From: Methanofastidiosum sp.
GTDB taxonomy: Archaea; Methanobacteriota_B; Thermococci; Methanofastidiosales; Methanofastidiosaceae
NCBI GenBank assembly: GCA_013178285.1
Contig: JABLXD010000005.1
Coordinates: forward strand, 1 to 64,000
DNA length: 64,000 nt
Direction: 5' to 3'
Position 1 is the stretch's first letter. Every line of letters starts with the position of its first letter. Both the position numbers and the translations under genes were made by a program. A model generated the notes under the pieces. That model was given only the letters and a program-made list of their open reading frames with translations, did not search any database and was not told where the DNA came from. Below, piece after piece: positions 1 through 64,000 of the stretch.

Positions 1-112
1 ATAACAGAGAGGAAGTAAACAGTGTACATTGATATCAGAGTAGGTATGAAAAGTTTTTTGTTTTCATTGCAAAATCCAAATGATATGGCAAGAGTCTGCC
101 CCACTCCTGTTT

Positions 113-601
113 TCATCTGTTGCAACACCTTACTTTGACAACGTATCTTTCTGTCCCCGATGGCATATTTACACTAACGCTGAAGGGGAACTTTTCCCCA
201 TATCTTAGTTCCCCAACGCCCAAATTATAGGATTCCTGAGCAATTATGTCACCTTTATTATTGAAGAAGAAAATATACAATTTTACACAATCGATTCTTG
301 GATTCTTATAGCTTGCATCCCCGTAATTGTAAACATTTCCCTCGATGTAAATCCTGTTGCCATCGATTCTTTGGCGATAGTCAGTTATCTGCATAGGGCA
401 CGCTATTGACCCAGATAGTGTTTCTCCAGTGGACTTTGGGATTTTCTCCTCAATCTTTGGATCTTGAGTTTCAGTAAAGTCCTGGCTTCTCCAGTCCTGC
501 AACACGTCTTTTGCTGTCTGCCCTTTATCTTGAGAGTTACACCCTGCAAAGGCAGATACAAATGAAATTATAATGACTAAGCCAAATAACTTTCTAAACA
601 T
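113..601 (-). CDS. predicted secreted lipoprotein, FxLYD-like
   Basis: Small exported lipoprotein of unknown role. The chosen ATG at 601 gives 162 residues: a charged start (MFRKLF), a hydrophobic stretch, then a lipobox-like SAFAGC whose Cys would be lipidated, so the mature protein should sit on the outer face of the membrane. The C-terminal ~90 residues form a beta-rich domain (IEGNVYNYGD, NKGDIIAQE) resembling FxLYD-type domains. A longer frame to 697 exists but would run through the tRNA-Gln gene, so it is rejected. Product family is inference; export is well supported. Confidence 0.7.
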   Translation of the reverse strand: MFRKLFGLVIIISFVSAFAGCNSQDKGQTAKDVLQDWRSQDFTETQDPKIEEKIPKSTGETLSGSIACPMQITDYRQRIDGNRIYIEGNVYNYGDASYKNPRIDCVKLYIFFFNNKGDIIAQESYNLGVGELRYGEKFPFSVSVNMPSGTERYVVKVRCCNR

Positions 602-659
602 TTTATCCCAATATTTTAAAGGAACTTTATTATATAAATTTATTGAGAAAGAAAGTGAT

Positions 660-731
660 AGCCGGGAACGGATTCGAACCGTTGTCGCAGGGACCAAAAC
701 CCCGCAGGATTGACCGCTACCCTACCCGGCT
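660..731 (-). tRNA. tRNA-Gln (anticodon TTG)
   Basis: On the minus strand the sequence folds as a complete cloverleaf: a 7-bp acceptor stem (AGCCGGG with CCCGGCT), a TTCGAATCC T-loop, and a 7-base anticodon loop TTTTGGT giving anticodon TTG. No CCA is encoded and no intron is seen. A TTTAAAAC-like box at about 755-765 lies upstream on the minus strand and could be its promoter. Confidence 0.95.
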
Positions 732-806
732 GGTAATAATAGAAAATCTGATTTCCGATTTAAAACTTTCGGTAACTTTATAAATCGTAAAAATCATTTT
801 CCAAAT

Positions 807-1226
807 ATGGGAGATGAAAAAACAGACTACGAATCACTTCTAAATCGGGCTGAAGAGCTATTGCCAAAAAACGTCTTTGAAACAAGCAGATTTGAAATTC
901 CTAGAGTAGATTCATTTATAATGGGGAACAGAACAATAGTAAAAAATTTCAGAGAAATCGCCTCAGTTCTTAATAGGGATGTCGATGCATTCTTGAAATA
1001 TATCTTAAGAGAGCTTGCAACAGCAGGAAATATGAGCGGTCAAGAAGCTATTTTCCAAGGGAAGTTTTCATCTTCAGTTATAAATGAAAAAATTGAGAAG
1101 TATGCTAAGGAGTCTGTAATATGTACAGAATGCAACAGGCCAGACACCAGAATTATTAGAGAAGACAGGATTACTTTTCTTCAATGTGAGGCTTGTGGTG
1201 CCCGTTACCCTATAAAACACGCATAA
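807..1226 (+). CDS. eif2b: translation initiation factor aIF2 subunit beta
   Basis: Beta subunit of the archaeal initiation factor that brings Met-tRNAi to the small ribosomal subunit. The 139 residues match the whole family: the short N-terminal helix that binds the gamma subunit (DYESLLNRAEELLP), the alpha-beta core (RTIVKNFREIASVLNRD), and a C-terminal zinc ribbon with C106/C109 and C127/C130. A TTTATAAAT box at 777-785 lies about 25 bp before the ATG and no Shine-Dalgarno motif is present, so the mRNA is probably leaderless. It faces away from tRNA-Gln. Confidence 0.97.
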   Translation: MGDEKTDYESLLNRAEELLPKNVFETSRFEIPRVDSFIMGNRTIVKNFREIASVLNRDVDAFLKYILRELATAGNMSGQEAIFQGKFSSSVINEKIEKYAKESVICTECNRPDTRIIREDRITFLQCEACGARYPIKHA

Positions 1227-1325
1227 TTACTTTATTTTATCTAATATTTAGGGAAATTTTTAATTGTTTCCGATAAATATAAATAGGTATTCTATTAATA
1301 AATATTAATTTCAATGGTGATAACT

Positions 1326-2255
1326 ATGGCAAAAAGAACTGATTTTATTGTTTTGGGCCTTATTCTTCTAATTGTAGCGGGGGGCTTATTTTATTACACA
1401 ACTATACCTTTGCAAAGAACGGTAACTACACAAGAATACGTCACAAAGGAAAGGATTGAGATACGAGAGAGGATCGTTCCACAGGAGAAACTTGTTAAGA
1501 GAACTAGGGAAGTTATAGTCTATACAAATTCTACAATAATTGATTCTTCAAAAGACTTTGAACCTAATGAGTACATAACGCTTGGTGAACCACTATTAAA
1601 ACCAAACGATAGGATTAGATACATAATTACTACAGACCAAAACAAGAGAGATATCGAGCGTTGGTTTGAATTTAAAATAGTGGATAGTAGAAATTACGAA
1701 CTTTGGTTATCACAACAAGCTTACAATGCCTATTATGATGCACCAATTGGAACTATTGAGTTGAATAGTTTTTGGACTGTTCCAGCAAGTGCAGGGATAC
1801 AGCAATACAGAATAATACTTTCAAATAGACTTTTTGCCTATTCAAAAAGAATAGAGTACACTATAATAAAGCAGGAGTCTTCTACCACAAGACAAGAGTA
1901 CCTTGAGACTGTTATAGAAAATGTAACTGAAACATACGAAGAGAAGATACCTTACCAGGAACTTGAGACCGTCACAAAGCAAGAAACTTACTGGCACGAT
2001 GAGTATAGGCCGGTAGCATATATCTTGGGCGGATTTGGCCTTATAGGTATAGTGGTAGGATTCTTAACTCATGCACAAAGAGAAAAAATCAAGAGAATTC
2101 CAGGCGTTAAACAAATAACAAGAACTACTAGAGAACAAGGAGTACTTCCTAAATGCCCACGCTGTGGTTCAAAAGTCGTTCCAACACATATAATAGAAGA
2201 CAGAAAAAAAATCTACAAGTGCACATACTGTAATCATCTTTTTGAACTAGAATAA
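1326..2255 (+). CDS. two-TM membrane protein with C-terminal zinc ribbon
   Basis: Unrecognised membrane protein. A GGTGAT ribosome-binding motif at 1316-1321 selects the ATG at 1326 (309 residues) over the ATG at 1314. Visible parts: an N-terminal TM helix (FIVLGLILLIVAGGLFYY), an extracytoplasmic beta-rich region of ~190 residues with repeated Thr/Glu-rich segments, a second TM helix (AYILGGFGLIGIVVGFL), and a cytoplasmic tail ending in a CPRC...CTYC zinc ribbon. The ribbon suggests contact with nucleic acid or protein on the inside, but no function can be assigned. It converges on the next gene across a T-rich stretch at 2256-2272. Confidence 0.75.
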   Translation: MAKRTDFIVLGLILLIVAGGLFYYTTIPLQRTVTTQEYVTKERIEIRERIVPQEKLVKRTREVIVYTNSTIIDSSKDFEPNEYITLGEPLLKPNDRIRYIITTDQNKRDIERWFEFKIVDSRNYELWLSQQAYNAYYDAPIGTIELNSFWTVPASAGIQQYRIILSNRLFAYSKRIEYTIIKQESSTTRQEYLETVIENVTETYEEKIPYQELETVTKQETYWHDEYRPVAYILGGFGLIGIVVGFLTHAQREKIKRIPGVKQITRTTREQGVLPKCPRCGSKVVPTHIIEDRKKIYKCTYCNHLFELE

Positions 2256-2269
2256 AAAATATTTATTTT

Positions 2270-3450
2270 TTATATAGAGCCTGATTCAATCTTCTGGCCA
2301 GGCTTTATCATCATATTGTCATTTATCTTTACATTTCTTCCTACTATTGAACCTAGCTGCTTCCTGTTTGAATCCACAAGCGCTCCTTTTATCTCAACTT
2401 TTATAGTATCCTTAGATTTGCTTTCAAAATTAACATTTCTTCCTATTTCTGAATTTTCCCCAATTATAGAAAAAGAAACAATAGAGTTGTCTCCTATTTT
2501 TACACCTTCCATTATGACTGAAGTTTCAATGACGCAGTTTTTTCCGATTACAACATTTTTTCTAATAACTGAAGAATTTATCTTTGAATTATCGCTGATT
2601 TTAACATTACTGGATATTAAACAGGGTGAAATAATTTCTGAAGAACCAATAGTTGAAAAAGAATCGATGTGGACAGGAGAGCCTATCTTTGAGTCAGGCG
2701 AAATCTTTGAATCTTGTGATAAATAATCCTTAAGAGTTTCCAGAAAGAACATATTTGCATCTATTAGGTCCCAAGGCCTTCCAATGTCAAGCCATTTTCC
2801 ACCCAAAGGCATCCATTTGACCTTCTTTCCATCTTGCATCATCATCTTGAGGGAATCGGTGAGCTCATATTCCCCTCGTGAGGATAATTTTGTTTTATTT
2901 ATGTATGAAAAAGCTTCTTTTTTAAAACAATATATCCCAGTATTTATCAAATTAGAAGGTGGATTATCAGATTTTTCATAGATTCCAGATACTTCGTCTC
3001 CATTGACTGTAACACTTCCAAAGAACTCAGGTGTTTCACTCTCTGTTAATGCCATCATTGCGACAGATTCAGATGATTCAAATCTAGATAAAAGCGAAAC
3101 AATGAAACTCTCTTTAAATAGGAGATCCCCATAGACACATATAAAATCAGAGTTTACATATTCAGATGCGATCATTAAAGCATGCCCAGTCCCAAGGCGC
3201 TCCTTCTGTTCAATGAAACTTACCTGAAGACCAATATTATTATTTTTTATGTAATCTTTGATTATCTCGGCTTTGTGCCCAACAATTATTGATACCTTTT
3301 CTATACCGGATGATTTGAATATTCTTAATATATTCCCAAGTATAGTTGTATCCCCTAATGGCAACATTGGTTTTGGTATTTCGTCAGTTAGTGGGGAGAG
3401 TCTAACTCCTTTTCCTGCGGCAAGTATTACAGCTTCTATTAAATCACCAT
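2270..3450 (-). CDS. GlmU-like sugar-1-phosphate nucleotidylyltransferase, 5' end defective
   Basis: Bifunctional-type enzyme expected to make an NDP-sugar such as UDP-GlcNAc. It has an N-terminal Rossmann nucleotidyltransferase domain (~240 residues) and a C-terminal left-handed beta-helix of hexapeptide repeats (NSSVIRKNVVIGKNCVIE). The first in-frame ATG is at 3367, but that start would delete the nucleotide-binding signature. The same frame upstream reads LIEAVILAAGKG and then RLSPLTDEIPKPM, yet has no ATG, GTG or TTG before the stop at 3464-3466. An ATG-GTG pair at 3450-3445 lies at leaderless distance from a TATA box but one base out of frame. A one-base indel in the T run at about 3440-3444, or a non-standard start, is implied. 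Confidence 0.85.
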
Positions 3451-3455
3451 ATGCA

Positions 3456-3475
3456 AAAACTATTTATATTGACTT
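3456..3475. promoter_or_regulatory. shared divergent TATA region
   Basis: The AT-rich core (CTATTTATATTGAC on +, AATATAAATAG on -) lies about 25 bp before the ATG at 3491 on the plus strand and about 20-25 bp before the ATG at 3450 on the minus strand. It could therefore serve AMMECR1 and the GlmU-like gene in both directions, giving leaderless transcripts. No Shine-Dalgarno motif is seen on either side. Confidence 0.5.
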
Positions 3476-3490
3476 AAATAATTATCTTTA

Positions 3491-4096
3491 ATGTATAATT
3501 TAGAGGAAGGGAAGAAGCTTGTATTTCTCGCAAGGAAAAATATTGAATCCTACCTTGAAAAAAGAAAAAATATAGAAATACAAGACATCCCTGAATCATT
3601 TAAAAAAAATTGTGGGGTGTTTGTTACACTTCACACTTACCCAAAATACAGTTTACGAGGGTGTATAGGATATCCAGAACCGGTGCTTCCCCTAATAGAT
3701 GCCCTCCTTGATGCATCAGTTTCCTCAGCTACCAGAGATCCACGATTCCAAAAAGTCAGACCTGATGAACTTAAGAACTTAGTTATTGAAGTCACAGTTC
3801 TAACACCTCCAGAGCTAGTAAAAGTCGAAGATGTAATGGAGTATCCACCTAAAATTGAAGTTGGAAAAGACGGCCTTATAGTTGAATTAGGATTTAGGAA
3901 AGGTTTACTCCTTCCACAGGTGCCAGTGGAAGAAAAGTGGAACAGTGAAGAGTTTCTATCCCATGCATGCATAAAGGCTGGACTACCATTGGATTGCTGG
4001 ATGGATAATCGCACAAAAATATACAAATTCCAAGGCCAGATATTTTCAGAAATAAGGCCAGAAGGGGATATAATAGAAAAAAATTTCATGGAGTAA
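3491..4096 (+). CDS. AMMECR1 domain protein
   Basis: Member of the AMMECR1 family (201 residues), conserved in archaea and eukaryotes. The diagnostic LRGCIGYP motif is at residues ~55-62, followed by the family's SSATRDPRF and LLLPQVPVE segments, so the domain is full length. Molecular function is not established; family members often occur with MEMO and radical-SAM partners (AmmeMemoRadiSam). A MEMO gene lies about 41 kb away in this window. The next gene starts 4 bp after the stop, so AMMECR1, DacZ and MscS are probably one transcript. Confidence 0.92.
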   Translation: MYNLEEGKKLVFLARKNIESYLEKRKNIEIQDIPESFKKNCGVFVTLHTYPKYSLRGCIGYPEPVLPLIDALLDASVSSATRDPRFQKVRPDELKNLVIEVTVLTPPELVKVEDVMEYPPKIEVGKDGLIVELGFRKGLLLPQVPVEEKWNSEEFLSHACIKAGLPLDCWMDNRTKIYKFQGQIFSEIRPEGDIIEKNFME

Positions 4097-4100
4097 ATAT

Positions 4101-4952
4101 ATGGAAATCGATCCTTTTATTCGGGCAGGAATATCACTATTCCAGGACATAAATGCAGATGCTGTTCTAGTTGAAATTGACTCTATAAAAGATATGGAAA
4201 GGCTTCAAGGATTTATTTCTTCTAGAGAAGTAAATCTATTTGGGGTTTCTTCCAATGAAAAAATAAAGAAAAAATTTGAAAACATAATCTTTGTTCCGGG
4301 GATATTGAAGAAGATTACGACAAGGCTAGAGTTTGCTATTTCTGCCGCCCTAATGCAAGACCTGCTAAAAAATGAGGATAAGATTGTCTATATAGGAAGG
4401 CTCGATAGCGAATCTTATAATTTTATAATAACAAGGAAAACAAATCAGATAAATGCCAAGGGTATCTATGAGTTGTTTTTCTCTCTAAAGAATGTTAAAA
4501 CTGATGTTATTTATTCCGTTCTTTCAATTGCAGTCCAATTAGGCAGAAAAGGTAAAGAAGGAAAACCAATTGGGACTTCTTTTATTATTGGGGACTGTGG
4601 AAATGTCATGCAGAAATCCTCTCAGATAACTTACAATCCATTTGAAAGGAGTTATGTAACAATTAATGACACAGGAGTCCAGAATATGATAAAAGAATTT
4701 TCAAGACTTGATGGGGCTTTTATTATATCTGGCGATGGAAAGCTACTGGCAGCTTCAAGATACCTCGAGGCTGGGAAAGATGGTATCTCCCTCCCAAAGG
4801 GGCTTGGGGCGAGGCACCTATCCGCTGCATGGATGACAAAGGTCACAGATGCTGTTGCAATAGTCCTTGCAGAATCGGACAATATGATTCGTATATTCAA
4901 AAATGGTGAGTTAGTCTGGGAAGTTGACCCTGATGAGGTAAAGGTTGATTAA
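4101..4952 (+). CDS. dacZ: diadenylate cyclase (c-di-AMP synthase), DacZ type
   Basis: Expected to condense two ATP into cyclic di-AMP, a messenger tied to osmotic and potassium balance. The protein has 283 residues. The N-terminal half resembles the pyruvate-kinase-like domain found in archaeal DacZ, and the C-terminal ~150 residues form the DAC (DisA_N) domain. The two active-site signatures are visible: DGAFII at ~residue 209 and GLGARHLSAAWM near 235, where the third position of the bacterial RHR triplet is Leu. It sits in an operon with an MscS channel starting 1 bp after its stop. The family call is strong; activity is inferred. Confidence 0.88.
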   Translation: MEIDPFIRAGISLFQDINADAVLVEIDSIKDMERLQGFISSREVNLFGVSSNEKIKKKFENIIFVPGILKKITTRLEFAISAALMQDLLKNEDKIVYIGRLDSESYNFIITRKTNQINAKGIYELFFSLKNVKTDVIYSVLSIAVQLGRKGKEGKPIGTSFIIGDCGNVMQKSSQITYNPFERSYVTINDTGVQNMIKEFSRLDGAFIISGDGKLLAASRYLEAGKDGISLPKGLGARHLSAAWMTKVTDAVAIVLAESDNMIRIFKNGELVWEVDPDEVKVD

Positions 4953-4953
4953 A

Positions 4954-5766
4954 ATGAATCTTGACTTAATATTCCTTGAAATTAGATTATTTTTTGATTC
5001 ATTATTCTCTGCATTTTCACAGATTTTGCCCAGAATATTTTTTGCAATCCTAATCCTTGTAGCCGGATTCTTTATTGGAAAAGGTCTTGCTAGATTGACT
5101 GAAGCCATAATGAAAAAAATGGGTATTGAAAGAGCTCTTAAAAAAACTGAAGCTGAAAAGATTACAGAAAGGGTAGGATTCAAAATATTAAAGAGTGTTG
5201 AGGTCTTTATTAGTTGGATTGTATACATAATTGCAATATTCTTGGCTTTTGAAGTCCTAAATTTGCCAGGTATCAGCAACTCCATAGGTATATTCATTAA
5301 TTATGTCCCCAATATCTTGATAGCTTTTTTTGTAGTTATAATTGGGCTTGTTGTAGCAGATAAGATTGCCATATTTGTAGAAAAGGTATTTGAGGATACA
5401 AATATCCCAAAATATTGGTTCTTTGGCAAAGGTATAAGATATTTTATTTACATACTTGTAGGGACGATGGCCTTAACACAGCTAAAAGTCAGCACGGGGA
5501 TTCTTGTAATAACAATAACAATAATAATGGCTTTATGGTCGGTAATAACAATAATTGGATTAAAGAATATTATACCAAATCTTTTTTCTGGGATTTTTAT
5601 TGTTTTTTATAGGCAGATAAATGTTGGGGATACTATTAAAATTGAGGACATGGAAGGCATAGTTGAAGAAGTTTCTTTGATATATACAAAAATCAAGAGA
5701 GAAGATGGAAGGTATTTACTTATCCCTAATTCAAAGATTTTGGATAATGTAATAACAAAGGATTAG
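4954..5766 (+). CDS. mscS: small-conductance mechanosensitive channel (MscS family)
   Basis: Membrane channel thought to open under membrane tension and release solutes after hypo-osmotic shock. The 270-residue protein has an N-terminal amphipathic region, about five TM helices (IFFAILILVAGFFIGKGLA; VFISWIVYIIAIFLAFEVL; NILIAFFVVIIGLVVADKI; FIYILVGTMALTQL; ITIIMALWSVITIIG), a pore-type segment and the MscS beta domain (INVGDTIKIEDMEGIVEEVSL ... LLIPNSKILDNVI). It is short at the C-terminus compared with E. coli MscS. The ATG at 4954 directly follows the dacZ stop; a TTG at 4945 is possible. It ends in TAG. Confidence 0.9.
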   Translation: MNLDLIFLEIRLFFDSLFSAFSQILPRIFFAILILVAGFFIGKGLARLTEAIMKKMGIERALKKTEAEKITERVGFKILKSVEVFISWIVYIIAIFLAFEVLNLPGISNSIGIFINYVPNILIAFFVVIIGLVVADKIAIFVEKVFEDTNIPKYWFFGKGIRYFIYILVGTMALTQLKVSTGILVITITIIMALWSVITIIGLKNIIPNLFSGIFIVFYRQINVGDTIKIEDMEGIVEEVSLIYTKIKREDGRYLLIPNSKILDNVITKD

Positions 5767-5869
5767 CAATCTATCTAGACTTATTTATGTCTGTGGATAT
5801 TTTAGAGTTCGATGTATTTAAGATTTGTCTTAAGTTGAAATTAAAAAAAGTTTGTAATAAAAAAATAAA

Positions 5870-6352
5870 TTAATCTGTGTTACCCAGTCCAAGTATCTTC
5901 ATGAACTTAAGCATTGGAAGTGCTCTTGGAAATATTTTGACTGTAGTTTCTTCGTTACAACATTGGGTATTTTTGAAAACTAATGTGCCAGGACTAACTG
6001 CCTTCAAAGTTACTATATACTTATTTTGTCCGAGATCTTGTACACCTATCACCTCAATAGGAGACCCCACTGGAAATGGAAACTGAGGAGGGCCAGTAAT
6101 CAGAGTAGACCATGTAGTTTGAACATCACAAGGACTCTCAAAACCTACTCCTTCTAAACAGAAAAAACATCCATAAGTTACTGAAACAGTAAATGTTTCT
6201 CCAACTCTAACTGACGTTCTACTTATATTAAAATTTTCTGAATCACAACAATCAGGAGAAGAAGGAGGAGTGGGTAAGGCCATAGTTTGAGCAACACCAA
6301 ATACACTTGCTACAAATATTAAGGATATCAAAATAACAAATATTTTCTTCAT
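5870..6352 (-). CDS. secreted Cys-rich Ig-like protein, paralog 1
   Basis: Exported protein of unknown function. The ATG at 6352 (160 residues) follows a GGTGTT motif and opens a classic signal peptide (MKKIFVILISLIFVASVFG, then VAQTMA). The mature part starts with a Cys pair (DCCDSENF), contains ISRTSVRVGETFTVSV, a phrase typical of Ig-like beta-sandwich domains, and has several more Cys (GCFFCLEG, TQCCNEE) that could form disulfides outside the cell. It ends LPMLKFMKILGLGNTD; the PMLKFMKIL part is shared with its neighbour. Family not recognised. Confidence 0.72.
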   Translation of the reverse strand: MKKIFVILISLIFVASVFGVAQTMALPTPPSSPDCCDSENFNISRTSVRVGETFTVSVTYGCFFCLEGVGFESPCDVQTTWSTLITGPPQFPFPVGSPIEVIGVQDLGQNKYIVTLKAVSPGTLVFKNTQCCNEETTVKIFPRALPMLKFMKILGLGNTD

Positions 6353-6454
6353 AGTTAACACCATTATAATTACCTAAAAATAAATCATCATAAATATATA
6401 AACATTTGCCTAAGTTGAAATAGAAAAAAGTGTTGAAATAAAAATAATAATTAT

Positions 6455-6940
6455 TTATTCTTTGTTTTTGTTCTTCTCAAGTATCTTCATGAACTTTAGC
6501 ATTGGATATTCTTTTGGAGTTATTGTGACTGTTTTATGGCAATCACAAGTTATATCACATACTTGGCAAGTAAATCCACTGCAATCCAACCCGAAAAAAA
6601 CTGTGCCTGGTCTAATGGCCCTAAGTGTAATCTCCTCCAAATACATACCGTTTACCTGAATAGAGAATGGTTGTCCATCATTCTCAATACTGTAACGTAG
6701 AGCTCCAGTTTCATCATAAATATTTATGTGTGTTAATTCAAAAAGACTATCGTCAGGGATATACAACATACCACAAAACATCCGAAAGGAAACAGTGAAT
6801 GTTTCTCCAACATGAACTGAAGTTCTGCTGACTTCAAAGTTCTCTGGAGTACAACAATCAAGTTGAGCCATCGTTTGAGTAACACCAAATAGACTTACTA
6901 CAAATAGCAAAGACACAATTATGGCAAATATTTTCTTCAT
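6455..6940 (-). CDS. secreted Cys-rich Ig-like protein, paralog 2
   Basis: Paralog of the adjacent downstream gene. The ATG at 6940 is preceded by GGTGGT and begins a signal peptide (MKKIFAIIVSLLFVVSLFG, then VTQTMA). Shared blocks: LDCCTPENFEVSRTSVHVGETFTVS near the mature N-terminus, a VNGMYLEEITLRAIRPGTVFF segment (compare KYIVTLKAVSPGTLVF), and the C-terminal YPMLKFMKIL. Cys clusters (CSGFTCQVCDITCDC) suggest a disulfide-rich surface protein. Divergence in the middle implies an old duplication. Function unknown. Confidence 0.72.
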   Translation of the reverse strand: MKKIFAIIVSLLFVVSLFGVTQTMAQLDCCTPENFEVSRTSVHVGETFTVSFRMFCGMLYIPDDSLFELTHINIYDETGALRYSIENDGQPFSIQVNGMYLEEITLRAIRPGTVFFGLDCSGFTCQVCDITCDCHKTVTITPKEYPMLKFMKILEKNKNKE

Positions 6941-7054
6941 TGAAACCACCATTATAGTAATATAAAAAAGATTCTAATCTTATTAAGTGTTACGGATTTT
7001 GGCCTTAAAAGTACAAGAGGTACTGAGATAAAGAAAAGCTCCATTCATCTAAAG

Positions 7055-7139
7055 CGCCGAGGTAGGGATTTGAACCCTAGATCTCACAAGGAGAACGGGA
7101 TTAGCAATCCCGCGCCGTACCAAGCTGGGCCACCTCGGC
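7055..7139 (-). tRNA. tRNA-Ser (anticodon GCT)
   Basis: Minus-strand cloverleaf with acceptor stem GCCGAGG/CCTCGGC, a long variable arm (TTCTCCTTGTGAGA) expected for serine tRNAs, T-loop GGTTCAAATCC and anticodon loop TTGCTAA, giving anticodon GCT. The discriminator base is G, as in tRNA-Ser. No encoded CCA. It lies just downstream of the SRP RNA on the same strand. Confidence 0.95.
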
Positions 7140-7196
7140 TTAAAATAAATGATTTAATTTTGTTTTTAAATTTATGGATAGTGACCCGCCTGGAAA

Positions 7197-7489
7197 TGGG
7201 CAGAATAGACTACAAGGGAGGGATTCCCCCGTACTCGACCCTGCTACCCTACAAGCATTAAACGTCCTCCCTACCGTTGCTCCCTTCCGGGCCTGGCGGG
7301 GTTCGAAAGGTGAAGGGTTTGTCCATCTCTTCCAAAATGGACTGATCCGCCGCCAATCCTGTAGGACATGGCTTCAACGTCGTAGGGTTTCCACCATGTA
7401 GATATCCAACTGCTTTCCAGGCTTCGGCCCCTCTTAAGACGGCTTGAGGTAACAGGAGGCGCCTAACCTCCCGGCCTAGTCTAATCCAC
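7197..7489 (-). ncRNA. ffs: archaeal signal recognition particle RNA (7S)
   Basis: RNA scaffold of the signal recognition particle, binding SRP54 and SRP19. On the minus strand the diagnostic helix-8 sequence CCAGGCCCGGAAGGGAGCA is present near 7266-7300, with the GGAA-type tetraloop and the AGCA side of the asymmetric loop. The ends pair to form the archaeal helix 1: 7477-7486 (GATTAGACTA on the minus strand) with 7203-7212 (TAGTCTATTC), one mismatch. A GGAGG/CCTCC hairpin after the 5' end fits helix 3. Length ~290 nt. Exact ends are estimates. Confidence 0.93.
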
Positions 7490-7499
7490 ATTTAATCAA

Positions 7500-7545
7500 A
7501 TATATAAAAAGCTTACGAAAGAACAAAGGATATATAAAACGTTTG
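7500..7545. promoter_or_regulatory. divergent promoters of SRP RNA and EamA gene
   Basis: Two TATA-like boxes sit between the SRP RNA and the EamA gene: TATATAAAAAG at 7501-7511 (reads TTTTTATATA on the minus strand, toward the SRP RNA) and GGATATATAAAAC at 7528-7540, about 35 bp before the EamA ATG on the plus strand. Assignment of each box to a direction is by spacing only. Confidence 0.45.
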
Positions 7546-7571
7546 AAGGATTTTTGTTATCGGAGATATCT

Positions 7572-8435
7572 ATGAAAACTGAAGGCATCGCTGTTTTATC
7601 TATTTCCTCTGCTTTGTATGGATTTTCAATTATCCTTGTGAAGATGGCCTTAAATCAAGGATACACGTCATATAGCCTTGTATCTTCTAGATCTCTTTTG
7701 TCAATACCAATGATGATTCTGGCAATATTTTTATTAAAAGATAAAGTCAACTATGAAACTCCATTACCGAAAAGGGATCTAACTATCCTTGGAGTAATTG
7801 GAAGTGGCACTGCTATGATGACTCTTTACATTGGGCAAGCATACACACTTGCAATAAATGCAGGATTCATATTTAGATTTGTCTTTATATTTACTGCCTT
7901 GTTTTCACATTTCTTGCTGAAGGATAAAATTCAAAAGAGCCAATATTCATCAATGGCCATAATGTTTATTGGAATGTATCTTATATCGACAGATGGGAAA
8001 GCCTTGAATCCCCACTGGGGGGATATCCTAGTTCTTCTAGCGTCCATGCAGGTGGGCTTCACTAACGTCTTGGCAAAAATTACTATGAAAAAAGTAAACT
8101 CGTATATGATTTCAGCTATAAGAATTTTCATTGGCTCTCTTTTTACCGTTTTAATAGTTTCAGCATTATTTGGAATCGATACTCTTTCTCCTATACTATC
8201 AATTCCTTACACAGTTCTTGCCTTAGCCTTGCTAGAAATCATATTTATTTTTCTTTACTATAGGGGCATCGAAATTGAAGGCCCATTGACTGCAACATTA
8301 TTCTTCTTAATGGGTGCCCTAGTATCGGCATTGCTTTCATACATCATATTAGGGGAAAAACTTTCATTAGTAGGTTGGACTGGTGGCTTATTGATAATGG
8401 TAGGGGCATATATATTAATAAAAAAATCAAAATGA
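7572..8435 (+). CDS. EamA/DMT-family transporter
   Basis: Ten-helix drug/metabolite transporter superfamily protein, 288 residues, made of two EamA repeats (first ends near LLKDKI...LISTDGK; second ends ILGEKLSLVGWTGGLLIMVG). A CGGAGAT ribosome-binding motif at 7561-7566 selects the ATG at 7572 over a frame opening at 7554. Substrate cannot be inferred; relatives export amino acids or metabolites. Its last 9 bases overlap the 3' end of the convergent aminotransferase gene. Confidence 0.88.
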   Translation: MKTEGIAVLSISSALYGFSIILVKMALNQGYTSYSLVSSRSLLSIPMMILAIFLLKDKVNYETPLPKRDLTILGVIGSGTAMMTLYIGQAYTLAINAGFIFRFVFIFTALFSHFLLKDKIQKSQYSSMAIMFIGMYLISTDGKALNPHWGDILVLLASMQVGFTNVLAKITMKKVNSYMISAIRIFIGSLFTVLIVSALFGIDTLSPILSIPYTVLALALLEIIFIFLYYRGIEIEGPLTATLFFLMGALVSALLSYIILGEKLSLVGWTGGLLIMVGAYILIKKSK

Positions 8436-9569
8436 TTTTAATGCCTTTTCCATTCTGATTAATGCTTCTTCAATCTTTGCATAGTCTGTTGCAAAAGAGC
8501 ATCTAATAAATCCTTCTCCCCTATCACCAAAAGCATCTCCTGGAACAACTACAACTTTAGCATTGTCAAGCATGAAGTCAGAAAATTCCCTTGAAGTCAT
8601 ACCTGTCTCAGTTATATTAGCAAAACAGTAGAATGTTCCCTTTGGATTTATACAAGAAACTCCTGGAAGTTTGTTTAGCCCTTCTACGATAAGATTTCTT
8701 CTCCTCTCATACTCTTTGACCATATCAGAAACACATTGTTGAGAAGATGTAAGTGCAGTGTATGTTCCTTCAAGAGCAGGAGTATTCAAGCATGAAACTG
8801 CATATTGATGTATCCTAAGCATTGGGGTAAGCATCTCTTTTTCAGCAGCTACAAATCCAACTCTCCATCCAGTCATTGCATAGTTCTTTGAAAATGAGTT
8901 TGTTATAATGGTTTTATCATAATAGTTCAAAAAGCAGTCAGGTTTGTAACCATCAAATACTATTTCTTCATAAGTATCGTCAGATAACAGATAGAGATTA
9001 TGATCTTCACAGATGTCAGTTATCATCTTATAATCGCTCTTTTCAAGGACCCCTCCAGTTGGATTTGATGGGTAATTCAAAACTAGCATCTTTGTCTTTT
9101 GATTGACTCTATCAAGTATGTCGTCTTGAGAAGGTCTAAAGCTATTCTCTTCGTATAATGGGAACCTTACAGGTATTGATTCTGACATGTATGCATCGTT
9201 TTCATAGCATAAAAATATAGGGTCTGGAATCAAGACTTCATCACCTTTGTTTAGTAGTGCCATGAATGCAAGATATACCGCTTCGTATGCTCCCGCAGTC
9301 ATAAGAATATTTTGTGGATGAACTTCTGCAGAAAATAATCTCATATATCTATCAGAAATTGCTTTTCTAACCTTAAACATTCCCTGATTTTCAGTATAGT
9401 GAGTAAATCCCTGATCTAAGGCTTTTTTTGCAGCTTCCTTTATATGGATGGGAGTATCAAAATCCGGTTCACCTATACCAAGGCTTATAACATTTTCAAT
9501 CTTTTTCGCTCTTTCTGAGAGCTCTCTAATTTTTGAGGGGATAACAAGTTTTACTCTCTCTGCTACCAT
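8427..9569 (-). CDS. class I/II PLP aminotransferase (AspB family)
   Basis: Fold-type I pyridoxal-phosphate aminotransferase, about 380 residues. Visible signatures: GIGEPDFDTP near the N-terminus, YTENQG substrate loop, NYPSNPTGG, SDDTYEEIVFDG, and the Schiff-base lysine in TNSFSKNYAMTGWRVGF (about K228 from this start). Substrate is probably aspartate, an aromatic or another amino acid; the family does not settle it. The ATG at 9569 follows an AGTGAT motif; the GTG at 9578 is less likely. It converges on and overlaps the EamA gene by 9 bp. Confidence 0.93.
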   Translation of the reverse strand: MVAERVKLVIPSKIRELSERAKKIENVISLGIGEPDFDTPIHIKEAAKKALDQGFTHYTENQGMFKVRKAISDRYMRLFSAEVHPQNILMTAGAYEAVYLAFMALLNKGDEVLIPDPIFLCYENDAYMSESIPVRFPLYEENSFRPSQDDILDRVNQKTKMLVLNYPSNPTGGVLEKSDYKMITDICEDHNLYLLSDDTYEEIVFDGYKPDCFLNYYDKTIITNSFSKNYAMTGWRVGFVAAEKEMLTPMLRIHQYAVSCLNTPALEGTYTALTSSQQCVSDMVKEYERRRNLIVEGLNKLPGVSCINPKGTFYCFANITETGMTSREFSDFMLDNAKVVVVPGDAFGDRGEGFIRCSFATDYAKIEEALIRMEKALKSF

Positions 9570-9667
9570 TATAATCACTATCTTAGAAAAACTCTATTTT
9601 ATTTTAAAGATTTCTATTAGAGTAAGTACTAATGGAGAAGGGCAATACTTAAATAAAATTATAATAA

Positions 9668-9856
9668 ATGAATCTCATGGAAGATGTGGTTGAAAAAACT
9701 TTTGATATGGCGTTTTTAATAGAAGATTTGAGGGAAATCTGGAGAAAAACAGCCCCTTTTCATAAATTAAGTGAAGAAGAAAAAGAACAAGACTTGAATA
9801 TTATTGAGGGTATTAAAAAGAACTGCGATTTAATTTCAGATAGGGTGTCCAAATGA
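9668..9856 (+). CDS. small acidic helical protein upstream of SepCysS
   Basis: A 62-residue (or 59 from the ATG at 9677) predicted all-helical, charged protein (DMAFLIEDLREIWRKTAPFH, KLSEEEKEQDLNIIEGI). Its stop overlaps the SepCysS start as ATGA, so the two are translationally coupled. An ACTTAAATAA box at 9648-9657 is about 25 bp from 9677, suggesting a leaderless start there. I do not recognise the family. Methanogens use a larger adaptor, SepCysE, to join SepRS and SepCysS; a comparable adaptor or tRNA-binding role is only speculation. Confidence 0.65.
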   Translation: MNLMEDVVEKTFDMAFLIEDLREIWRKTAPFHKLSEEEKEQDLNIIEGIKKNCDLISDRVSK

Positions 9857-10980
9857 ACATTGGAAAACTTGAATTAAGGGACAGAGAAGAATCGTTTATT
9901 AATCTAAATCCTCTACAAACTGGGGGAAGGACAACTGCTGATGCAAGAAAAATAATTATCTCATATATTGACGGATACTCAATCTGTGATTGGTGTAAAG
10001 GCGCCCTGCATATTACTACTGAGCCAGATATCGCTGGATTTTTAGGGGAAGTTTCGGACTTTTTGGGCATGGATTACGTTCTACCTACAAATGGCTGTAG
10101 AGAGGCAAAGTATGGGGTGATGCATTCTATTTCAACTGGTGGCAGTATACTCTGTGATGGGAACATGCACTATAGTTCCGAAGTTGCTGCAGAAAGAGCA
10201 GGATTAAAAATATATAAAGTACCCAATAGTGGAGAACCTGAATTTAAGATAAATCCAGAAGGTTACTCAGAAGGCTTTGAGTTAATCAAAAAAGAAACTG
10301 GCAAATATCCTGAGCTCGCATTATTGACTCATGTAGATGGGGAATATGGAAATTTAGTCGACGCGAAAGAAGTTGGAAAGATTTGTAATGATTATTCTGT
10401 TCCTTTTTTACTTAATACCGCATATTCCTCTGGGAGAATGGAAATTGATGGAAAGAAAATCGGTGCAGATTTTATCGCATGCTCTGGCCACAAATCTTGG
10501 GCCGCCGGTGGTGGAAACATAGGCATACTTGCAGTAAAAGAAGGGTGGCAGGACAAAGTGTTTAAGCCTGGGACAAACTGGAAGTCAAAACCACTAGAAA
10601 TCCTTGGGTGTTCTACAAGGGGAGCTTCACTTATGGCTTTGATGGCATCTTTTCCGCATGTTAAGGAGAGAGTAAAGAATTGGGATGAAGAAGTAAAGAA
10701 AGCAAGATACCTTGTAAACGAGCTAGAAAAAATTGATATAAAACAACTTGGTGAAAAACCTAAAAATCATGATTTAATAAAATTAGACACTCCAGTTTAT
10801 GATAACATTGCAAAGACTCACAAGAAAAAAGGGTACTTCCTTTACTATGAATTAAAGGATAGGGGAATAATAGGGATGAAACCTGGTAGAACAAGAAAGT
10901 TTAAGATATCAACATATGGCCTTTCCTGGGAACAAGTGGGTTATGTTGCCGAAAGCTTCCTCGAGATAGGAGGGGGCTAA
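9853..10980 (+). CDS. pscS: O-phosphoseryl-tRNA(Cys):Cys-tRNA synthase
   Basis: PLP enzyme converting phosphoseryl-tRNA(Cys) to cysteinyl-tRNA(Cys), the second step of the tRNA-dependent cysteine route typical of methanogens and relatives. The 375 residues are full length. Signatures: FINLNPLQTGG near residue 15, a conserved Cys pair (SICDWCKG) whose family homologs take part in sulfur transfer, GREAKYG, and the PLP lysine in CSGHKSWAAGG (K214). It is followed without gap by thiI and preceded by an overlapping small ORF. SepRS (the partner synthetase) is not in this window. Confidence 0.93.
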   Translation: MNIGKLELRDREESFINLNPLQTGGRTTADARKIIISYIDGYSICDWCKGALHITTEPDIAGFLGEVSDFLGMDYVLPTNGCREAKYGVMHSISTGGSILCDGNMHYSSEVAAERAGLKIYKVPNSGEPEFKINPEGYSEGFELIKKETGKYPELALLTHVDGEYGNLVDAKEVGKICNDYSVPFLLNTAYSSGRMEIDGKKIGADFIACSGHKSWAAGGGNIGILAVKEGWQDKVFKPGTNWKSKPLEILGCSTRGASLMALMASFPHVKERVKNWDEEVKKARYLVNELEKIDIKQLGEKPKNHDLIKLDTPVYDNIAKTHKKKGYFLYYELKDRGIIGMKPGRTRKFKISTYGLSWEQVGYVAESFLEIGGG

Positions 10981-12084
10981 GTGGAGGGCTGTGTCCTTGT
11001 TAGGTATGGAGAGATAGCCTTAAAGTCTGATCAAACAAGGAAATGGTGGAATAAGACTCTCTTGGAAAACATGAAGGATTGCCTAGAAAAAAATCATATA
11101 GCCTACTCTTCAATAAATATTGTACTAGGAAGATTTATTGTATATACTGAGGATACCTATAATGCGTCTATTGCTTTAAAAAATGTATTTGGCATTACTT
11201 CTCTTTCTCCTGCTATCAAGATTGAGGCAGATTTTGAAATGATTAAAGAGAGGGCCTTAGAGTTATCAAGAAACAAAGGAAAAAAATTTAGAGTTAGTGC
11301 CAGAAGGATAACTAAAGAATTCTCAATGACTTCAAATGAGGTAAATGAAGTTTTAGGTGCTTTCCTAAAAGAAAATCTAAATCTTGAGGTTAGTCTTTCA
11401 AACTATGATTTTGAAATTGGAATAGAATTTCATGAAAATTATGCTTATCTTTTTACTGAAAGAATTGAAGCTTTTGGAGGCCTTCCAATTGGGGTTCAGG
11501 GTGAGGCGATATGTCTTGTGTCAAGCGGTATTGATTCCCCTGTTGCAGCATGGTTAATGATGAAAAGAGGGTGCAAGGTAGACCTCATGCATTTTAAGAT
11601 TACAGAGGAAGGATATCAAAAATATCTGAAAATAAAAGAGAATCTTCAGAAATTTTCATATGGCCACGAAATTAAAGACTATATAGTTGATGGGATACCC
11701 TATCTTTCAAACACAAAGCAAAAACTTTGTGAAAAGGGAAAAGAGAAGTGGGTATGTATTTTCTGTAAGAAGAGGTTCCTCCAAGAAGCAGAGAAGTTAT
11801 GTAATGAAAAAGGATATCTTGCAATAATTACTGGAGAGAATCTGGGCCAAGTTGCGTCCCAAACTTTAAAAAATCTAGCACTCCTCGATTCAACTGTTAA
11901 AGTGCCCGTATTAAGGCCACTCTTAACCTACGATAAAAATGAGATAGTTGAGATGGCAAGGGCAATTAATACTTATATAATATCAAAGGAAAAAGAGCCT
12001 AAGTGCCCTTTCACGCCTAACTATCCTATGACTTCAGGGAACATAGAAGAACTTGAGAGTATTGAGAGGATGCTATGGGATTGA
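10981..12084 (+). CDS. thiI: ThiI-type tRNA sulfurtransferase with CxxC motif
   Basis: ATP-dependent sulfurtransferase for 4-thiouridine in tRNA. Domain order in 367 residues: ferredoxin-like N-terminus, THUMP (~60-165), then a PP-loop ATPase (CLVSSGIDSPVAA, ~178-190). It lacks the C-terminal rhodanese domain of E. coli ThiI but has C259/C262 in KWVCIFCKKRF, the CxxC arrangement known from methanogen ThiI and used as a persulfide site. GTG start immediately after the SepCysS TAA, with GGAGGGGG upstream. The coupling to SepCysS suggests a shared sulfur supply, which is inference. Confidence 0.92.
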   Translation: MEGCVLVRYGEIALKSDQTRKWWNKTLLENMKDCLEKNHIAYSSINIVLGRFIVYTEDTYNASIALKNVFGITSLSPAIKIEADFEMIKERALELSRNKGKKFRVSARRITKEFSMTSNEVNEVLGAFLKENLNLEVSLSNYDFEIGIEFHENYAYLFTERIEAFGGLPIGVQGEAICLVSSGIDSPVAAWLMMKRGCKVDLMHFKITEEGYQKYLKIKENLQKFSYGHEIKDYIVDGIPYLSNTKQKLCEKGKEKWVCIFCKKRFLQEAEKLCNEKGYLAIITGENLGQVASQTLKNLALLDSTVKVPVLRPLLTYDKNEIVEMARAINTYIISKEKEPKCPFTPNYPMTSGNIEELESIERMLWD

Positions 12085-12917
12085 AAGAATTTGTTGAAAT
12101 AACAAGGCCTTCAAATGCACTATTTTCTGGTGTTGCTGTTTTAATAGGTGCACTTGTTGCAGGGGGAGGGATACAAGACATATCTAAGATTATTTTAGTA
12201 TTCTTCGTTGCAATATTTGCATGTAGTGGTGGAAATACTATAAATGATTATTTTGACTATGAGATAGATAAAATAAATGCTCCAAAGAGAGTCCTGCCAA
12301 GAGGGGCCATGAGCTTAAAGACAGCGTATAGTTTTTCAATTTTTTCTTTTATTGTCTCGTGTATTCTAGCATTTATGGTAAGTCTTTTGGCATTCTCGAT
12401 ATGTGTTGCAGCTTGCATCTTGATGTATCTATACGCAATGACTTTTAAGAAAAAGCCTTTTTCGGGGAATCTGCTTGTTTCATTTCTTACATCAATAACT
12501 TTTATTTATGGCGGAACAGCAGTTGGAAGTTACAAAGGAGTATTAATACTTGCTCTTGTTTCATTTTTTGCTATGGTTTCAAGAGAAGTTGTAAAGGATA
12601 TAGAGGATCTCGAAGGGGACGTAAAAAAAGGTGCAAAAACTCTTCCGGCAATAATAGGAGAATCTAAATCATTCAATCTGGCTTTTGTTTTTCTCTTAAT
12701 TGCGGCTTTTCTATTATATATCCCATTTATTAGCGGTCTTTATGGATATATTTATCTCGGAATTGTAACGCCTGTGGTAGTTTATGTTTTATACATACTT
12801 TTTGATATTCTAAAGAGCAAGGAAAGTCCTGGCAAGATACAAAGAAATATTAAGAAGGCCATGTACCTAGTCCTACTTATATTCCTTCTAAGTGCCATTA
12901 TTTATCGCGTAATGTAA
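12075..12917 (+). CDS. UbiA prenyltransferase, probable DGGGP synthase
   Basis: Integral-membrane prenyltransferase, likely (S)-2,3-di-O-geranylgeranylglyceryl phosphate synthase of archaeal ether lipid synthesis. It has 280 residues and about eight to nine TM helices. The first Asp-rich motif is NDYFDYEIDKIN (~57-68) and the second REVVKDIEDLEGD (~174-186), both expected for Mg-diphosphate binding. The start overlaps thiI by 10 bp. Substrate assignment rests on archaeal UbiA homologs of this length; other UbiA activities cannot be excluded from sequence alone. Confidence 0.85.
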   Translation: MGLKEFVEITRPSNALFSGVAVLIGALVAGGGIQDISKIILVFFVAIFACSGGNTINDYFDYEIDKINAPKRVLPRGAMSLKTAYSFSIFSFIVSCILAFMVSLLAFSICVAACILMYLYAMTFKKKPFSGNLLVSFLTSITFIYGGTAVGSYKGVLILALVSFFAMVSREVVKDIEDLEGDVKKGAKTLPAIIGESKSFNLAFVFLLIAAFLLYIPFISGLYGYIYLGIVTPVVVYVLYILFDILKSKESPGKIQRNIKKAMYLVLLIFLLSAIIYRVM

Positions 12918-12930
12918 TGTGGGGCAAACT

Positions 12931-13737
12931 ATGATTTACGTTACAGATCTTACCGAATACTTATTTTGTCCATATAAGCTATATTTAAAAAAAATCAAAG
13001 GACTTCCCCTAACTCAAACTTCCGAGATGCTCACTGGAACTATAATTCACAAAATCTACGAAGAAGTGTTGTCTAGAGAGAAAATAATAATTGAACAGAG
13101 AATAGATGAAAATATGGGTATCGATGAAATCTTCAAGATACTCTATGCAGATTCAAAGAGAGTCATCAAAAACATCATGATAAAAAATAAATCAAAACTA
13201 AAAGAAACTGGCGTTGACTACCTAGAACTTATTAAAGAGCTCCAAGAAGAATTAAAGGAGGATGAACTCCTTAAGTCCATTAGAATCAAAAAATATATGG
13301 GGCTTTATGGAAAAGACTCAAACCTCTACAAAAATCTATTCATGCTGAAGGACATGGAGTATTCTGTATCCTCAAATGAATTGGGATTATGTGGAAAAAT
13401 TGACAAACTTGAAGAAGATTCTGAAGGAAATCTGTTTCCTGTGGAACTTAAAACAGGCCTGTTTTCAAATGGTATGAGAAAACATGAGAAATTGCAGGTA
13501 TCAGCTTATGCTCTCCTCTTAGAGAAAGAAAGAGGCATTAAGATTCCATTAGGTTTTTTAGAGTACTACCAAGTCAAACAGCGGATTCCTTTTCTTATAA
13601 AAGAAGAAGATAAAAAAGAGGTATTAGATATACTATCAAAAGTAAAAGAAATTCTTGAAGAAGAGATAGAGCCCAAGAAAGAAAAAAAGAATTTTTGCAA
13701 AAGATGCGGGTACAATGAATTTTGTTGGAATAGCTAA
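12931..13737 (+). CDS. Cas4/RecB-like PD-(D/E)XK exonuclease with Fe-S cysteines
   Basis: Predicted Fe-S nuclease of the Cas4 family (268 residues from the ATG at 12931; a GTG at 12919 is less likely). One cysteine (C13 in FCPYK) and a C-terminal trio (C256, C259, C265 in NFCKRCGYNEFCW) fit the Cas4 4Fe-4S cluster. The nuclease core GKIDKL...FPVELKTG carries the Asp and the ExK motif, and QxxxY follows (LQVSAYALLL). There is no CRISPR array or other cas gene within 50 kb downstream, so this is probably a stand-alone repair-type Cas4 homolog. It overlaps the convergent transglutaminase gene by 4 bp. Confidence 0.85.
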   Translation: MIYVTDLTEYLFCPYKLYLKKIKGLPLTQTSEMLTGTIIHKIYEEVLSREKIIIEQRIDENMGIDEIFKILYADSKRVIKNIMIKNKSKLKETGVDYLELIKELQEELKEDELLKSIRIKKYMGLYGKDSNLYKNLFMLKDMEYSVSSNELGLCGKIDKLEEDSEGNLFPVELKTGLFSNGMRKHEKLQVSAYALLLEKERGIKIPLGFLEYYQVKQRIPFLIKEEDKKEVLDILSKVKEILEEEIEPKKEKKNFCKRCGYNEFCWNS

Positions 13738-14327
13738 CTGTAACTCTTTTTTATATTTGAAAATTCATGGTCATTGAAACTATTGAGTATTGTAACTTTT
13801 TGAGCTTTTATTGCCTTGATATATTTATTAAATAAATCTTCTTCACCATTCCCCTCAATGAAAAGCTTTGAAGGGATATCTACAAGTATCTTATTGTCTA
13901 CAATAGATATTGCATGAAGTATTTCCATGCCATCTTTATCTATATCTACAATATATACGTAAGAGGAGTGCCCTTTACAAATTGCCATTGAAGTATAAAG
14001 AATTGCAAAGTCTTCACAATCCCCCCCTCCAAAATCTATTGTTTCGTCAGGATAGAAAATAATATCTGGAAAGTTCTGCAGAGTTACTGAATCTCTAAGT
14101 TTAACTTCAAGCCACTTGTCATTTTTTAAATCATAGGCTTTGATGTTTGTCCATTCTTGGGTTCCTTCTGAAGTTCTAGTAAAAGGATCATAATAATAAT
14201 AGAAATTATCAATTATATAGTTATATGAATTTAGAAGATAGTTTCCTTGAGGGATCTCTTGATTTATTTTAGATATTCCTTCGGAATCGGGAGTGATAAA
14301 TTTTCCCATATTTCTCTGATCCTCCAC
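13734..14327 (-). CDS. transglutaminase-like domain, downstream half of a TAG-split gene
   Basis: The 197-residue frame holds a transglutaminase-like (papain-fold) domain: catalytic Cys in FGGGDCEDFAILYTSM, His in EILHAISIV and Asp in KILVDIPSK. The GTG at 14327 is a weak start. The same reading frame continues upstream without gap (RYSDRIERNIVEDQRNMG) to a single TAG at 14358-14360 and then into the membrane-anchored coiled-coil ORF. So this is probably the C-terminal half of one extracytoplasmic protein interrupted by a nonsense codon. TAG also ends this ORF, mscS and mcm, so it serves as an ordinary stop here. Confidence 0.8.
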   Translation of the reverse strand: MEDQRNMGKFITPDSEGISKINQEIPQGNYLLNSYNYIIDNFYYYYDPFTRTSEGTQEWTNIKAYDLKNDKWLEVKLRDSVTLQNFPDIIFYPDETIDFGGGDCEDFAILYTSMAICKGHSSYVYIVDIDKDGMEILHAISIVDNKILVDIPSKLFIEGNGEEDLFNKYIKAIKAQKVTILNSFNDHEFSNIKKSYS

Positions 14328-14357
14328 TATATTTCGCTCTATTCTATCGGAGTATCT

Positions 14358-14657
14358 CTATAAAATCAGTGAAGATCTTTTTTGAGAATTAATGAAAAGT
14401 TTTTGGTATACGAGTAATTGCTCATTTTCTTCTTGGGTTGTGGAGAGGAGTTTTTCTAAGTCCTGAATTTTTTCAGTGTATTGATCAACCTGGACATCAG
14501 TTGCATTCTGAGTCAATACAGGAGGGATCGGAGGTCCCGTGGAGTAATAATCGGTGAAAAAAACATTATCAATAACTATAAATAAGGCAATAAAAATAAC
14601 TGGAATTATAAACCATTTTTTTGGAGTTTTCTTTTTTTGTGTTTTTTCAATAGCCAT
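14358..14657 (-). CDS. TM-anchored coiled-coil, upstream half of the TAG-split gene
   Basis: A 99-residue frame with a basic N-terminus (KTQKKKTPKKW), one TM helix (FIIPVIFIALFIVIDNVFF), a Pro-rich linker and a coiled coil (QYTEKIQDLEKLLSTTQEENEQLL). It ends LFINSQKRSSLIL at a TAG, after which the same frame runs on into the transglutaminase domain. The layout TM, coiled coil, transglutaminase-like domain would make a coherent exported enzyme, so I read the two ORFs as one gene. Whether it is a pseudogene, read through, or an assembly error cannot be decided here. Confidence 0.7.
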   Translation of the reverse strand: MAIEKTQKKKTPKKWFIIPVIFIALFIVIDNVFFTDYYSTGPPIPPVLTQNATDVQVDQYTEKIQDLEKLLSTTQEENEQLLVYQKLFINSQKRSSLIL

Positions 14658-14701
14658 TGATAGTAAATTGTAAGTAATATATTTAAGAGTTGTTATTGCA
14701 C

Positions 14702-15046
14702 TTATTTTTTGGCATATTTGTTAATTAAGTCATTTAATTCGGATATTTTAAACGGTTTTCTTATTACATCCTTAGCTCCAACTTCTAGAGCTTTAGGTCC
14801 AAGGTAACCATATGCCGTAATGGCAACAATTCTTGCGTCTGGATCGATTTTCAATATTTCTTTTGTAACGTCAAGACCGTCTTTTTTTGGTAATTTTAGA
14901 TCCATAAGGACTATATCCGGTTTATGCTTTATGTACATCTCAAGTGCTTCATCTCCATCCTTAGCAAGGAGAAGTTCATAGCCTAGGGATATTTTGTAAA
15001 AATCCAAAAGCTCCAAATAATCTTCAGCTATTAATACCTTCACCAT
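14702..15046 (-). CDS. stand-alone response regulator receiver (CheY-like)
   Basis: Single receiver domain of 114 residues with the full phosphorylation site: E8/D9 acidic pair, phospho-acceptor D49 in IVLMDLKLP, Thr in AITAYG and Lys in IRKPF. No output domain is attached, so it acts through a partner. GAGGTATC before the ATG at 15046 is a good ribosome-binding site and overlaps the upstream gene's stop region (9 bp gap). The upstream partner is a kinase-like membrane protein lacking the phosphorylatable His, so the source of phosphate is unclear. Confidence 0.92.
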   Translation of the reverse strand: MVKVLIAEDYLELLDFYKISLGYELLLAKDGDEALEMYIKHKPDIVLMDLKLPKKDGLDVTKEILKIDPDARIVAITAYGYLGPKALEVGAKDVIRKPFKISELNDLINKYAKK

Positions 15047-15055
15047 TTTGATACC

Positions 15056-15388
15056 TCATGTGATTTCATTATACATTCTTTCCATATTATCAAGGGTTTT
15101 TTTCAAGAAAATTAATTGTTCCCTCTCTTTTGGTGGCAGATTTTCAGCCTTTAACGAGTCAGCCACACCCATTACTATTGTCAAAGGGTTTCTAAAGTAA
15201 TCAATTACATTTCTTATACGATATGACATATATTCAAGAATCACTGCTGCAACTAAAAAGGCTATAATTGATCCCCTGACCATGTAAAAAGATCTGTCCC
15301 CGAGAAAGAAATAGGAAATACCTACTAGCAATATTGCTAATATTGAAATCAGGTACCCTCCTATTTTGATACTGAAAATCTTTTTCAT
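15056..15388 (-). CDS. truncated, degenerate histidine-kinase-like membrane protein
   Basis: 110 residues: two TM helices (about 11-29 and 38-54), then a segment that aligns by eye with the HisKA dimerisation helix pair (YFRNPLTIVMGVADSLK ... LIFLKKTLDNMERMYNEI). In a normal H-box (HELRNPL) the first residue is the phospho-accepting His; here the position is D63 (DYFRNPL). No ATPase (HATPase_c) domain follows before the stop. It precedes the receiver gene by 9 bp. It may be a receiver docking partner rather than a kinase. The resemblance is pattern-based. Confidence 0.65.
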   Translation of the reverse strand: MKKIFSIKIGGYLISILAILLVGISYFFLGDRSFYMVRGSIIAFLVAAVILEYMSYRIRNVIDYFRNPLTIVMGVADSLKAENLPPKEREQLIFLKKTLDNMERMYNEIT

Positions 15389-15475
15389 GGTCTAAGTATA
15401 ATATGCTGCAATATATAAAAGCATTGCTATTGAAACAATTAAATTCTAACTTGTTAATAATATTTTCTTATTAAT

Positions 15476-16201
15476 TCAAATTAAGGCCATTACTACCCTA
15501 AGCATGATATCCCCAAAAAAGACGGCTATAAAATAACCAAAAGTAATCGGTACAACAAATGGAAGTCCGGGAGTTGCCCAAAGATTTCCTATTCCTTTTT
15601 CATTAAGTTCCTCTTTATATTTTGCAACGTCAAAATCAAGGTCTCCTATAAAAAGTTTTATCAATCTTTTTCCTTCTTTAAATTCTTCTAGGGGGTAAAA
15701 CTTCTCAGAAAGATTCTCCGTTTTAATCCTATAGCCGACTAACATTGCAATTATTTTTTTAATCTTTCCTGAATCGTATTCTTTTGGAGAATCTCCCCTA
15801 AAGATATTATAAAATAATATCACAATAGGAAGAAGAATACTTAGTATAAGTGCATTATCAAATACTGACATAGGAAATAGGCCAAATGCATATTCTTTCC
15901 CAGGAAGAGCGGGTAGAAGAGCTCCAATGCCCATTAATATCTTCCCATCACCCCCTCCAAATAAACCCAAATAGAATAATATTAGGGCAAGTCCAAACAT
16001 TAGTAAAAATACCCCGCCAGTGATTAACAAAGGTCTAAATGATTGGAATGTAAAAGATAAATAAATTGCATGGACTAATCCAACAATTGCAAGTATAATC
16101 CAATGCCACTCTTCAATTTCTCGCTTTTTAATATCAAGGTAAGAAGCATGAAAAAGGATAATTCCCCCAAAAATTATCTTTAGAATAGTTAAGTAATCCA
16201 T
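15476..16201 (-). CDS. A24-family prepilin peptidase (archaeal)
   Basis: Membrane aspartyl peptidase that removes class III signal peptides from archaeal pilins or archaellins. The 241-residue protein has about six TM helices and both catalytic motifs: an Asp in SYLDIKKREIEEWHW and the GxGD type motif in FGGGDGKILMGIG. A cytoplasmic insert of ~60 residues (KEYDSGKIKKI...NEKGIGNLW) precedes the last helix. A probable substrate is the type IV pilin at 55605. No pilus assembly ATPase is in the window. Confidence 0.9.
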   Translation of the reverse strand: MDYLTILKIIFGGIILFHASYLDIKKREIEEWHWIILAIVGLVHAIYLSFTFQSFRPLLITGGVFLLMFGLALILFYLGLFGGGDGKILMGIGALLPALPGKEYAFGLFPMSVFDNALILSILLPIVILFYNIFRGDSPKEYDSGKIKKIIAMLVGYRIKTENLSEKFYPLEEFKEGKRLIKLFIGDLDFDVAKYKEELNEKGIGNLWATPGLPFVVPITFGYFIAVFFGDIMLRVVMALI

Positions 16202-16260
16202 AAAAAAAGTATTCTATTTGAATTTAAAAGGTTTTGATTAGTTGGCATAGCTAGAAGTGG

Positions 16261-16779
16261 CTAATATTCAATCCCTTCTCTTGCAGCAATCCCTTTTTGG
16301 TATGGATGTTTTACTTCAATTATTTCTGAAACTAAATCTGCAATTTCTATCAACTCTTTTGGTGCGTACCTTCCCGTTAGTATGACCTCCACACCCTCGG
16401 GTTTATTTTTAAGTATATCAATTACCTTCTCCAAATCTATTAATTTAAAATGCAAGGCAATATTTATTTCATCGAGAATTACGAGATCATATTTTAAGCT
16501 ATAAATGGTCTCTCTAGAAAATTCCAATGCTTCTTTAGCTAGATTAATATCCTCTTTACTTGGATTTTTAAAATTAACAAATTTTGGGGTTCCAAATGAT
16601 GCTATATCTATGTTCTCTATTTTTTCTATTGCAAAATGCTCCCCATATGAGTTTCCTTGTTTCATGAACTGTACTACAATAGATTTAAGGCCGCGCCCGG
16701 ATGCCCTTAAAGCAAGCCCAAAAGCAGCCGTGCTTTTTCCCTTGCCATTTCCTGTGTATACTTCAATTAAACCCTTCAT
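16261..16779 (-). CDS. cobO: cob(I)alamin adenosyltransferase (CobO/BtuR type)
   Basis: Transfers the adenosyl group of ATP to cob(I)alamin or cobinamide to make the coenzyme form of B12. The 172-residue P-loop protein has Walker A GNGKGKSTAAFG near the N-terminus (residues ~10-21), YDLVILDEIN as Walker B, and the C-terminal family signature EVILTGRYAPKELIEIADLVSE followed by KHPYQKGI. Single gene, promoter presumably at 16800-16860 in the AT-rich spacer. Confidence 0.93.
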   Translation of the reverse strand: MKGLIEVYTGNGKGKSTAAFGLALRASGRGLKSIVVQFMKQGNSYGEHFAIEKIENIDIASFGTPKFVNFKNPSKEDINLAKEALEFSRETIYSLKYDLVILDEINIALHFKLIDLEKVIDILKNKPEGVEVILTGRYAPKELIEIADLVSEIIEVKHPYQKGIAAREGIEY

Positions 16780-16897
16780 GAATATCTATTGAGTTTATAT
16801 TTAATAGTTTAAAAATTAAACTATAACTAAATTTATTGAGAATTCCTTAATTAAAAGCAAAGACGTTTAAATAGAAAAAGTATCCTAATCTTTCTTA

Positions 16898-17800
16898 ATG
16901 ATAGAGTTTCTTGATGTTTCAAAATTCTTTGGTGATCATAAAGCCCTAGACAATGCTACAATCAGAATAGAGGATGGAACGACAATAGGAATAGTTGGCC
17001 CAAATGGTGCAGGAAAGACAACTTTGATTAGACTTCTCTGCGGTATTTTAAAGCCGTCCAAAGGCCAGATATTAATTGACGGAAAAGATCTTCAAAAACA
17101 TTCGGCCGAAATCAAAAAAATAATAGGATATCTACCAGAAGAGCCAAATCTATACGAAAGGCCAAAAGCAGGCGAACTTTTAGAATATTTTGGATTATTG
17201 TATGGAGTTCCTAGAGCTAAAGTCAGCCAAAGAGTTGATGAATTATTGAACTTAGTTGGGTTGTCCGATAGGAAGGATTGGCGAGTATCTTCTTTTTCCA
17301 AAGGTATGCGCCAAAGGCTTGCAATTTCAAGAGCCTTGATACACGACCCAAGAATAATTGTTTTTGATGAGCCTACAATGGGGTTAGACCCTCTTACCTC
17401 CAGAAAAATAAGGGATTTTATAATGGCCCTAAAAAAAGAGAAGACAATTATTTTATGTACGCACTATATGTACGAAGCAGAACAGCTATGCGATAAGATT
17501 GCAATTATCGACAAAGGAAAAATAAAAGCTTATGACACTGTTGAAAATTTAAAGAATATTTACATAAAAGAAAAGACCTTTAAGATTGGCCTTAAAAATA
17601 TAAAAAAGAATATTCTTGATAAAATATCTCAAGATGAAAATCTTAAGATAGAGAAATCTGGGGATAACTACCTTATTGTAAAAGCCCAAAGCTATGAAAA
17701 TCTAAAATATATTCTAAAAGAAGAAGTAACTTATTTCGAAGATTTAACCCCTTCTCTTGAAGAAGTTTTTATTAAACTAGTTGGTAGCAAAAATGATTGA
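16898..17800 (+). CDS. ABC-2 exporter ATP-binding protein (CcmA/NatA type)
   Basis: Cytoplasmic ATPase of an ABC exporter, 300 residues. Walker A GPNGAGKTT (~35-43), signature SFSKGMRQRLAIS (~134-146), Walker B IIVFDEPTMGLDP (~155-167), and H-loop CTHYMYEAE are all intact. A C-terminal ~80-residue extension is typical of NatA-like proteins. It overlaps the following permease gene, and the three genes 16898-20635 form one operon. Substrate unknown; NatAB-type systems export sodium or antibiotics, but nothing here decides. Confidence 0.92.
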   Translation: MIEFLDVSKFFGDHKALDNATIRIEDGTTIGIVGPNGAGKTTLIRLLCGILKPSKGQILIDGKDLQKHSAEIKKIIGYLPEEPNLYERPKAGELLEYFGLLYGVPRAKVSQRVDELLNLVGLSDRKDWRVSSFSKGMRQRLAISRALIHDPRIIVFDEPTMGLDPLTSRKIRDFIMALKKEKTIILCTHYMYEAEQLCDKIAIIDKGKIKAYDTVENLKNIYIKEKTFKIGLKNIKKNILDKISQDENLKIEKSGDNYLIVKAQSYENLKYILKEEVTYFEDLTPSLEEVFIKLVGSKND

Positions 17801-19559
17801 AAAAATGATAAGATGGGAGCTTTCAAGGCTATTTAGAAATAGAAAATTCAAAATAGCTTTTACCCTACAACTACTTGTAATACTTCTTATAATCCCACTT
17901 TTTGGTAGCTACGTGAAGGCTCTAGAGGAGGGAGGATTTTTCAATTTGTCTATTGGTGGTAAAGGTTATTTACCGATAGGCATCTCTTCTGAAAAAAATT
18001 CTCTGACGGAAATTATTTCGGAAAACAAACGATTCGATATCTTGTGGCTAGATAAAGAAGAGGGATTAGAACTGTTAGGAAATGGTAGAATATCTGCATT
18101 TTTGTTTATAGAAGAAGATTTTGAAGAAAAAATAAGAAGCTATAGATCTTCAGCAGTTGAATTATACCTAAATAATGAAAATCCGAAGAGTGTTTCGGCA
18201 TATTCTGAATTAAACAGCATACTTCTTGGTTTTAGAGATGGTGCAATAGAAGCTAGAGTGAGAGATCTCTCAATTACAGAACCAACGGTTCAACTTGTTT
18301 CCCTATCACCTTCAAACAATTCTCAGACACAGACAAGTCAAAATGTAGAAAACACTACCCAGAAACAAACACCTATTATTCCAACTAACATTCCAGATAG
18401 GCCCTCAAATTTCCAAGAACAAATAGAAAGAACAAGGCAATCTTTTGAAAATGAGCGGGGAGGGTATATTGTACTACTAGTTTTACTTTTACCATTATTT
18501 TTAAGTGGAGGGATGCTAATTGACTTGCTTATTTCTGAAAAAGAAACTAGGACTGGAGAAATGCTTTTGGCACTTCCAATAAATCGAGAAAAAATATTCT
18601 ATTCAAAATTTATTTCCATTATGTCAATTATTTTATTTCAACTGGTATTTTGGATTACAGCTCTTTACTTTTTTGGGAGAATTACAAACCCACTCGTTAT
18701 ACTGCCTCTAACTATAACGGCCGTATTACTTCTAAGCATAACGGGGCTCATTGGAGTCTATTCAAAGAACTACAAAGATTCAGCACTAATCGTTACAGTT
18801 ACATTCATACTCTTATTCTTTCTATTGTTTGGAACGTCTACATTATATGTTGCTGGTTTAAAGGAAGTTGCGGCTATATCTCCTCTTTCACTTGTAATAG
18901 CAATTGAAAATGGCACATATTCATTAAAGGAAGCTGCCATTTCAATATTGCCTTCATTTGGATTTTCCATTGGATTAATTTATCTATCTACATTTCTTTA
19001 CAAAAAGGATGAATTTTATTTTGGCCCTAGACCATCTATATCTGAACTTATCTTTGAATTTGCTGGAAAAATACATATAAAAGGCAGAACATACAGTGCC
19101 TATCTAATAGCCTTGATTTTTGGATTTATTGCAATTTTTATTTCAATAATATTTGAAATATTTTTCGGAATTATTACTATCTACTTTTCAGAATCAATAT
19201 TCGCTATATTAATGCTATGGGCAATTATAGAAGAGTTATCAAAAAGTATAGGCGTATTTTCAGCCACCAAATATTACCCATTGAAATGGCATGAAGGGAT
19301 GCTTGCAGGTATGACTTCTGGCTTTGGATTTGCTATGCTTGAAAACATTATCTTTACAATCTTTACATTAAATTTATTCCCAGATTATGCAGTAAGAGTA
19401 TTTATTATGAGAACCTTTCTTTCTGGCGGGATACACATTTTATCGACAGGCATTATAGGGATAGGTATTGCAGAAAGGAAATATATACTTCCTGCTTTTC
19501 TAACAGGGATATTAATACACTTAGCATATAACATTACTGTACTAGAGGGAGTATTATGA
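17793..19559 (+). CDS. ABC-2 permease fused to a PrsW-type intramembrane protease domain
   Basis: 588 residues from the ATG at 17793 (a TTG at 17781 is possible). The N-terminal ~410 residues are an ABC-2 permease: one TM helix, an extracellular domain of ~170 residues, then about five TM helices beginning at GGYIVLLVLLLPLFLSGGML. The C-terminal ~170 residues look like PrsW/CPBP glutamic membrane proteases: EELSK (480-484), FAMLE (E517), GGIHILSTG (H548) and ILIHLAYN (H576). PrsW usually reads HxxxD at the last motif, but here Asn replaces Asp. Such a fusion is unusual and suggests processing of an exported peptide or of a partner. Confidence 0.8.
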   Translation: MIEKMIRWELSRLFRNRKFKIAFTLQLLVILLIIPLFGSYVKALEEGGFFNLSIGGKGYLPIGISSEKNSLTEIISENKRFDILWLDKEEGLELLGNGRISAFLFIEEDFEEKIRSYRSSAVELYLNNENPKSVSAYSELNSILLGFRDGAIEARVRDLSITEPTVQLVSLSPSNNSQTQTSQNVENTTQKQTPIIPTNIPDRPSNFQEQIERTRQSFENERGGYIVLLVLLLPLFLSGGMLIDLLISEKETRTGEMLLALPINREKIFYSKFISIMSIILFQLVFWITALYFFGRITNPLVILPLTITAVLLLSITGLIGVYSKNYKDSALIVTVTFILLFFLLFGTSTLYVAGLKEVAAISPLSLVIAIENGTYSLKEAAISILPSFGFSIGLIYLSTFLYKKDEFYFGPRPSISELIFEFAGKIHIKGRTYSAYLIALIFGFIAIFISIIFEIFFGIITIYFSESIFAILMLWAIIEELSKSIGVFSATKYYPLKWHEGMLAGMTSGFGFAMLENIIFTIFTLNLFPDYAVRVFIMRTFLSGGIHILSTGIIGIGIAERKYILPAFLTGILIHLAYNITVLEGVL

Positions 19560-20635
19560 GAAAAGAAATTATTTACCTTTCAATCAAGGAATTTAAAGAT
19601 ATATTAAGAGAAAAGGTATACATACTTGCATTTATACTCCAGCTTTTCATAGTAATAGGGATAGTATTGATAGGAACATCATATGCTTACATACAGACTT
19701 ATGTCGATGACCCAACTAGCCAAGGCACATTTTTAGTTTATTCTGAAGTAGAAGGATTCCCCAATTATTTAACTGATGAATCGATCAAAAGTGTTGCTTT
19801 AAGAAATAAGAATTTTAGTGGGGCGCTTCCTAGGAATATTGACGGCATAATATGGGCCCAAAATGATAACTCCATTCAGATCCTGTTAAAAAATCAGGCT
19901 AACTTTGAAGATTTATCCGATCCCATAAAAAGAGCGTATATAAAAGCAAAATCAAAAGGAGACGTCCAAGATGAAGTTCTAAATCCATTATCTATAAGCA
20001 TATACCCAAGAGACTACACGTATAATCTTGCAGATCTATTCTTTGTAGAAATAATGCAGACTCTTTTAATCCCGCTTATATTGTTGTTGCCCATATTTCT
20101 TTCAATGAACATCTTATCTGATTCTATTGTTGGTGAAAAGGAAAGAAAGACTTTTGAAATATTACTTGCTTCACCCTTAAAAAGAATAGAAATAATTCTT
20201 GGTAAGATACTACCTACCTTTTTAATTTCGATTGTTCAGATAATAATTTGGTCACTAGTGTTAAGTGCCAGAGGCATATTTATTTTCAATTTACCTGTAC
20301 TTTTAGTATTTCTTTCAATAATAATGCTACTCCTATTTTCTATATCCATAGTGTTCTCAAATATATCCTCAAATATTACGGAGTCAAATCTTTTTCTTAC
20401 TCTTTTCATGATGGTTGTGACACTAATAATGTTTGTACCTATACCTTTGGAAAATCCTGTATTAAAAGAAATACTAAGCTATTCTCCAATTATCCCTCTA
20501 ATTAAGATTTCTTCTAATCCCTCTTTGGATTTACTTGAAATAGGAAAATACATGAGCGTTTACGCGGGGCTTGCTTTGATTTCTTTATTTATTGCTTTAA
20601 AAGGAATTTCTAAAGATGAAAATATTAGATTATAA
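19556..20635 (+). CDS. ABC-2 transporter permease
   Basis: Second membrane subunit of the exporter, 359 residues. It has an N-terminal TM helix (VYILAFILQLFIVIGIVLIG), an extracellular domain of ~140 residues and about five C-terminal TM helices. The conserved ABC-2 coupling segment SDSIVGEKERKTFEILLASPLKRIEIILGK matches the one in the preceding protein (SEKETRTGEMLLALPINREKIFYSK), so the two likely form a heterodimer. The start overlaps the fusion gene by 4 bp (ATGA). Confidence 0.9.
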   Translation: MRKEIIYLSIKEFKDILREKVYILAFILQLFIVIGIVLIGTSYAYIQTYVDDPTSQGTFLVYSEVEGFPNYLTDESIKSVALRNKNFSGALPRNIDGIIWAQNDNSIQILLKNQANFEDLSDPIKRAYIKAKSKGDVQDEVLNPLSISIYPRDYTYNLADLFFVEIMQTLLIPLILLLPIFLSMNILSDSIVGEKERKTFEILLASPLKRIEIILGKILPTFLISIVQIIIWSLVLSARGIFIFNLPVLLVFLSIIMLLLFSISIVFSNISSNITESNLFLTLFMMVVTLIMFVPIPLENPVLKEILSYSPIIPLIKISSNPSLDLLEIGKYMSVYAGLALISLFIALKGISKDENIRL

Positions 20636-20722
20636 GAATTAATTTCAAAATATATCAATTACCTAATAAAAAATATAGAATAATTTTATAAAGATTGAAA
20701 ACACTATTTATTTGGTGATTAT

Positions 20723-21052
20723 TTGAAAGAAGTTAGTGTTGCTGATATTCAGAAGGAAATAGAAAAAGATATTGAAATGGGAAAGAAGATGGTCGATGAG
20801 GGAAAGAGACTTTTAGAAGAAGGAAAATACAAGTTAAATGAAAGTAAGTCAAGAATAAGAGAATTAGGAGACGAAGCAGGAATAAAACTTAAAGATTTTG
20901 AATCTAAGCATCAAGACGAAATTGATTATGTAGTAAAAGAATCTGAAAAGGCCCTCCAAGAAACAGAAATATTCATTAGAAAATACCCAATGATGAGTGT
21001 TTTTGCAGCTTTCGGATTTGGATACCTAATGGGTAAGTTATTGAGAAAGTAA
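20723..21052 (+). CDS. DUF883/YqjD-like coiled-coil protein with C-terminal anchor
   Basis: 109 residues: a long charged helical region (DIQKEIEKDIEMGKKMVDEG, KRLLEEGKYKLNESKSRI) and a C-terminal TM helix (PMMSVFAAFGFGYLMGKLL) with a Gly-rich GFGYLMGKLLRK end very like bacterial ElaB/YqjD proteins, which tether ribosomes to the membrane. TTG start at 20723, 4 bp after GGTGATTA. It heads a three-gene run of small membrane proteins. Resemblance is by motif and layout only. Confidence 0.75.
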   Translation: MKEVSVADIQKEIEKDIEMGKKMVDEGKRLLEEGKYKLNESKSRIRELGDEAGIKLKDFESKHQDEIDYVVKESEKALQETEIFIRKYPMMSVFAAFGFGYLMGKLLRK

Positions 21053-21060
21053 GTGGGACA

Positions 21061-21396
21061 ATGATAGAAACAGTGCCTCTAAATAAGCTCATTGAGTTAC
21101 TCATTAAATACATTGGAGTCTACATTAAACAGGGCGCTTCTGACGCAATAGAAGAGGCGATAAAGGAACCTATGGCCAAACTTTCAAAGATTCTTTTCCT
21201 TACAGTTGGTTCTGCGATATTGGCCTTTTCAGGCTTAGTGGCTCTTTTTATTTCACTAGTATTCTTTTTGAAAAATGTTCTTGGTAGCTATATGATGGCG
21301 TTTTTAGTTGTCGGGATAATACTAGTTATTATAGGGGCAATAGTAGGATATGGAGGATATACATATGGAAGAAAGGATAGAAAAGCAAGACATTGA
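21061..21396 (+). CDS. YqjE/phage-holin-III-like membrane protein
   Basis: 111 residues with a short amphipathic N-terminus (NKLIELLIKYIGVYIKQGAS) and two TM helices (ILFLTVGSAILAFSGLVALF; YMMAFLVVGIILVIIGAIVGY) ending in a basic tail (GRKDRKARH). The arrangement matches the YqjE or Holin-III-like superfamily, which in bacteria follows a YqjD gene as here. It overlaps the next gene. Function in archaea unknown. Confidence 0.7.
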   Translation: MIETVPLNKLIELLIKYIGVYIKQGASDAIEEAIKEPMAKLSKILFLTVGSAILAFSGLVALFISLVFFLKNVLGSYMMAFLVVGIILVIIGAIVGYGGYTYGRKDRKARH

Positions 21397-21622
21397 AAAA
21401 CTATTAAAGGAAATAAAGATGAGAATGGGATCAGAAAATGATATTCTAGAGATTATTGAGAAGCATCCTATACCTGTCCTTCTTGCTGCTTTTGGAGCAG
21501 GCGTAATTCTATCTCAAATTGATGATTTAATTATTGAAAAGGTAGAAACAGGTAAAAGTTGTCCTGCTATTGATGGCATTATGAAACTTGGGCTTCCTTT
21601 AATAATGAAAAAATTTATTTGA
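21365..21622 (+). CDS. small protein with GxG-type membrane segment
   Basis: 85 residues from the ATG at 21365 (alternative ATG at 21350), overlapping the upstream gene. A charged helical N-terminus (EERIEKQDIEKLLKEIKMRM) is followed by a short hydrophobic segment (PIPVLLAAFGAGVILSQI). That segment echoes PMMSVFAAFGFGYLMG of the first gene in this run: a Pro-rich lead into AAFG. It may be a divergent relative. No family assigned. Confidence 0.65.
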   Translation: MEERIEKQDIEKLLKEIKMRMGSENDILEIIEKHPIPVLLAAFGAGVILSQIDDLIIEKVETGKSCPAIDGIMKLGLPLIMKKFI

Positions 21623-21625
21623 TAA

Positions 21626-22159
21626 TTAACGGTCAAAGTAAATATTCTTACTTGAGACTGAAAGAGGTATCCCCATTGCTACATCGCCATCAATAAGGCC
21701 CATTTCAACTGCTGTGGCTCCAATTGAATACATTATCCTGTTATCAAGATTTAATATTTGTGCGGTCTTTGATGCGCTTCCAAGTGCTATTCCAAGATCT
21801 ACTAATGCAAAAGCACATATCGGTGCAAAATAATCATTTATTTTTTTCTTTTCAGGTATAGTGGTACATTCATAACCACACATTCCACAATTTAGACCGA
21901 GAGGCGGTTTTGCTTTTGCACTGATAAGCATTACTGCATCAGATTCCAATGTGTTCTTTGAATCTCTTAGGAAAAATTTTAAGCCTTTTTTTTCTCCGTA
22001 TTCTTTCATTTTTTCAACTAATTCTTTGTGTTCTTTACTGCCTTTGTATATTGTTTTAGTTATTATGTCGTCTACACCTTTTCCTTTTGGCGCAGTTATT
22101 GCTGCAATTTCGATAAGACCGGCAGCTGCTTTTATACTTTCATTTATCTCAACTGTCAT
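21626..22159 (-). CDS. DUF2148 ferredoxin-domain protein
   Basis: 177 residues, all matching the DUF2148 family found in archaea and anaerobic bacteria. It carries a Cys cluster (LNCGMCGYEC) likely to bind a metal or Fe-S centre, plus another Cys in APICAFALVDLGIALGSA. Biochemical role unknown. A GGTGTAAAC motif precedes the ATG. It is the last gene of a run with an ACT protein and phenylacetate-CoA ligase, spaced 9 and 8 bp apart. Confidence 0.85.
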   Translation of the reverse strand: MTVEINESIKAAAGLIEIAAITAPKGKGVDDIITKTIYKGSKEHKELVEKMKEYGEKKGLKFFLRDSKNTLESDAVMLISAKAKPPLGLNCGMCGYECTTIPEKKKINDYFAPICAFALVDLGIALGSASKTAQILNLDNRIMYSIGATAVEMGLIDGDVAMGIPLSVSSKNIYFDR

Positions 22160-22168
22160 GTTTACACC

Positions 22169-22582
22169 TTAAATATTCTCAAGTATGCTTACTCCTTTTG
22201 ATTTCAAAACTTCTATTGACTTCTTTAGATCGCTTACCTTTAAGATTAATATTGCTTTCATTTCTATTTTAGTTATAAATGCATAGGCATATTCGATATT
22301 GATTGAAGCGTCACTTAATAGAGAAGCTATTAAGCCCATAGATCCAGGTTTATCTTCCATTAGAACCCCTAATACTTCTCCTTTCCTAAAAGACATCCCA
22401 GCTTCTTTCAAAAGCGTAGTTGCTTTTTCATTATTATCTGTTATCATTCTTACTAATCCAAATTCTCCTGCCTCAACTAGCTGTAATGCCCTTATATCGA
22501 TACCATTCTTCCCAATGATATTACATAGTTCGGCAAGTCTTCCAGGCCTATTGTCAATAAATACACTTATTTGTTCTACCAT
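22169..22582 (-). CDS. tandem ACT-domain protein
   Basis: 137 residues made of two ACT domains (EQISVFIDNRPGRLAELCNI; EVLGVLMEDKPGSMGLIASL), each with the ligand-loop pattern around RPGRL and KPGSM. Such proteins bind amino acids and are commonly encoded beside archaeal phenylacetate-CoA ligases, as here, so a role in sensing an aromatic amino acid is a reasonable inference. AGGTGTTG precedes the ATG. Confidence 0.9.
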   Translation of the reverse strand: MVEQISVFIDNRPGRLAELCNIIGKNGIDIRALQLVEAGEFGLVRMITDNNEKATTLLKEAGMSFRKGEVLGVLMEDKPGSMGLIASLLSDASINIEYAYAFITKIEMKAILILKVSDLKKSIEVLKSKGVSILENI

Positions 22583-22590
22583 TTCAACAC

Positions 22591-23871
22591 CTACATATCT
22601 TTTCTTAAATCAATTACTCTTTTTGCTTTTCCTTCAGGTCTTGGTATCTGGCCAGGTTCAACTAGTTCAACATCTACGCTTAAACTTAACATTTCAAAGA
22701 GACGTTTTTTAATTTCTTTTTCAAGTGTTATAAGTTCTGAAATACTATCGGAGAAGATTTCATTTGTAACTTCAACTTTAATCATGAGCTTATCTAAAAT
22801 ATCTCTGTCAACTATTATCTGGTAATGGTCACCAACACCTTTTAGTTCCATTAATACTTCTTCTATTTGACTTGGGAACACGTTGACGCCTCTAACAATT
22901 AGCATATCATCGCTTCTTCCAGTAATTCTGCCGATCCTTGGATGCATTAGTCCACAAGCGCATTCTTCCCATGTTGTCCAGGACAGATCTTTTGTTCTGT
23001 ACCTTAATACTGGCATTGCTTCTCTTTGTAAAGTTGTGAATACTAACTCTCCTTTTCCCTCTCCATCCACATCTGTCTTATTGCCTTCTTTATCGATTGT
23101 TTCTACGATAAAGTGGTCAGACCATGTATGAAGTCCATTATGTTCAGAACATTCGATTCCAACTCCCGGCCCACATAATTCAGTGAGCCCATATATATCA
23201 AATGCTTCAAGACCTAGCCCTTTTTCTATTCTCTTTCTCATGTTTTCCGACCAAGGTTCTGCGCCGAATACCCCTCTCTTTAAAGAGAGTTCATCAATCT
23301 TCATGTCATTACTTTTAATGACCTCAGAAAGCATCAAAGCATATGAGGGAGTACATGCAAGCGTAGTTGTTTTCATATCCTTTAATATCTTAATCTGCCT
23401 CATTGTATTTCCACTGCTAGTAGGTATTACTGCCGCGCCCAATCTCTCCGCACCATAATGGAGACCTAATCCGCCAGTAAATAATCCATATCCATAGCTA
23501 ACTTGCACTAGATCTTTATGTGTTGCACCTACTGTTTCAAGGCACCTCTTATTTAATTCAGCCCATAGCTCAATATCTCTTTTCGTGTAGGGTACAACTG
23601 TTGGGATTCCAGTCGTGCCTGAAGAAGAGTGGAACCTAACTACATTATCAAGTGACGTAGCTATTAATCCATATGGGTAATGGTGTCGCAAATCTGTTTT
23701 TGAAAGAAAAGGAAGTTTATGTATATCATCTAATCCCTTGATATCCTCAGGTTTTACCCCTGCCTCTTTCATTTTTTGTTTATAGTAAGGGAGATTATCC
23801 CATGAATATTTAACATTTTTAACAAGGAGTTTTCCTTGGGATTTCCTTATTTCTTCGATCTTTTTTTGCAT
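22591..23871 (-). CDS. paaK: phenylacetate-CoA ligase (PaaK family)
   Basis: AMP-forming ligase expected to make CoA thioesters of phenylacetate or related aryl acids, 426 residues. The ATP-binding motif is SSSGTTGIPTVVPYT (~81-95); GAEPWSENMR, YGLTELCGPGVG, and the adenylate hinge GRSDDMLIVRGVNVFPSQIE are all present, with the C-terminal PaaK domain complete. In archaea the enzyme is usually linked to aromatic amino-acid turnover or uptake. GGAGTGAT lies before the ATG, and a TATATAC-like box lies at about 23918-23930. Confidence 0.93.
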   Translation of the reverse strand: MQKKIEEIRKSQGKLLVKNVKYSWDNLPYYKQKMKEAGVKPEDIKGLDDIHKLPFLSKTDLRHHYPYGLIATSLDNVVRFHSSSGTTGIPTVVPYTKRDIELWAELNKRCLETVGATHKDLVQVSYGYGLFTGGLGLHYGAERLGAAVIPTSSGNTMRQIKILKDMKTTTLACTPSYALMLSEVIKSNDMKIDELSLKRGVFGAEPWSENMRKRIEKGLGLEAFDIYGLTELCGPGVGIECSEHNGLHTWSDHFIVETIDKEGNKTDVDGEGKGELVFTTLQREAMPVLRYRTKDLSWTTWEECACGLMHPRIGRITGRSDDMLIVRGVNVFPSQIEEVLMELKGVGDHYQIIVDRDILDKLMIKVEVTNEIFSDSISELITLEKEIKKRLFEMLSLSVDVELVEPGQIPRPEGKAKRVIDLRKDM

Positions 23872-24003
23872 TTAATCACTCCAAGAAAATTATAACTGAA
23901 CAAAACCTATTAATTTGAGTATATATTTTTATCGTTAATATTTTGACTTATTCTACTCTATAAAAGGTTTTATAAAAGATAAGTAAGATGAATTTAAGAG
24001 AAT

Positions 24004-24495
24004 ATGTCAGATTCAAATATGCTCCCTTTTAAAGCTAAAAAGACATTTAGACTTTTTAATAAAACATTTGAAGAAGGAAGGGAGTACGAACTCCACTTTT
24101 TGGAAGTTGAAACACTAATAAATGAAGAATTAGCAGATATAATGCCCCTTAACTCAGTAGAATATAGAAAAATGTTTAAGGAAGAAAAAGAGTCTGAAAA
24201 AATGTTAGAGTTAAAAGAGAACTTTTTCCATTTTGCTAGACTTTCCCAAAAATACCTTAAAGTAAAGAGCAATCTATCTGATGCAGATAAAAAAATCTAT
24301 AACGACAGTGCTAGTGCACTAAGAAACTTCCTACGATTAAGGGCAGAAAAAATTTTAAAATCGCTATTAATTGAAAATGAAAAAATTGAAGTTCATGAAG
24401 ATGAGTTAATTTTTATTTCATTAATCGGTGAGGAGATATCAAAGTGGATTCAATTTAGAGAGAGCATAATAAAGGGAGACAGATATGAAGCTTAA
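24004..24495 (+). CDS. GINS complex subunit, Gins23-like
   Basis: Subunit of GINS, which with MCM and Cdc45/RecJ makes the replicative helicase complex. The 163-residue protein begins with a small beta domain (LPFKAKKTFRLFNKTFEEGREYEL, LHFLEVETLINEELADIMP) and continues with a helical A domain. This B-then-A order matches Gins23 rather than Gins51. It overlaps the start of mcm by 11 bp, the usual archaeal arrangement. A TTTATAAAAG box lies at about 23969-23978. Confidence 0.85.
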   Translation: MSDSNMLPFKAKKTFRLFNKTFEEGREYELHFLEVETLINEELADIMPLNSVEYRKMFKEEKESEKMLELKENFFHFARLSQKYLKVKSNLSDADKKIYNDSASALRNFLRLRAEKILKSLLIENEKIEVHEDELIFISLIGEEISKWIQFRESIIKGDRYEA

Positions 24496-26542
24496 CAAAG
24501 ATGAAGTTGTAGATAGATTCAAAGAGTTTTACGAAGCTTATCCCGATGTAAGTGAACCCAAGTATAAAAAACTAATAGACAAAATGAAGATTGAAGGAAA
24601 GAGTTCCCTTTATATTGATTTTGATGATATTATTGATTTTGATTTTGATCTTTCTGAACAACTTTTGAATGAACCAGAACAGATTTTAGCTAGTCCCAGC
24701 GAAGCTTTAAAGGAGGTCTACGGTGCGGAGACTGATAAAAGACTCACAGCACGATTTGTTAATTTACCACCGACAGAGAAAGTTGACATAAGGGATATTA
24801 GGGCAGTACATATAAATAAATTAATCCAAGTAGAGGGCGTTGTAAGAAGAACTTCAGAAGTAAAACCTGAAGTTATTGAAGCTGTTTTTAGTTGTGAGAG
24901 GTGTGGGGAATATCTCACAGTGATGCAGGATTCACCCACTTTCAAGACTCCAGTAACTTGTTCAAATCCCGCTTGCGGCAGAAATGGCCCTTTCAAATTG
25001 GTGAAAGCATTTTCGAAGTTTGTTGATTGGCAAAACATAAAGATACAAGAGAAACCTGAGAAATTAAAAGGGGGTCGCTTGCCTTGGATTATGGATTGTA
25101 TAATCAAAGATGATATAGTAGATACAGCCCAAGCAGGAAATGTGGTAAACGTAGTTGGAATTTTAAAAACAGTTCAGGAAAGTTCAGCAAAAGGTGGAGG
25201 CAAGAGAACTACCTTCAGCAAGTCTATAGAAGTAAACAGTATCGAAATCAAAGAAAAAGATATTCAAGATTTGGAATTGTCAGAAGAAGATGAAGAGAAG
25301 ATACTAGAGCTAGCTTCTGATCCTAAAATATGTGAAAATATAACAAATTCGATTGCCCCATCAATTTTTGGGAATCAGCATGTTAAATATGCTGTTGCAT
25401 TACAACTTTTCTCAAGTGAAGCAAGATTATTACATGATGGAACACGTATAAGAGGAGATTCGCATATACTCCTTGTTGGTGACCCTGGAGTCGCTAAGTC
25501 GCAAATTCTAAAATATATCAATCTTGTTGCACCAAGGTCAATCTATACAAGTGGTAAGGGAACTTCAGCTGCGGGTCTAACAGCTGCTGTGATAAGAGAT
25601 GAAACCTCAGGGACATTTGCCCTTGAAGCTGGGGCTCTTGTTATTGCAGATAATGGTATTGCATGCATAGATGAGATCGATAAGATGTCAAATGAAGACC
25701 GTTCCTCAATCCACGAAGCGATGGAACAGCAGACCATTTCAATTGCTAAAGCAGGTATTATCGCAACTTTAAATGCTAGGGCATCAATACTTGCAGCAGC
25801 AAATCCAAAGAGGGGTAGATTCGATAGTTACAAGCCACTTGGAGAGCAAATAGATCTTTTGCCCACCCTTCTTTCAAGATTTGACTTGATTTTCATATTA
25901 ACAGATAAACCAAAAGAAAGTGAGGATAAGAAAATTGCAGAACATATATTAAAACTCCATTCAAATGAAAAAGAATCCATAATTCCCATATTAGAAACTG
26001 AAGATATAAGAAAATATGCCATCTATTCTAAAAAAACAATTAAGGAAATTACTTTAACTGAAGAAGCAAAAAACAAGCTTTTGGAATTTTATGTTAGTAT
26101 AAGAAAGAAAGGTGAAGAAAAAAATACACCTATCCCTATTACAGCAAGACAGCTTGAATCATTGATAAGATTATCAGAGGCAAGAGCAAGAATGAGGCTA
26201 TCTGATAAAGTTATGGTCGAAGATGTAGAGGATATTATTCAACTATATATGAAATCTATTGAGGAGATAGGTAAAGACCCAGAAACTGGCGAAATAGATA
26301 TAGATATGATAATGACTGGGAGACCAAAATCTCAGAGAGATAAAATTACTGTCATAATGGATATTATTTCTAATTTAGACAAGAAAAATAATAATGAGGG
26401 CGCACTTATAAGTGAAGTATATGAAGAAGCACGAACAGAAAATATCAGTGATTCATTTACCCGTAAAATAATTGACGAGTTAAAACAGAAAGGAGACGTT
26501 TATGAGCCAAGGCCCGATAGGTTAAAATTGACCCTTCTATAG
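24485..26542 (+). CDS. mcm: replicative DNA helicase MCM
   Basis: Hexameric 3'-5' helicase of archaeal replication, 685 residues and intein-free. Domains: N-terminal helical region, zinc ribbon (CERCGEYLTV...CSNPACG, ~139-165), OB fold, AAA+ ATPase with Walker A GDPGVAKSQ (~333-341), Walker B CIDEID (~394-399), sensor 1 LAAANPKRG and arginine finger LSRFDLIF, then a C-terminal winged helix. It is encoded between GINS and Hjc, all on the plus strand with short gaps. GGGAGA before the ATG serves as ribosome-binding site. Ends in TAG. Confidence 0.97.
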   Translation: MKLNKDEVVDRFKEFYEAYPDVSEPKYKKLIDKMKIEGKSSLYIDFDDIIDFDFDLSEQLLNEPEQILASPSEALKEVYGAETDKRLTARFVNLPPTEKVDIRDIRAVHINKLIQVEGVVRRTSEVKPEVIEAVFSCERCGEYLTVMQDSPTFKTPVTCSNPACGRNGPFKLVKAFSKFVDWQNIKIQEKPEKLKGGRLPWIMDCIIKDDIVDTAQAGNVVNVVGILKTVQESSAKGGGKRTTFSKSIEVNSIEIKEKDIQDLELSEEDEEKILELASDPKICENITNSIAPSIFGNQHVKYAVALQLFSSEARLLHDGTRIRGDSHILLVGDPGVAKSQILKYINLVAPRSIYTSGKGTSAAGLTAAVIRDETSGTFALEAGALVIADNGIACIDEIDKMSNEDRSSIHEAMEQQTISIAKAGIIATLNARASILAAANPKRGRFDSYKPLGEQIDLLPTLLSRFDLIFILTDKPKESEDKKIAEHILKLHSNEKESIIPILETEDIRKYAIYSKKTIKEITLTEEAKNKLLEFYVSIRKKGEEKNTPIPITARQLESLIRLSEARARMRLSDKVMVEDVEDIIQLYMKSIEEIGKDPETGEIDIDMIMTGRPKSQRDKITVIMDIISNLDKKNNNEGALISEVYEEARTENISDSFTRKIIDELKQKGDVYEPRPDRLKLTLL

Positions 26543-26553
26543 GTGATAAACTA

Positions 26554-26937
26554 ATGTACAATAGAGGTAGGAATTCAGAAGTAACATTGGTAAAAAAATT
26601 ATGGGATAATGGATATGCTGCACTTAGAATGCCGGGCTCTGGTAGAGGGCAACTGTATCCTCATCCAGATATTATTGCCGGTAACGGTAAAAAATATCTT
26701 GGAATTGAAGTAAAAATAAGGGCCGAGGAAAAATGTTATTTCAAAGATGAAGACATTGAAAAACTAAAAGAGTTCTGCAATAGATTTGGAGCAATTCCTT
26801 ATTTTGCAGTAAGGTTTGTTAGACGATGGAGATTTTTTGAAGTAGAAGATTTAGAAAAAACACCTAGCGGATATAGGGCCTCTTTTGAGAAAGGTAAAGA
26901 ATTCTCTGACGTAATAGGGGAAGTAAATGATCGTTAG
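26554..26937 (+). CDS. hjc: Holliday junction resolvase Hjc
   Basis: Structure-specific endonuclease resolving four-way junctions. The 127 residues show the archaeal Hjc pattern: RGRNSEVTLVKKLWDNGYAALRMPGSG with the catalytic Glu, PDIIAGNG with the Asp, and the ExK motif GIEVKIRAEE. GGTGAT precedes the ATG by 7 bp. Its 3' end overlaps rimI by 11 bp. Placement after mcm suggests co-expression of replication and recombination functions. Confidence 0.95.
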   Translation: MYNRGRNSEVTLVKKLWDNGYAALRMPGSGRGQLYPHPDIIAGNGKKYLGIEVKIRAEEKCYFKDEDIEKLKEFCNRFGAIPYFAVRFVRRWRFFEVEDLEKTPSGYRASFEKGKEFSDVIGEVNDR

Positions 26938-27361
26938 GAATGTAATGGCAGATGACATATATAGAGTTATAGAGTTAGAATACCAAAATTTTGAGTATCC
27001 CTATCCGCCTGAGATAGTCAACTTTCTTTTTGAATCTTATAGAGATACATTTTTGGTAGTAGAAAAAGACAAAGAAGTTATTGGATTTGTGATAGGCATA
27101 GTTCAAAAAAAAGAGGGCCATATATTAGTTATTGCAATAAGAGATGATTTCAAAAGAAAAGGCATTGGAACTTTTCTTATGAAGAAACTAATTGATATCT
27201 ACAAAAAAAAAGGCATTACTCGATTAAAACTTGAAGTTAGGGTCAGTAATATTGCTGCAATATCTATGTACAAAAATCTTGGATTTAAGATTACTAACAG
27301 ACTAAAACATTACTATGAAAACGGAGAAGACGGATTACTTCTAAGAAGAGAAATGCCTTAA
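26927..27361 (+). CDS. rimI: GNAT N-acetyltransferase, RimI/Ard1-like
   Basis: Protein N-alpha-acetyltransferase or ribosomal-protein acetyltransferase of the GNAT fold, 144 residues. The acetyl-CoA loop RRKGIG/T variant is visible as FKRKGIGTFLMKKL, preceded by HILVIAIRDDF and followed by LEVRVSNIAAISMYKNLGFK, the typical RimI ending. It is translationally coupled to hjc (overlap) and overlaps the convergent HTH gene by 4 bp. Confidence 0.92.
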   Translation: MIVRNVMADDIYRVIELEYQNFEYPYPPEIVNFLFESYRDTFLVVEKDKEVIGFVIGIVQKKEGHILVIAIRDDFKRKGIGTFLMKKLIDIYKKKGITRLKLEVRVSNIAAISMYKNLGFKITNRLKHYYENGEDGLLLRREMP

Positions 27362-27597
27362 GTTTCTTTTTCTTTGCCAACATACTTAATCTTTTTAAGT
27401 GGCCCTTCATAGTAAATTTCGATTTCTTTTTCAAGATACTCGTAAAGATATCTCTCTACAGTACTCCTTGGTATCCTAGTTTCATTTACAAGTTCTTGAA
27501 TAAAATAATCTTTACCAGATTTAGTTCTTTCTTTAAGAAGATTTCTAATATAATCAATTCTCTCATTTCTTAACTCAAATTGTTTTCTCCAACCCAC
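27358..27597 (-). CDS. small winged-helix/HTH protein
   Basis: 79 residues from a GTG at 27597 that follows GGTGATAA; a longer ATG form from 27609 is possible. The core reads as a winged helix: RIDYIRNLLKERTKSGKDYF, IQELVNETRIPRSTVERYLYEYL with a recognition helix around PRSTVERYL, then a short beta wing (EIEIYYEGPLKKIKYV). Probably a DNA-binding regulator of unknown target. It is transcribed away from the 27.6-27.9 kb spacer. Confidence 0.72.
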   Translation of the reverse strand: MGWRKQFELRNERIDYIRNLLKERTKSGKDYFIQELVNETRIPRSTVERYLYEYLEKEIEIYYEGPLKKIKYVGKEKET

Positions 27598-27894
27598 ATT
27601 TATCACCATCGATTACATATATTGAACGATTAATCTTTAGTTATTAGTATTTAGTTACTCTTACTATATAAAGTTTTCGGTAATTAAAATTAATAATTGA
27701 GCTTTAATATAGTATTTTGTTGGATAAACAAATTAAACTTAATGAATAACATTAGAATTATAATTAAAATAATATTGATAAACAATAGAAAAAATCAAAT
27801 ACTATTTTTTAAATTTCTACAGAGAGGCCTTAACAAAATAACCAGATTCCAAAAGATTTATTTAGTGTTTGTATATCTGTTTTTCGAGGGTAAT
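27598..27894. other. AT-rich spacer, promoters only
   Basis: About 297 bp between the HTH gene and the sugar dehydrogenase. An open frame (27697-27894) continues in phase into the dehydrogenase but encodes a low-complexity Ile/Asn/Lys stretch and is not credible coding. A symmetric CTATATAAAG box sits at 27665-27674, and ATTTATTTAG at about 27855-27865 is ~35 bp before the ATG at 27895. A leader RNA of up to 200 nt is possible but no fold was recognised. Confidence 0.4.
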
Positions 27895-29196
27895 ATGTTT
27901 AAGAATATCGTTATTATTGGGACCGGATATGTTGGAATCCCTGTTGCTGCTATGTTTGCAGATAAAGGTTTCAATGTTGTGGGAATTAACAGAACAAAAG
28001 ATAAAGTTGATCTAATTAACAAGGGATTATGCCCTATAGAAGGAGATGAACCAAATCTACCTGAACTCATAGAAAAAGTAGTTAAGAGTAAGAATCTTGT
28101 GGCAACAACTGATTATTCTGCATGTAAGAGTGCTGATGCAATTTTAATCTGTGTTGAAACGCCATTTGATTCTGATAAGTGGGAACCGCGATATGACTCA
28201 TTAAAATCTGCTTTAACGAGTGTCGCTGAAAACTTATCTAAAGGCTGTTTAGTTATTGTGGAGTCTACAATAGCCCCTACAACTATGGAAACTTTGGTAA
28301 AGCCAATCTTAGAAAACGTTTCTAAGATGAAGGCAGGTAAGGACTTTTTACTTGGTAATTGTCCAGAGCGCGTAATGCCTGGGAAGCTTCTTTATAATAT
28401 TGAAAATCTTGATAGAGTCTGCGGAGGTATAAATGAGGAAACTAGTAAAAAAATGCTTGAACTTTATTCTCATATTGTCAAAGGAGAGTTATATCCGACA
28501 GATTGTATAACTGCAGAAGTTGTTAAAACGGCTGAAAATGCTTATAGAGATGTTGAGATAGCTTTTGCTAATGAAGTTGCATTGATATGTGAAAAACTTG
28601 GAATTAATGTTTATGAAGTCAGAGAACTAGTAAACAAAGCACCATACAGAAACATGCATTTGCCAGGAGCGGGAGTTGGTGGGCACTGTCTCCCAAAAGA
28701 CTCTTTATTACTTTCTTATGGAGTAAAAGGCATACTTACTCCTGAACTAATGATACTTGCAAGAAATCTAAATAAGAAAATGCCTGTTCACACTGCAGGT
28801 CTTTTACTTGAAACTTTTAAAGAAAAAGGGATGGACGTAAAAGGTAAAAAAATTACTGTATGTGGTTTTGCCTACCTAGAAAATTCTGATGATACGAGAA
28901 ACACACCTTCATTAGATGTAATAAATACGCTAAAGAATAAAGGTGCCGTTGTTGAAGTTCACGATCCTTTTGTCAAAAGTTTTGAAAATCTTGAAATAAA
29001 AAAAGACATTTATGGCAGCATAAAAGATTCAGATGCCCTTGTATTCGTGACTGCCCATTCAGAATATAAAAATCTAGATCTTAATAAAATTAAGCAATTG
29101 ATGAAAACTCCAATAATTATAGATGGAAGAAATATCTTCGATAAAGAAGAAATGACAAGAAAAGGATTCCTTTACAGAGGAGTCGGAAAAGGATAA
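27895..29196 (+). CDS. UDP-N-acetyl-hexosamine 6-dehydrogenase (WecC/WbpA family)
   Basis: NAD-dependent four-electron dehydrogenase making a UDP-hexosaminuronic acid, 433 residues from the ATG at 27895. The dinucleotide motif GTGYVGIPVAA (~8-18), NPERV-like NCPERVMPG, KTAENAYRDVEIAFANE, the catalytic Cys in PGAGVGGHCLPKDS, and a C-terminal domain (YLENSDDTRNTPSL) are intact. Substrate is UDP-ManNAc or UDP-GlcNAc. The neighbouring 3-oxidase, aminotransferase and acetyltransferase genes favour the UDP-GlcNAcA branch. It converges on the Gfo/Idh gene with a 2 bp gap. Confidence 0.92.
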   Translation: MFKNIVIIGTGYVGIPVAAMFADKGFNVVGINRTKDKVDLINKGLCPIEGDEPNLPELIEKVVKSKNLVATTDYSACKSADAILICVETPFDSDKWEPRYDSLKSALTSVAENLSKGCLVIVESTIAPTTMETLVKPILENVSKMKAGKDFLLGNCPERVMPGKLLYNIENLDRVCGGINEETSKKMLELYSHIVKGELYPTDCITAEVVKTAENAYRDVEIAFANEVALICEKLGINVYEVRELVNKAPYRNMHLPGAGVGGHCLPKDSLLLSYGVKGILTPELMILARNLNKKMPVHTAGLLLETFKEKGMDVKGKKITVCGFAYLENSDDTRNTPSLDVINTLKNKGAVVEVHDPFVKSFENLEIKKDIYGSIKDSDALVFVTAHSEYKNLDLNKIKQLMKTPIIIDGRNIFDKEEMTRKGFLYRGVGKG

Positions 29197-29198
29197 AA

Positions 29199-30128
29199 TT
29201 ATATTTTTATTATTTTATTATCCATATAAGACTCAATTGCAGATATAGCTACTTCAAGTGCGTGGAGACCTTCCTCTCCTGAAACTGGAGGTTCTGTATT
29301 CTTTTTAAGATAATTAATAAAACAATCTAGTTCTAATGCCAAGGGCTCTTTTCTTTCAATTTTGGCATCTTTTTCCCATTCTTTGTCGTATAGGGTAAGT
29401 TTTTGTTCAATATAATCAACTTCGGCAATGCCTTTATCCGCCACGACAGTTAGACTTCTTACTTTGTGAGGAGTATGCCAGTTAGTATCAATTAAGCCTG
29501 TGCAAGTATTTCCAAAAGTCATGAGTATTGTTGCAAAGTCTTCAAAAGGATGTATTCTTTTGCCACCAGTTGCGTATACTGTTTTTACTTTTTCTTCTAA
29601 TAAAAAAGACATTATATCAATATCATGGACACCTAGATCAACGATTATTCCCACATCTCTTATCCTGGGATTATATGGGCCAACCCTCTTTGATGACATT
29701 GTGACAACTTTGCCCAAAGTGTCATTTTTTATTAGTTCTTTTAATTTTTGGATAGCAGGATTAAATCTTTCGATGTGCCCAACTGAAAGTTTGACACCTT
29801 CTTTCTTAGCCCTGTCAATTATTTCTCTGCCATTTTCTATAGTATCTGCAATGGGTTTTTCAACTAAAATATCAACTCCATTTTCTATAAGAGCGTCACA
29901 TACAGTCTTATGGAGTTTTGTTGGAACGGCTACAACTGCCGCATCTATACCTTCTTTAATAAGCTCTTTATAATCTAAGAATCCTTTTGTTTTATATGTA
30001 GAGGATAATTCAGAAACTCTTTTTTTATCTATATCAGATATACCAACTAGTTCAACGTCCATTGAGGCAAGATTTCTAATATGATGCCCTCCCATCACCC
30101 CTGCTCCAATGACGCCAATCTTAATCAT
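29199..30128 (-). CDS. Gfo/Idh/MocA sugar-nucleotide 3-dehydrogenase (WbpB-like)
   Basis: NAD(P)-dependent oxidoreductase, 309 residues: Rossmann motif GVIGAGVMGGHHIRNL at the N-terminus, VEKPIADT with the conserved EKP, and GHIERFNPA with the His/Glu of the substrate domain. In UDP-GlcNAc3NAcA synthesis the homolog WbpB oxidises C3 of the UDP-uronic acid, and the gene order here (dehydrogenase, aminotransferase, acetyltransferase) fits that pathway. It overlaps the upstream aminotransferase by 4 bp (ATGA). Confidence 0.9.
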   Translation of the reverse strand: MIKIGVIGAGVMGGHHIRNLASMDVELVGISDIDKKRVSELSSTYKTKGFLDYKELIKEGIDAAVVAVPTKLHKTVCDALIENGVDILVEKPIADTIENGREIIDRAKKEGVKLSVGHIERFNPAIQKLKELIKNDTLGKVVTMSSKRVGPYNPRIRDVGIIVDLGVHDIDIMSFLLEEKVKTVYATGGKRIHPFEDFATILMTFGNTCTGLIDTNWHTPHKVRSLTVVADKGIAEVDYIEQKLTLYDKEWEKDAKIERKEPLALELDCFINYLKKNTEPPVSGEEGLHALEVAISAIESYMDNKIIKI

Positions 30129-31204
30129 TTGAATCCCTCAAAGAATGAAACAATATATTCAAGCTCTTCTTTTTTTAATAACGGATGAACTGGAATAGAA
30201 ACAACTTCTTCTGAAGCTTTCTCTGTTTCTTTTAATTTGTCTTTATACCCAAGTTCAATATACAAGGGCTGTTTATGCAAGGGCATTGGATAATAAATAC
30301 CATAGCCTATTCCTGCTTTTTCAAGACCTTGAATTACTTCTTCTCTTCTGTGATCTTTTATCCTTAATGTGTACTGGTGGAAGACGTGTTCTTTGTTGGG
30401 GGCAGTTTTTGGACATTCTAGATACCCTAATTTGGATAATTTTTTAGAGAAAAATTCAGCATTTTTTCTTCTTGTTTTATTAAACTCATCAAGTTTATTA
30501 AGTTGACAAATACCAATTGCTGCACAAATATCGGTCATTCTAAAGTTATATCCCAATGTATCATAATAGTACCTTTTCTCTTGCCCATGATTTCTAATTT
30601 TTTTAGCTTTTTCATATAGCGATTTACTATTTGTTGTAATCATTCCACCTTCTGAAGTTGTCATGTTTTTTGTTGGATAAAAAGAAAAACATCCAGTTCC
30701 AAATGAGCCAACTTTTTTCCCATCAAACTTTGCACCATGGGCTTGTGCTGCATCTTCTATTAATAATAGGTCATTATCCTCGCATATTTCATTTATTGCT
30801 TTTATATCTGCTGATTGCCCATATAAATGAACAGGCATTATTGCTTTAGTTTTTTTAGTTATTTTTTCTTCAATTAAATTTGGATCAAGATTAAATGAAC
30901 TTGAATTGATATCAACGAAAACTGGTTTTGCTCCAGTGAAAAGAACAGAGTTTGCTGTAGCAACAAATGTGAATGATGGGGTGATTACCTCATGACCTTT
31001 TCCTATGTCATTTGAAAGGAGTGCTACATGTAGCGCTGTTGTGCCATTAGAAGTAGAAATTGCATATTCTGTTCCAATATAATCTGCAAATTGTTTTTCA
31101 AAATCTTCAACTTTTTTTGATTGGGCGATATTTCCCGTCATTAATACAGATCTGACAGCATCAATTTCTTCTTCAGTAATAGATGGTTTTGCAATTGGTA
31201 TCAT
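30125..31204 (-). CDS. DegT/DnrJ/EryC1 sugar aminotransferase (WbpE-like)
   Basis: PLP-dependent aminotransferase of sugar nucleotides, 359 residues. The N-terminal PIAKPSITEEEIDAV, STSNGTTALHVALL, LLIEDAAQAHGAKF, and the Schiff-base lysine in FSFYPTKNMTTSEGGM are all present. In context it likely aminates the 3-keto sugar made by the adjacent oxidoreductase. Gap to the acetyltransferase upstream is 2 bp, so these genes are co-transcribed. Confidence 0.93.
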   Translation of the reverse strand: MIPIAKPSITEEEIDAVRSVLMTGNIAQSKKVEDFEKQFADYIGTEYAISTSNGTTALHVALLSNDIGKGHEVITPSFTFVATANSVLFTGAKPVFVDINSSSFNLDPNLIEEKITKKTKAIMPVHLYGQSADIKAINEICEDNDLLLIEDAAQAHGAKFDGKKVGSFGTGCFSFYPTKNMTTSEGGMITTNSKSLYEKAKKIRNHGQEKRYYYDTLGYNFRMTDICAAIGICQLNKLDEFNKTRRKNAEFFSKKLSKLGYLECPKTAPNKEHVFHQYTLRIKDHRREEVIQGLEKAGIGYGIYYPMPLHKQPLYIELGYKDKLKETEKASEEVVSIPVHPLLKKEELEYIVSFFEGFK

Positions 31205-31206
31205 TT

Positions 31207-31794
31207 TTATTCCTCTAATAGCTCATAGTCTTCTTTATTAATATTAAATGTATTCTTGCATACAGTGCATTCCATTAAAACTTTATCCTTTTCTTGCCCA
31301 ATTTTAACTGCTTTCCTACCACATTTGCAAACGAATCCTTTAAGTTTTGCAGGATTTCCAAAGACAAGCCCATAAGCGGGAACATTCTTTGTAACTACGG
31401 CTCCTGAACCGACCATAGCGTATTCTCCGATAATAATTCCACAGATAATTGTTGCATTAGCCCCAATTGAGGCCCCTCGTTTAACAAGAGTATTTACAAG
31501 CTCCCAATCACTATTAAAGGCTCTTGGGTACAAGTCATTAGTAAAAGTCATATGGGGGCCTAAAAATACATCGTCTTCGACTTCAACACCGTGGTAAACA
31601 GAAACGCCATTTTGGACCTTGACATTGTTCCCAATTTTTACATCAAAATCAATATAGACGCATTTGCTGATGATACAATTCTCGCCTATCTTTGCACCTT
31701 CCCTAATCTGTGACTGGTGCCAAACTTTAGTATTTTTACCGATGAGCGCACCTTTAGAGATTTCTGCAGTTTCATGGACAAAGTAATCTGACAT
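31207..31794 (-). CDS. hexapeptide N-acetyltransferase (WbpD-like) with zinc-finger-like tail
   Basis: Left-handed beta-helix acetyltransferase expected to N-acetylate the 3-amino sugar, 195 residues. Hexapeptide repeats run from [20 protein letters not shown] to [11 protein letters not shown], with the conserved HMTFTND loop. Unusually the C-terminus ends in a CKCGRK...CTVCKNTF cysteine quartet that looks like a zinc ribbon; such tails occur in some WbpD-type proteins. First gene of a minus-strand run that continues to 29199. Confidence 0.9.
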
Positions 31795-31836
31795 AGAAAA
31801 ATATGTACAAAAAAGGAATTTAAAATTATCTGAAGA

Positions 31837-32805
31837 TTACTTTGGCAAGATATAGATTATTCCAGCTATACCTGAAATAATAGAGAAAAGGTAACATAAA
31901 AGTATGGCTTTTTTTTCTGTCATAGGGAAATAGTAAGGTAGGAACCATTTAACGGTAAGATTATTAGGTACATGAAGTATTCCATTTTCATCTACTTTCC
32001 CAAATTTAATGTGGGGGTATCCTCTAATTTTCCAGTAGACAAACATTAAGAAGTTTATAATATGGGGAATTAAGATTATTACTCCAAATATTTCCATGTT
32101 TTGAAATATAATAAATCCGCCAAGCGCTGCACCTATCATAAGAGTTCCAACATTTCCTAAAAATATTCTTGAGGGGTATTTATTGAAATACATAAATGCT
32201 ATCATGGAACCAAGTATCGGGGCCACATAAATAAGTCCAGTGTAATCATATTTGATAAATGACGCTAATGCAGAAAATGCCAAAAGTATTGTCGTTAATC
32301 CGCCAGAAACTCCATTAAATCCTGAATGCATATTAACTAAGTTAGAAACTACCATGACATAAAGGGGGGCAATTATATAAGAAAAGAGAATTCCAAGTTC
32401 TATTTCAATAAATATGAGGGATAAACTAGTATCAAGATTTAAGAGTGCTATCGGAAATGCTAGAAAGAATGGTGCCACGAGCTTAATTTTTCTACCAACA
32501 TTTACAAGGTCGTCAACCAACCCAAAAATGGCACATATAAAGATGACAAAGTAAAATATCAAAAGTTTTTCAACCATAGGGAAAATGAGCTGAATTATAA
32601 TCAAGGAGGATAGAACTCCCATTAGTATTGGCAATCCTCCCATTGTAGGGATAAAAGTTTCCTTAATTTTATAATAATCTTTTACTACATGACCTTCTTC
32701 AATGAATTTTTCAATGAATCTAGGTATTAAAAAGAAAGTTATTAAAAAACTAATAGTTATTGAGATAAAAAAAGTTAGATATGTTTGCATGTTGTCCGCC
32801 ATCAT
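31837..32805 (-). CDS. aglH: dolichyl-phosphate GlcNAc-1-phosphate transferase (AglH/MraY family)
   Basis: Polytopic GPT-family enzyme that attaches GlcNAc-1-phosphate to dolichyl phosphate, the first step in building an N-linked glycan. The 322-residue protein has about ten TM helices and the family's acidic motif GLVDDLVN, the NMHSGFNGV loop and FLGNVGT. Its start overlaps the aglB stop by 4 bp, so the two are coupled. Lipid and sugar specificity are inferred from homologs. Confidence 0.88.
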   Translation of the reverse strand: MMADNMQTYLTFFISITISFLITFFLIPRFIEKFIEEGHVVKDYYKIKETFIPTMGGLPILMGVLSSLIIIQLIFPMVEKLLIFYFVIFICAIFGLVDDLVNVGRKIKLVAPFFLAFPIALLNLDTSLSLIFIEIELGILFSYIIAPLYVMVVSNLVNMHSGFNGVSGGLTTILLAFSALASFIKYDYTGLIYVAPILGSMIAFMYFNKYPSRIFLGNVGTLMIGAALGGFIIFQNMEIFGVIILIPHIINFLMFVYWKIRGYPHIKFGKVDENGILHVPNNLTVKWFLPYYFPMTEKKAILLCYLFSIISGIAGIIYILPK

Positions 32806-34955
32806 CTAAGTATTTTGTAAATTTTTACATATCCATTGTCATACACAAGATTATAGTTTTGAAGGCCACTTTCGTATACGATGAGTCTTGAAAATAAAGT
32901 ATCTTTTATTGTATCTGGCATCATGATAGCGTTTTGTGGAGTTATGTAAATTATCTGGGATATTGACTGGAAGTTATACTTAACATTCTCATATACAAAA
33001 TTTTCACCATTTGGATTCTCAACTACAAAGTTTGGAACTCCGTAACGCTGATTATTCTGTTCTATGTAACAGTAAGTATTTGTATCGTCTGTCACAAGGA
33101 AAAGCCTAGTTGCTCCGCTTTCATATACATAAGTAGTTGCATTGTTCAATTTTGATGTTCCTTTGAAGTAGAAATAGGCCGTTCTAAATGTATCTCTGCC
33201 AATTACACTATTGAGTACGCTAGTTTTAACTAAAAGACTTTGATCTACAAGAACGTAGTTCATCCTAAAGTTATTGCCTGTTGTTCTATATGCTTCATTT
33301 TCCATGGCAACTATTTTCTGGATACCTGTGGAATCGGTAGCTCCAAGGAACTCACCAAAACCAGTAATCCAAGGCCCCATACCACTTCTCATACCATCTG
33401 ATATTGTTCTCCTTACAGCAACTGTTTGTATCCAATATCCATAATCCCACCAGTTGCACACTACTTCTTCCTGGGGAGTATTTTCCTTTAACCAAAGTAG
33501 TGCTGAAAGCCATCTGTCTTCAAGATGGGGGGATTGTGAGGTTCTATAGGGTATTGAACCCCCATATCTATCATCCAGAGGATTGTAAAGAGATATGGAA
33601 CTGAAGACTATAAGGAGTATAATTGTAATTGAAAGTGCACTGTTTTTAGAAAATTTATTTGTTAAAAATTCATAAACTGCTAAAAAGCCGTATGCTGCGA
33701 TTATAGCAAAAGTAATACCGCCAAAAAATGCGTTTCTTAGCATCTGATAAGACATAAAAGTGTTAAATACAAAAGCAGACAAAAGAAATAGAGTCGGCTT
33801 GGCATTTTCATTATTGATTATCTGATATATTCCATATATTGATCCGATTATTGCCATTATTGGGAATAAATAGAATTTATCTAGGAAGTCAGAGAAAGTA
33901 CTTGCTTGGCCCTGACCGGATATTCCACTGATATCAATGCTTCTAAACAAATATCCTAGTACATTGTAATTTAGTACAAACTGGGCTATAGCAATAAGTA
34001 CGGCAGATAGAACTGCCATGAATACAAGGTAGTATTTTCTATCTTTAGCAAAGTAACTTGATAAATTAATTATTGACGCAAATCCTAATCCCAATAAAGC
34101 AAGATAAATTCTAAGAGACTCTAATTTGTAAGGAGGTATCAAAAAATTGGCGTATAGCAAGGAAATAAGACATGCCCCCACTAATACCCACATTCCAATA
34201 TCCTTTAGTATTTTATCCATTAATTCAATATTTTTCTCTTTTTTAGATCCCTTAATAAAAGGTTTAAAGAGCACATAAGTTGCAACGATTAAAGGAACAA
34301 AGAAGAAGTTACCAAATGTGTTTGCATATAGTATCAAGACCACAAGTGATAGAACTCCGTAGATTAGGATTTTATTTCTTTCCTTTTCTTTTATAATGAA
34401 AATTGCTATCAGCATGAAAAGTATAAAGAAAAATGAACCTAGAGTGTCCTTCCAAAGCCCGCCCCCGGCTGTTCTGTAGATAAATGCGGGCATTATTGCA
34501 AGGAAAAATGAAGATATCAATGCCACATACTTGTTGTTCCATGCTTTGAACACAACAAAATATGTTAAAATTGAACCTATGATTCCAATAAATATAGGAA
34601 GGTACATATGTACTTGTAAGAGGTCAGCACCAGTAACTTTTGAAATAATTGACGTTAAAATAGGCAGGCCTTGTAAATCTTCAGCTATAAGTGACCTAGT
34701 AACTGTTGGTGACATAGGGTCTATTTTTGGTAGTCCGTCCGAAAGATAATACGCTGCCTCTCTTAAGAAGAAATATGGGTCATATCCCAAAAGCCTTTCA
34801 AATCTTAAAGGCCATGATCTCATGAAATATCCAATGACAGCAGATAGTAAAAGACCAATAATTACAATATAATTATCAAAACTATTAATTCCCTTAAAAG
34901 AAACTTTTTCTTTATTAATCGTTTTTTTAGCCTTTTTACCTTTAACTTTAGCCAT
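32802..34955 (-). CDS. aglB: oligosaccharyltransferase AglB (STT3)
   Basis: Transfers the lipid-linked glycan to Asn in secreted proteins. The ATG at 34955 (717 residues) has a good AAGGAGAT site at 34961-34968, preferred over the ATG at 34973. About 13 TM helices follow a basic N-tail; the first-loop motif GYDPYFFLREA holds the metal-binding Asp, and the catalytic WWDYGYWIQ is near residue 500. The C-terminal globular domain is short. Encoded with aglH and the sugar-nucleotide genes, forming an N-glycosylation cluster. Confidence 0.96.
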   Translation of the reverse strand: MAKVKGKKAKKTINKEKVSFKGINSFDNYIVIIGLLLSAVIGYFMRSWPLRFERLLGYDPYFFLREAAYYLSDGLPKIDPMSPTVTRSLIAEDLQGLPILTSIISKVTGADLLQVHMYLPIFIGIIGSILTYFVVFKAWNNKYVALISSFFLAIMPAFIYRTAGGGLWKDTLGSFFFILFMLIAIFIIKEKERNKILIYGVLSLVVLILYANTFGNFFFVPLIVATYVLFKPFIKGSKKEKNIELMDKILKDIGMWVLVGACLISLLYANFLIPPYKLESLRIYLALLGLGFASIINLSSYFAKDRKYYLVFMAVLSAVLIAIAQFVLNYNVLGYLFRSIDISGISGQGQASTFSDFLDKFYLFPIMAIIGSIYGIYQIINNENAKPTLFLLSAFVFNTFMSYQMLRNAFFGGITFAIIAAYGFLAVYEFLTNKFSKNSALSITIILLIVFSSISLYNPLDDRYGGSIPYRTSQSPHLEDRWLSALLWLKENTPQEEVVCNWWDYGYWIQTVAVRRTISDGMRSGMGPWITGFGEFLGATDSTGIQKIVAMENEAYRTTGNNFRMNYVLVDQSLLVKTSVLNSVIGRDTFRTAYFYFKGTSKLNNATTYVYESGATRLFLVTDDTNTYCYIEQNNQRYGVPNFVVENPNGENFVYENVKYNFQSISQIIYITPQNAIMMPDTIKDTLFSRLIVYESGLQNYNLVYDNGYVKIYKILR

Positions 34956-35031
34956 AGCAATCTCCTTATTCATCAGCAGAAAAATAATTTAAATAATTAA
35001 CTGAAAAAAAAGAATATAAAAATAAAAAATA

Positions 35032-36690
35032 TTAATTCTTTCGTTTTCTGTAATAATAGTACACTAATGCTGCTGCACCTAAGACTCCAGGAACTTCAAA
35101 TCCAGGAACTCCTTTTATTGGAGATGTTGCCTCTTGTTCGACAGTGACATATATTACGTCCCTATCAGTTTCACCATTGTTGTCTGTTACTATTAAAGTT
35201 ACTTTGTAAACGCCCGGTGTTGCGTATGAGTGAAGTGGCTCTTTTTCATCTGAATCTCTGTCATCACCAAAGTCCCAAGAGTATTTTGTGATTGTTCCAT
35301 CGGGATCTGATGACCCAGATGCGTCAAAGTGAACTGCTTCGCCAACTTTTACTTTTACGTCATTGCCAGCAACTGCTTTTGGAGGTTTGTTTGTTGTGGC
35401 TGGTGGTGTTGGAGTAGTTGAATCTTCTGTGATTATTGCAGTGGCTGTATCTGTATCTGTTGCACCACTGTTATCGGTGACTGTGAGAGAAACTGTATAT
35501 GTGCCTGGAGAAGAGTAAACGTGACTTACTACTGAGCCTAGAGAACTTTCGCCATCGCCAAAGTCCCAAGAGTATTTTGTGATATTTCCATCAGAATCAG
35601 AGGATCCAGAACCATTGAAACTTAAAGGTTGGCCTACTTTAGAAGTCTTATTTGAGCCTGCATTTGCTTGAGGAGGATTATTCGAAGGTGTCGGTGTCGG
35701 GGATGCGGCAACAGTTAGGGTTTCAGTCCGCTCATTATTTGATTCATTTTCTTCATCTATTGATCCTCCAGGATCTAGCTTAGCTTTTACCGTTGTTGAC
35801 CCTTCCGGCAGTGTTGGTGATGTCAAAGTAAATGTGCCTGTAGCTCCGGCCGGCATACTTGTAGAAACTGTACCGTTATATTTGGTAACTCCATTAAACC
35901 AAACCTGAACTCCGAGAGTACCGCTGAAATTGGCAGAACCGATATTTGCAATCTTAAGGATTACTCTATCAGAACTGTTCTGTGTAATATCGGTTATAGT
36001 CAAATCAGGCTTTGCTATTGGGGAGGGTCCGGTAACTTGGTAAGTAACAACTAATACTGGCCTTTTGCCCGCAGGCGCTGATTCAACAGAATAAAATTGT
36101 GCTTTATCACTAGAACTTGTTGCTTTAAGCATAAAGCCATAGTTTCCGCTGAAAGTTCCACTTACATATCTCTCAACAAAATATTTTACATTCAATACGT
36201 GTTTGTCTCCATCGTGACTGTCCCAAGAAACTGATGTAGTGCTCATTGGCCCAACAGCCGAACTGTATTCTCCACCAGGATTGCTCCAATTTGAAGTAGC
36301 ACTTCTTTTTATCCATGTTGTCGTTGAGCAATCAGGAGCACCATTAACAATCCAATAGGCCCCAACAGTTGCAGCTCCCGTTCCAGCTTCCATTCTATGG
36401 AAATAAAGTGTTAGATCCGCTTTAGTAATTGTTGCACCTGAAGGTATACTACTTAGATCAAAACGTATGATACCTCTAGCTTCTTTTGAATCGGAAGTAG
36501 ACTTCCCTACCCAGATATCACTGTAAGTACAATAGTTCGTAGTTGGATTTCTTTCACTTATTGTTGTATCAAATATCGGATTCAATGTAACTGTTTCAAT
36601 AACTGCAAACCCAAAGACTGAAGGCAGAGCTATTCCAATTAATAGTATTCCAATAAATATTGTCGAAAATAACTTTGTTTTATTTTTCAT
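35032..36690 (-). CDS. surface protein: DNRLRE, CARDB, two PKD domains, PGF-CTERM-like tail
   Basis: Large exported protein, 552 residues. Order: signal peptide (LFSTIFIGILLIGIALPSVFG), DNRLRE-type beta domain (~30-215), CARDB (~228-330), Thr/Pro linker, two PKD domains (YSWDFGDGESSLGS...; YSWDFGDDRDSDEK...), then PGFEVPGVLGAAALVYYYY followed by RKRKN. That tail (PGF, hydrophobic helix, basic end) matches PGF-CTERM signals that archaeosortase ArtA processes. The many N-x-S/T sites make it a likely AglB substrate. AGGTGAAATT precedes the ATG. Confidence 0.88.
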   Translation of the reverse strand: MKNKTKLFSTIFIGILLIGIALPSVFGFAVIETVTLNPIFDTTISERNPTTNYCTYSDIWVGKSTSDSKEARGIIRFDLSSIPSGATITKADLTLYFHRMEAGTGAATVGAYWIVNGAPDCSTTTWIKRSATSNWSNPGGEYSSAVGPMSTTSVSWDSHDGDKHVLNVKYFVERYVSGTFSGNYGFMLKATSSSDKAQFYSVESAPAGKRPVLVVTYQVTGPSPIAKPDLTITDITQNSSDRVILKIANIGSANFSGTLGVQVWFNGVTKYNGTVSTSMPAGATGTFTLTSPTLPEGSTTVKAKLDPGGSIDEENESNNERTETLTVAASPTPTPSNNPPQANAGSNKTSKVGQPLSFNGSGSSDSDGNITKYSWDFGDGESSLGSVVSHVYSSPGTYTVSLTVTDNSGATDTDTATAIITEDSTTPTPPATTNKPPKAVAGNDVKVKVGEAVHFDASGSSDPDGTITKYSWDFGDDRDSDEKEPLHSYATPGVYKVTLIVTDNNGETDRDVIYVTVEQEATSPIKGVPGFEVPGVLGAAALVYYYYRKRKN

Positions 36691-36752
36691 AATTTCACCT
36701 ATATTGCCCCAATACTATTAGAAAAAATAAATATTTAAACCTTATTATAAAT

Positions 36753-37277
36753 CTAAGATTTTAACTTCTTTGCTGCAGTTTTTAAAGCAACTAAAATACT
36801 TTTTTGGGGCATTATTGTGACTACAGGTATTGTAACTACCTTTTCAACGATTGAACTTACTATTGGGGCACATACCAAGGCGCTAGCCCCATCCCTTTCT
36901 GCCCTTATGGATTGGATAAAAACTTCTTCAATATTTGTGGCGGAATATTCTTTTATCAAATATTTATTGTCGCTGTCTGCAACATAACTTTCATCCAACA
37001 TATTTAAAACTGGTCTTGATGCAATTAATGCTATAAATTTATTATTTTTCTCTTCTCCTCCCTTTAACACTTCATAGATCTTCCTTATTGTTTTAAGATT
37101 GGGTTCCCTATCCCCAGAAAAGATTTTATATATAGTTGGGAGAGGAATATCTGAAATTTCTGAAAATTTTTTAATACTGCCAAAACTTTTAACTAAAAGG
37201 GACTCCAACTCAACTTTAAATCTGTCATTAGGAAAAAATATAATTTCTTTCAATCTCTCTGCTTCTTTATACCCCAC
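36753..37277 (-). CDS. Xre-type HTH regulator with PrpR_N-like C-terminal segment
   Basis: 174 residues. A helix-turn-helix spans ~30-70 (GSIKKFSEISDIPLPTIYKI, FSGDREPNLKTIRKIYEVL). The rest resembles the ligand-sensing fold of PrpR_N: GASALVCAPIVSSIVEKVV, then IPVVTIMPQKSILVALKTAAK. GTG start preceded by GGTGGTAA. It is divergent from the substrate-binding protein gene across a 115-bp AT-rich spacer, so it probably controls that ABC transporter or itself. The C-terminal family call is tentative. Confidence 0.72.
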   Translation of the reverse strand: MGYKEAERLKEIIFFPNDRFKVELESLLVKSFGSIKKFSEISDIPLPTIYKIFSGDREPNLKTIRKIYEVLKGGEEKNNKFIALIASRPVLNMLDESYVADSDNKYLIKEYSATNIEEVFIQSIRAERDGASALVCAPIVSSIVEKVVTIPVVTIMPQKSILVALKTAAKKLKS

Positions 37278-37392
37278 CTTACCACCTTAATGTATATTTA
37301 TGTAACTTATATTTATACTTTTGGGTAAAATTTTTATACTATAATAGAAAAACTTATAAATTACTATAATCAAAAAAAATTGGGTGAATTAA

Positions 37393-38385
37393 ATGAAAAA
37401 AATATTTGCGATAATAGCTTCTATTCTAGTTGCTTCAACACTCCTTCTCGGGTGTGTTGGGCAGGGTACCGACAATACTAAAAAAATGACTGAGCTTAGA
37501 ATCGGATATCAGCCAAGTACTCACCAGATTGCTGAAATGGTTGCCATGGAAAAAGGATGGTGGCAAAATGACCTCAAGAAGTACGGAATTGAAAAAGTAA
37601 CGGATTATGAATTCCCATCTGGCCCACCTGAGATGCAAGCCATGCTAGGCGGACAGATTGATATAGCATATGTTGGTGCTACACCTCCAATACCTGCAAT
37701 TGATCAAGGCTTAGATGCCAAAATAGTTGCTGCTGCCCAGACTCAAGGTTCAGATATCGTTGTATGGCCAGAAAGTAACTATACAGGACCATCATTTTTA
37801 ATTGGAAAAAAGATAGGCACATTTCCTCCCGGCTCAATACAAGATATGGTACTAAAGAAATGGCTACAAGACAATGGGATAGATATATCCAAAGTTGACA
37901 TAAAAGCCATGGGGCCCGGGGATGCATCTATTGCATTAACTGCAAAACAAGTTGATGCAGTATTCTTACCTCATCCTTCCCCCGCAGTACTAGAGATTGA
38001 AGGTAACGGGAAAAGCGTAGTGAAATCTGGAGAAATGTGGCCGGGTCATGCATGCTGTGTACTTTTAGTGAGCGGGAAACTAATCAGAGAAAATCCAGAG
38101 CTTGTAAAAGAGATAATAAACATTCATGTCAAAGCTACAGAATATATAGAAGAGAATCCAGAAGAGGCCGCTGAAATTGCTTCAAGAAAACTTGGACTAA
38201 GCAAAGAAACAATCCTATACTCTATGGAAAACTCTGACACAACATATATCCATAATCCAAATGATATTATAGTCTATATGGAAGCATATGCAAAAGAGCA
38301 CTATGACTTGGGATACACAAAAAAACTTCTTACTGCAAAAGATCTTATTGATACAAAGCTATACGACGAAACCGTTAAAAAATAA
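37393..38385 (+). CDS. NitT/TauT-type ABC substrate-binding lipoprotein
   Basis: Extracytoplasmic solute receptor anchored by a lipid, 330 residues: signal peptide with lipobox TLLLGC (C21), then the SsuA/TauA/NMT1 fold (ELRIGYQPSTHQIAEMVAMEKGWW, EFPSGPPEMQAMLGGQIDIAYVG, AMGPGDASIALTAKQVDAVF). Family members bind nitrate, sulfonates, taurine or pyrimidine precursors; the pocket CxxH-like HACCVLL is unusual. GGTGAATT before the ATG. Nearby MobB and ModE-like genes hint at an oxyanion, but substrate is open. Confidence 0.9.
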   Translation: MKKIFAIIASILVASTLLLGCVGQGTDNTKKMTELRIGYQPSTHQIAEMVAMEKGWWQNDLKKYGIEKVTDYEFPSGPPEMQAMLGGQIDIAYVGATPPIPAIDQGLDAKIVAAAQTQGSDIVVWPESNYTGPSFLIGKKIGTFPPGSIQDMVLKKWLQDNGIDISKVDIKAMGPGDASIALTAKQVDAVFLPHPSPAVLEIEGNGKSVVKSGEMWPGHACCVLLVSGKLIRENPELVKEIINIHVKATEYIEENPEEAAEIASRKLGLSKETILYSMENSDTTYIHNPNDIIVYMEAYAKEHYDLGYTKKLLTAKDLIDTKLYDETVKK

Positions 38386-38424
38386 AGGATAAATATTTAA
38401 ATTAATTTTTTATTTTTTGTTCAA

Positions 38425-39213
38425 ATGAAAGGGTACAACTATATTCTAGAAAAGTACAAACTTTATACAGTAATTTCTTTAGGCATAGCATTTGCATTGT
38501 GGGAGTTTATAGCTGTTTTTATAGTTAATAATCCTTTTTTATTGCCGAGTTTCAGTGAAACTGTTACTTCTTTGTATAATTTAGTAATCAGCATGGAGAT
38601 CTTTACTGACTTAGTAATAAGCCTTTATCACTTTGCTATAGGTATGTTTTTTGGTATTGTATTGGGCATTCCACTTGGAATGTTGATGGGCTGGTTCAAA
38701 AAAGTTGACAATTTTATGGATCCTCTAATCGAATTAGTAAGGCCAATACCCCCTCTAGCTTGGATACCTTTTGCAATAGTCTGGTTTGGACTTACGCATC
38801 AGTCTGCAGGATTTATTGTTTTTATTGGTACTTTTTTCCCAATACTAACAAATACATATTCTGGATTTAGCAGCGTACCAAAAACTCTTGTTGAAGCTGC
38901 CATGGTTTTGGGGTGCACGAAGAACAAGGATTTATTAAAATCCGTTGGTCTGCCTTCATCGTTTCCAGATATCGCAGTAGGCCTTAGAGTTGCTATGGGC
39001 ATAGGGTGGATGTGTCTTGTTGCAGCAGAACTTTTTGGAGTCAGCAAAGAAGGTCTTGGGTATAAAATCTGGTGGTACTACTACCTCCACAGAATGGATA
39101 ATGTGCTTTCATATATGATAGCTTTAGGATTAATCGGGCTTGGAATAAACTGGGGATTTAGATATATAGTAGAGAAGAAGCTTCTCAAGTGGATGGAAGG
39201 GACTGTATATTAA
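38425..39213 (+). CDS. NitT/TauT-type ABC permease
   Basis: Membrane subunit of the same importer, 262 residues with about six TM helices. The ABC coupling loop is visible as EAAMVLGCTKNKDLLKSVGLPSSFPDIAVGLR. It lies 39 bp after the binding-protein gene. Its last 29 bp overlap the 3' end of the ATPase gene, which is on the opposite strand. Confidence 0.92.
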   Translation: MKGYNYILEKYKLYTVISLGIAFALWEFIAVFIVNNPFLLPSFSETVTSLYNLVISMEIFTDLVISLYHFAIGMFFGIVLGIPLGMLMGWFKKVDNFMDPLIELVRPIPPLAWIPFAIVWFGLTHQSAGFIVFIGTFFPILTNTYSGFSSVPKTLVEAAMVLGCTKNKDLLKSVGLPSSFPDIAVGLRVAMGIGWMCLVAAELFGVSKEGLGYKIWWYYYLHRMDNVLSYMIALGLIGLGINWGFRYIVEKKLLKWMEGTVY

Positions 39214-39982
39214 TTTCTTCCATTAATTCATCCAAAATCTCTTTTCTTAACATAACAAATTCTATATTAGTTCTCTTTCTCCTTCTAGAAAGCGGGATCT
39301 TAAATTCTTTTTTAATCTTTGCAGGCCTTTTAGTTAAAACTAATACCCTGTCACCAAGATAAACAGCTTCATCCACATTATGGGTAACGAAGATAATTGT
39401 CTTTTTTGTTTCGGTCCATATTCTCAATAATTCATCTTGGAGGATATTTCTTGTTTGCGCATCTAATGCACCAAAAGGTTCGTCCATTAACAAAACATCA
39501 GGATCGTTTACCAACGCTCTTGCTATAGCAACTCTTTGCTTCATTCCCCCGGATAGCTGGTGGGGGTAGCTATCCTCATACCCACTTAATCCAACCATTG
39601 AAATGAATTTTTTTGATAATTTTTCTCTCTCTTCGGGGGGCAGACCTTTATACTCAAGTCCAAATTCAACGTTTTTCTGAACAGTTCTCCAAGGAAAAAG
39701 TGCAAATTCCTGAAAAACCATCCCTTTCTTTGAGGATGTAGATTCAACTTTTTTCCCATCTAGTAATACTTCGCCTTTATCTGCATACTGCAGACCGGCT
39801 ATAATCCTTAAAATAGTAGTTTTCCCACACCCTGAAGACCCAACTATGCAAAGAAACTCTCCGTCGTTTACTTTAAAGCTAACATTGTCAACTACAGGTA
39901 GAGGTTTTCCATCTTCAGACTTAGAAAAGCTCTTTGAAATATTATTTACCTCAACCTTAATCTTTTCCATAATCATTTTCAT
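39185..39982 (-). CDS. NitT/TauT-type ABC ATPase
   Basis: ATP-binding subunit, 265 residues: Walker A GSSGCGKTT, Q-loop FQEFALFPW, signature LSGGMKQRVAIARAL, Walker B VLLMDEPFGALDAQT, and H-loop VTHNVDEAV. It is the only ATPase near the two importer genes and matches their family (SsuB/TauB), so it most likely completes the transporter even though it is convergent with the permease and overlaps it by 29 bp. Several in-frame ATGs exist at the start (39982, 39973, 39970). Confidence 0.93.
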   Translation of the reverse strand: MKMIMEKIKVEVNNISKSFSKSEDGKPLPVVDNVSFKVNDGEFLCIVGSSGCGKTTILRIIAGLQYADKGEVLLDGKKVESTSSKKGMVFQEFALFPWRTVQKNVEFGLEYKGLPPEEREKLSKKFISMVGLSGYEDSYPHQLSGGMKQRVAIARALVNDPDVLLMDEPFGALDAQTRNILQDELLRIWTETKKTIIFVTHNVDEAVYLGDRVLVLTKRPAKIKKEFKIPLSRRRKRTNIEFVMLRKEILDELMEEINIQSLPST

Positions 39983-40044
39983 ATAATACCACTTTTAAAT
40001 TTTCCCATGATTTAATTTATAAATAAAAATACATCCAGATATCT

Positions 40045-40518
40045 ATGAAAATAGTTGGGGTTTATGGTTTTAAGAAGTCTGGAAAAACAACAGTTGTAAC
40101 TTCAATCATCAATGCCCTAGTAAAAAAAGGTTACTCTGTTTCCTCAGCGAAAAGCATCCATATAGAGGATTTCTCTCTAGAAAGGGAAGGAACGGACACA
40201 TTCAAACATCACGCTTCCGGTGCGGAGAGGGTCGGCTTAGTTTATCCAAAAGGTAAGGCAATATTATATTATGATCAAAGTGATGAAGAACTTCTAAATA
40301 ATTTTGAATCAGACTACCTTATTCTTGAAGGATTTAGAGAGTATAAATGCCCAAAAATCCTCTGTGCCAGAGATGAAGAAGACCTTATTAATGATTTAAG
40401 GGATGAAGTTTTTTGTATATCTGGAATAATCTCAAATGAGATATCCGAATACAAGGGGATGCCAGTAATTAACTATCAACAAGTTGGTAAAATAATAGAA
40501 ATAATTGAGAAGCTATAA
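40045..40518 (+). CDS. mobB: MobB-like P-loop GTPase
   Basis: Homolog of molybdopterin-guanine dinucleotide biosynthesis protein B, 157 residues. Walker A GFKKSGKTTVV at ~10-20, then EREGTDTFKHHASGAERVGLV, which is the MobB signature region, and YLILEGFREY as Walker B. It presumably supports loading of the Mo or W pterin cofactor into an enzyme encoded elsewhere. Possible TATA box TTTATAAAT at 40016-40024, about 25 bp before the ATG. The last 6 bp overlap the convergent ModE-like gene. Confidence 0.88.
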   Translation: MKIVGVYGFKKSGKTTVVTSIINALVKKGYSVSSAKSIHIEDFSLEREGTDTFKHHASGAERVGLVYPKGKAILYYDQSDEELLNNFESDYLILEGFREYKCPKILCARDEEDLINDLRDEVFCISGIISNEISEYKGMPVINYQQVGKIIEIIEKL

Positions 40519-40833
40519 CTTCTCAATGCATTTTTCAAGAGTCTCTTTTGTTTTAAGGTATTCCAATAGAATCTTTTCTCCAAAAGGGGTCAATTCTGAA
40601 TGGCCGCCACCTTTTCCCCCTCTTGTTTTAGAGATGATTTCCTGGCCAGAACTTTTTTCAATCGATCTTATTTTTCTCCAAGCATGGGCATACGAAATAT
40701 TGTAAAAGTTTGCTGCTTCAGAGATGGATTTTAACTCTTTTATTTTAAGCAAAAGATCTGCAGTGCCTTTTCCCAAGATATATCTCTTTTCTTTGTCTTC
40801 AAGCCACATCTTAAATTTTGGTACATGTTCCAT
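40513..40833 (-). CDS. ModE-type N-terminal HTH regulator
   Basis: LysR-like winged helix of the ModE family without a molybdate-binding (TOBE) domain, 107 residues from the ATG at 40833; a GTG at 40845 would also fit. Characteristic segments: LLLKIKELKSISEAANFYNI, SYAHAWRKIRSIEKSSGQE, and TRGGKGGGHSELTPFGEKIL. One-domain ModE proteins regulate molybdate or tungstate genes in archaea. The GTGAT motif overlapping the upstream microprotein stop could act as ribosome-binding site. Confidence 0.9.
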   Translation of the reverse strand: MEHVPKFKMWLEDKEKRYILGKGTADLLLKIKELKSISEAANFYNISYAHAWRKIRSIEKSSGQEIISKTRGGKGGGHSELTPFGEKILLEYLKTKETLEKCIEKL

Positions 40834-40841
40834 AGTATCAA

Positions 40842-40967
40842 TCACATGAAGATTACATAAGCTATAGCCATAAATGCAATTATAATTATTGCAAGAATTA
40901 TACTATCTCTATTACTAAGCTTTGGTTTTGGTACGCCATCAATATCTTTATCAATCTCTTCTTCCAT
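40842..40967 (-). CDS. 41-residue membrane microprotein
   Basis: Short frame just upstream of the ModE-like gene, 41 residues: an acidic N-terminus (MEEEIDKDIDGVPKPKLSNR) and one predicted TM helix (DSIILAIIIIAFMAIAYVIF). GGTAAT precedes the ATG at 40967 and a TTTATATAC-like box lies at about 40998-41006. Its TGA at 40842-40844 overlaps the possible GTG start of the regulator, so the two are probably coupled. The composition is protein-like, but its reality needs conservation data. Confidence 0.6.
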   Translation of the reverse strand: MEEEIDKDIDGVPKPKLSNRDSIILAIIIIAFMAIAYVIFM

Positions 40968-41024
40968 AATATTACCATTCTTATTTGAAACTAAAAGTAT
41001 ATAAATTAAATGGTTAGTCGTGGT

Positions 41025-41696
41025 TTAATATTTATTGTAAATGAATTTTACAAAATATAAAAAGGGCGTGTCAAAAATGGCGATTATCCATTTTACAATA
41101 TACTGACCTACAACTAATGACAGGAGAATTTCCAAGGAAGTTGTTCCATAAAACGCTATTGTTATGAAAATAATGGTATCAACAAGCTGGCTTACCATTG
41201 TTCCTGTATTGTTCCGAAGCCACAAGTGTTTTGGATACTTATTTTTGAAAAACATGAAGATTTTAACATCAAGATTCTGTGATACAATATAAGCAATCAT
41301 AGAGCCTAAAACAATTCTTGGAACTATTCCAAAAATTGATTCAAAAGCGGATTGCCCTCCCCAAAATGGGGCCCCTTGCCATTGAACTGCAACCCAGATT
41401 GAAATTACCAATACAACGTTAGATATAAATCCGATAAATACTGCTTTAATCGCTTCTTTTTCAGAGTATAATTCAGAAAGGAAATCAGTAAGTAAAAAAG
41501 TAGTAGAATACACTAAGACTGCAGCAGGAACTGTGAATGGCCCAAATACAACTATTTTAGACGCTATTATGTTAGCTATAACAGTAAAGCTTGCAAACAT
41601 GCCGATTATATATTCCACCCCATACCTCTTTGCAATCACTGCGGAAAGAGATCCAATTCCTAGTGTCAAAATCATCCATACAATAACTTCAATCAT
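41025..41696 (-). CDS. queuosine/archaeosine-precursor transporter (YhhQ/VUT family)
   Basis: Membrane transporter of the YhhQ family, 223 residues with about six TM helices. Conserved stretches: FASFTVIANIIASKIV, VYSTTFLLTDFLSELY, and TGTMVSQLVDTIIFITIAF. Bacterial members import preQ0/preQ1; archaeal members presumably supply 7-deazaguanine precursors for archaeosine. It follows the ICMT-like gene by 21 bp on the same strand. Confidence 0.88.
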   Translation of the reverse strand: MIEVIVWMILTLGIGSLSAVIAKRYGVEYIIGMFASFTVIANIIASKIVVFGPFTVPAAVLVYSTTFLLTDFLSELYSEKEAIKAVFIGFISNVVLVISIWVAVQWQGAPFWGGQSAFESIFGIVPRIVLGSMIAYIVSQNLDVKIFMFFKNKYPKHLWLRNNTGTMVSQLVDTIIFITIAFYGTTSLEILLSLVVGQYIVKWIIAIFDTPFLYFVKFIYNKY

Positions 41697-41717
41697 TGTG
41701 AGGCCTTCTATTGTTTT

Positions 41718-42326
41718 TCATTTGGAATCATAATTTTTATTTAGGAATCCGTAGGGGAGTAAGAACGGTACATTTTTAGTATAATCGATATATCTTTGTC
41801 CAAATAAGGCAATCATTGCTTTTTCTTCTTCTTTTGACATATATATAACAAAAGCAGTGATCAAGACTGCAAATTCAAGATACAAAAGGTAGGGGCTTGA
41901 AATTATAAATCCCCATACAGCCAAAAGCCATGAAAAATATAGCGGATGCCTACAAATTGAATATGCGCCACTGTAGAAAAACACTTTAGGAGTATCTAAT
42001 ATACCAAAATACTGTGGCAATCTGTCTGCTTTAGATATTTGAAGCGTAACGTAGGAAGAAAACCACATTGCAATAAGTGGTGGAACAATTCCTATTAAGC
42101 CCTTGATTGGGGTGAAGAGCTCAGGAGTTGTTTTTCTGTATAAAAATACGAGGTACAAGGTGAGACCAAGAAATAATAGAGACACGGGTATCCTTACCAG
42201 GGTATAAGAGGAAAGACTCAACTTAAATTTTGAGGTAAATATTTTCTTAAAAGAATCTTTTGAAGTGGCAGAATGCCATACACTAAAAATTAGGAAAACA
42301 GATAATACTAACAGGTATTCAATCAT
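41718..42326 (-). CDS. isoprenylcysteine methyltransferase-like membrane protein
   Basis: Polytopic ICMT/PEMT superfamily protein, 202 residues, five or so TM helices. The diagnostic C-terminal motif is YSICRHPLYFSWLLAVWGF, with KEEEKAMIALFGQRYIDYTK as the S-adenosylmethionine-side ending. Archaea have no known CaaX proteins, so the methyl acceptor is probably a lipid or other small molecule. It is followed closely by the YhhQ-type gene. Confidence 0.82.
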   Translation of the reverse strand: MIEYLLVLSVFLIFSVWHSATSKDSFKKIFTSKFKLSLSSYTLVRIPVSLLFLGLTLYLVFLYRKTTPELFTPIKGLIGIVPPLIAMWFSSYVTLQISKADRLPQYFGILDTPKVFFYSGAYSICRHPLYFSWLLAVWGFIISSPYLLYLEFAVLITAFVIYMSKEEEKAMIALFGQRYIDYTKNVPFLLPYGFLNKNYDSK

Positions 42327-42406
42327 AAAATCACATCAGAATTTATTACAACTTAATTAAAAGGTTTTCTTAGAAAATTAAAAGAAAATTAAAAATTAAA
42401 ATATAT

Positions 42407-44053
42407 TTATTTTGGTATTGCGCCAAAGAACTTGGTGTACCATGCTTCATATAGAAGGTAGTAAAGTATCAAGGATACGAATAGCCCTATGAACCATGTC
42501 CACATTCCGGCCGCTGGAACTACTAAAGGTAATCCCATTGAGATTACTATTCCAACGAACATTGAAACAGCACCGACCATGTTAACACCGTGAATCTTAG
42601 CGTACCCAAGATATACTGCACCTAACACACCAATTATCAAAACTCCTGTTGTAATCCATGAGGGCCATCCTGTCCCAAGTACTAGTCCCCTAGTTGAGAA
42701 GAACAAAATCAAAGCTGCACAGATCAACAAGATTACAGTCATAGCAGGATTTGCAGTCTTCTTGAAATCGTAGTATCCATCTTTCTTATATATGTCATCT
42801 AGCTTAATGGTCTGCTTTCTAACAAGCCAGAAGTCAGCGACTACCACACCTGCAACTGGTCCAAGGAATGCTCCGTATCCCAATAACCATGTCCAAATGT
42901 ATGCATTTGGATCTGCCAAGAATCTCCAAGGCTGCATTAGTATACCTATTAAACTTATGATAATTGTTGTTACTTCCCAGTTTAACTTCTTTGGGTATAC
43001 GTGCATTACATCATTTATTGGAGCGACCATGTTAGCAGCAATATTTGTTGTAAGTGTTGCTAAGATGACGAATATCAATCCAACGTAGATGAAGAATACA
43101 CTTCCAGTTTTGATCATTAGAGCAACTGGATCCCAGATTGCAGCACCGTATATAACAACAGTAGCTGATGTAACTGCTACCCCTATGAAGGAGTATAAGG
43201 TCATTGTTGTTGGCATTCCAAGTGTCTGGCCTATATATTGAACCTTCTGATTCTTAGCGAACCTAGTCAAATCCGATATATTAATAGCCAAAGTTGCCCA
43301 GTATGCCACCATTGCTGTCAAGAAAGCTGGCCAAATTGCAAACGAAGCTGTTGTTGGCTGACTTAAAATTGGTCCCCATCCGCCTGCCTTTGAGTATCCC
43401 CACCAGAGTAATCCTAGTCCAATAAGGAGTAATACTGGCGCCGCTAAATCGTTTAGCCATTTTACACCAGGTGCAGATTTTCCAGGTGAAGAGTAGTAAC
43501 AAATTGCAACTGTCATTATCCAAGATATAAAGAAGGATATGACTGTGTGCGCATTCAAGTTAAAAAAGGGAATAGTTCCTGCCATCCCACCGTATCCAGC
43601 TGGACTTAATTCAACTAGGATACCGTCAATTGCAAAGGCCATGATCATTGTCTGGATTCCAAACCATCCAATGGCCACAATAGCCCTCAGCAAAGCAGGG
43701 ATATTGGCCCCGTAAATACCAAATGCACTTCTCAAAAAAACAGGAAACGGTATACCGTACTTTGCTCCGGCGAAGGAGTTTAGAACCATTGGAATCAATA
43801 CAATAATTTGACCTAGAGCTATAGTACCGACAACGATTGCCCAGTTGAATCCAGCATCAACCATACTTGCACCCAACATCCATGTTGGAACACATACGGA
43901 CATTCCTACCCATATAGCAATGTACTCGTAGTATCCCCATGTCCTTTTTGCAAAAGGCACAGGTGCCAAGTCTTTGTTGTAAAACTGAGAATCAGGCATT
44001 GCTTCAGTAAGTTCGAACCTACCGTCCATTTCTTTAACAATAGACTTTGCCAT
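42407..44053 (-). CDS. NCS1-family nucleobase/cofactor permease
   Basis: Nucleobase:cation symporter-1 transporter, 548 residues with 12 TM helices. Recognisable: the N-terminal FYNKDLAPVPFAKRTWGYYEYIAIWVG, then GAKYGIPFPVFLRSAFGIYGANIPALLRA and NISDLTRFAKNQKVQYIGQ. Substrates in the family include uracil, cytosine, allantoin, hydantoin and thiamine; none can be chosen here. It has the strongest Shine-Dalgarno site in the window. Confidence 0.93.
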   Translation of the reverse strand: MAKSIVKEMDGRFELTEAMPDSQFYNKDLAPVPFAKRTWGYYEYIAIWVGMSVCVPTWMLGASMVDAGFNWAIVVGTIALGQIIVLIPMVLNSFAGAKYGIPFPVFLRSAFGIYGANIPALLRAIVAIGWFGIQTMIMAFAIDGILVELSPAGYGGMAGTIPFFNLNAHTVISFFISWIMTVAICYYSSPGKSAPGVKWLNDLAAPVLLLIGLGLLWWGYSKAGGWGPILSQPTTASFAIWPAFLTAMVAYWATLAINISDLTRFAKNQKVQYIGQTLGMPTTMTLYSFIGVAVTSATVVIYGAAIWDPVALMIKTGSVFFIYVGLIFVILATLTTNIAANMVAPINDVMHVYPKKLNWEVTTIIISLIGILMQPWRFLADPNAYIWTWLLGYGAFLGPVAGVVVADFWLVRKQTIKLDDIYKKDGYYDFKKTANPAMTVILLICAALILFFSTRGLVLGTGWPSWITTGVLIIGVLGAVYLGYAKIHGVNMVGAVSMFVGIVISMGLPLVVPAAGMWTWFIGLFVSLILYYLLYEAWYTKFFGAIPK

Positions 44054-44059
44054 CTTTTT

Positions 44060-44065
44060 ACCTCC
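44060..44065 (-). promoter_or_regulatory. strong Shine-Dalgarno site of the NCS1 gene
   Basis: GGAGGT on the minus strand, 6 bp before the ATG at 44053, is the fullest anti-16S match in the window. A TTTAAATAT box at about 44112-44120 could place the transcript start near 44090, giving a ~37-nt leader. The rest of the spacer up to 44306 is AT-rich, with GTATTAATATGTATT dyads but no recognised riboswitch. Confidence 0.6.
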
Positions 44066-44306
44066 ATTTTTTGCCGAACTTATTGTCGACGTATTAATAT
44101 GTATTCCGATATTTAAAAACGTTTTGGTAGATTAATAGCCTAAATAAGATTTTATTGGATAAGTGGGTAATATTTTAGTCAATAATCGAAAAAATTTCCA
44201 AATTGTGATTAAAATACACTTTTAAAAAAATATGCCGAATTGAAATTACTAATAATAGGTATTATAACCCAGTAATATTTATAAGATTCAAAACAACAAA
44301 ATAATT

Positions 44307-44546
44307 GTGGCATCGACAATTCTAATCAATTTGATTTTTACTGCGATAATATCAATAATGGGGTATCTAAAATACCTTAGGGCAAAGAAAGACATTTACA
44401 AATATTTTGCAATTGGATTTGCACTTTTTTCAATTCCATATTTAATGAGCACATTGAGAATTCTTTTTTATGGAAAAAGTGAAATAGATCTCATAATAAA
44501 CATAATAGGATACCTTGCAATTATTTACGGATTGATGAATAGGTAA
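44307..44546 (+). CDS. small membrane protein, three TM segments
   Basis: 79 residues from a GTG start: TM helix 1 (ILINLIFTAIISIMGYL), a basic loop (KYLRAKKDIYKY), TM 2 (FAIGFALFSIPYLMSTLRILF), TM 3 (IDLIINIIGYLAIIYGL). TATTTATAAG at about 44276-44285 is a plausible TATA box ~25 bp upstream, so it would be leaderless. Not recognised; resembles other short archaeal membrane proteins of unknown function. Confidence 0.6.
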   Translation: MASTILINLIFTAIISIMGYLKYLRAKKDIYKYFAIGFALFSIPYLMSTLRILFYGKSEIDLIINIIGYLAIIYGLMNR

Positions 44547-44558
44547 AAAATAAATTGG

Positions 44559-44633
44559 TAGCGGGGAGTGGATTTGAACCACTGGCCTGCGGGTTATGAG
44601 CCCGCCGGGCACTCCTAGCTGCCCTACCCCGCT
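44559..44633 (-). tRNA. initiator tRNA-Met (anticodon CAT)
   Basis: Minus-strand cloverleaf with an A1:U72 pair (AGCGGGG with CCCCGCT), anticodon loop CTCATAA (anticodon CAT) flanked by the three G:C pairs GGG/CCC typical of initiators, and T-loop GGTTCAAATCC. Unlike the other tRNAs here the CCA end is encoded: TGG at 44556-44558 on the plus strand. Co-transcribed with tRNA-Arg. Confidence 0.95.
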
Positions 44634-44647
44634 AGAATAAACATAAG

Positions 44648-44720
44648 CGGACCCGGAGGGATTCGAACCCTCGATCTACGGCTTAGAAGGCCGTCGCCTT
44701 ATCCGCTGGGCTACGGGTCC
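44648..44720 (-). tRNA. tRNA-Arg (anticodon TCT)
   Basis: Minus-strand cloverleaf: acceptor stem GGACCCG/CGGGTCC, anticodon loop CTTCTAA giving TCT, T-loop GGTTCGAATCC, discriminator G. It lies 14 bp upstream of the initiator tRNA, and a TTTATAAG box at about 44759-44766 (minus strand) probably drives both. Confidence 0.95.
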
Positions 44721-44917
44721 TGGTGCCTTAGATTATATTGTAATCTTTGCTGGCTACTTATAAATGTTTCTCTCAAAAAAAAAGTTTAAAATTAATGAAG
44801 ATTAAAGATAATCCGTATTTTTTTATCATTTATAGAAATTTTACTGGGAATATCTTGAATATAATAAAAATAAATTAAGAAGAAAGGCATATAAATTTCA
44901 AGACTAAAATAATAAAT

Positions 44918-45781
44918 ATGTATCGTCCATCTTATGTCGCCGGAAGTTTTTATCCCGGAGACAAATCATCACTTCAAAAAATGATTGAAAAATATATCGA
45001 AGAAGCAAAGAAAGATATTGATTTTATTGATGAAGGGAAGAATGTTGGCATGTTATGCCCTCATGCAGGATATGTCTATTCTGGAAAAACTCAAGCACAC
45101 TCTTATTATTATATGTCAAGTTCACCTCCAGAAACTTTTGTGATACTTGGGCCAAACCACACTGGATTAGGATTGCCCGTAGCTTTGATGGATAAAGGTT
45201 CCTGGGAAACTCCTTTTGGCGAAATAAAGATCAACGAAGAACTTGCTTCAAAAATAGTTGAAAACTCTGGATTTGTAGGAGTTGATTCAGCCGCCCATAA
45301 ATACGAGCATTCAATAGAGGTGCAGTTGCCATTTTTGCAGTACACAAAAAAGGATGCAACTTTTGTACCAATATGTATGGGTATTCAAGATAAAGAAACG
45401 GCTGTTGAGATAGGTAAGGCAATAGCAAAGTCAAGTAAAGAACCTTTGGGAGTAATTGCATCAAGTGACCTTGTCCATTATGGAAACCGATTTGGATATA
45501 ATCCCTTGAGAGGGAATAAAGAAGAAACTCTTTCTTGGATAAAAAAGAATGATATGGAAATATTGAAGATGGCTGAAAACTTCGACATAGATAGATTGTA
45601 CAATTTTATAGATAGTAAGGACTATACTACTTGCGGATATGGCCCACTTTCAGCTATGCTTTCATGCATGCGAGAGCTTGGTGCAAAAAAAGCAAGAATT
45701 TTAGACTATTCAAATTCATATGAAACTTCCGGAGATTGGAGTGCAGTTGTAGGTTATGGGTCGGTGGGGATTAGATGCTAG
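44918..45781 (+). CDS. MEMO family protein (AmmeMemoRadiSam protein B)
   Basis: Full-length MEMO homolog, 287 residues. Conserved stretches: RPSYVAGSFYPGDKSSLQ, CPHAGYVYSGKTQAHSYY, LGPNHTGLG, HKYEHSIEVQLPFLQ and IASSDLVHYG, with the His/Asp/Cys set at the dioxygenase-like pocket. Biochemical role in archaea is unsettled. GCATATAAATTT lies about 25 bp before the ATG, so it is probably leaderless. Its end overlaps mevalonate kinase by 7 bp. Confidence 0.93.
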   Translation: MYRPSYVAGSFYPGDKSSLQKMIEKYIEEAKKDIDFIDEGKNVGMLCPHAGYVYSGKTQAHSYYYMSSSPPETFVILGPNHTGLGLPVALMDKGSWETPFGEIKINEELASKIVENSGFVGVDSAAHKYEHSIEVQLPFLQYTKKDATFVPICMGIQDKETAVEIGKAIAKSSKEPLGVIASSDLVHYGNRFGYNPLRGNKEETLSWIKKNDMEILKMAENFDIDRLYNFIDSKDYTTCGYGPLSAMLSCMRELGAKKARILDYSNSYETSGDWSAVVGYGSVGIRC

Positions 45782-46752
45782 TATCGGCGCCAGGGAAAAT
45801 AATTCTATTTGGAGAGCATTCTGTCGTTTATGGAAAAGGGGCAATTGCGTCAGCGATTGATCTAAGAACATATACTGATGGAAAGCTATTGAATGATAAA
45901 GTAATCAAGATTCATGCTAATGATCTTAAAATACCCGGACTCAGCATATCATTTTCTGAAGAAGAAATCTTTTTAGGAACTGACTATGGCAAAGCCGGAT
46001 TTGTAGTGTCCTATGTAAAATCAGCTATTGACAGGGTATTCAGTGAATATGGTTCACGAAAAGGGTTTGAAGTTTCTATAAGATCGGATATCCCTGTTGG
46101 GGCCGGCCTTGGATCATCTGCAGCTGTTGTTATCCCAACATTAAAGCTTCTTTCAGAGCTTCTCGAAATGAAATTCTCAAATGAAGAGATAGCAAAGATG
46201 GGCAAAGAAGTTGAATTTGAAGTCCAAGGAAGCTCAAGCGGTATCGATCCGGCAGTTTCAGCACTTGGTGGCGGAGTTTATTTTAAGAAAGGAAAGATTG
46301 AAAGGTTTTCTGCTCCAAACTTACCTTTGATAGTTGGATACACGGGAGAAAAGGGAAGCACTAAAGTTCTTCTTGAAAAAGTAAAGGCTCTAAAAGAAGA
46401 GTATCCAGGGATTGTAGACAATATAATGGATGCCATGGAAGAGATAGCAGATAAAGGCAGAAGAATACTAAGCGATAACGGTGACCTAAAAGAACTAGGT
46501 TCTTTGATGAATATAAATAACGGACTTCTTGAAGCAATAGGCGTTTCAACGAAAGAGCTTTCTGAACTTGTTTTTGCCTCAAGGATTTCTGGGGCTCTTG
46601 GTGCAAAGATTACAGGTGCAGGCGGTGGAGGGTGTATGTATGCCCTTGCACCTAACAAGATGAAAGAAGTCGAAACTGCAATAAGAATTGCAGGAGGAAT
46701 ACCAATAAAGACAAAAACAACTGATGAAGGGGTAAGGGTTGAACGTGAGTAG
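45775..46752 (+). CDS. mvk: mevalonate kinase
   Basis: GHMP kinase phosphorylating mevalonate in isoprenoid (ether-lipid) synthesis, 325 residues. Motif 1 APGKIILFGEHSVVYGKGAI at the N-terminus, the ATP loop IPVGAGLGSSAA (~106-116), SGIDPAVSALGGG and the C-terminal KITGAGGGGCMYAL are all present. It overlaps MEMO (7 bp) and the ammonia-lyase gene (14 bp), so all three are one transcript. The aconitase-X small subunit of the archaeal pathway is at 62421. Confidence 0.95.
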   Translation: MLVSAPGKIILFGEHSVVYGKGAIASAIDLRTYTDGKLLNDKVIKIHANDLKIPGLSISFSEEEIFLGTDYGKAGFVVSYVKSAIDRVFSEYGSRKGFEVSIRSDIPVGAGLGSSAAVVIPTLKLLSELLEMKFSNEEIAKMGKEVEFEVQGSSSGIDPAVSALGGGVYFKKGKIERFSAPNLPLIVGYTGEKGSTKVLLEKVKALKEEYPGIVDNIMDAMEEIADKGRRILSDNGDLKELGSLMNINNGLLEAIGVSTKELSELVFASRISGALGAKITGAGGGGCMYALAPNKMKEVETAIRIAGGIPIKTKTTDEGVRVERE

Positions 46753-47938
46753 TTATTTAGACTATATAAAAAATAATAGAGCTAGAGATTACTCAGTTAA
46801 GAAAGCTTCAACTGATTTTGTTTCTCAGGATGTTGCAAAAAAAGTAAGAAGTATATATTCCGGCATGCATGAGTACGATAGAACGCCCCTTGTTTCTTTA
46901 GAAAAGCTTTCAGGAAAAATTGGTGTTGGGAAAATTTTAGTTAAAGATGAATCCTATAGATTTGGCCTTAATTCCTTTAAGTCTCTTGGAGGCGTCTATG
47001 CTATTTACAAGACTCTAGAAGAGATTGCCGGCAAGAATATTTCTATATCGGAGATATTCTCCCCTCAATTTAAGGAAACTATTGGCGAATTGACTTTTTC
47101 TGCTGCAACTGATGGCAATCATGGGTTAGGTGTTGCATGGGCTTCTATGAATCTCGGCCAGAAGGCAGTTATTTATCTGCCAAAAGGAACGGTTCCCCAG
47201 AGGATTGAGGCGATAAAAAAGACAGGAGCTAAAGCAGTTGTAATAGACGGTAACTACGATGATGCTGTAGAGAAGATGGCAAGAGATGGAGAAAACGAAG
47301 GTTGGCAGGTAATATCTGATACAGCATGGGAAGGATACCAAGATATACCAACTTGGATAATGCAAGGCTACACAGTTCTTTTTGATGAAGCGATGGAAGA
47401 AATAAAAGAAAATGGTGGAGATATGCCCACCCATATAATTCTTCAGGCAGGTGTTGGTTCTTTTTCTGCTTCAGGAGTTGGATACTTTAACTCAATCTAT
47501 GGAAAGAAGAGACCAATTTCAATTATTGTCGAGCCGGATAACGCAGCTTGCTTTTATGAGTCAATGCAGATAAACGATGGAAAGCCACACAGAGCAAAAG
47601 GCGACCTCTCAACCATAATGGCGGGATTATCATGCGGCGTGCCAAACCCAATAGCATGGGATATACACCTTGACTACTCAGATGTCTTTGTTTCATGTAG
47701 AGATGAGCTCTCTGCCCTTTCAATGAGGAGTTTAGGAAATCCTTTGAAGGGGGATAAAAAAGTCATATCTGGTGAAAGTGGCGCAATTGGCCTTGGAGTA
47801 TTAATGTATATAAAAAATGATCTAGAAATAGGAAAAGATTCAGAAGTTCTTTTGATTAGCACTGAAGGTGACACTGACCCCAAAGGATACCTAGATGTTG
47901 TCTGGGGAGGAAAGCTCCCATCAGAACTCCCTATATAG
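46739..47938 (+). CDS. dpaL: diaminopropionate ammonia-lyase
   Basis: PLP fold-type II lyase splitting 2,3-diaminopropionate into pyruvate and ammonia, 399 residues. PLP lysine in RFGLNSFKSLGG (K81), TDGNHGLGVAW, the Gly-rich phosphate loop ILQAGVGSFSASGVG, and the family-specific SDTAWEGYQDIPTWIMQGY and LSCGVPNPIAWDI. Start TTG at 46739 or GTG at 46745. The family is mostly bacterial; its coupling to mevalonate kinase is odd and may reflect transfer into the operon. It converges on the next gene with 8 bp overlap. Confidence 0.92.
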   Translation: MNVSSYLDYIKNNRARDYSVKKASTDFVSQDVAKKVRSIYSGMHEYDRTPLVSLEKLSGKIGVGKILVKDESYRFGLNSFKSLGGVYAIYKTLEEIAGKNISISEIFSPQFKETIGELTFSAATDGNHGLGVAWASMNLGQKAVIYLPKGTVPQRIEAIKKTGAKAVVIDGNYDDAVEKMARDGENEGWQVISDTAWEGYQDIPTWIMQGYTVLFDEAMEEIKENGGDMPTHIILQAGVGSFSASGVGYFNSIYGKKRPISIIVEPDNAACFYESMQINDGKPHRAKGDLSTIMAGLSCGVPNPIAWDIHLDYSDVFVSCRDELSALSMRSLGNPLKGDKKVISGESGAIGLGVLMYIKNDLEIGKDSEVLLISTEGDTDPKGYLDVVWGGKLPSELPI

Positions 47939-48515
47939 TCAAGATGATTATTACCCCAACTGCCATCAGAGCAATCCACCACATTTTCTCATGCTTGAAT
48001 ATTTTGCTTCCGTCAAGAGGCCCAAAAGGCAAGAGATTAAATACTCCGATAAATGCGCTGACATATGCTACCTGTGCCAGTAAAGGAATAAATGTGAATC
48101 TAAATAGAGCTAGAGTAGATACTGCAACAATCATATTTGCAAGAGGTCCTGACAGGGATATTTTTGCATCCTTCTTTTCATCGGTCAATCCATAAATATA
48201 GACTGCTCCGGGGGCTGCAAATACAATCCCAAGGGCAAATGACATCCCTAAGGCGAGTAAGAGTCCCGTCTGCCAAAGATGAAACTGGGCAGGATATCCA
48301 TATTTAATCGCAGTAAATTTATGTGAAAGCTCATGAAGCAAAAATGCTGCTCCAACTATAACAAAATACTTCGGAAGTGACGAGATAAAAAGTATCATTC
48401 TATTCACATTACTTAATGCGAACACCCCACCGCTAAATGCAAATCCAAAAGCAATGGACAATGCTGCCCATGCAACTAAAAGTTCAGTGATTTCTTTGTT
48501 AGTAAAATTATTCAT
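47931..48515 (-). CDS. compact site-2 protease-like metalloprotease (M50)
   Basis: Intramembrane zinc protease homolog, 194 residues from the ATG at 48515. About five TM helices; zinc motif HELSHK in AAFLLHELSHKFTAIKYG and second motif NLLPFGPLDGSKI supply the three ligands. No CBS or PDZ domain. Its start overlaps the traB-like gene by 8 bp. Natural substrates unknown. Confidence 0.9.
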   Translation of the reverse strand: MNNFTNKEITELLVAWAALSIAFGFAFSGGVFALSNVNRMILFISSLPKYFVIVGAAFLLHELSHKFTAIKYGYPAQFHLWQTGLLLALGMSFALGIVFAAPGAVYIYGLTDEKKDAKISLSGPLANMIVAVSTLALFRFTFIPLLAQVAYVSAFIGVFNLLPFGPLDGSKIFKHEKMWWIALMAVGVIIILTI

Positions 48516-49161
48516 GTGATTCACCAAGGTATCTTTTTATCCCAGAAACATGTCCTGCTCCCACGATAGCTAAAACCTTTTCCTTCTGTATTCTTTTTAA
48601 GTTTTCTGCCATGAATCTATCTCGCTCATCGACAAGCACTTCATATATGAATGGATACCTCTCTTTAATTTCACTAATTAACTCTAAAGGATTTTCATAA
48701 ACATAATCTATTGAGTATTCTTTGTCTGGGAGAATTGCATCTTTTAGAATCATGACTTTTTCCTTGAATCCAACTTTTTCCAAGAGCCTTTGAATTGTTA
48801 GCTTAAGATCCCTATCAATCAGCACAATAGGTATCCCTAAAGATCTAGCCTCCATTGCTGCTTCAATCATTTCTCTGCCAGCTACGATTCCACTGTCTGT
48901 TGATATCTTCTTTTGAAGGTATGACATAAATAAAAGTAAAAGAGCATTCTTAAAACCAAAGTCTTTCATCTCCTTCAAAGTTGGTTTTCTATCGTCGCTA
49001 TGTAAAAGTGCATCAAGCCTTGCAGGATCAAGCTCAAGGGCAACTATATCGGGTTTCTCTTCCCTTATAGCTTCTCTAACTTCAATAACACTCTTCTCAT
49101 AGATGTGGGCAGTGCCAACTATAATATAATTAGTATCCCCGACCTTTAGAACTTCCTTCAT
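48508..49161 (-). CDS. TraB/GumN-family protein
   Basis: Soluble TraB-domain protein, 217 residues, with GTAHIYEKS, IVALELDPARLDALL and the C-terminal AIVGAGHVSGIKRYL, which are the three family signatures (His/Glu residues proposed for a metallo-peptidase-like site). Bacterial TraB shuts down peptide pheromone. Here it sits between two site-2 protease genes with no gap upstream and an overlap downstream, so a role in regulated proteolysis of membrane or secreted peptides is a reasonable inference. Confidence 0.9.
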   Translation of the reverse strand: MKEVLKVGDTNYIIVGTAHIYEKSVIEVREAIREEKPDIVALELDPARLDALLHSDDRKPTLKEMKDFGFKNALLLLFMSYLQKKISTDSGIVAGREMIEAAMEARSLGIPIVLIDRDLKLTIQRLLEKVGFKEKVMILKDAILPDKEYSIDYVYENPLELISEIKERYPFIYEVLVDERDRFMAENLKRIQKEKVLAIVGAGHVSGIKRYLGESHE

Positions 49162-50211
49162 TTACATCCTCTTTAGCATCAGTATTTCAGAAAATTTAAG
49201 GATATCAGTTTTAGAGATGAATCCGATTAATCTACCGTTTTCTATAACTGGCGCCCTTCCAAGATTTTTTTCAGCAAGCTTTGTGTGTAATTCAAATACT
49301 TCCATATTGGGAGTTGCAGTAATGATATCTTTTGTCATGACATCTTGGATTTTTGTTTCAAACCATTTAATCCTTGGAACTGAGAGAAGTTCATTAGTTG
49401 TTATTATGCCAAGAACATTGCCATCGAGGACAACTGGATAGCCTTTGTGCCTCTTTTCAATCAAGATTTTTTCAAAGTCCTCTAGCGTATCATTTGGTGA
49501 AACTGTAACTACATCCTTCACCATTAGGTCCTTTACCTTTATCCCTTTGAGTGCTGATGACATCTGGGTTGACTGGTATTCGCCCATGCCACCCATGTAT
49601 ATGAAAAAGGCGATTATGATAAGCCAAGGATTATAGAAAACGCCCACAAATGCAAAGACTATTGCAAGGCCCTGACCTATCCTAACTGAAATTTCAGTTG
49701 CCCTTAGATAATCCATCCTTGATGATAAAAAGGCCCTTAAGACCCTGCCGCCGTCCATTGGGAACGCAGGGATGATGTTGAACGCTCCAAGTAAAAAGTT
49801 CAAGGACATCACAATTCTAACTATATCTGTCAATGAGCCCAACTGAATCCAGTTAAGATCAAAGTACATTTTTAGTCCAAAAAGGGAACCAAATAAGAAT
49901 AATATGACTCCTAAAGTTATGCTTGTAATCGGACCTATTACGGCTATTGCAAACTCATGGCCCTTTGGTATAGCCTCCATCTGGGATACGCCACCTATCG
50001 GCAGAAGGGTAATCTTTTTAATCTTAGCGCCGTAATGCCTTCCAACAAGAGAGTGCGCCAACTCATGCACTAAAACTGAAGCGAACAAAAGCACTATGAC
50101 TAAAAGCGGAATGAACCCAAATATCGAAAATATCAAAAGAAGCAGCAAAAATGTAATATGAAGCTCTATCGGGATCCCGAGTATACTTCCAAACTTTAAA
50201 CTCCAAGGCAT
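49162..50211 (-). CDS. site-2 protease with tandem CBS domains (M50B)
   Basis: Intramembrane metalloprotease, 349 residues: four to six TM helices with HELAHSLVGRHYG (~48) and NIIPAFPMDGGRVLR supplying zinc ligands, then a cytoplasmic CBS pair (KVKDLMVKDVVTVSPNDT; IQDVMTKDIITATPNM) that likely binds adenine nucleotides and gates activity. This is the archaeal arrangement known from the M. jannaschii S2P structure. First gene of a three-gene operon (S2P-CBS, TraB, S2P). Confidence 0.94.
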   Translation of the reverse strand: MPWSLKFGSILGIPIELHITFLLLLLIFSIFGFIPLLVIVLLFASVLVHELAHSLVGRHYGAKIKKITLLPIGGVSQMEAIPKGHEFAIAVIGPITSITLGVILFLFGSLFGLKMYFDLNWIQLGSLTDIVRIVMSLNFLLGAFNIIPAFPMDGGRVLRAFLSSRMDYLRATEISVRIGQGLAIVFAFVGVFYNPWLIIIAFFIYMGGMGEYQSTQMSSALKGIKVKDLMVKDVVTVSPNDTLEDFEKILIEKRHKGYPVVLDGNVLGIITTNELLSVPRIKWFETKIQDVMTKDIITATPNMEVFELHTKLAEKNLGRAPVIENGRLIGFISKTDILKFSEILMLKRM

Positions 50212-50250
50212 AAACTGTCTTTAGAAATTGTCACTTATAAGTTTTAGTTA

Positions 50251-50307
50251 TTGGGGGAGCCAAAAAATTTGTACCCTTTGAGAAATTATACTGCATTGGC
50301 TCCCAAA
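50251..50307. repeat. inverted repeat in spacer
   Basis: TTGGGGGAGCCAA at 50251-50263 pairs with TTGGCTCCCAA at 50297-50307: 11 bp match with two extra G in the left arm, loop about 33 nt. A third GAGCCAA lies at about 50344. It could be a terminator or structured RNA, or the ends of a lost element. It lies between the divergent S2P and toxin-antitoxin genes. Confidence 0.5.
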
Positions 50308-50420
50308 CTAAAGAAATGAGGTACATTTATATAATTTTGGTTGAGCCAAATTGAATACTAATTCTAATAAAAGAATTTAAGTTACCATTAACAAAAAATT
50401 GGAGAAAATAGGGCTTATGC

Positions 50421-50465
50421 TATACTTATAGATAATCTTTTATACCCAGGTATACCAAAGTATAC
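50421..50465 (+). promoter_or_regulatory. 10-bp-phased TATAC operator of the RelBE-like module
   Basis: TATAC occurs at 50421, 50441, 50451 and 50461, three of them exactly one helical turn apart and the fourth two turns away. The copy at 50451 is inside the perfect palindrome GGTATACC (50449-50456). The array overlaps the likely TATA box and ends 11 bp before the GTG of the antitoxin, as expected for an autoregulated toxin-antitoxin operator. Confidence 0.6.
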
Positions 50466-50475
50466 AGGTGAGATT

Positions 50476-50712
50476 GTGGTTACTACTATCAAAATCCATG
50501 AAGATACTAAACAGGCAATAGATTTATTCCGAGAATATAAAAACGAAAGCTATGATGAAGTTATAAAAAAAATCCTATATATTGCAAAGAACTGTAGAGA
50601 TAATAAAGAATTAAGCTTAGAAACTATTGAAGCAATTGAGAAAGCTAGAGAAAGAATAAAAAAAGGTGAATTTTTAACGGAAGAAGAAGCGAAATTAAGA
50701 CTTGGTTTATGA
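50476..50712 (+). CDS. RHH-type antitoxin (RelB/VapB-like)
   Basis: 78 residues, GTG start. The N-terminus (VTTIKIHEDTKQAIDLFREY, KNESYDEVIKKIL) looks like the short ribbon-helix-helix or DUF-type antitoxin fold; the C-terminal tail (ALEKARERIKKGEFLTEEEAKLRLGL-like) is the usual toxin-binding segment in RelB-like proteins. It precedes a RelE toxin gene by 49 bp and lies downstream of a repeated operator. Confidence 0.82.
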   Translation: MVTTIKIHEDTKQAIDLFREYKNESYDEVIKKILYIAKNCRDNKELSLETIEAIEKARERIKKGEFLTEEEAKLRLGL

Positions 50713-50761
50713 TTTTGAAGTTTAGAAAACTTTTTTAACATAAAATTATTTTTATACGTAA

Positions 50762-51016
50762 ATGTATCAAATCAAGTTTGATAACGAAGCTATTAATTTT
50801 TTAAATGGTCTGTCAAAAAATCTTAAAGAGAGGATTTATTATAAAATAATTTCTACGAAAGATAATCCCCATCATTATTTTGAAAAATTGACTGGAAGAG
50901 AGGATTATAAACTTCGAGTCGGAAATTATAGAGTTATAGCAGATATAGATGATCAAGCTAAATTCATTTATATTACGCATATAGGCCATAGAAAGAATAT
51001 TTACAAAAATATATAA
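50762..51016 (+). CDS. RelE/ParE-family toxin
   Basis: 84 residues with the complete RelE pattern: YQIKFDNEAINFLNGLSKNL, DNPHHYFEKLTGREDYKLRVGNYRVIADI, then IYITHIGHRKNIYK. The Arg/Tyr/His residues used for ribosome-dependent mRNA cleavage (R in KLRVGNYRV, H and R in IGHRKNIY) are present, so it is likely active. TTTTTATACG just before the ATG may be a second promoter. Confidence 0.9.
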   Translation: MYQIKFDNEAINFLNGLSKNLKERIYYKIISTKDNPHHYFEKLTGREDYKLRVGNYRVIADIDDQAKFIYITHIGHRKNIYKNI

Positions 51017-51026
51017 GAAAAATCAA

Positions 51027-51099
51027 CGGACCAGGGGGGATTCGAACCCCCGACCTATAGCTTAGGAGGCTATCGCCATATCCACTAGGCCACTGGTCC
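51027..51099 (-). tRNA. tRNA-Arg (anticodon CCT)
   Basis: Minus-strand cloverleaf: acceptor stem GGACCAG/CTGGTCC, anticodon loop CTCCTAA giving CCT, T-loop GGTTCGAATCC, discriminator G. Second arginine tRNA in the window. No encoded CCA. It lies just after the toxin gene and just before the 3' end of the PIN-KH gene. Confidence 0.95.
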
Positions 51100-51110
51100 C
51101 AAATCGGATT

Positions 51111-52928
51111 TTATAGCATTATATATAAGTTTTTACCATTCATGATGCCGTCTTCAATCTGCTCAGCCATTGGATTTTTGTTTGATATCTTGATCTTCCC
51201 AGACTTTGGAACGCTAATTTCGTCTAAGTAGTTTTCCTCAATGAATATCTTGACATTTTTTCTTGCAAACCTTTTTTCAACATTGATAAGGATATACTTT
51301 TCCCTAAAGTCTACATCAACTGGAATTTTTCCTTTTTTTTCTTTTACTGGCTTTTCCATTGGCCTTACATCAATTGAAAATCCTATCGCGTTTTCCAAAG
51401 CCCTTATGTTCTTTCCTTCCTTTCCAATAATCGAAGGGATATCGTCATTATTGAGGTATAGTGCAATTCTAGAATCTGATACAGCTTCTAGTTCAAAAGG
51501 CATCCCAAGCTCAGCATTTAATCTTTCCTTTAGCTTTGATAGCGCCAATCTCTTCATTGGGGAAGTCTCTTTCCTCCTTGCCTTAAGGGGCATCACGACG
51601 ACCTGCTCCCCGTATGTGTAAATCTCATAGAGAGGAGTTTTAGAGTAGAAATCCTTTACCTCAACTATCGGCCTTGCAAGATCCGCTTCATTCATGCCAT
51701 GAGGAACTTTTACTACAAACTCTAAATCTAATACCTGGTTAACTTCACCATTTTTTATGAATATGATTGTGTCAATAAGCTGGGGGATAATCCCTAGTTC
51801 AATCCTTCCAATGAAACGCTGTATGGCATCTACAGGCTTTGTTGCATGGACAACACCCACCATCCCCACACCTGCAAGCCTCATGTCGGCATATATCTTG
51901 AAATCATCTGTCACCCTCATCTCATCAAAAACTGTGAAGTCTGGCCTTACCAGAAGTAATATATCGCCGGTCTTTGCCATATCGCCTTCAAGTGCGGTAT
52001 ACTGGGTTATCTCAGGCTGCACATTTAGGTCCCTTGGCTTTTCCATGGTCTTTACTATCTTCTCTAAAGAAGCATAGTATTCTGCTATTGCCTGAGCAAA
52101 TGTGGATTTGCCCATACCAGGTGCACCGGCAATTAGTATCCCTTCTGCAGTTTCAAGCCTCCTCATGAGCTGCTCAGGTATATTGTAATCTTCTAATGTT
52201 AGTTTTTTAACAGGCCTTACCGCAGTAATCTCAAACCTATCGGAAAATGGAGGAGAGGTAATAACTATCCTATACTCCTGTAACTGGACAACATCGGCCC
52301 CTTTTTCATCAAGCTCAATGAAGCTATCCCTTGTAGTCTTTGCACGCTCTAGGATATCAAGAGATATCTCGTTTAACTCTTCCTCGGTGTAAATCCTATC
52401 ATATTTTTCAAGGACGATTGAACCTGGCTTTCCTTTCTTTCTAGCCGGCATTATACCGTCCTTTAAATGAACGGAAAGAGTTTCTGAGTCAAAGAAATCT
52501 TCAATCTTTAGCTTTACCTTTTTGTAAGGGGCTAGAAAAATAGACGGGATCCCTTTTGCCTCTGCGATATCCTTCTGTATTAGGTCGCCTGTAACAAGTG
52601 TAGCACCTAGATCCATCGCAGCCTCTCTAATAATGGCGTCAATATCCCCCTTTTTGGCACCTGCAATTTCATACTTTGTTGGCCTCTTCCCGTAGTATTC
52701 CAGTGGTACAAAAAGTTCATGCGACATCTTAAATATGGTCTTTAGCTCTGCAATCCCAGATATCCCAGAAGATTTCCCTTCATTTGCAAGATGTTCAACT
52801 TCAGCGACTGTGGCCTCGGCTATGACAATCTTTTCTAAATCCTTGACAAAATCAGCGTCGCGCAAAAGAGCCTTGAACCTGCCGTCAACTACAACGGATG
52901 TATCCGGTACAGCTATCATATGCATCAC
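51111..52928 (-). CDS. PIN-ATPase-KH protein (archaeal PINc/VapC-type ATPase)
   Basis: 605-residue archaeal protein joining three domains: PIN nuclease (~5-130; acidic residues in VPDTSVVVDG, IDAIIREAA and TGD), a PilT-like secretion-type ATPase (Walker A GAPGMGKST at 268-276; FDEMRVTDD as Walker B), and a KH RNA-binding domain (DDIPSIIGKEGKNIRALENA near 505). Likely RNA processing or decay; substrates unknown. It is the last gene of a six-gene run starting with an Lrp-like regulator; the KaiC-like gene ends 4 bp upstream. Confidence 0.92.
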   Translation of the reverse strand: MMHMIAVPDTSVVVDGRFKALLRDADFVKDLEKIVIAEATVAEVEHLANEGKSSGISGIAELKTIFKMSHELFVPLEYYGKRPTKYEIAGAKKGDIDAIIREAAMDLGATLVTGDLIQKDIAEAKGIPSIFLAPYKKVKLKIEDFFDSETLSVHLKDGIMPARKKGKPGSIVLEKYDRIYTEEELNEISLDILERAKTTRDSFIELDEKGADVVQLQEYRIVITSPPFSDRFEITAVRPVKKLTLEDYNIPEQLMRRLETAEGILIAGAPGMGKSTFAQAIAEYYASLEKIVKTMEKPRDLNVQPEITQYTALEGDMAKTGDILLLVRPDFTVFDEMRVTDDFKIYADMRLAGVGMVGVVHATKPVDAIQRFIGRIELGIIPQLIDTIIFIKNGEVNQVLDLEFVVKVPHGMNEADLARPIVEVKDFYSKTPLYEIYTYGEQVVVMPLKARRKETSPMKRLALSKLKERLNAELGMPFELEAVSDSRIALYLNNDDIPSIIGKEGKNIRALENAIGFSIDVRPMEKPVKEKKGKIPVDVDFREKYILINVEKRFARKNVKIFIEENYLDEISVPKSGKIKISNKNPMAEQIEDGIMNGKNLYIML

Positions 52929-52932
52929 AAGG

Positions 52933-53676
52933 CTAGTATATTTCTCCCTGTGGGTATACTACTATGCCCTGTTCAGTTATCGAAAAGGGGTACTGCTTAA
53001 TCTTGTGGTTTGTCTCCCTCATCTTTCTGATGAATATGCTCCTCTTATACTCTGCCATCCTTGGCATCGCCTTTTCGCCTTCCACAAGGTGCATTGTTAT
53101 GACTCCTCTAGTTATGAACTCTTCATACCCAAACCTAGAGTATCCCTGGCCATGAATAATCTCAGTTATCAAAATCGAAGTAGCCTTTGTCTCTGTTAGG
53201 ACCCTTCCCATCATGTAGATATCATCACGCATTTTTTCTGGCTCATCAGAAAAGAAAAATGCGGGGAGTGAATCTATAACGATCCTTTTTGCATTGATTT
53301 CCATGGCTATCTCATATAATCGTGAAAGTAGGGCCTTTATGTCAACATCACTTTTCACATAGAAGCTTTCATCAGTTGGAACGCCAACTCTTAATGATGC
53401 TGCATCCAGGATGACAATCTTTTTCAAATCCTCATACTTTTTTATATCCCATCCAAACTGTGAAGCTTCCCTCCTAAGCTCATCAGGTTTCTCTTCAAAC
53501 GTTACATAGATGCCTGCTTCCCCAAAATCCTTGGCACCTGTGTAGATATACTGTAAGGAAAATATGGTCTTTCCTGTTCCTGCCTCTCCAGATAGTAATA
53601 TTGATGAGCTTTTTGGGAGGCCACCTCCTATAAGTTCATCAAGGCCTTTTATTCCTGTTTTTACCCTTTCTTCCAT
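52933..53676 (-). CDS. KaiC-like RecA-superfamily ATPase
   Basis: Single-domain KaiC family ATPase, 247 residues from the ATG at 53676, which has GGTGAG 7 bp upstream (GTG at 53685 possible). GIKGLDELIGGGLPKSSSIL, Walker A GEAGTGKT, YVTFEEKPDELRREA, Walker B RIVIDSLPAFFF and the C-terminal ITMHLVEGEKAMPRMAEYKR are typical. Such proteins act as regulatory switches; several sit with pilus or archaellum genes. Here two membrane proteins, a second ATPase and a regulator share the operon. Confidence 0.92.
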   Translation of the reverse strand: MEERVKTGIKGLDELIGGGLPKSSSILLSGEAGTGKTIFSLQYIYTGAKDFGEAGIYVTFEEKPDELRREASQFGWDIKKYEDLKKIVILDAASLRVGVPTDESFYVKSDVDIKALLSRLYEIAMEINAKRIVIDSLPAFFFSDEPEKMRDDIYMMGRVLTETKATSILITEIIHGQGYSRFGYEEFITRGVITMHLVEGEKAMPRMAEYKRSIFIRKMRETNHKIKQYPFSITEQGIVVYPQGEIY

Positions 53677-53685
53677 AATTCTCAC

Positions 53686-53979
53686 CTATATTCTTAATGT
53701 AACTAGGAAAAATGAAAGTATCATTATTACAATTCCTAATATAAATACACTAAATGACGTGTTAATAAATGCTTCCTTCCTTATATTGTCCTCCTTTAGT
53801 TTTGAGGATTTGAATGCAGTTATAAATGATCCCATGAATAGTATGCTTGAAATTAGTAAGAAAACTGATAATGATTCCTTGAAGATATAGTTTGATATCA
53901 AGGCATATTGCGCCAAAAATAGAGAAACTGCAACCATTATGATAGATATGTGGATCATGCTCTGGGATGTTTCATTCAA
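53686..53979 (-). CDS. small membrane protein (three TM) in KaiC operon
   Basis: 97 residues with three predicted TM helices (ISIIMVAVSLFLAQYALIS; SVFLLISSILFMGSFITAF; TSFSVFILGIVIMILSFFLV). TTG start directly abutting the upstream stop, or ATG at 53958. Unrecognised. Its position between a four-TM protein and the KaiC-like ATPase, with almost no spacing, suggests a membrane partner of the ATPase. Confidence 0.7.
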   Translation of the reverse strand: MNETSQSMIHISIIMVAVSLFLAQYALISNYIFKESLSVFLLISSILFMGSFITAFKSSKLKEDNIRKEAFINTSFSVFILGIVIMILSFFLVTLRI

Positions 53980-54390
53980 TTACCTCACCCCCGCCATAAG
54001 GCCGTAAAGGTAGAAGATGTAACCTAGAACGCCGATTATAAGGTAGACCATGTACTGGGTCTTATAGTCCTTTTCTTCAAGATTATACTTAAACTGCATT
54101 ATTATGTGGATTGTATATAGTATAATTGAAAATAGAATACTCGATGATCTCGCAATCTCTGGGTATGATGCCGGGGAGAACTTCAATAGAGAGTTCAAGA
54201 TATCTGAGGAGCTCAAAATAAAAATGAACAATAAAAGGTATCCCATTATGCCAAATGTTTCCCCCATGATAAAGTACATCGTCTTTGACTTGTAGTCGTT
54301 TGTTGTGTTATACAATATGAATGTGATGAGCTCTACGGTAAAGAATAAGAGGATGGCTGTTCCAATCCCTAAAAAAAGTACATCTACCAT
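53980..54390 (-). CDS. small membrane protein (four TM) in KaiC operon
   Basis: 136 residues with four predicted TM helices (GIGTAILLFFTVELITFIL; MYFIMGETFGIMGYLLLFIFIL; SSSILFSIILYTIHIIMQF; MVYLIIGVLGYIFYLYGLM). The loop KYNLEEKDYKTQ is cytoplasmic. No family recognised. It is flanked by two RecA-like ATPase genes at 8 bp and 0 bp, so a membrane sensor or anchor role is inferred. Confidence 0.7.
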   Translation of the reverse strand: MVDVLFLGIGTAILLFFTVELITFILYNTTNDYKSKTMYFIMGETFGIMGYLLLFIFILSSSDILNSLLKFSPASYPEIARSSSILFSIILYTIHIIMQFKYNLEEKDYKTQYMVYLIIGVLGYIFYLYGLMAGVR

Positions 54391-54398
54391 GGAATCCC

Positions 54399-55004
54399 TT
54401 ATATCGTAAATCTATCAAATATTACGTTATTGTTATCTATACGATACTTTATTCTTTTATAGTTTCCGCTGTAGAGCTTCCCAAAATCAACGTAAAATAT
54501 CTCTTCACCCATCTCAACTGCCCTTTCTAAGAATAGGGTAGCCTCTGCAAGATGCCTTATCGATACTTCAACTTCATCCTTGTGCATGCCCTTGTGCAAT
54601 AGTATTATTATTCTAGTATTTTTTTCTCTGCCTATTGCAAATAATCGCTGTAGGAACCTATACACTGGAACAAGGCCTAATGTGACTATTAAAGGAGAAA
54701 GAGAGTCTATTATTACCGTTGTGTCTTTTCCAGTTTCTTCCCTTGCCGTGAAGATGTTCCTTATTATTTCATCTAGATCATATGCATACGAGATGTGGTA
54801 TTTTTCAGCACTTTTTATGCCCAATCTTTCCGTATAACAGTCTATTATGAACTTGGGTTTGAAAAGTTCCCTTATTTCTACAGGACTCTTATCTATGCCA
54901 ACATAGATTAGGTCCCCCTTGATTAATTCTTTGCCAAAATACTCTTTTCCAGTTTCTGGCTCTCCTAATAGGAGAATGTTGTTCTGATCTAGCTCTTTGA
55001 GCAT
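54399..55004 (-). CDS. divergent RecA/KaiC-like ATPase
   Basis: 201 residues, shorter and more divergent than the KaiC-like protein downstream. P-loop GEPETGKEYFGK (~17-28), Walker B TVIIDSLSPLIV, IILLHKGMHKDEVEVSIRHLAE. It lacks the N-terminal GIxGLDxLLGGG element of KaiC. It may act as a second switch or a pseudo-partner. Its start overlaps the Lrp-like gene's end by 16 bp. Confidence 0.78.
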   Translation of the reverse strand: MLKELDQNNILLLGEPETGKEYFGKELIKGDLIYVGIDKSPVEIRELFKPKFIIDCYTERLGIKSAEKYHISYAYDLDEIIRNIFTAREETGKDTTVIIDSLSPLIVTLGLVPVYRFLQRLFAIGREKNTRIIILLHKGMHKDEVEVSIRHLAEATLFLERAVEMGEEIFYVDFGKLYSGNYKRIKYRIDNNNVIFDRFTI

Positions 55005-55432
55005 AGGGCGATTTCACCCCAGATTTTATCTATCTCACTTACTGTTGCAACTTTTATCCCTGGAATATCTAGTTTTGGTTTTTCTTTCCCGGCATAAATA
55101 GCACAGAATTTTCCTATCTGCATGAATGAATCCCTAAGTTTAACAGCAAATAATATCCCTTCCATCTTCCTCAATCTTTCGAACAGTTCCTCGGCTTTCT
55201 TTACAGTTATTGAATCGATTGCGTAAGTTTCGGGGATTATTTCAATCATGTAGTAATTTTCGCCAAGTTTTTTGTGATCTAGAGTTAGCCTGTATTTTAA
55301 GACATTTTTCAGCTTTTTTAAGCGGAAATGAATGGTGGTATCTGGGATATTTGTGAGCTTTGAGATGTCAGTTATTGAGATTCTCGCATTTTCCTTCATG
55401 ACATCTATAATCTTCTGGTCTATATCTTTCAT
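54989..55432 (-). CDS. Lrp/AsnC-type transcriptional regulator
   Basis: 147 residues: winged HTH at the N-terminus (DQKIIDVMKENARISITDIS, KLTNIPDTTIHFRLKKL) and a ~80-residue alpha-beta effector region that differs from the usual Lrp RAM domain. TTTAAATATTG at 55455-55465 is a TATA box about 25 bp before the ATG, giving a leaderless start. It heads the six-gene operon and faces the pilin gene, so it is the likely binder of the shared dyad. Confidence 0.85.
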   Translation of the reverse strand: MKDIDQKIIDVMKENARISITDISKLTNIPDTTIHFRLKKLKNVLKYRLTLDHKKLGENYYMIEIIPETYAIDSITVKKAEELFERLRKMEGILFAVKLRDSFMQIGKFCAIYAGKEKPKLDIPGIKVATVSEIDKIWGEIALCSKS

Positions 55433-55465
55433 ACAAAGTAATTATTTAATTCAATATTTAAATTT

Positions 55466-55526
55466 TTCGCAATAATTTTTGTGCCAATTGGAATTTAAAT
55501 ATCAATAATTGATAAATAATTGCGAA
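55466..55526. promoter_or_regulatory. dyad operator between Lrp operon and pilin
   Basis: TTCGCAATAATTTTT (55466-55480) and its near reverse complement AAATAATTGCGAA (55514-55526) are inverted repeats about 48 bp apart, one next to the TATA box of the regulator gene and the other 80 bp before the pilin ATG. Between them lie GCCAATTGG (55483-55491) and TCAATAATTGA (55502-55512), both palindromic. The pattern fits binding of a dimeric HTH regulator with coordinated control of both directions. Confidence 0.6.
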
Positions 55527-55604
55527 TTTGGCATATATTACCGAAACATTTAAAAACAATCCCTGATTATTTGTATTGTCCATGTAAAAATGGAGGTTAA
55601 CAAA

Positions 55605-56087
55605 ATGATGAAATTTTTTAGAAAGCACAGAAAGGCTGTTTCACCAGTTATTGCAGTCATGTTATTGGTCGCAGTAGCTGTTGCAGCAGTTGGAGCATAC
55701 TTTATTTGGTTTAGATCTTTCCAGACGCAGACACAAAAGTCAGTCCAGGAAACAAGCGAAGGTGCACTCGGCGGAGGATTACAAGTTATTAACATAACAG
55801 ACGATGGTTCAAAATTCTACGTAGTCTTAAAGAATACCCTTAGTTCTGGTACAATTACTTTGGACGATACAGTTAACATAAATCCAGGAAATGCATCTAC
55901 AAAAGATCCAGGTACAGCTACAATTTCTCCTGTTGGGCCAATTAGTGCCGGATCTACAATTACTACAACTATAGTTCCGTTTAGTGTAGATGGAAACTTC
56001 ACCTTGCTTACTGGTACTACTAGAACTTTCACGATTCTAAGTGATGATGGAACATTCGTAGTAACACATACATACACAGACTCATAA
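55605..56087 (+). CDS. archaeal type IV pilin
   Basis: 160-residue pilin. GGAGGTT at 55592-55598 sets the start at 55605 (or 55608), not the upstream ATG at 55590. The class III signal peptide ends RKHRKA and cleavage before VSPVIAVMLLVAVAVAAVG is expected by the A24 peptidase; that hydrophobic H-domain forms the fibre core. The rest is a Thr-rich, beta-type exposed domain with N-x-S/T sites likely glycosylated by AglB. TTTAAAAAC at about 55548-55556 may be the TATA box. Confidence 0.9.
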   Translation: MMKFFRKHRKAVSPVIAVMLLVAVAVAAVGAYFIWFRSFQTQTQKSVQETSEGALGGGLQVINITDDGSKFYVVLKNTLSSGTITLDDTVNINPGNASTKDPGTATISPVGPISAGSTITTTIVPFSVDGNFTLLTGTTRTFTILSDDGTFVVTHTYTDS

Positions 56088-56097
56088 ACTAAAAAAT

Positions 56098-56140
56098 ATT
56101 TTATTTTTTGAGTATTTTTTCTTTTCTTCTTTTTCTAATT
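56098..56140 (+). terminator. T-rich terminator after pilin
   Basis: Immediately after the pilin stop come long T runs on the plus strand (ATTTTATTTTTTGAG, then TATTTTTTCTTTTCTTC and TTTTTCT), the form of intrinsic termination used by archaeal RNA polymerase. It is the strongest such tract in the window, fitting an abundant transcript. Confidence 0.6.
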
Positions 56141-56186
56141 AAACTTAAAGAAACTCTTATATATCTCGATAATTAAAAAGCATTGA

Positions 56187-56993
56187 ATGATAGCCTACAA
56201 GATGAGGATTATTGACCTTGTCAATGGTAAGTTAAAAAATGACGATATGGGAGGAGTTATCCTTTCTACACCCTTTGGTGAGTCAAAGGAAGCAAGGATC
56301 CTTGGCACCATAATAGACTCTTATAGGAACAACGAAAATACTTACGGCTCCTTCACTATAGATGATGGAACTGCCACTACCAGATTAAAAGCATGGTCAG
56401 AAAAAATTGAGCTTCTTGATAAGTTCAAAGTTGGAGAGATTGTAGATATAATTGGAAGGGTGGGAGAATTTCAAGATGAAATATATATTACGCCTGACAA
56501 TATAATACCTGTCACTCCAAACTACTGGCTATACCGGGAACTGGAACTTTCTAAGAGAATAAAAGAGCTTATGGAACGGGGACTCTCCTTTGAATATAAA
56601 GACAAAATAGAATCTTACATCCCCCAAGAAGCGCCTGTACCACATCAAGCAGAAGAAACATACGAAGCAGTGACTGAAGAAGTAAACATCTCTGAAGTCG
56701 AAGAAGCCTTGCAGGAAACAGAGATAGAAGAGCTTATGGAAGAAGTCTCTGAAGAATCTCTAACAGGTGAAGTAAAAGAAGAAAAAGGCGACATGTCCTT
56801 TTACGATGACGTTGATGAAGAAGAGATAAAAGAAAGCGTCTATGAACTAGTAAAAACTGATCCAAAGATATCAAAGTCAGAGATATCAAATGTTTTGAGT
56901 ATTGATGAGCTTGACGTTGAGCTTGCTATAAAAGATCTTGTAGATGAGGGCCGTATTAAATCAAAGGAAGATGGGTTTGAGATAATTGAATGA
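56187..56993 (+). CDS. RPA32-like OB-fold single-strand DNA-binding protein with winged helix
   Basis: 268 residues in three parts: an OB fold (~20-115; KEARILGTIIDSYRNNENTY, GSFTIDDGTATTRLKAWSEK, DIIGRVGEFQDEIYI), an acidic, low-complexity linker (EEVNISEVEEALQETEIEEL ...), and a C-terminal winged helix (KTDPKISKSEISNVLSIDEL, DVELAIKDLVDEGRIKSKED). This is the layout of RPA32-like archaeal proteins. A start at 56202 is also possible. Overlaps the next gene by 8 bp. Confidence 0.87.
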   Translation: MIAYKMRIIDLVNGKLKNDDMGGVILSTPFGESKEARILGTIIDSYRNNENTYGSFTIDDGTATTRLKAWSEKIELLDKFKVGEIVDIIGRVGEFQDEIYITPDNIIPVTPNYWLYRELELSKRIKELMERGLSFEYKDKIESYIPQEAPVPHQAEETYEAVTEEVNISEVEEALQETEIEELMEEVSEESLTGEVKEEKGDMSFYDDVDEEEIKESVYELVKTDPKISKSEISNVLSIDELDVELAIKDLVDEGRIKSKEDGFEIIE

Positions 56994-57543
56994 TAGGTAT
57001 GTCCTCTATGCATTAGCCTTTTCCTTCATCTTTGTTTCGGCATTTATTCTTTTATCATTTAGTGAAGTAAAAATCTCTGAAGACAAGTTTACAAGCATTT
57101 ACTTTAATACAACAATTCTAGAAATAGACAACAATGCTTCAAATCTAGATGGTACTGAAATAATAGTAAAAAATGATTCAATCACCATGGATGCTCTAAA
57201 TACTTATTATCCCGGGGATTCTTTTTTTGTAGATGGTAAAGGCTACACGCTGAATATGATAACTAAAGATTCTATTCTTTTGTATAACTATACCAAAAAA
57301 GTTGACGACATGCTCTATTTTGATTTTACCATAGAAAATCTAGAAGGCGCTGACAAAAACTACCAGTATGACATCTATATTGATGGAAATAAAGTCCTTG
57401 AAGGAAATGAATCTATAAAATCAAATGAAAAAAGAACAATTCAAAAACAGATTGAGTATAAAGAACCTGGAGACCACAGATTGAGCGTAAAACTAGATAC
57501 AGGTGCAGAGATATACTTTAATTTTTCTTCGGTGAAAAAATGA
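56986..57543 (+). CDS. secreted or membrane-anchored beta-rich protein
   Basis: 185 residues. One N-terminal signal or anchor helix (VLYALAFSFIFVSAFILLSF) followed by an extracytoplasmic beta-rich domain containing YDIYIDGNKVLEGNESIKSN and a closing Ig-like strand set (EPGDHRLSVKLDTGAEIYF), similar to DUF1616 or CARDB-like modules. No specific family. It overlaps both neighbours (8 and 4 bp), so it is co-translated with the RPA-like and BirA genes for no obvious functional reason. Confidence 0.7.
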   Translation: MNDRYVLYALAFSFIFVSAFILLSFSEVKISEDKFTSIYFNTTILEIDNNASNLDGTEIIVKNDSITMDALNTYYPGDSFFVDGKGYTLNMITKDSILLYNYTKKVDDMLYFDFTIENLEGADKNYQYDIYIDGNKVLEGNESIKSNEKRTIQKQIEYKEPGDHRLSVKLDTGAEIYFNFSSVKK

Positions 57544-58487
57544 AGTCAAAGATCCTTGAAATACTTGAGAAAAAAGGAAACTATGTATCAGGGGAAGAAA
57601 TATCAAAAGAAATAGGGATTTCAAGGGCTGCAATATGGAAGCACGTTAAAAAACTTAGAGAGCTTGGATACGAAATAGATTCTAAGACAAATGAAGGTTA
57701 CAAACTTATTAGATCACCAGATAGACCTGTAGAATTCGAACTAGAAAGAATTCTAGATACTAAGATAATAGGAAAAAAGATACTTTTCTTTGAAGAAGTA
57801 GATTCAACTAATAATAAGGCAAAGCAGATAGCACTGGAAGAAAATGATGGAACAGTCGTAGTATCTGAGATGCAGACCTCAGGCAGAGGCAGAAGAGGAA
57901 GAGAGTGGCATTCCCCAAAAGGCGGGATATATGTATCATTTATTCTAAAGCCAAATATACCTCCTGAAAAAGCTCCACAGTTAACTTTGGTATCCTCATT
58001 AGCGCTTGTTGAAACATTAAACGCCATGAATCATGAACTCAATGCAAAGATCAAGTGGCCCAATGATGTCCTTATTAGAGGGAAGAAAGTATCCGGCATA
58101 CTAACGGAGCTCTCATCAGATATGGAAAAAATAAACTATATTGTTGTTGGGGTGGGTGTAAATCTAAACACAGAGCAAAATAACCTGCCTGAAACAGGTA
58201 CATCTTTAAAACTTGAAATCAAAAATGATGTTTCGGTAAATCTATTCTTGAAGTCCTTTTTAGAAAAATATGACTCAGTCTATCAAAAATATCTAAATGG
58301 TGATATCAATCAAATAATTATACTTTGGAAGGAGAATTCGGATACCCTTGGTAAAAATGTCAAGATAATCGGAATAAATGAAACGTATGAAGGGCTTGCA
58401 AAGGACATAGATGAGAACGGGGCATTGATATTGCAAGTTGATAACAAAGAAATCAAGGTCTATTCTGGGGATGTGTCTTTAAGATAA
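57540..58487 (+). CDS. birA: bifunctional biotin-protein ligase and biotin repressor BirA
   Basis: Attaches biotin to carboxylase subunits and, via its HTH, represses biotin genes. 315 residues: winged HTH (EEISKEIGISRAAIWKHVKKL, 1-65), catalytic core with biotinyl-AMP loop GRGRRGREWHS (~115-125), KWPNDVLIRGKKVSGIL and a C-terminal SH3-like domain. The HTH makes it a class II BirA. Start overlaps the upstream gene by 4 bp. Confidence 0.95.
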   Translation: MKSKILEILEKKGNYVSGEEISKEIGISRAAIWKHVKKLRELGYEIDSKTNEGYKLIRSPDRPVEFELERILDTKIIGKKILFFEEVDSTNNKAKQIALEENDGTVVVSEMQTSGRGRRGREWHSPKGGIYVSFILKPNIPPEKAPQLTLVSSLALVETLNAMNHELNAKIKWPNDVLIRGKKVSGILTELSSDMEKINYIVVGVGVNLNTEQNNLPETGTSLKLEIKNDVSVNLFLKSFLEKYDSVYQKYLNGDINQIIILWKENSDTLGKNVKIIGINETYEGLAKDIDENGALILQVDNKEIKVYSGDVSLR

Positions 58488-58506
58488 ATACCCCCGCACT
58501 TATCAA

Positions 58507-58848
58507 TTATTCATCTAGAGTACAAAGTAAATCCATTACTTGAGTTTTCAATTCTGGCAGCCTAAAATTAATTGTTTCCCAAACAAGCTCTAAATCTACT
58601 TCGTAATAGTATTGGATCAAATTATTTCCTAAATCTTCAAAGAAACTCCAATGAAATGGAAAACTTCTCTCTTTTATATGTAGGGGTATGTGCTTTGATG
58701 TTTCACCAATTATTTCAAGATTAAGAATAACTGCGCTTTGGACAAGATTATTTTTCATGAACTCCCCATAATTAACAAATTTTGTAAACTCCTCTATTTT
58801 GTTAATCGAGTCAATGATATGTTTCAAATAAACTACATTGCTTTTCAT
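58507..58848 (-). CDS. HepT-like protein lacking catalytic residues
   Basis: 113 residues from the ATG at 58848, the size of HepT (DUF86) toxins. The fold signature ILNLEIIGETSKHIPLHIKE and VDLELVWETINFRLPEL is intact. However, the RNase motif R-x4-H (usually LRNRLVHDYF) reads LGNNLIQYYY, so Arg is replaced by G74 and His by Q79. No mntA nucleotidyltransferase partner is adjacent. It is probably inactive or has a changed role. An upstream TTG (58914) is rejected. Confidence 0.8.
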   Translation of the reverse strand: MKSNVVYLKHIIDSINKIEEFTKFVNYGEFMKNNLVQSAVILNLEIIGETSKHIPLHIKERSFPFHWSFFEDLGNNLIQYYYEVDLELVWETINFRLPELKTQVMDLLCTLDE

Positions 58849-58923
58849 GTTATAACCAATGTAATCGATATTATCGAACTTAGTATTAAAGAGTTTAGAA
58901 TTATAAAAATACAAATATTAGTA

Positions 58924-58937
58924 ATATTTATAAATAT
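58924..58937. promoter_or_regulatory. palindromic TATA-like site upstream of AbrB/RelE pair
   Basis: ATATTTATAAATAT is a perfect 14-bp palindrome about 40 bp before the antitoxin ATG, and a near repeat AATATTAGTAATATT lies just before it. It can serve as TATA box and operator for this self-regulating toxin-antitoxin operon. Assignment is by position only. Confidence 0.4.
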
Positions 58938-58977
58938 ACAAATTCTATTAAGTATTGTAATTAATGAAGAGGATTTT

Positions 58978-59268
58978 ATGGAAGTTGATGTTACACATAT
59001 TTCAAAAAATGGGCAGGTAGTCATACCCGTTAAAATTAGAAAAGCAGCAAATATAAAGCCAAATAATGAATTTTATGTCTACAACGTTGGTGAAAAAATA
59101 CTCCTTGAGCCGATTAATAAAGAAAATATCAAAAGAGAACTTGGATTACTAGAGTTAATAAAGGATGCAGAAAAACAAATTGAAAAAGGAGAAAGCATTA
59201 CATTTGAGAGTTCAACTAGCCTAGAAGAGATGGACAAAAAGCTAATGGAAAAGGTCTATGAAGATTGA
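58978..59268 (+). CDS. AbrB-type antitoxin
   Basis: 96 residues from the ATG at 58978, selected by GAAGAGGA just upstream; the longer frame back to 58738 encodes a low-complexity Ile/Asn stretch opposite the HepT gene and is rejected. The N-terminus is the AbrB/SpoVT swapped-hairpin DNA-binding domain (THISKNGQVVIPVKIRKAAN) and the C-terminal helix (IKDAEKQIEKGESITFESST) is the toxin-binding tail. Its stop overlaps the toxin start by 11 bp. Confidence 0.88.
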   Translation: MEVDVTHISKNGQVVIPVKIRKAANIKPNNEFYVYNVGEKILLEPINKENIKRELGLLELIKDAEKQIEKGESITFESSTSLEEMDKKLMEKVYED

Positions 59269-59503
59269 ATTCTCAAAAAATTTCAACCTAGAATATAAGA
59301 AAATTAAAGATAAAAGTACTAGATTAAATATTCTAGCTCAAATAAAGAAATTAGAAGAAAATCCTGAAAGTGGAAAGCCACTCAAGAATAAGTTAAAAGG
59401 TTACAGATGTTTAAGAGTAAAGTCATTCAGGATTATATATAGAATATCAAATGAAAAAATAATTATCATTACTTTTGAATCAAGAGATAAAGTTTACAAA
59501 TGA
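59258..59503 (+). CDS. RelE-family toxin
   Basis: 81 residues with the RelE fold: IEFSKNFNLEYKKIKDKSTR, NPESGKPLKNKLKGYRCLRVKSFRIIYRI, and a C-terminal ESRDKVYK. Lysines and arginines of the catalytic face are retained, though the terminal His/Tyr differ from the RelE at 50762. Overlap of 11 bp with its AbrB-type antitoxin gene forms the second toxin-antitoxin pair in this window. Confidence 0.9.
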   Translation: MKIEFSKNFNLEYKKIKDKSTRLNILAQIKKLEENPESGKPLKNKLKGYRCLRVKSFRIIYRISNEKIIIITFESRDKVYK

Positions 59504-59560
59504 TGGCCAGTGCTATTAAACCGGGTAAATTATTTAAAGGCCCAGTTCCTATAAAGAAGT

Positions 59561-62416
59561 ATGAAGAAAGAATCTAAAAAAAATGGAAAGGGGTTTAACC
59601 CAAAAGGATTGTTGTATTTCATTATTTTTGCTCTAATAATCGGCTACTTCTTTGGGATTCCTGTATACTTTAACTTGAATGTTCTATACACTCTGTTCTA
59701 TGAGCAGTTTATGGTAAAGTTATCTCTATACATGATTGGTCTGGTATGGAGTTTGGTCCTGGCAATTATCCTGTTTCTTATAATGTTCCTTGTGACGCCG
59801 CTTAGGAGCATAATAAAACAGGAAGTTGGGAGGAATATAGGTGGAAAACTTATCTACCTATTAATATTCTTCTTGATCTTCATTTTCATGCCAGTTCCGG
59901 TGCTCTATCTAAGATATGCACTTTATTTGCAAGAGCTTCCTGAAATAACAAGGCCACTTATTATGGACTTTATATACAATACAGACAGCTTCTACCAAAG
60001 CTACCTCTATATCAATTTGATAAATATTGGTAGAGGAATTCTCTTCCTTTTGACTCTTGTAGTTGCCCTGCCATATATAGCAAATCTATTCATTGAGAGG
60101 GCAAAGAAATTAGGCAAGGTCTTTGAAGATGGAACAATAAGGGAACAGCCAAAGGAAATTGTTTTAGAAAAAATTCACTCGATTCCGACAGCGGTAATTC
60201 TATTTCTTTCCTTGTTGCTATTCTCTGGGCTTCTATTCTTCAGCAACGTCTTGACTTTTTACATAAATAATCCCGACTATGTCAAGTTTGGGATACTTGA
60301 CTTCCTGCAAATTGGCTGGGTCATTGAATCTTTAATTCTCATTGGAATTGGAGTTATGAACATCGTAGTTTCAAGAGACAGAACAGAACTTGGGATTATG
60401 AGTGGGATCTCTCTAATAGCTCTTTTCATGCCAGGAATAGTAAAGGCTGTATTGCTTGTTATTGCGCTTGTGTTTATGCCGACATTAAAGGGCATATTTG
60501 ACATGAAATTCACAGAGGCCAATGTTGAAGAGTATAAGAGCAGATTCTTGAGTAAAAGGGGGATTATTGCAATATTGGTAATACTTCTAATAGTTTCACC
60601 AACTGCCGCTGCAGGTGTAAAAGGGTTCTTGCTTGACAGGAGTGTCAGGGGAAATCCTTTACTTAATACCCCTTATATCCAAAGAGAGATTGACTCTAAC
60701 AGATGGGTCTCCTACGTTGAAAATGTTGAGAGGATAAATGTCGATATATTGCCACAAAATGACCTTAAGAATATACAGCTGCAGGACTTCCTTAACGAGA
60801 ATAGATACCTGATAGATAGGGTCAGGGTATGGGACTATGTAACAGGCTATGTCCTTGCAAGGCCGAGACTCGGACCAAGGTATTACCTTATATCGGATAC
60901 CGACCTATTCCTTGATCCAGAAGAAAAAAGAATCTACTGGGCCACCTACAAGACTATTAAGCCAGAAACACCGGTCACAGACAACTTCTACAATAGGAAC
61001 TTATTCTATGTTGGAACTGATGATATAATCATAATGGATTCTAACACAAGGGAGATAACAAACATACCTTCAAAAATCTATTTCGGTGAAGGGCAACTTG
61101 ACTATACCTATTCAAATGGGGATGAGATTGAATCAGTTACAACAAATTCCTATGCAACTAATATGTATCTAGCGGAGGATAGGGCAACTAATCTAGGGGA
61201 CAATGCCCAATCACTTGATGTAAAAACAATTAACATAAGTGGATTGATACTATTCAGGCTAGAAGGCTACGGGGTATGGTCTGAATACCCATCTTTAGAT
61301 TATGTTCCATACAGATCCTTAGATGAAAGAAATTCGATTTATCTGCCCGCTGAGTTTGAAAGGGACTTGGACAGCTATATTGTGTTATACAATGACGAGC
61401 CTTACTTCTTAACAGATTACAATCTAAGGCTTGACTCTGCAACTTACATGCCTTATGTAAATCTTGATTACAAGAGGAATGTTGCTAGGGTCATTACAAA
61501 CATGAGAAATGGAGAAGTAATCGTTTATTATGTTGGGCCTGATGACATATTCAAGAAAATTTACCTAGAAATATACCCGTGGATTAAAGATGGAAGTGAG
61601 ATACCTGATGAAATAAGGGCGCAGTTAAGGGCTCCAGACGATTATTTCAACTATGTTTCTGATGCCTATACAACTTACCATATAACAGATCCAAAAGAGT
61701 ACATAGAAGCAACAAACTTCTACGAGTTTGACCTTGGAGACTCTGTTGGTAGGTACACAGATTTCATATACAATATCATAGCAAAAAATCCAAAAACTGA
61801 AGATTATGAATACGCAGCTTTTCTACAGATGATATTGAGAAGGGCTGAATCAAGAGAGCTAACTGCCCTTATGTATGGATACCTTGATGATAAAAGTTCA
61901 GAAGCAAAGTTCTATGCCATTGATATATCTGCAGAAAAGATTACAGGGAAGAGGATTACACAGGAATTCTTAAACAGCCAGTACCAAGAAGAATTTAGAT
62001 TATTGGCTGAAACAAAAAGACAGGGGAATATGATACTATATCCATTTACATATAAAGATAGAACAGTTCCACTTTACCTGCTCTCTGTTTATGTCCAAAG
62101 AGCGGAATCAGTTAATCTTTGGGACATAGTTACTATAGAGCCAAGATCTATGACATTTGGAAGAGGCCAAACTGTCGATGATGCATTAAACAATCTCTTT
62201 TCAAAGATAACAGTGACACAAGTTACACCTACAACACCAACTGATGGAAAGCCCACAGTCGGACCAACACCAACAGGAGAAAAGGAAGAGCTTGTCGCTA
62301 CATTGATAAAGTATTATATCCAAAGAGAGGCTTTACAACCTGGCTCTGAAGATTACAAGAAACTGACTGACGAAATTATTTCAATACTCAATAGACTTGA
62401 ATCCTTAGAGGGATAA
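59561..62416 (+). CDS. UPF0182 family large membrane protein
   Basis: 951 residues. The N-terminal ~350 contain about seven to eight TM helices (YFIIFALIIGYFFGIPVYF; LVWSLVLAIILFLIMFLV; ...), then a ~570-residue extracytoplasmic beta-rich domain with the UPF0182 block DRVRVWDYVTGYVLARPRLG and VIVYYVGPDDIFKKIY, and a Thr/Pro-rich linker before a C-terminal helix. Function unknown family-wide. It is 44 bp after the second toxin gene and shares a transcript direction with DUF126. Confidence 0.88.
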   Translation: MKKESKKNGKGFNPKGLLYFIIFALIIGYFFGIPVYFNLNVLYTLFYEQFMVKLSLYMIGLVWSLVLAIILFLIMFLVTPLRSIIKQEVGRNIGGKLIYLLIFFLIFIFMPVPVLYLRYALYLQELPEITRPLIMDFIYNTDSFYQSYLYINLINIGRGILFLLTLVVALPYIANLFIERAKKLGKVFEDGTIREQPKEIVLEKIHSIPTAVILFLSLLLFSGLLFFSNVLTFYINNPDYVKFGILDFLQIGWVIESLILIGIGVMNIVVSRDRTELGIMSGISLIALFMPGIVKAVLLVIALVFMPTLKGIFDMKFTEANVEEYKSRFLSKRGIIAILVILLIVSPTAAAGVKGFLLDRSVRGNPLLNTPYIQREIDSNRWVSYVENVERINVDILPQNDLKNIQLQDFLNENRYLIDRVRVWDYVTGYVLARPRLGPRYYLISDTDLFLDPEEKRIYWATYKTIKPETPVTDNFYNRNLFYVGTDDIIIMDSNTREITNIPSKIYFGEGQLDYTYSNGDEIESVTTNSYATNMYLAEDRATNLGDNAQSLDVKTINISGLILFRLEGYGVWSEYPSLDYVPYRSLDERNSIYLPAEFERDLDSYIVLYNDEPYFLTDYNLRLDSATYMPYVNLDYKRNVARVITNMRNGEVIVYYVGPDDIFKKIYLEIYPWIKDGSEIPDEIRAQLRAPDDYFNYVSDAYTTYHITDPKEYIEATNFYEFDLGDSVGRYTDFIYNIIAKNPKTEDYEYAAFLQMILRRAESRELTALMYGYLDDKSSEAKFYAIDISAEKITGKRITQEFLNSQYQEEFRLLAETKRQGNMILYPFTYKDRTVPLYLLSVYVQRAESVNLWDIVTIEPRSMTFGRGQTVDDALNNLFSKITVTQVTPTTPTDGKPTVGPTPTGEKEELVATLIKYYIQREALQPGSEDYKKLTDEIISILNRLESLEG

Positions 62417-62420
62417 TGGA

Positions 62421-62810
62421 ATGATCTTAACTGGAAGAAAAATATCTAAAGGCTTAGCGGAAGGAGAAGTGCTAAAAAGCACCTCTCCAATTTCTTTTCT
62501 TGGAGGAGTTGATCCAAAAACTGGGGTTGTGATGGACAAAAATTCAAATGCTTTTGGGAAGAGTATAAAGAATAAAGTCTTTGTATTTCCAATGGGGAAA
62601 GGTTCAACTGTTGGATCATATGTTATCTATCAACTGAAAAAGAATGGTGCTGCCCCCCTTGCAATAATTAACAAAGAAGCGGAAACGATAGTTTCTGTTG
62701 GTGCGATAATTTCGGATATCCCGATGATTGACAAGATAGAAATTGAGACTCTTGAAGAAGGAAAAAAAGTCAAAGTTAATGGTGACACAGGAACTGTAGA
62801 GTTGCTATAA
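62421..62810 (+). CDS. aconitase-X swivel domain (phosphomevalonate dehydratase small subunit)
   Basis: 129-residue DUF126 protein. In archaea the small (DUF126) and large (DUF521) aconitase-X subunits form phosphomevalonate dehydratase, which converts mevalonate 5-phosphate in the archaeal mevalonate pathway. KGLAEGEVLKSTSPISFLGG, and the phosphate-binding-like VFPMGKGSTVGSYVIYQLK and AIINKEAETIVSVGAIISDIP are conserved. The large subunit gene is not adjacent here. 4 bp gap after UPF0182. Confidence 0.9.
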   Translation: MILTGRKISKGLAEGEVLKSTSPISFLGGVDPKTGVVMDKNSNAFGKSIKNKVFVFPMGKGSTVGSYVIYQLKKNGAAPLAIINKEAETIVSVGAIISDIPMIDKIEIETLEEGKKVKVNGDTGTVELL

Positions 62811-62815
62811 TCACT

Positions 62816-64000
62816 CTATGCTTTAAAGTAATAATACTCTCCAGAGGACTTTTGCTCTCTGTCTTTTTGGGAGTCAATTTTGTTCGATCTTGGCCTTCCT
62901 GATTCAGGTTCTCTTCTGAATGTTATCCCAATCTCTTTCAAAAATTTATTCATGCCCTCACGAAGAGATAAGGGTTGTGAGGCTATTCCTGACACACTTG
63001 GTCTTCCAGAAAATACAATTGTCTTATCTGAAGTATAATCTAAAGAAACTAAGTCATGTTCAACTATAAGTGCCATGATATCCTTATCCCCTATGAATCT
63101 TCTCAATACTTTTGAAAAGTTAAGTCTCTGCTCGATATCAAGGTATGCCGAAGGCTCATCAAATAGATATAAATCTGCATCCTGGGAAAGGCATGCCGCT
63201 ATTGCCACCCTCTGTAATTCACCGCCGGAAAGCTCTGAAACGGTATTATCTATTATAGGGTCTATCTCTAGAGGCCTTAGTATTTCTGCCTTGTATATAT
63301 TGGTGAAAAACTTCTCCTTTGCTACTTCAGCCAGTAAGTTCCTTACGGTCCCCTCGTAATCTCTTTTGATATACTGGGGTTTGTATGAAACTTTAAGTTC
63401 TGTTTCAAATTTTTCTCCATTGTCAGGCTCTAAAACTCCGGCTAGTATTTTGATAAATGTACTCTTACCGGTTGCATTTGGTCCAACTATTCCGATTACT
63501 TCGCCCTTATGCAGGACTCCGCCTTCTGTTTTTAGTGAAAAGCTATCAAATGTCTTCTCAAATGAGGGATATTCTAAAAGGACTTTCTTTGATTTTAGGG
63601 TTTTATCTTCCTTTTGGTAGAATTTAATCGATTCGTCTCTAAATCTAACGTTATCCTCCTTTATGTAACCGTCTAGGTACATATTGATTCCAACTCTTAC
63701 TCCAAGAGGAGTTGAAACAATTCCATATACTCCGGGTTGTCCATAAAGGATATGAATATTATCACTTAAATAATCAAGAATAGCAAGGTCATGTTCTATT
63801 ACGACGACAGTTTTCTGTTCTGCAAGCTTTCTTATGGCCTTTGCAACATTTAATCTCTGTTTTATATCAAGATATGAGGTGGGCTCATCCAAAAAATAAA
63901 TATCCGCTTCCTTAGACATTGAAGCAATAACTGCAACTCTTTGTAATTCCCCTCCGCTCAATACAGAGATATCCTTATCGAGAGCATCTTTTAAATCAAG
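62816..64000 (-). CDS. rli1: ABCE1/Rli1 ribosome recycling ATPase (C-terminal part; runs off right edge)
   Basis: Fe-S twin-ATPase that splits ribosomes after termination. Only the C-terminal ~394 residues are here: the rest of NBD1 from KDALDKDISVLSGGELQRVA with Walker B IYFLDEPTSYLD, then a linker and the complete NBD2 (Walker A GPNATGKST, signature LSGGELQRVAIAA, Walker B LYLFDEPSAYLD, H-loop EHDLVSLDYTSD). The frame stays open to 64000, so the Fe-S domain and NBD1 Walker A lie outside. Tail ends EYYYFKA. Confidence 0.95.
   Translation of the reverse strand, partial: LDLKDALDKDISVLSGGELQRVAVIASMSKEADIYFLDEPTSYLDIKQRLNVAKAIRKLAEQKTVVVIEHDLAILDYLSDNIHILYGQPGVYGIVSTPLGVRVGINMYLDGYIKEDNVRFRDESIKFYQKEDKTLKSKKVLLEYPSFEKTFDSFSLKTEGGVLHKGEVIGIVGPNATGKSTFIKILAGVLEPDNGEKFETELKVSYKPQYIKRDYEGTVRNLLAEVAKEKFFTNIYKAEILRPLEIDPIIDNTVSELSGGELQRVAIAACLSQDADLYLFDEPSAYLDIEQRLNFSKVLRRFIGDKDIMALIVEHDLVSLDYTSDKTIVFSGRPSVSGIASQPLSLREGMNKFLKEIGITFRREPESGRPRSNKIDSQKDREQKSSGEYYYFKA

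Follow-up and report, generated by a model that had tools for sequence, protein, structure and literature searches.

A three-gene operon in an archaeon of the genus Methanofastidiosum encodes an ABC exporter in which the first of two permeases ends in a PrsW-type glutamic intramembrane protease domain. It lies on the forward strand of the window, the stretch of 64,000 nucleotides analysed here (contig JABLXD010000005.1, positions 1 to 64,000). The analyses below directly establish the fusion, its operon, active-site motifs that are intact and under constraint, a predicted fold and the distribution. Two distant archaeal groups have retained the active-site residues, a pattern suggesting, as far as comparison of sequences can, that one machine both cuts and exports. 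We give roughly even chances to the reading that the operon specifies a single ABC exporter with a tethered, competent PrsW-type protease that acts on membrane-inserted peptides or proteins.

The operon and the fusion protein

The first gene encodes a NatA/DrrA-like ABC transporter ATPase (16898..17800, +; PF00005, E 3.3e-34), the second the fusion protein of 588 aa (17793..19559, +) and the third a second ABC-2 permease of 359 aa that lacks a protease domain (19556..20635, +; PF12698 74.3 bits, PF12679 61.1 bits). According to the ORF coordinates, the ATPase and fusion genes overlap by 8 bases and the fusion and second permease genes by 4, and the three genes therefore look like one operon, flanked by intergenic gaps of 118 and 87 bases. 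Translation of the fusion ORF is uninterrupted, and an alternative TTG start at 17781 would add four residues to the protein. The order ATPase, fusion, second permease is kept in all five genus loci, with ATPase copies that are 81-89% identical; ATPase copies in two of the three sister-family loci are 48-49% identical, and the third locus begins too near a contig end.

The ABC-2 permease part of the fusion protein (aa 25-371; 17865..18905, +) matches PF12698 (ABC2_membrane_3) with 85.7 bits against a cut-off of 31.6 (E 4.4e-24) and has a large loop at about aa 45-221 after the first helix. This match and the PF00005 ATPase gene in the same operon place it among the ABC-2 permeases. The FGPRP junction motif (aa 410-414; 19020..19034, +), which is common to fused and unfused permeases, the latter ending soon after it, is followed by the protease domain (aa 436-584; 19098..19544, +), which matches PF13367 with 58.2 bits against a cut-off of 23.5 (E 1.1e-15). 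An earlier note, made from the letters of the sequence alone, had proposed an ABC-2 permease fused to a PrsW-type domain on the basis of the motifs EELSK, FAMLE, GGIHILSTG and ILIHLAYN. All four occur in the 588-aa translation, and the two Pfam assignments, each above its cut-off, mean that these motifs are not a chance match; the proposed fusion stands and is conserved in relatives. The CPBP/Rce1-like family PF02517 gave no match to the protein at E<=1 (hmmscan), and the CPBP/Rce1-like motifs EExxxR and F/WxxxH are absent from it, with EELSK and FAMLE in their stead.

The general Pfam model of PrsW captures the fused domains incompletely, as only five of the 12 fused rows of our alignment A3 match it at E<=0.01 (hmmscan). 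Two genomes that hold the fusion (G115 and G253) had no PF13367 match in the genome search, so that their assignment rests on the motifs and on the family's own profile, and the fused domain of G016 had no PF13367 match in the phylum scan although the fusion is present.

Active-site motifs and their constraint

Motif 1, EELSK (E480, E481 and K484; 19230..19244, +), is invariant in all 12 fused domains and aligns with the EExxK of 10 standalone PrsWs. Motif 2, FAMLE (F513 and E517; 19329..19343, +), is likewise invariant in the fused domains and aligned with the standalone proteins, and motif 3, RTFLSGGIH (R540 to H548; 19410..19436, +), has the same R-x7-H spacing as in standalone PrsWs. Motif 4 is HLAYN (H576 and N580; 19518..19532, +), with Asn in 12 of 12 fused domains and two Asn and eight Asp in the 10 standalone rows. 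The window's domain thus matches EExxK, FxxxE with the additional His in the next helix, and HxxxD/N, as expected of a PrsW family member.

Eleven of the 12 fused domains are 21-35% identical to that of the window, and 10 of 149 gap-free columns are invariant in all 12: Gly411 of FGPRP and E480, E481, K484, F513, E517, R540, H548, H576 and N580. In the alignment with the 10 standalone PrsWs these last nine residues fall one-to-one on PrsW motif positions, and the same nine columns are invariant in the standalone proteins too, except the last (Asn/Asp). The chance figure of 1e-13 disregards shared descent and conveys scale only. Our listing of standalone PrsWs leans towards intact motifs because of its motif filter (29 loci, of which 27 gave a protein passing the filter and two were dropped).

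An excerpt of PMC4602095 gives motif 4 as HxxxD for PrsW and as HxxxN for type II CAAX proteases, and the earlier note had suggested that the Asn may alter activity. This suggestion is not borne out, with Asn invariant in the 12 fused domains and alternating with Asp in the standalone PrsWs of the genus. There the fourth motif carries Asn or Asp depending on the species (HGLFN or HGLFD), with Asn in three of the six genus proteins read and also in L001, a separate standalone PrsW encoded in the window's own genome (G000).

Judging from codon comparisons, the protease domain is under purifying selection: dN/dS against five orthologues is 0.02-0.13 for the domain, with dS partly saturated, and 0.16-0.48 for the adjoining linker (aa 411-435). 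Among five diverged paralogous fusions (L133-L137), an additional set found in the second phylum described below, four keep the motif Glu, Lys and His when read by eye. In the fifth (L136:2682-4490, G197) Gln replaces the motif-3 His (LLLQVSLT), and this copy is possibly an inactive form.

Predicted fold

The tail is not a set of ordinary ABC-2 membrane helices: besides matching PF13367, aa 432-588 are predicted to fold alone as a five-helix domain (AF2 with an input of five rows, pLDDT 88.3, pTM 0.84). Mean pLDDT of the five AF2 models was 88.3, 82.7, 78.1, 56.7 and 55.6. A full-length prediction from five close rows reached a pLDDT of only 42 and was set aside. Most PrsW family members have eight helices according to an excerpt of PMC3482391; the predicted 157-aa domain has five, and its PF13367 alignment still spans profile positions 5-175 of 196.

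The nearest solved chains are those of APH-1 (Z 11.8, 10.8 and 10.6; the first with rmsd 3.7 over 151 aligned residues at 13% identity), with chains of multipass-translocon and BOS complexes at Z 11.0 and 10.6 and apolipoprotein N-acyltransferases following at Z 9.2. For helical bundles, Z under about 13 may reflect a common arrangement, according to the advice of the structure-comparison tool, and the fold match therefore supports rather than proves membership of the superfamily in which PrsW, CAAX proteases and APH-1 are placed together (PMC4602095, in excerpt). Foldseek E-values were weak (best 0.25), a sequence search at E<=1 found no solved structure, and the viral predicted structures searched held no convincing match to the domain.

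Distribution of the fusion

In a set of 61 genomes (that of the window and 60 relatives) the protein was matched in 13. Six genus members, the window's genome among them, have full-length copies (the other five are 74-83% identical to it), as do three sister-family genomes at 36-40% identity; in alignment A1 the fused domain is present in 9/9 same-order rows, window included, the other eight being 37-83% identical. Two of nine same-genus genomes had no match to the fusion (G005, 68% complete, and G009, 91%), and two genomes (G004 and G013) hold contig-end pieces only. Fusion relatives in named records belong to Candidatus Methanofastidiosum and Methanofastidiosia. In one further genome (G007; L032 / L009, L016) the fusion gene lies in two frames around the variable loop, which reflects a frameshift or an assembly error.

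PF13367 itself is matched in 104 of 115 genomes of the phylum. ORFs of 524-603 aa account for nine of these matches, all within the family of the genus and the sister family, and the others listed lie in ORFs of 169-315 aa.

The fusion profile matched 37 of 396 genomes at E<=1e-12, and pursuit of these matches extended the fusion to a second archaeal phylum, where the family occurs in 14 of 23 genomes and a complete single-ORF fusion in 10. An ATPase gene adjoins nine of these 10 complete fusions, the exception being G217, and a second permease follows all of them (the copy in G269 is clipped by a contig end). All 11 PF13367 matches in this phylum (10 genomes) are in long ORFs or contig-end fragments, so the fusion is the only PrsW seen there. 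At the G217 locus (L093:3103-5906) fusion and second permease are present, the 10 kb fetched contain no ATPase gene, and the upstream genes run the opposite way. No relatives of the fusion were found in the viral contigs or plasmids searched, nor any of standalone PrsW in the viral contigs searched. Bacterial genomes lay outside the survey, and the fusion may occur in bacteria too.

An operon without the protease

In the phylum of G373 the family was matched in 22 of 151 genomes. No match listed there passes profile position 425 of 560, so none of them is fused. In the loci read, the unfused first permease stops shortly past [KR]D[DE]xxFGPRP, where the fused form goes on into its protease domain; the end of the L108 copy differs, seemingly through a change of frame. 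PF13367 matched none of 21 unfused-lineage genomes (21 of the 22, G469 being left out). The exporter presumably works without the protease in this lineage. At one locus (L164:1925-12225, G536) other genes, about 8 kb in all, lie between the first permease of the unfused operon and a second-type permease.

Divergently upstream of the unfused operon stand a MoeA gene and, as the second gene, one for an M50/PDZ site-2-type protease in 13 of the 15 loci fetched (L096-L100, L108, L161-L166 and L169), the other two being cut by contig ends. The Pfam assignment of this protease comes from a scan of the L096 copy alone, and the remaining copies are its blastp relatives.

In the permease tree (50 rows, midpoint root, long branches) the 21 second permeases form one group (96/94) and the first permeases form four. 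Together with the fused group of the window and the diverged fusions, the unfused group makes up a cluster (100/99) that excludes the fusions of the second phylum. Should the root separate first from second permeases, the simplest history would be that the unfused lineage lost its protease, the alternative being three separate gains. In the protease-domain tree the 25 fused domains occupy one side of a 100/100 branch, with 28 standalone PrsWs on the other. This split fits one origin of the fused domains without proving it, since other PrsW types lay outside the sample and the tree does not settle the branching among the fused domains. The window's family and the sister family do not come together within the fused side, and a domain of such length thus does not resolve the order of events. 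Only tentatively do we put forward a wider history, in which an intramembrane protease would be a built-in component of an ancient archaeal extrusion machine, an ABC exporter that cuts segments buried in the membrane and expels the pieces. This machine would have arisen once and kept an intact active site in two distant phyla, while the unfused lineage would have given up the protease, for which the neighbouring site-2 protease may substitute.

Possible modes of action

The exporter would combine the ATPase with two permeases that differ from each other, the PrsW-type protease sitting at the C-terminus of the first. We infer that this domain cuts, that cutting is coupled to transport, and that the substrates are membrane-inserted peptides or proteins handled by the exporter. 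E480 and E481, the two His and the Asn would hold the water for an intramembrane cut through a helix or a lipid-buried segment; the permease pair, driven by ATP, would extrude the cut piece afterwards or deliver the segment beforehand. The likely purpose would be the clearing or remodelling of membrane-embedded peptides, such as signal-peptide remnants or foreign amphipathic peptides, rather than the handling of one dedicated peptide. Several observations count against such a cutting exporter: the fusion of G217 without an adjoining ATPase gene, the Gln in place of the motif-3 His in L136, the existence of a lineage that presumably does without the protease, the matches of Pfam's PrsW model to only five of 12 fused rows, and the role of the fold neighbour APH-1, which is that of a scaffold. 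The searches also turned up neither a substrate nor an experiment.

It is possible, with a chance that we regard as small but real, that the permease pair instead reads membrane stress or a transported compound and switches the protease onto a separate membrane-anchored regulator, in the manner of B. subtilis PrsW, which cleaves the anti-sigma factor RsiW. Site-1 cleavage of a regulator is the role described for PrsW in excerpts of PMC4602095 and PMC9263693, and the site-2-type protease gene upstream of most unfused operons would suit such a role. However, a relative of this M50 protease was not found in the fused loci L093-L095, L101-L106 and L109-L112, and no regulator-type gene is common beside the fused operons among ORFs of at least 60 aa. 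Moreover, archaea are not known to have sigma/anti-sigma pairs, which also argues against a sensor of this kind.

A non-cutting domain that binds or holds membrane segments, or that stabilises the permease pair, seems unlikely to us. Such a domain would resemble APH-1 in gamma-secretase, which is a scaffold rather than a protease, and APH-1 is indeed the nearest neighbour of the predicted fold. The dispensability of the domain for the transporter in the unfused lineage and the loss of the motif-3 His in one paralogue are also consistent with a scaffold. Nevertheless, the nine motif residues, and almost nothing else, are invariant in 12 fused domains, 11 of which are at 21-35% identity, and a need for both Glu, the Lys and both His is not expected of a scaffold.

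The earlier note had envisaged dedicated maturation and export of a bacteriocin-like peptide. For a peptide of this kind or a pheromone-like one, precedent exists in that the CAAX/PrsW superfamily includes putative bacteriocin-processing enzymes (PMC4602095) and a part in the processing and export of polymorphic toxins has been proposed for PrsW domains (PMC3482391), as the excerpts of these papers have it. The operon itself offers little for this proposal. The flanking gaps of 118 and 87 bases are too short for a gene of more than about 39 codons, and comparison of neighbouring ORFs of at least 60 aa turned up no peptide gene. When 127 ORFs of at least 60 aa from 13 fused loci and the window were compared (all-against-all blastp, 1e-5), links between families were confined to the permeases, the ATPase and a DNA ligase gene, and hence included no small gene of that size. 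The ATPase was present in 12 of the 14 loci, absent from G217 and lost to the contig start in G010. Three genes for small membrane proteins directly follow the operon (20723-21622; 109, 111 and 90 aa, the second a PF07332 holin superfamily III protein), and these are kept in 5/5 genus loci but gave no match in any of the three loci of the sister family. Since no peptide gene came to light, we consider a dedicated bacteriocin or pheromone quite improbable, and this part of the earlier proposal is not supported.

There is next to no probability that the likeness to PrsW is a superficial one of the final helices of an ordinary ABC-2 permease, or that an assembly error joined two genes by chance. 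Both domains are helical membrane proteins, but the HMM, motif and predicted-fold results, the presence of the same ORF in independent genomes and the lack of a protease domain in the second permeases and unfused first permeases compared speak against both views.

Two further features of the neighbourhood may be mentioned. The DNA ligase gene, of which one copy is a fragment at a contig end, is a common neighbour in two second-phylum families. Divergent from the window's operon, and two genes upstream of it, lies a gene for an archaeal prepilin-type peptidase (15476-16201, -; PF01478 with a PF06847 tail), which is present in four of the five genus loci, one of them with a partial match at a contig end. 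The three small downstream genes resemble the YqjD/YqjE set of E. coli.

Relation to known systems

The closest named architecture is the NCBIfam family NF041647 (ABC transporter permease subunit/CPBP intramembrane protease), which has the same order, an ABC-2 permease and then a C-terminal glutamic intramembrane protease of the CAAX/PrsW superfamily, over 636 model positions compared with 588 aa in the window's protein. The window's protein scores 41.7 bits against this model and does not reach the cut-off of 435; all 12 fused rows of A3 match it weakly (best row 93 bits), and in the four second-phylum proteins inspected the match ends at model position 485-513. No genome among the 115 of the phylum reaches the cut-off. 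The proteases also differ in their motifs, which are EExxK and FxxxE with the extra His in the window's type of fusion and EExxxR, WxxxH and HxxxN in a CPBP protein of the same genome (L170). The CPBP version of the architecture has thus already been named, and what seems new here is the PrsW version, its conserved archaeal operon and the protease-less twin. The literature searched, judged mostly by titles and the openings of abstracts, yielded no description of an ABC-2/PrsW fusion, of this operon or of the twin.

With NatAB/LanFEG-type ABC-2 exporters the operon shares its ATPase and ABC-2 permease families, and LanFEG likewise has one ATPase and two permeases; exporters of this type are not known to have a protease domain. 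APH-1, a gamma-secretase subunit, comes nearest in predicted fold (Z 11.8, under the 13 advised for helical bundles) at only 13% identity; it is not known to be joined to any transporter, nor is it the protease itself.

What intramembrane proteases release must somehow leave the bilayer, and for most archaeal ABC-2 exporters no cargo is known. Here the two parts have stayed covalently joined across a large evolutionary distance, and a natural form of the operon lacks the protease; the link between protease and export can therefore be tested directly by comparing membrane peptides and cargo between forms that have the protease domain and forms that lack it.

The window's domain shares nine motif positions with the PrsW family (B. 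subtilis PrsW and L001), with Asn allowed in the last, and differs from that family in being the tail of a permease, in having Asn for the published motif-4 Asp and in lying on the other side of the 100/100 branch. In L001 itself (L001:1351-2115, -) the tail resembles a zinc ribbon (CPKC...CPEC), and the neighbouring genes encode membrane proteins that are likewise zinc-ribbon-like.
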